Shown: one piece after another, positions 1 through 8,332 of the stretch
How positions within the stretch are numbered: position 1 is the stretch's first letter
Layout: each line of letters begins with the position of its first letter
Source of the DNA: Gammaproteobacteria bacterium
GTDB lineage: Bacteria > Pseudomonadota > Gammaproteobacteria > Chromatiales > Chromatiaceae
Length of the DNA: 8,332 nt
Direction of reading: 5' to 3'
Assembly: GCA_019136395.1 (NCBI GenBank)
Contig: JAGVUH010000681.1
Span: forward strand, 1 to 8,332
Program-made: the position numbers and the translations under genes
Notes under the pieces: generated by a model
The model's input: the letters and a program-made list of their open reading frames with translations, nothing else
What the model was told of the DNA's origin: nothing
Database searches by the model: none

Positions 1-3
1 TCG

Positions 4-1062
4 TTAAGCCAGTCGGGTTGTCACCCCCACGGTCAGACGGTGCCGGCCGCCGCCGCGGATGACGCCGCGCAGGGGGGCCACATCGCCGTAGTCACGCCCG
101 ACGGCGACCCGGACGTGTTCGACGCCGGGGATCAGGTCATTCGTCGGATCGAGATCCAGCCAGCCGTCCGCCGGCACCCCCGGGGTGCCTGGGGTGTAGA
201 CCTGGACCCAGGCATGGGAGGCGTCGGCCCCCACTAGGGCGACGCCCGTCGCCGGGCAGGTCCGCAGATAGCCGCTGACATAGCGGGCGGGCAGACCGAG
301 CAGGCGCAGGGCGCCGGCCATGACGTGGGCCAGATCCTGACAGACGCCCCGCCGCTGGGCGAAGGCCCGCGCCACGGGGGTGTCAACCTCGGTACTGCGG
401 GCCTCGTAGCGGAAGTCGCCATGGATGCGCCGCATCAGGTCGATCGCCCCCGCCGCCAGGGGCCGGCCGGGGGGGAAGGAGGGGGCGGCATAGTCGCCCA
501 GGTCGGCCAGGCGGGACAGATAGGGCGAGGGCTGGACGAATTCGACCGCCGGGTCGAAGGGGGCCCCCGCCACGTAGCGCAACCGGTCCCGCACCGTTTC
601 CCAGGGCGGCGCGGCCGCCGGCTCCAGCCCGGTGAAGCGCGGCGCCACCCACACCTGGCTGCGGGCGTTGACGATTAGCCGCCGATGGGGCTTGAGCAGG
701 GTGAGATAGCAGCAGGGGTTGCCGAAGACATCCCGAGCCTCGCGCCGGCGGGCGGGGGGCGGGTCGACCTGGAGTTCATGGGCCAGCAATCGCTGATGGG
801 CGTCGCTCAACGGCTGGAGATAGGCCAGGTGATGGGCCAGGGAGACCGCCAGTTCGTAGTCATACAGGGTCTCGTGCAGGATCTCCAGGACAACGGGAGC
901 TTGGGGCGTATCCATTGTGGCTGTCCGGACATCCTCTCCGCTCGGGACCGATGCCCCCAGGACGGCAGGTGACGGGCCCAGCGCCAAGGCCGGAGCCTGA
1001 TCTCCGACCAGCCCAGCCTGTCCATGGGCCAGCCCCTCATCCGCATCCGGGTGGTGACTCAT
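4..1062 (-). CDS. Transglutaminase-like (papain-fold) protein, third gene of the amidoligase operon
   Basis: This is a 352-residue cytoplasmic protein with no signal peptide or membrane segment. Residues about 56-140 match the bacterial transglutaminase N-terminal beta domain. The core follows, with a complete catalytic triad: Cys241 in RGVCQDLAHV, His283 in DASHAWVQVY and Asp305 in GWLDLDPTND. In this family the fold can hydrolyse or transfer amide bonds; the substrate here is unknown, and from its neighbours I infer that it processes the product of the two ligases. The ATG at 1062 overlaps the upstream stop as ATGA, which suggests translational coupling. However, residues 1-49 are low-complexity and built partly of 7-residue repeats, while family homology starts only after Met50 (ATG at 915, giving 303 residues, a more usual length). 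Both starts are possible. The first 54 or so residues of the family domain resemble the N-terminus of the 1205-residue protein in the same operon. The stop lies at 4-6, so nothing downstream is visible. Confidence 0.93.
   Translation of the reverse strand: MSHHPDADEGLAHGQAGLVGDQAPALALGPSPAVLGASVPSGEDVRTATMDTPQAPVVLEILHETLYDYELAVSLAHHLAYLQPLSDAHQRLLAHELQVDPPPARRREARDVFGNPCCYLTLLKPHRRLIVNARSQVWVAPRFTGLEPAAAPPWETVRDRLRYVAGAPFDPAVEFVQPSPYLSRLADLGDYAAPSFPPGRPLAAGAIDLMRRIHGDFRYEARSTEVDTPVARAFAQRRGVCQDLAHVMAGALRLLGLPARYVSGYLRTCPATGVALVGADASHAWVQVYTPGTPGVPADGWLDLDPTNDLIPGVEHVRVAVGRDYGDVAPLRGVIRGGGRHRLTVGVTTRLA
931..1035 (-). repeat. Degenerate 21-bp (heptad-coding) repeats at the gene 2 / gene 3 junction
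   Basis: Read on the minus strand, residues 10-44 of the transglutaminase fall into seven-residue units: GLAHGQA, GLVGDQA, PALALGP, SPAVLGA, SVPSGED. The first two units (1015-1035 and 994-1014) agree at 15 of 21 bases; the later ones are much more decayed. The tract sits exactly at the overlap with the preceding gene, as the longer 21-bp array does one gene upstream. It may be an intercistronic repeat that is read as an N-terminal extension. Confidence 0.5.
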
Positions 1063-4001
1063 ATGTGCTGGACCTGGCTGGGCCCTTCGGCCAGGGCGAA
1101 ATAGCGATGGCCAATCTCCTCGGCCAGGGACAGGGCCCGCTGACGCAGGTCCCGCGCCAGATCCCCGAGGATGACGGCGAGGGTCGCGTCATCCACCTCG
1201 CGCAGATCCTCCAGGCTGATCCCCACGCCCGCGGCGGGCAGGCGGGCGACCAGGGATGCCGGCCCCGCTTCGCCTTTGCTGTTGAAAGCTCTGGGGGTGG
1301 CGGTTGCGGTGACTGTAGCACTGGCGGTGGTGCTGCCAGTTACGCCCCCGGCACCGGGCAGCTTGGACAGCTCGGTGCGCAGGCGCCGCAGCACCCCGGC
1401 AAAGGCGCGGGGATTGGTATCGTCGAGCACCAGCAGGTCCGCCAGGGCCAGCAGGTCCTCGTGCCCCTGGTAACGGGCGCGGAAGGTGATGGTGCTGTCG
1501 AACAGCTCCAGCAGATGGGAGACGCCGGCGGTGCTGGCCAGGGCGCCGGTGGCGAGAAAGACCTCCAGGCTCTGGGTCAGACCGACCAGACGTTCCAGGA
1601 GGCGGCCCAGGATCAGGAGCCGCCAGCCCAGGTCGCGGGTCATGCGGTCCGACTGGGCCCCGGTGGCCGCCGCCAGTTGCACCGCCAGCCGGTCCAGGGC
1701 CGGCAGGACCTTGGCCATCACGGGCAGGCCCTCCTCCGCCGGGCTCAGGCTGCGGGAGAAGATGACCCGCATGCGCTGCATCAGCGACCAGTGTTCGGTG
1801 GACAGCCGGTCGCGCAGGGCCAGGGAGACCCGTTCCAGGGCCTGAAGGTTGAAGGGGATGCCCGGGATCAGCCCCACCTCCGCCCCGCTGGCCGCCAGGC
1901 CCCGCAGCAGGGCCCGTTCGTAATCCCGGGGCGAGACCCCCGGACCCGCCTCCCCACCCGCAACTCGGACTCCTGCCCCGGCCCCGGCAAGGGCCCCGTC
2001 TCCGGCCCCATCTCCGGCAGCGGCACGAACTCCGCCTCCGGCAACGGACCCGTCTCCGGCAGCAGCGCGATCTCCGACTCCGACTCCGGCCCCAACGCCG
2101 GCCCCGACCAGACCGGCCCTGACGCCCAGGGTGGACAGGGCCTCCAGCAGGGGCCCGCTGGCGGCACCGTCGTCGGCGATGAACAGCAGGCTGGCCCGCG
2201 CCAGGCTCACCTGTTGTTCGGTCCTCTCGGTATAGCGCCCCAGCCAGAAGAGGTTCTCCCCGGTGCGGCTGCTGAGGGGGCGACGGCGACCGCGCACCTC
2301 GTCCACGGACAGCTTTCCCGGAAGCAGGGAAAAGGCATCCACCGGCCCCGCCGTCAGCACCCAGGTGTCCAGGCTGGTACCGCCGCGCTGCATGGAGACG
2401 CTGGCTTCCTCGCGGCGGGCCACCCGGGTCATGCCGCCCGGCAGGAGCTGCCAGCCGCCCTGGCCATCGGCAATGGCATAGACCCGCACCAGGGCGGGGC
2501 GGAGCCTTAAGCCCCGGCCCTGCCAGAGGGGCGTGCGGGAGAGGCGCAACCGGCTCTGGATGGTCCAGGCATCCGGGTCCAACCCGATGCGCGCCGGGTC
2601 CGCGGCGAACACCGGCGAGGTCCGCCCCCCCTGGGGAAAGGTGCCCCGCGCCCGCTTGTCGTCCAACTGGTCCTTGACGGCGTCCCAGGCCGCCGGCTCG
2701 CCGCACCACCAGGTGGGCAGGGCGGGCAGAAGCAACTCCTGATCGAGCAGCCGGCGGGCAATAGCGGGCAGGAAGCCCAGGATCGCCGGCGACTCCAGGA
2801 CGGCGCTGCCCAGGGCATTGGCCATCACCACCTGGCCAGCGCGGACGACCTGCACCAGGCCGGGCACGCCCAACGCCGAATCGGGGCGCAACTCCAGGGG
2901 ATCGCACCAGTCATCATCGACCCGGCGCAGCAGGCCATGGACGGGTTCCAGCCCCTCCACCGTCTTCAGCCACAGCCGTTCGTCCCGCACCTGCAGATCG
3001 CCCCCCTCGACCAGGGTGAGGCCCAGATAGCGGGCCAGATAGGCCTGCTCGTACCAGGTCTCGCTGTAAGGGCCGGCCGTCAGCAGGGCCAGCCGCGGCG
3101 GCTGGCCGCCGGCCAGCTCCCGCGCCGGCCCCTCGATGGCATCCAGCAACCGCCGGTAGCCGCTGGCGATGTGCTGTACCCGCAAGTCGCGGAAGGCCCC
3201 GGGGAACTGGGCCATGACCAGCAGCCGGTTGTGCAGGACATAGCCCAGCCCCGAGGGTACCTGGGTGCGCTGGGCCACCAGCCACCAGCCGCCCTCCGGC
3301 CCCCGGGCGATATCGAAGGCGATGACGAGCAGATGGTGGCCCCCGGCCGGGCGTACCCCATGCAGGGGGCGGACATAGCCGGGATGGCGAAAGACGAGGG
3401 CCGGCGGCAGCAGACCCTCCGCCAGCAGTCGGCGGGGGCCATAGAGGTCCGCCAGGATCGCCTGGAGGAGGCGGGCCCGTTGCGTCAGGCCCGCCTCGAT
3501 GCGGGCCCAGTCCTCGGGGGCGATCAGGAAGGGCAGCAGCTCCACCGACCAGGGGCGCGTCGCGACACCCGCGGGGCCGAAGACGTTGTGGGTGACGCCA
3601 TCGCGCAGGATCCGCTCGTCCACCTGGTGCCGGCGGCGGTCCAGCTCGGCGGCCAGGTCCTGCCCTGGCGGCAAAGTGGGCAGGAGGGCGGCGAAGCGCG
3701 CCCAAGAGGGTCGGAGCGATCCGTCGTTCGCGCGCAGCTCGTCCCAGGCATCGGGAGAAGGTGGGGCGGTTATCCCGACGAAAGGGTTATCGACCAGTCC
3801 CTTGGGCTTAGACTCCGGCCCCCGGGGAGTGAACACCGCCCCCTCTGACAGGGACGCAGCCCCCTCGGGACATGAGCTTGTCTCCTGGGGTCCGGCCGCT
3901 GGTCCCTGGTGGTCGGATGTCAGCCCCACAATGTTAGACGCTGGCCCGTCGGGGTCAGACAGGGGCCCATGCGCGACGGGACTGCTTGGGCGCGGTTCCA
4001 C
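1059..4001 (-). CDS. Circularly permuted ATP-grasp fused to alpha-E domain
   Basis: This is a 980-residue cytoplasmic protein, predicted to be an ATP-dependent carboxylate-amine ligase. Residues about 83-560 are a circularly permuted ATP-grasp (DUF404/DUF407 type). Family landmarks include DAWDEL (84-89), GVTHNVFG (135-142), RHPGYVRPLHGV (205-216), QVPSGLGYVLHNRL (247-260), LLTAGPYSETWYEQAYLAR (306-324), RRVDDDWCDPLELRPDS (359-375) and NALGSAVLES (395-404). Residues about 576-970 are an alpha-E (DUF403) helical domain opening with LSSRTGENLFWLGRYTER. In many genomes these two domains are separate genes; here they are fused. The GTG start at 4001 lies 6 bp after the preceding stop and has no clear ribosome binding site. 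An in-frame GTG at 3836, preceded by AGAGGGG, is an alternative that would remove most of the repeat-coded N-terminus (residues 12-74). Further low-complexity insertions occupy about 623-690 and 882-912. The domain identity is certain; the substrate is unknown. Confidence 0.95.
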   Translation of the reverse strand: MEPRPSSPVAHGPLSDPDGPASNIVGLTSDHQGPAAGPQETSSCPEGAASLSEGAVFTPRGPESKPKGLVDNPFVGITAPPSPDAWDELRANDGSLRPSWARFAALLPTLPPGQDLAAELDRRRHQVDERILRDGVTHNVFGPAGVATRPWSVELLPFLIAPEDWARIEAGLTQRARLLQAILADLYGPRRLLAEGLLPPALVFRHPGYVRPLHGVRPAGGHHLLVIAFDIARGPEGGWWLVAQRTQVPSGLGYVLHNRLLVMAQFPGAFRDLRVQHIASGYRRLLDAIEGPARELAGGQPPRLALLTAGPYSETWYEQAYLARYLGLTLVEGGDLQVRDERLWLKTVEGLEPVHGLLRRVDDDWCDPLELRPDSALGVPGLVQVVRAGQVVMANALGSAVLESPAILGFLPAIARRLLDQELLLPALPTWWCGEPAAWDAVKDQLDDKRARGTFPQGGRTSPVFAADPARIGLDPDAWTIQSRLRLSRTPLWQGRGLRLRPALVRVYAIADGQGGWQLLPGGMTRVARREEASVSMQRGGTSLDTWVLTAGPVDAFSLLPGKLSVDEVRGRRRPLSSRTGENLFWLGRYTERTEQQVSLARASLLFIADDGAASGPLLEALSTLGVRAGLVGAGVGAGVGVGDRAAAGDGSVAGGGVRAAAGDGAGDGALAGAGAGVRVAGGEAGPGVSPRDYERALLRGLAASGAEVGLIPGIPFNLQALERVSLALRDRLSTEHWSLMQRMRVIFSRSLSPAEEGLPVMAKVLPALDRLAVQLAAATGAQSDRMTRDLGWRLLILGRLLERLVGLTQSLEVFLATGALASTAGVSHLLELFDSTITFRARYQGHEDLLALADLLVLDDTNPRAFAGVLRRLRTELSKLPGAGGVTGSTTASATVTATATPRAFNSKGEAGPASLVARLPAAGVGISLEDLREVDDATLAVILGDLARDLRQRALSLAEEIGHRYFALAEGPSQVQHI
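1266..1358 (-). repeat. Thr/Ala/Val-rich low-complexity tract near the alpha-E C-terminus
   Basis: Residues about 882-912 of the ATP-grasp/alpha-E protein contain alternating small residues (GSTTASATVTATATP). The coding DNA is roughly hexanucleotide-periodic, with variants of GGCGGT, GCGGTG and GTAGCA on the plus strand. The tract separates two helical blocks of the alpha-E domain (RRLRTELSK before, ISLEDLREVDD after), so it is best read as an expanded loop rather than a functional motif. Confidence 0.5.
1932..2135 (-). repeat. Degenerate hexanucleotide repeat coding a Gly-X dipeptide insertion in alpha-E
   Basis: The plus strand shows repeated six-base units such as GACTCC, GGCCCC, GTCTCC, ATCTCC and GGCAGC. 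On the coding strand these give alternating Gly-Ala, Gly-Val and Gly-Asp dipeptides (GAGVGAGVGVGD and similar) over residues about 623-690. The tract lies early in the alpha-E domain, between the opening helices (ENLFWLGRYTER to LLEALSTLGV) and the next one (PRDYERALLRGLAAS). It keeps the reading frame and looks like a slippage-expanded loop. Confidence 0.65.
3780..3968 (-). repeat. Nine tandem degenerate 21-bp repeats coding a heptad N-terminal extension
   Basis: Residues 12-74 of the ATP-grasp/alpha-E protein divide exactly into nine seven-residue units, eight of which begin with Gly: GPLSDPD, GPASNIV, GLTSDHQ, GPAAGPQ, ETSSCPE, GAASLSE, GAVFTPR, GPESKPK, GLVDNPF. The matching 21-bp DNA units have no indels. 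Shared features are GGGSC at the unit start, GTCT in the middle and CCC near the end. The units are hydrophilic and lack a coiled-coil pattern. The array directly follows the junction with the upstream gene. Confidence 0.75.
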
Positions 4002-4007
4002 GATGGC

Positions 4008-7000
4008 TCAGCCCGCGCGGCGCAGGTCCAGGGTGAAGGGGAAGTCGCGGCTGGGCCGGGCCGGCGCCACCTCCTGCCGCCCCGGGCTATGGCCGAAGCG
4101 GAAGAAACGCGCCAGCCGGCGGCTCTCGGCCTCGTAGGCGTTGACCGGGAAGGTCTCGTAGTGGCGACCGCCCGGGTGGGCGACGTGATAGCGGCAACCG
4201 CCCAGGGAGCGGCCCAGTTCCCGGTCGACGATATCCACCGTCAGGGGGGCGTGGACGCCGATGGTCGGGTGGAGGGCCGAGGGCGGCTGCCAGGCGCGGT
4301 AGCGCACGCCGCAGACAAACTCGCCGGCGCGGCCGCTGGGCTGCAAGGGGGCGGCGACGCCATTGACGGCGATGACATAGCGGCTGTCGTCCAGGCCCTG
4401 GACCTTGAGTTCCAGGCGCTCCAGGGAGGAGTCGACGAAGCGCACCGTGGTGCCGGCGGCCCCCTCCTCCCCCATGACGTGCCAGGGCTCCAGGGCGGCG
4501 CGCAAGGTGAGCCCGATGCCGCGGGTCGCCACCTCGCCGATGAGGGGGAAGCGGAACTCGAAATGGGGGGCGAACCAGGCCGGATCGAAGGCGAAGCCGG
4601 CCTGGTTGAGCGCGGCGATCACATCCTCGAAGTCGTACTGGACGAAGGTGGGCAGCAAAAAGCGGTCGTGCAGGCCGGTGCCCCAGCGCGTCAGGCGGGT
4701 GGGGGAATAGAGCTTGTCGATGCAGAACTCACTGCGGTGGGTATTGCCGCTGGCGTCGATGAGCAGGTTGCGCAGGCAGCGGTCCACCAGCCAGGGGGGC
4801 ACGGCGCCACCAACCTGTTGCGGGCCAGCGCCGAAGCCACCGTCCAGCAAGCCCCGCGCAGCACCCTTCCGCGAATCTGGCCGAGAACCCCCGTCAACAT
4901 TGGGACCGGACCCAGCCCCTAACCCGACCCCGGGGCTGCCATCCATCTGGCGCTCCAGCTCGGCCAGGGCGATCTCGATCTCGTAGACCTGGTCCTGGCG
5001 CGCCTCATCGAGGCGGGGCGCCTGGCTGGTGGGGCCGATGAAGAGGCCGCTGAAGAGATAACTCAGGGCGGGGTGGTTATGCCAATAGGCCAGCAGACTG
5101 GCGAGCAGGTCCGGGCGGCGCAGGAAGGGGCTATCGGCGGGGGTGGGGCCGCCCAGGACGAAGTGGTTGCCGCCGCCGGTCCCGGTGTGACGGCCATCGA
5201 GCATGAACTTCTCCGTCGACAAACGCGCCTGGTGGGCGGCCTCGTAGAGGAATTCGGTATGGTCCTGGAGCTCGTCCCAGTCGTGGGCGGGGTGGATGTT
5301 GACCTCGATGACGCCCGGATCGGGGGTGACCTGCAAGACCCGCAGCCGCGGGTCACGGGGGGGTGGATAGCCCTCCAGGATCAGCTTCACGCCTAGGGCG
5401 GCGCCCGTCGCCTCGATGGCGGTCAGCAGCTCCAGATAGTCCTCCAGATGCTGGAGCGGCGGCATGAAGACGTAGAGGACACCACTCTGCCCCACCTGTT
5501 CGGCCTCGGCCCGGGGGCCGTTGGCGCGCCGGGGATCCCGGACCTCCACGCACAGGGCGGTGCGAGTGAGCCAGCCGGCGGACTGATGGCGTTCCGGCCG
5601 GGTACCCGCGGCCACCGGATGGGGCCTGCCGGGCTGATGGGACGGAGTACGCTCATTGCCGCCAGCTGGGCTCATCTCTCCAATCCCACCGGTACTACCA
5701 GTACTCCCAGTACCGACCTTAGCCGCAGTCCCCCCAGCCTTCCCCCGCCAAGCCCCGGGATCTTCCGCATCATCAGTTCCTACGCCACTGCCCCAGCCGG
5801 CCTCACCGGCGTCCAGAAAATCGGGCCAGGCCTGGCCCTGCAGGGCCACGGCCCCACCCTCGGCGAAGCCATACCCTTGCTGGTGGGCGTCGTAGCCGGT
5901 CTGGAGGCGCAGTTCGGCGGCGCTCGGCAGAGGCGCGGCGGGGGCGAAGGGATCCGGGGCCGGCGTGAAGGGCTGATCGCCCTGATCCGCCCAGGGCAGC
6001 GAGTCCAGGGGCAGACGGTAGCCCATGGGCGAGTCGCCGGGGATCAGATAAAGTCGGTCGTCGCGCGGGAACCAGGGGCCGGTGATCCAGCACGGTCCCT
6101 CCTCGCCAGCGATCCATTCGCGGCGCAGAGGCAGAACATAGCCGACCGGCTGGTCCAGGCCCTGGGCGAAGACCCGCCGCAGGCGCGCCCGTTCCATTTC
6201 GTCGTCGAGGCGGGAATCAAAGGGGTCCACGTTCACCGGCAGCCGGCGCTCGCGCCACAGGTAATAGAAGGTGTCCTCATAGCCGGGCATGACATGGCCC
6301 GGGTCCAGGTTCAGGCGCCGGCAGAGGGCCTGGAGGAAGGCCAGGGCATCGGCATCGCCGTAGCGCTGCTGGCCCTGGCGCTCGTCGGCGAAGAGGCCGG
6401 GATCCTGCCAGCAGGGCTGGCCATCGGCCCGCCAGCACAGGGACAGGGCCCAACGCGGCAGTTGTTCGCCGGGGTACCACTTGCCCTGGCCGAAGTGGAG
6501 GAAACCGCCCTGGCCATAGCGGCCCCGCAGCCGATGGATCAGATCGGTGGCCAGGCTGCGTTTGGTGGGACCCAGGGCCTCCGTATTCCACTCGGCGCTA
6601 TCGCGGTCATCCACCGCGACGAAGGTAGGCTCACCGCCCATGGTCAGGCGCACGTCCCCCGCCATCAGTTGGGCATCCACCGCCCGGCCCAGAGTGGCGA
6701 TAGCCGCCCACTGGTCCTCGGTGTAGGGCTTGGTCACCCGCGGCGATTCGTGGATACGGGTCACCCCCATCTTATGGTCAAACTGGACCTCGCAGTCATC
6801 CACCGCCCCCGAGATGGGGGCGGCCGTGGCCGGCTCCGGGGTGCAGGCCACCGGGATGTGCCCCTCCCCGGCCAGCAGACCGGAGGTGGGGTCCAGGCCG
6901 ATCCAGCCGGCCCCGGGCAGATAGACCTCGCACCAGGCGTGCAGGTCGGTGAAGTCGGCCTCGGCGCCGGAGGGCCCATCCAGGGACTTGACGTCGGGCT

Positions 7001-7625
7001 TGAGCTGGATGAGGTAGCCGGAGACGAAGCGCGCCGCCAGGCCCAGGTGACGCAGGGTCTGGACCAGCAGCCAGCCGCTGTCGCGGCAGGACCCGGAGCC
7101 CAGGGCCAGGGTCTCCTCGGGGGTCTGCACCCCGGGTTCCAGGCGGATCAGATAGAGGATGTCCCGTTGCAGCCGTTGGTTGAGATCCACCAGGAAATCA
7201 ATGGTCCGCATCCGCTCCCGGGGGATGCTGGCGAGGAAGGCCTGGAAGCGGGGCGTCAGCGCGCCTTTGGCGAGGTAAGGCAGCAGGTCTCGTTCCAGCT
7301 CCGGGGCATAGCGAAAGGGGTAGTGCTCCGCCTCTGGTTCCAGGAAGAAATCAAAGGGGTTGTAGACCGCCATCTCGGCGACCAGGTCGACGCTGACCTG
7401 GAACTCCCGGGTGCGCTCCGGGAAGACCAGGCGCGCCAGATAGTTGGCAAAGGGGTCCTGCTGCCAGTTGATGAAATGGTCCGCCGGCGCGACCCGCAGG
7501 GAATAACTCAGGATGGGGGTGCGGCAGTGCGGCGCCGGGCGCAGGCGCACCACCTGGGGCGAGAGGGACACCAGGCGGTCGTAGCGATACCGGGTGACAT
7601 GGTTGAGGGCGACGTGGATGGACAA
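4008..7625 (-). CDS. Transglutaminase-like / DUF2126 putative amidoligase fusion
   Basis: This is a 1205-residue cytoplasmic protein and the first gene of the operon. Residues about 2-90 are the bacterial transglutaminase N-terminal domain (SIHVALNHVTRYRYDR). The papain-like core has its triad at Cys180 (GSGSCRDSGW), His229 (DLHAWCEVYLPG) and Asp245 (GWIGLDPTS). From about 293 to 1195 it is DUF2126, a family predicted to be a glutamine-synthetase-fold carboxylate-amine ligase. Conserved blocks include MGGEPTFVAVDDRDSAEWNT (329-348), GKWYPGEQLPRWALS (381-395), EGYPPPRDPRL (751-761), VIEVNIHPAHDWDEL (772-786) and HTGTGGGNHFVLGG (813-826). I infer that ligation and transfer or trimming are coupled in one polypeptide. 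I chose the TTG at 7625 because GGAG lies 6 nt upstream and homology begins directly after it. A GTG at 7661 would add 12 residues but falls at the predicted transcription start. Low-complexity insertions lie at about 595-686 and 895-941. The product of the reaction is unknown. Confidence 0.95.
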   Translation of the reverse strand: MSIHVALNHVTRYRYDRLVSLSPQVVRLRPAPHCRTPILSYSLRVAPADHFINWQQDPFANYLARLVFPERTREFQVSVDLVAEMAVYNPFDFFLEPEAEHYPFRYAPELERDLLPYLAKGALTPRFQAFLASIPRERMRTIDFLVDLNQRLQRDILYLIRLEPGVQTPEETLALGSGSCRDSGWLLVQTLRHLGLAARFVSGYLIQLKPDVKSLDGPSGAEADFTDLHAWCEVYLPGAGWIGLDPTSGLLAGEGHIPVACTPEPATAAPISGAVDDCEVQFDHKMGVTRIHESPRVTKPYTEDQWAAIATLGRAVDAQLMAGDVRLTMGGEPTFVAVDDRDSAEWNTEALGPTKRSLATDLIHRLRGRYGQGGFLHFGQGKWYPGEQLPRWALSLCWRADGQPCWQDPGLFADERQGQQRYGDADALAFLQALCRRLNLDPGHVMPGYEDTFYYLWRERRLPVNVDPFDSRLDDEMERARLRRVFAQGLDQPVGYVLPLRREWIAGEEGPCWITGPWFPRDDRLYLIPGDSPMGYRLPLDSLPWADQGDQPFTPAPDPFAPAAPLPSAAELRLQTGYDAHQQGYGFAEGGAVALQGQAWPDFLDAGEAGWGSGVGTDDAEDPGAWRGKAGGTAAKVGTGSTGSTGGIGEMSPAGGNERTPSHQPGRPHPVAAGTRPERHQSAGWLTRTALCVEVRDPRRANGPRAEAEQVGQSGVLYVFMPPLQHLEDYLELLTAIEATGAALGVKLILEGYPPPRDPRLRVLQVTPDPGVIEVNIHPAHDWDELQDHTEFLYEAAHQARLSTEKFMLDGRHTGTGGGNHFVLGGPTPADSPFLRRPDLLASLLAYWHNHPALSYLFSGLFIGPTSQAPRLDEARQDQVYEIEIALAELERQMDGSPGVGLGAGSGPNVDGGSRPDSRKGAARGLLDGGFGAGPQQVGGAVPPWLVDRCLRNLLIDASGNTHRSEFCIDKLYSPTRLTRWGTGLHDRFLLPTFVQYDFEDVIAALNQAGFAFDPAWFAPHFEFRFPLIGEVATRGIGLTLRAALEPWHVMGEEGAAGTTVRFVDSSLERLELKVQGLDDSRYVIAVNGVAAPLQPSGRAGEFVCGVRYRAWQPPSALHPTIGVHAPLTVDIVDRELGRSLGGCRYHVAHPGGRHYETFPVNAYEAESRRLARFFRFGHSPGRQEVAPARPSRDFPFTLDLRRAG
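4803..4943 (-). repeat. Gly/Pro/Ser-rich low-complexity insertion in DUF2126 (distal)
   Basis: Residues about 895-941 of the amidoligase fusion are rich in Gly, Ser, Pro and Ala (PGVGLGAGSGP, GGFGAGPQQVGG). They interrupt the stretch between the helix EIEIALAELERQM and PPWLVDRCLRNLLIDASGN, which reads like ordinary conserved family sequence on both sides. Frame is maintained. I see it as an expanded surface loop. Confidence 0.5.
5568..5843 (-). repeat. Long low-complexity insertion in DUF2126 with a 9-bp tandem repeat
   Basis: Residues about 595-686 of the amidoligase fusion are Gly/Ser/Thr/Pro-rich and lie between EGGAVALQGQ and LTRTALCVEVRD, both family-like. Within the tract, 5691-5717 is three 9-bp units on the plus strand (ggtactacc, agtactccc, agtaccgac), encoding part of VGTGSTGSTGG. 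The remainder (PAGGNERTPSHQPGRPHP) is polar and disordered in character. The insertion is about 90 residues and in frame. Confidence 0.55.
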
Positions 7626-7629
7626 GGGG

Positions 7630-7636
7630 TTCTCCC
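7630..7636 (-). promoter_or_regulatory. Shine-Dalgarno site that decides the TTG start at 7625
   Basis: The minus strand reads GGGAGAA followed by CCCC and TTG. Counted from GGAG, the spacer to TTG is 6 nt. It is the only good ribosome binding site near the start of the amidoligase fusion; the upstream GTG at 7661 has no comparable element. Confidence 0.65.
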
Positions 7637-7669
7637 GGACGGCTGGGCCAGCAGGTGACACTACCGCTA

Positions 7670-7686
7670 AGCAAGGTCCGGGCCAG
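7670..7686 (-). promoter_or_regulatory. Predicted sigma-54 (-24/-12) promoter of the minus-strand operon
   Basis: The minus strand reads CTGGCCCGGACCTTGCT. Against the sigma-54 consensus YTGGCACGNNNNTTGCW, every defined position matches except the A after TGGC. The invariant GG (7684-7683) and GC (7672-7671) are separated by exactly 10 bases. The predicted transcription start is near 7660, leaving a leader of about 35 nt before the TTG codon with its Shine-Dalgarno site. No convincing sigma-70 promoter was seen nearer the gene. Confidence 0.6.
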
Positions 7687-7891
7687 TACCAAACCCAAAG
7701 TCACCCCTTCAGCCAGATTCGCCAGCCCATCAACAGGGGGAACGAGTGCAGATCCTTCCCCAGACTTCGTCCCTCCATTCGGTATCGCCCCCCGTGGGTA
7801 GCGGAAAGGGCCCGAAATGCAAGACCCCGCCGCGGGGAAGAAGACGCCGGCGGTGCGGCCATGCGCCAGAATCAGGCAGGAACCGCCGCAT

Positions 7892-7912
7892 CATGCCCAC
7901 CTATGGGGCATG
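7892..7912. promoter_or_regulatory. Palindrome, candidate activator (enhancer) binding site
   Basis: CATGCCC and GGGCATG are perfect 7-bp inverted arms around a 7-bp centre. The site is about 235-250 bp upstream of the predicted minus-strand start and about 265-285 bp upstream of the plus-strand start, a range from which sigma-54 enhancer-binding proteins can act. It does not match the NtrC consensus, so any activator is unidentified. It could also be an unrelated hairpin. Confidence 0.3.
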
Positions 7913-7920
7913 GACAGGTG

Positions 7921-7938
7921 AGGAGAGAATTCCCTCCT
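7921..7938. promoter_or_regulatory. 18-bp near-perfect palindrome centred on GAATTC
   Basis: AGGAGAGAATTCCCTCCT pairs with itself at eight of nine positions; the single mismatch is 7926 against 7933. It has no spacer, as expected for an operator bound by a compact dimer. It lies beside the palindrome at 7892-7912 and between the two divergent promoters, so it could serve either or both. Confidence 0.3.
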
Positions 7939-7961
7939 CGCGACACACCTGATTGAGCTGA

Positions 7962-7974
7962 AATCGAAACCTTA
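7962..7974 (+). promoter_or_regulatory. Possible IHF binding site
   Basis: AATCGAAACCTTA differs from the IHF consensus WATCAANNNNTTR at one base (G for A). It lies between the palindromes and the predicted plus-strand sigma-54 promoter, about 200 bp upstream of that start, where DNA bending by IHF would be expected. A single weak match of this kind can easily occur by chance. Confidence 0.22.
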
Positions 7975-8030
7975 TCCCCTCACCAGTCGCAGCCTCCCTT
8001 TGTCAGCCGACCCACGAGGAGCTTGAGGGA

Positions 8031-8130
8031 GGAGCGGGTGGCGTCTGGCGGGGGTGTCAACCGCAAGGATGCGGTTGTCAAGCCTACAGGGATGTATTCA
8101 CGGCGTCCCACGTCAGACGCCACCCGCTCC
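8031..8130. repeat. Multi-hairpin intergenic repeat with perfect 17-bp terminal inverted repeats
   Basis: The arms 8031-8047 (ggagcgggtggcgtctg) and 8114-8130 (cagacgccacccgctcc) are exact reverse complements separated by 66 bp. Pairing continues inward with a G-T, two Watson-Crick pairs, one mismatch and three more pairs. The centre holds a 7-bp hairpin (CAACCGC 8058-8064 with GCGGTTG 8071-8077) and the mini-palindrome TACAGGGATGTA (8085-8096). An alternative hairpin, GGCGTC 8102-8107 with GACGCC 8116-8121, competes with the outer stem. From memory, similar modules with ATACATCCCTGTA are scattered between genes in several gammaproteobacteria. It is probably a dispersed, non-autonomous repeat. 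It could also fold as RNA if transcribed. It contains no gene. Confidence 0.7.
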
Positions 8131-8148
8131 GGAAGAGTCGCGCCGTGG

Positions 8149-8165
8149 TTGGCATTCCTATTGCT
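8149..8165 (+). promoter_or_regulatory. Predicted sigma-54 (-24/-12) promoter of the divergent ATP-grasp gene
   Basis: TTGGCATTCCTATTGCT matches YTGGCACGNNNNTTGCW at TTGGCA and TTGCT; only the CG after TGGCA differs (TT here). GG at 8151-8152 and GC at 8163-8164 have exact N10 spacing, and AT-rich sequence follows. The predicted transcription start is near 8175, giving a leader of about 56 nt to the ATG at 8231. The element begins 18 bp after the intergenic repeat ends. Confidence 0.55.
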
Positions 8166-8186
8166 TAAAAACCTCAGCAATAGGAA
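8155..8186. promoter_or_regulatory. 11-bp perfect inverted repeat overlapping the -12 element and predicted start
   Basis: TTCCTATTGCT (8155-8165) is the exact reverse complement of AGCAATAGGAA (8176-8186), with a 10-nt A-rich centre. The left arm contains the -12 TTGCT and the right arm begins at the predicted transcription start. It could be an operator for a repressor, or a hairpin if transcription starts further upstream. It is not a good terminator, being fairly AT-rich and without a T tract. Confidence 0.4.
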
Positions 8187-8230
8187 ACCTCCTCCAGGGA
8201 TCTTCCTCCTGAGCCTATGGGTGCCCCACC

Positions 8231-8332
8231 ATGACCATCAATTGGAATCTGTACGATCCCCAGGGCGGCTACGACGAGCTCATCGGCGCCCCGGGCACCG
8301 CCCGCGCCCCGGCGACCCACCTCACCGACTGG
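8231..8332 (+). CDS. Probable circularly permuted ATP-grasp protein, N-terminal fragment (cut by window end)
   Basis: Thirty-four codons are visible, starting MTINWNLYDPQGGYDELIGA and running open to the edge of the window. The block GGYDELIGAPGTARAPATHL corresponds to the opening of the circularly permuted ATP-grasp family. It aligns with DAWDELRANDGSLRPSWARF in the operon protein on the other strand, sharing DEL, G and R at the same spacing. I therefore infer a second, divergently transcribed ATP-grasp paralogue. An ATG at 8217 is out of frame, so 8231 is the start; the only upstream purine stretch is a weak GGGTG 7 nt away. Expression is predicted from the -24/-12 element at 8149-8165. Whether it also carries an alpha-E domain cannot be seen. 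Confidence 0.75.
   Translation, partial: MTINWNLYDPQGGYDELIGAPGTARAPATHLTDW

Follow-up and report, generated by a model that had tools for sequence, protein, structure and literature searches.

An 8,332-nt stretch of gammaproteobacterial DNA (hereafter the window) probably carries a divergent σ54 control region, in which one shared NtrC enhancer would turn on both flanking gene sets under nitrogen limitation. Observed directly are two conserved −24/−12 elements, of a promoter type employed in bacterial responses to nitrogen starvation, a pair of phased dyads between them and, upstream of orthologous genes, enriched σ54 sites and NtrC-type dyads. Judged from these, dependence of the two predicted promoters on σ54 is nearly certain. 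NtrC is the probable activator at the candidate dyads, a lower grade because the window's own dyads are weak matches to NtrC sites.

The locus contains the domain set CP-ATPgrasp, Alpha-E, transglutaminase (TG) and DUF2126 (Pfam), with the plus-strand genes complete in G001, a close relative of the window bacterium (70% of sampled 31-letter words in common). There, an Alpha-E gene comes next after the plus-strand CP-ATPgrasp gene (Pfam CP_ATPgrasp, Alpha-E). The two divergent gene sets, each presumably an operon, are separated by an intergenic gap of 605 bp. We compared the window with genomes of the same genus (G001 to G004). The features are as follows, in window coordinates:

4..1062, minus strand: second transglutaminase-like (TG) protein (Pfam).
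1059..4001, minus strand: CP-ATPgrasp and Alpha-E fusion protein (Pfam).
4008..7625, minus strand: transglutaminase-like and DUF2126 putative amidoligase (Pfam Bact_transglu_N, Transglut_core, DUF2126).
7670..7686, minus strand (read from 7686 to 7670): predicted σ54 −24/−12 element CTGGCCCGGACCTTGCT for the transglutaminase-DUF2126 gene set; exact GG-N10-GC, 1 of 13 positions mismatched.
7862..7878: upstream dyad 1, TGCGCCAGAATCAGGCA; 17/17 identical in G004.
7894..7910: upstream dyad 2, TGCCCACCTATGGGGCA; 5-bp outer halves fully symmetric; 14/17 in G004.
8024..8135: imperfect palindrome of an interspersed kind, with 24-nt arms at 8031-8054 and 8107-8130, between the dyads and the plus promoter.
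8149..8165, plus strand: predicted σ54 −24/−12 element TTGGCATTCCTATTGCT for the CP-ATPgrasp/Alpha-E gene set; 2 of 13 positions mismatched.
8231..8332, plus strand: start of the CP-ATPgrasp gene (ATG 8231), cut by the window end; its 34 residues are 100% identical to G001.

The TG-DUF2126 gene probably starts at the TTG at 7625, as suggested by alignment with orthologues and a GGGAG upstream. In translation, the CP-ATPgrasp/Alpha-E fusion has a low-complexity Gly/Ala/Val-rich insert at approximately 1940-2120.

A preliminary description of this DNA had proposed a divergent pair of σ54-type elements with exact GG-N10-GC spacing, and our scan confirmed the pair, with one mismatch on the minus strand and two on the plus strand over 13 positions. 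The scan held the GG and GC of TGGCACG-N4-TTGC (the consensus in the accessible text of PMC3224663) at fixed spacing and counted mismatches over the 13 consensus positions. If transcription begins some 12 nt downstream of the −12 GC, near 7660 (minus) and 8176 (plus), the leaders would be about 35 nt (to TTG 7625) and 55 nt (to ATG 8231). Within the intergenic gap, no other site retains both GG and GC with three or fewer mismatches; the whole window contains one further site with two mismatches, at 7298 on the minus strand, within a gene. When the 605-bp gap was dinucleotide-shuffled 5,000 times, 0.26% of the shuffled sequences contained a site with no more than one mismatch and 0.02% contained at least two sites with no more than two. 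The shuffles and the spacing controls given below argue against base composition as the origin of the elements. A simple scan of 7500-8332 found no σ70 promoter, which says little because the shuffles average only 0.2 such matches.

As a yardstick, the same scan gave two mismatches for the σ54 element of E. coli glnAp2 and two, two and three for the glnA elements of G001, G003 and G004. Both window elements are thus at least as near the consensus as these glnA elements. In the accessible text of PMC3224663, a Xylella site matching 9 of 11 consensus positions is shown to be rpoN-dependent, and in that of PMC7045595 promoter strength is not predicted by closeness to the −24/−12 consensus.

Both elements are found at matching places in the three genus-mates compared (G001, G003 and G004); we left G002 out of the gap comparison, as its contig edge retains only the C-terminal end of the DUF2126 protein. 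The minus element is identical at 17/17 positions in G001 and 15/17 in G004, and G003 has the same 17-mer. The plus element is identical at 17/17 positions in G001 and 16/17 in G004, and in G003 it reads CTGGCACTCCTCTTGCT, which is nearer the consensus than that of the window. The G003 gap otherwise aligns little with the window, yet both elements are kept.

To cover orthologues more widely, we scored upstream regions of related loci, namely the best 80 of at least 592 matches, by their titles mostly Burkholderiales, which form an uneven sample of loci that are not independent. Gene starts here are tblastn starts rather than annotated ones. The 87 DUF2126 regions omit L032 and L033 (which share contigs with L123 and L113), L037 and L091 (upstream sequence too short) and L104 (no N-terminus). 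Loci from three of the window's genus-mates (L112, L113 and L123) count toward both these regions and the 54 CP-ATPgrasp regions. Within 400 bp upstream of DUF2126 on the same strand, σ54 sites with the correct N4 spacing occur in 34/87 regions, and each of eleven wrong spacings gives 0-3. After dereplication the count is 30/73, whereas 40 rounds of shuffling gave a mean of 1.3 and a maximum of 4. The reverse strand is less clean, with N4 in 10/87 and other spacings in 0-6. Upstream of CP-ATPgrasp, 31/54 regions have a site (wrong spacings, 0-5).

The preliminary description had named conservation of the GG and GC upstream of orthologues as the check on which its claim should fall; we ran this check and the claim stands, with conservation in all three genus-mates and, in 250-bp regions, sites upstream of 34/87 DUF2126 and 29/54 CP-ATPgrasp orthologues. 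In this uneven set, same-strand sites reach a density of 1.79/kb within 250 bp of the orthologous starts versus 0.026/kb per strand elsewhere in the loci, a difference of approximately 68-fold. Both genes were scored in 54 loci: 39 of these have a site at one gene or the other, 16 at both and 15 at neither. Close divergent pairs like that of the window also occur in three Burkholderiales loci (L053, L101 and L107).

In the family outside the genus, the pattern of σ54 sites is patchy. Two of the seven genomes examined have a site upstream of DUF2126 (G012 and G027; G015 lies outside this count) and G008, G019, G022, G026 and G034 have none there, G022 having one upstream of CP-ATPgrasp instead. 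Neither of two further genomes examined from the same class (G048 and G049) has a DUF2126 upstream site. As a positive control, we scanned the 450 bp preceding the domain start for 12 of 20 PII gene matches and found a σ54 site in none; glnA served as the positive control in their place.

Between the two promoters of the window lies a 49-bp block (7862-7910), absent from the preliminary description, that consists of two 17-bp dyads with starts exactly 32 bp apart. Together with the dyads, the linker (14/15 identical) makes this the one main block shared with G004, the flanking stretches matching at only 44/175 and 2/111 positions (gaps counted as mismatches). Phased dyads with 32 bp between starts are kept upstream of the σ54 element in G001 and G004, and the diverged G003 has CGCACCAAGTGAGGCGG, with one good half, and CGCCCTAAAAGGGTGCG, again exactly 32 bp apart. 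A YGC-N11-GCR pair at 32 bp arose in 1 of 3,000 shuffles, a result that is indicative only because the pattern was picked after viewing the sequence. The arrangement resembles the E. coli glnAp2 enhancer, where two NtrC dyads, each with one mismatch, likewise lie exactly 32 bp apart upstream of a two-mismatch σ54 element. The E. coli dyads are near consensus and serve glnA, whereas those of the window are weaker and sit between two promoters.

We scored NtrC dyads against YGCACY-N5-RGTGCR, which we take to be the consensus. The window's dyads lie more than two mismatches from it, as do the dyads of G001 and G004, and dyads of this kind have three and four mismatches to the stricter TGCACC form. 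The main dyad of G003 has one mismatch. In the orthologue survey, NtrC-type dyads (at most one mismatch) with N5 spacing occur upstream of DUF2126 in 23/87 regions (other spacings, 1-6), or 18/73 after dereplication (shuffle mean 2.5, maximum 6), and upstream of CP-ATPgrasp in 19/54 (other spacings, 1-6). Two loci, L046 and L092, have several YGCCCC-N5-GGGGCR dyads upstream of CP-ATPgrasp, for example TGCCCCTTTGCGGGGCG, that resemble the TGCCC halves in the window; these could alternatively be terminators.

RpoN is encoded in all four genus genomes and in 16 of the 19 genomes searched. NtrC is likewise present in all four, with the GAFTGA motif in the three checked (G001, G003 and G004). Together with the conserved elements, this supports the earlier proposal of control by an enhancer-binding activator, and among the signals listed with that proposal, nitrogen status is the one with evidence.

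The strongest alternative keeps both promoters σ54-dependent and assigns the dyads to another enhancer-binding protein, one that recognizes sites of the TGCCC-N7-GGGCA type. The deviation of the window's dyads from canonical NtrC half-sites would fit such a protein, and the NtrC model finds 38-92 matches in each of the four genus genomes, of which several are long regulators scoring below its cut-off. However, canonical NtrC dyads occur upstream of the same genes in some orthologues, and G003 and G022 have mixed dyads in which one half is canonical NtrC and the other is GCCC. In addition, the glnA genes of G001, G003 and G004 have a perfect dyad and a weaker one 31 bp away, and the weaker one in G001 and G004 starts with TGCCC, as the window's dyads do. 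We therefore consider a different activator unlikely and favor NtrC, on the basis of the N5 dyad enrichment, the mixed dyads, the TGCCC glnA dyads and the presence of NtrC in all four genomes.

The distances between the block and the promoters bear on whether both promoters are served. Measured from the predicted minus start, the dyad centers of the window are approximately 210 and 242 bp upstream; from the predicted plus start, the distances are approximately 274 and 306 bp. The corresponding distances in G004 are approximately 111 and 143 bp for the minus start and 89 and 121 bp for the plus start. The G004 gap is approximately 285 bp shorter than that of the window, and G001 carries the window's extra DNA. 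Part of the extra length is accounted for by the palindrome at 8024-8135 (approximately 106-112 bp), which is not at the corresponding place in G004. At least 28-32 matches to it were found in each of G001-G004 (27 scored of 81-157 candidates, some of them single arms), and a separate search gave 41 matches in G001; we aligned nine copies. Outside the genus, short partial matches occurred in 5 of 28 other genomes searched. We take the palindrome to be a bystander. Its Rfam matches were sub-threshold only (best 31.1 bits versus a gathering score of 70) and were set aside as chance.

It is conceivable that this repeat and neighboring stretches uncoupled the plus promoter from the enhancer, leaving a single active promoter and a remnant, as the dyad centers lie so much farther from the predicted plus start than in G004. 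We regard this as quite improbable, however, because the plus element is identical at 17/17 positions in G001, which has the same extra DNA, and because NtrC enhancers are reported to act over 1 kb or more (PMC7408454, accessible text).

Ntr control of such domain clusters is already published, and the window is an unusually clear further instance; added here are the divergent promoters around a shared double-dyad block and the spread of sites over many genera. The following comparisons reflect the accessible text of the papers cited. In Burkholderia cenocepacia H111, I35_5080-83 (DUF404/407, DUF403, TG and large TG) are among the common σ54 and NtrC targets, with changes of −6.0 to −9.4 fold tabulated for the ntrC mutant (PMC5491218). 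Compared by name rather than by sequence, the domains are the same as those of the window. I35_5080-83 is one four-gene cluster, whereas the window has two divergent sets with one shared candidate enhancer and carries the ATP-grasp/Alpha-E pair twice, once fused.

In Pseudomonas putida KT2440, PP_2685-2688 resembles the window locus in having CP-ATPgrasp (PP_2688) and TG (PP_2686) genes and in its nitrogen response, attributed to NtrB/NtrC (PMC7801951, PMC8050072, PMC3325844). It differs in that a proteasome-beta-like protein, PP_2685, probably Anbu, is part of the cluster, whereas the window's genus has Anbu elsewhere. PP_2686-2688 rise 11-15 fold in the wild type under nitrogen limitation (PP_2685, 1.12 fold) and still rise 14-20 fold in an rpoN mutant (PMC7801951). 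The latter result is hard to read because urtA, likewise attributed to NtrB/NtrC, also rose in that mutant (PMC7801951). PP_2685 and its neighbors are higher on nitrate or under nitrogen limitation (PMC8050072, PMC3325844). The Caulobacter gene hvyA, a TG homologue, carries an NtrC peak, yet its transcript rises without ntrC (PMC10274813). In marine metagenomes, these domains are associated with urea metabolism (PMC3597751). A search combining Chromatiaceae, NtrC and σ54 found no report, and we recognized no further report of Ntr control of these genes in literature mostly outside subscription journals.

The same gene families are known from the Anbu operon (ATP-grasp, Alpha-E, TG and Anbu; Iyer 2009 as cited in PMC5666114 and PMC6376114, accessible text), with CP-ATPgrasp, Alpha-E and TG present in the window too; unlike that operon, the window has no Anbu gene and adds the DUF2126 protein. 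According to the same text, Anbu is linked both to the ATP-grasp/Alpha-E/TG operon and to nitrogen starvation, and it had no peptidase activity on the substrates tried (PMC5666114, PMC6376114). In the genus, amtB is immediately followed by Anbu in G001 (L164), G002 (L145/L166) and G004 (L158), and in G002 and G004 a PII gene precedes amtB, giving a glnK-amtB-anbu arrangement. The Anbu and PII genes of G003 are on separate contigs. Among nine Anbu upstream regions scanned (of 10 matches), only that of G003 (L165) has a plausible σ54/dyad pair, with a three-mismatch element at −57 and a one-mismatch NtrC-type dyad with a TGCCC half at −157; G002 has a three-mismatch σ54 site alone and one G026 copy a two-mismatch dyad alone.

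Several observations weigh against the shared NtrC enhancer. Its case is weakened because the window's dyads miss the two-mismatch cut and because neither gene has a σ54 site in 15 of 54 loci; the patchy sites in the family, the PII result, the P. putida rpoN mutant, hvyA and the finding on promoter strength (PMC7045595, accessible text) also count against it. Those 15 loci could also suit −24/−12 matches that are chance or relics at genes using an unrecognized housekeeping promoter, but the shuffles, spacing controls, conservation and enrichment make this very improbable.

Under shared NtrC control, nitrogen limitation would lead phosphorylated NtrC to bind the two 32-bp-phased dyads at 7862-7910. 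Bound NtrC would then, through a DNA loop, cause σ54 polymerase to open at both promoters. The minus-strand genes (TG-DUF2126, CP-ATPgrasp/Alpha-E fusion and TG) and the plus-strand genes (CP-ATPgrasp and Alpha-E) would be induced together. Speculating from the domains and their regulation, the enzymes may form or exchange amide or isopeptide bonds, probably in nitrogen salvage. The accessible text of PMC5666114 considers a role for Anbu in peptide synthesis less likely than one in protein degradation, and this preference counts against the proposed salvage pathway.

More tentatively, and short of an even chance in our estimate, Ntr/σ54 control of the CP-ATPgrasp/Alpha-E/TG/DUF2126 system may be widespread in beta- and gammaproteobacteria, with the ligases and Anbu as parts of a single dispersed pathway for making and breaking amide bonds during nitrogen starvation and, in the window, one 49-bp enhancer running both halves of the locus. 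The link to Anbu within this proposal draws on its position beside glnK-amtB in this genus.

For the family of putative amidoligases, the sites provide cis-regulatory evidence, at orthologues in many genera, for nitrogen limitation as the likely inducer. Nitrogen limitation is thus when the product of the putative amidoligase should be sought and the condition under which mutants may reveal a phenotype. As a candidate enhancer between the two promoters, the double-dyad block is compact and testable.
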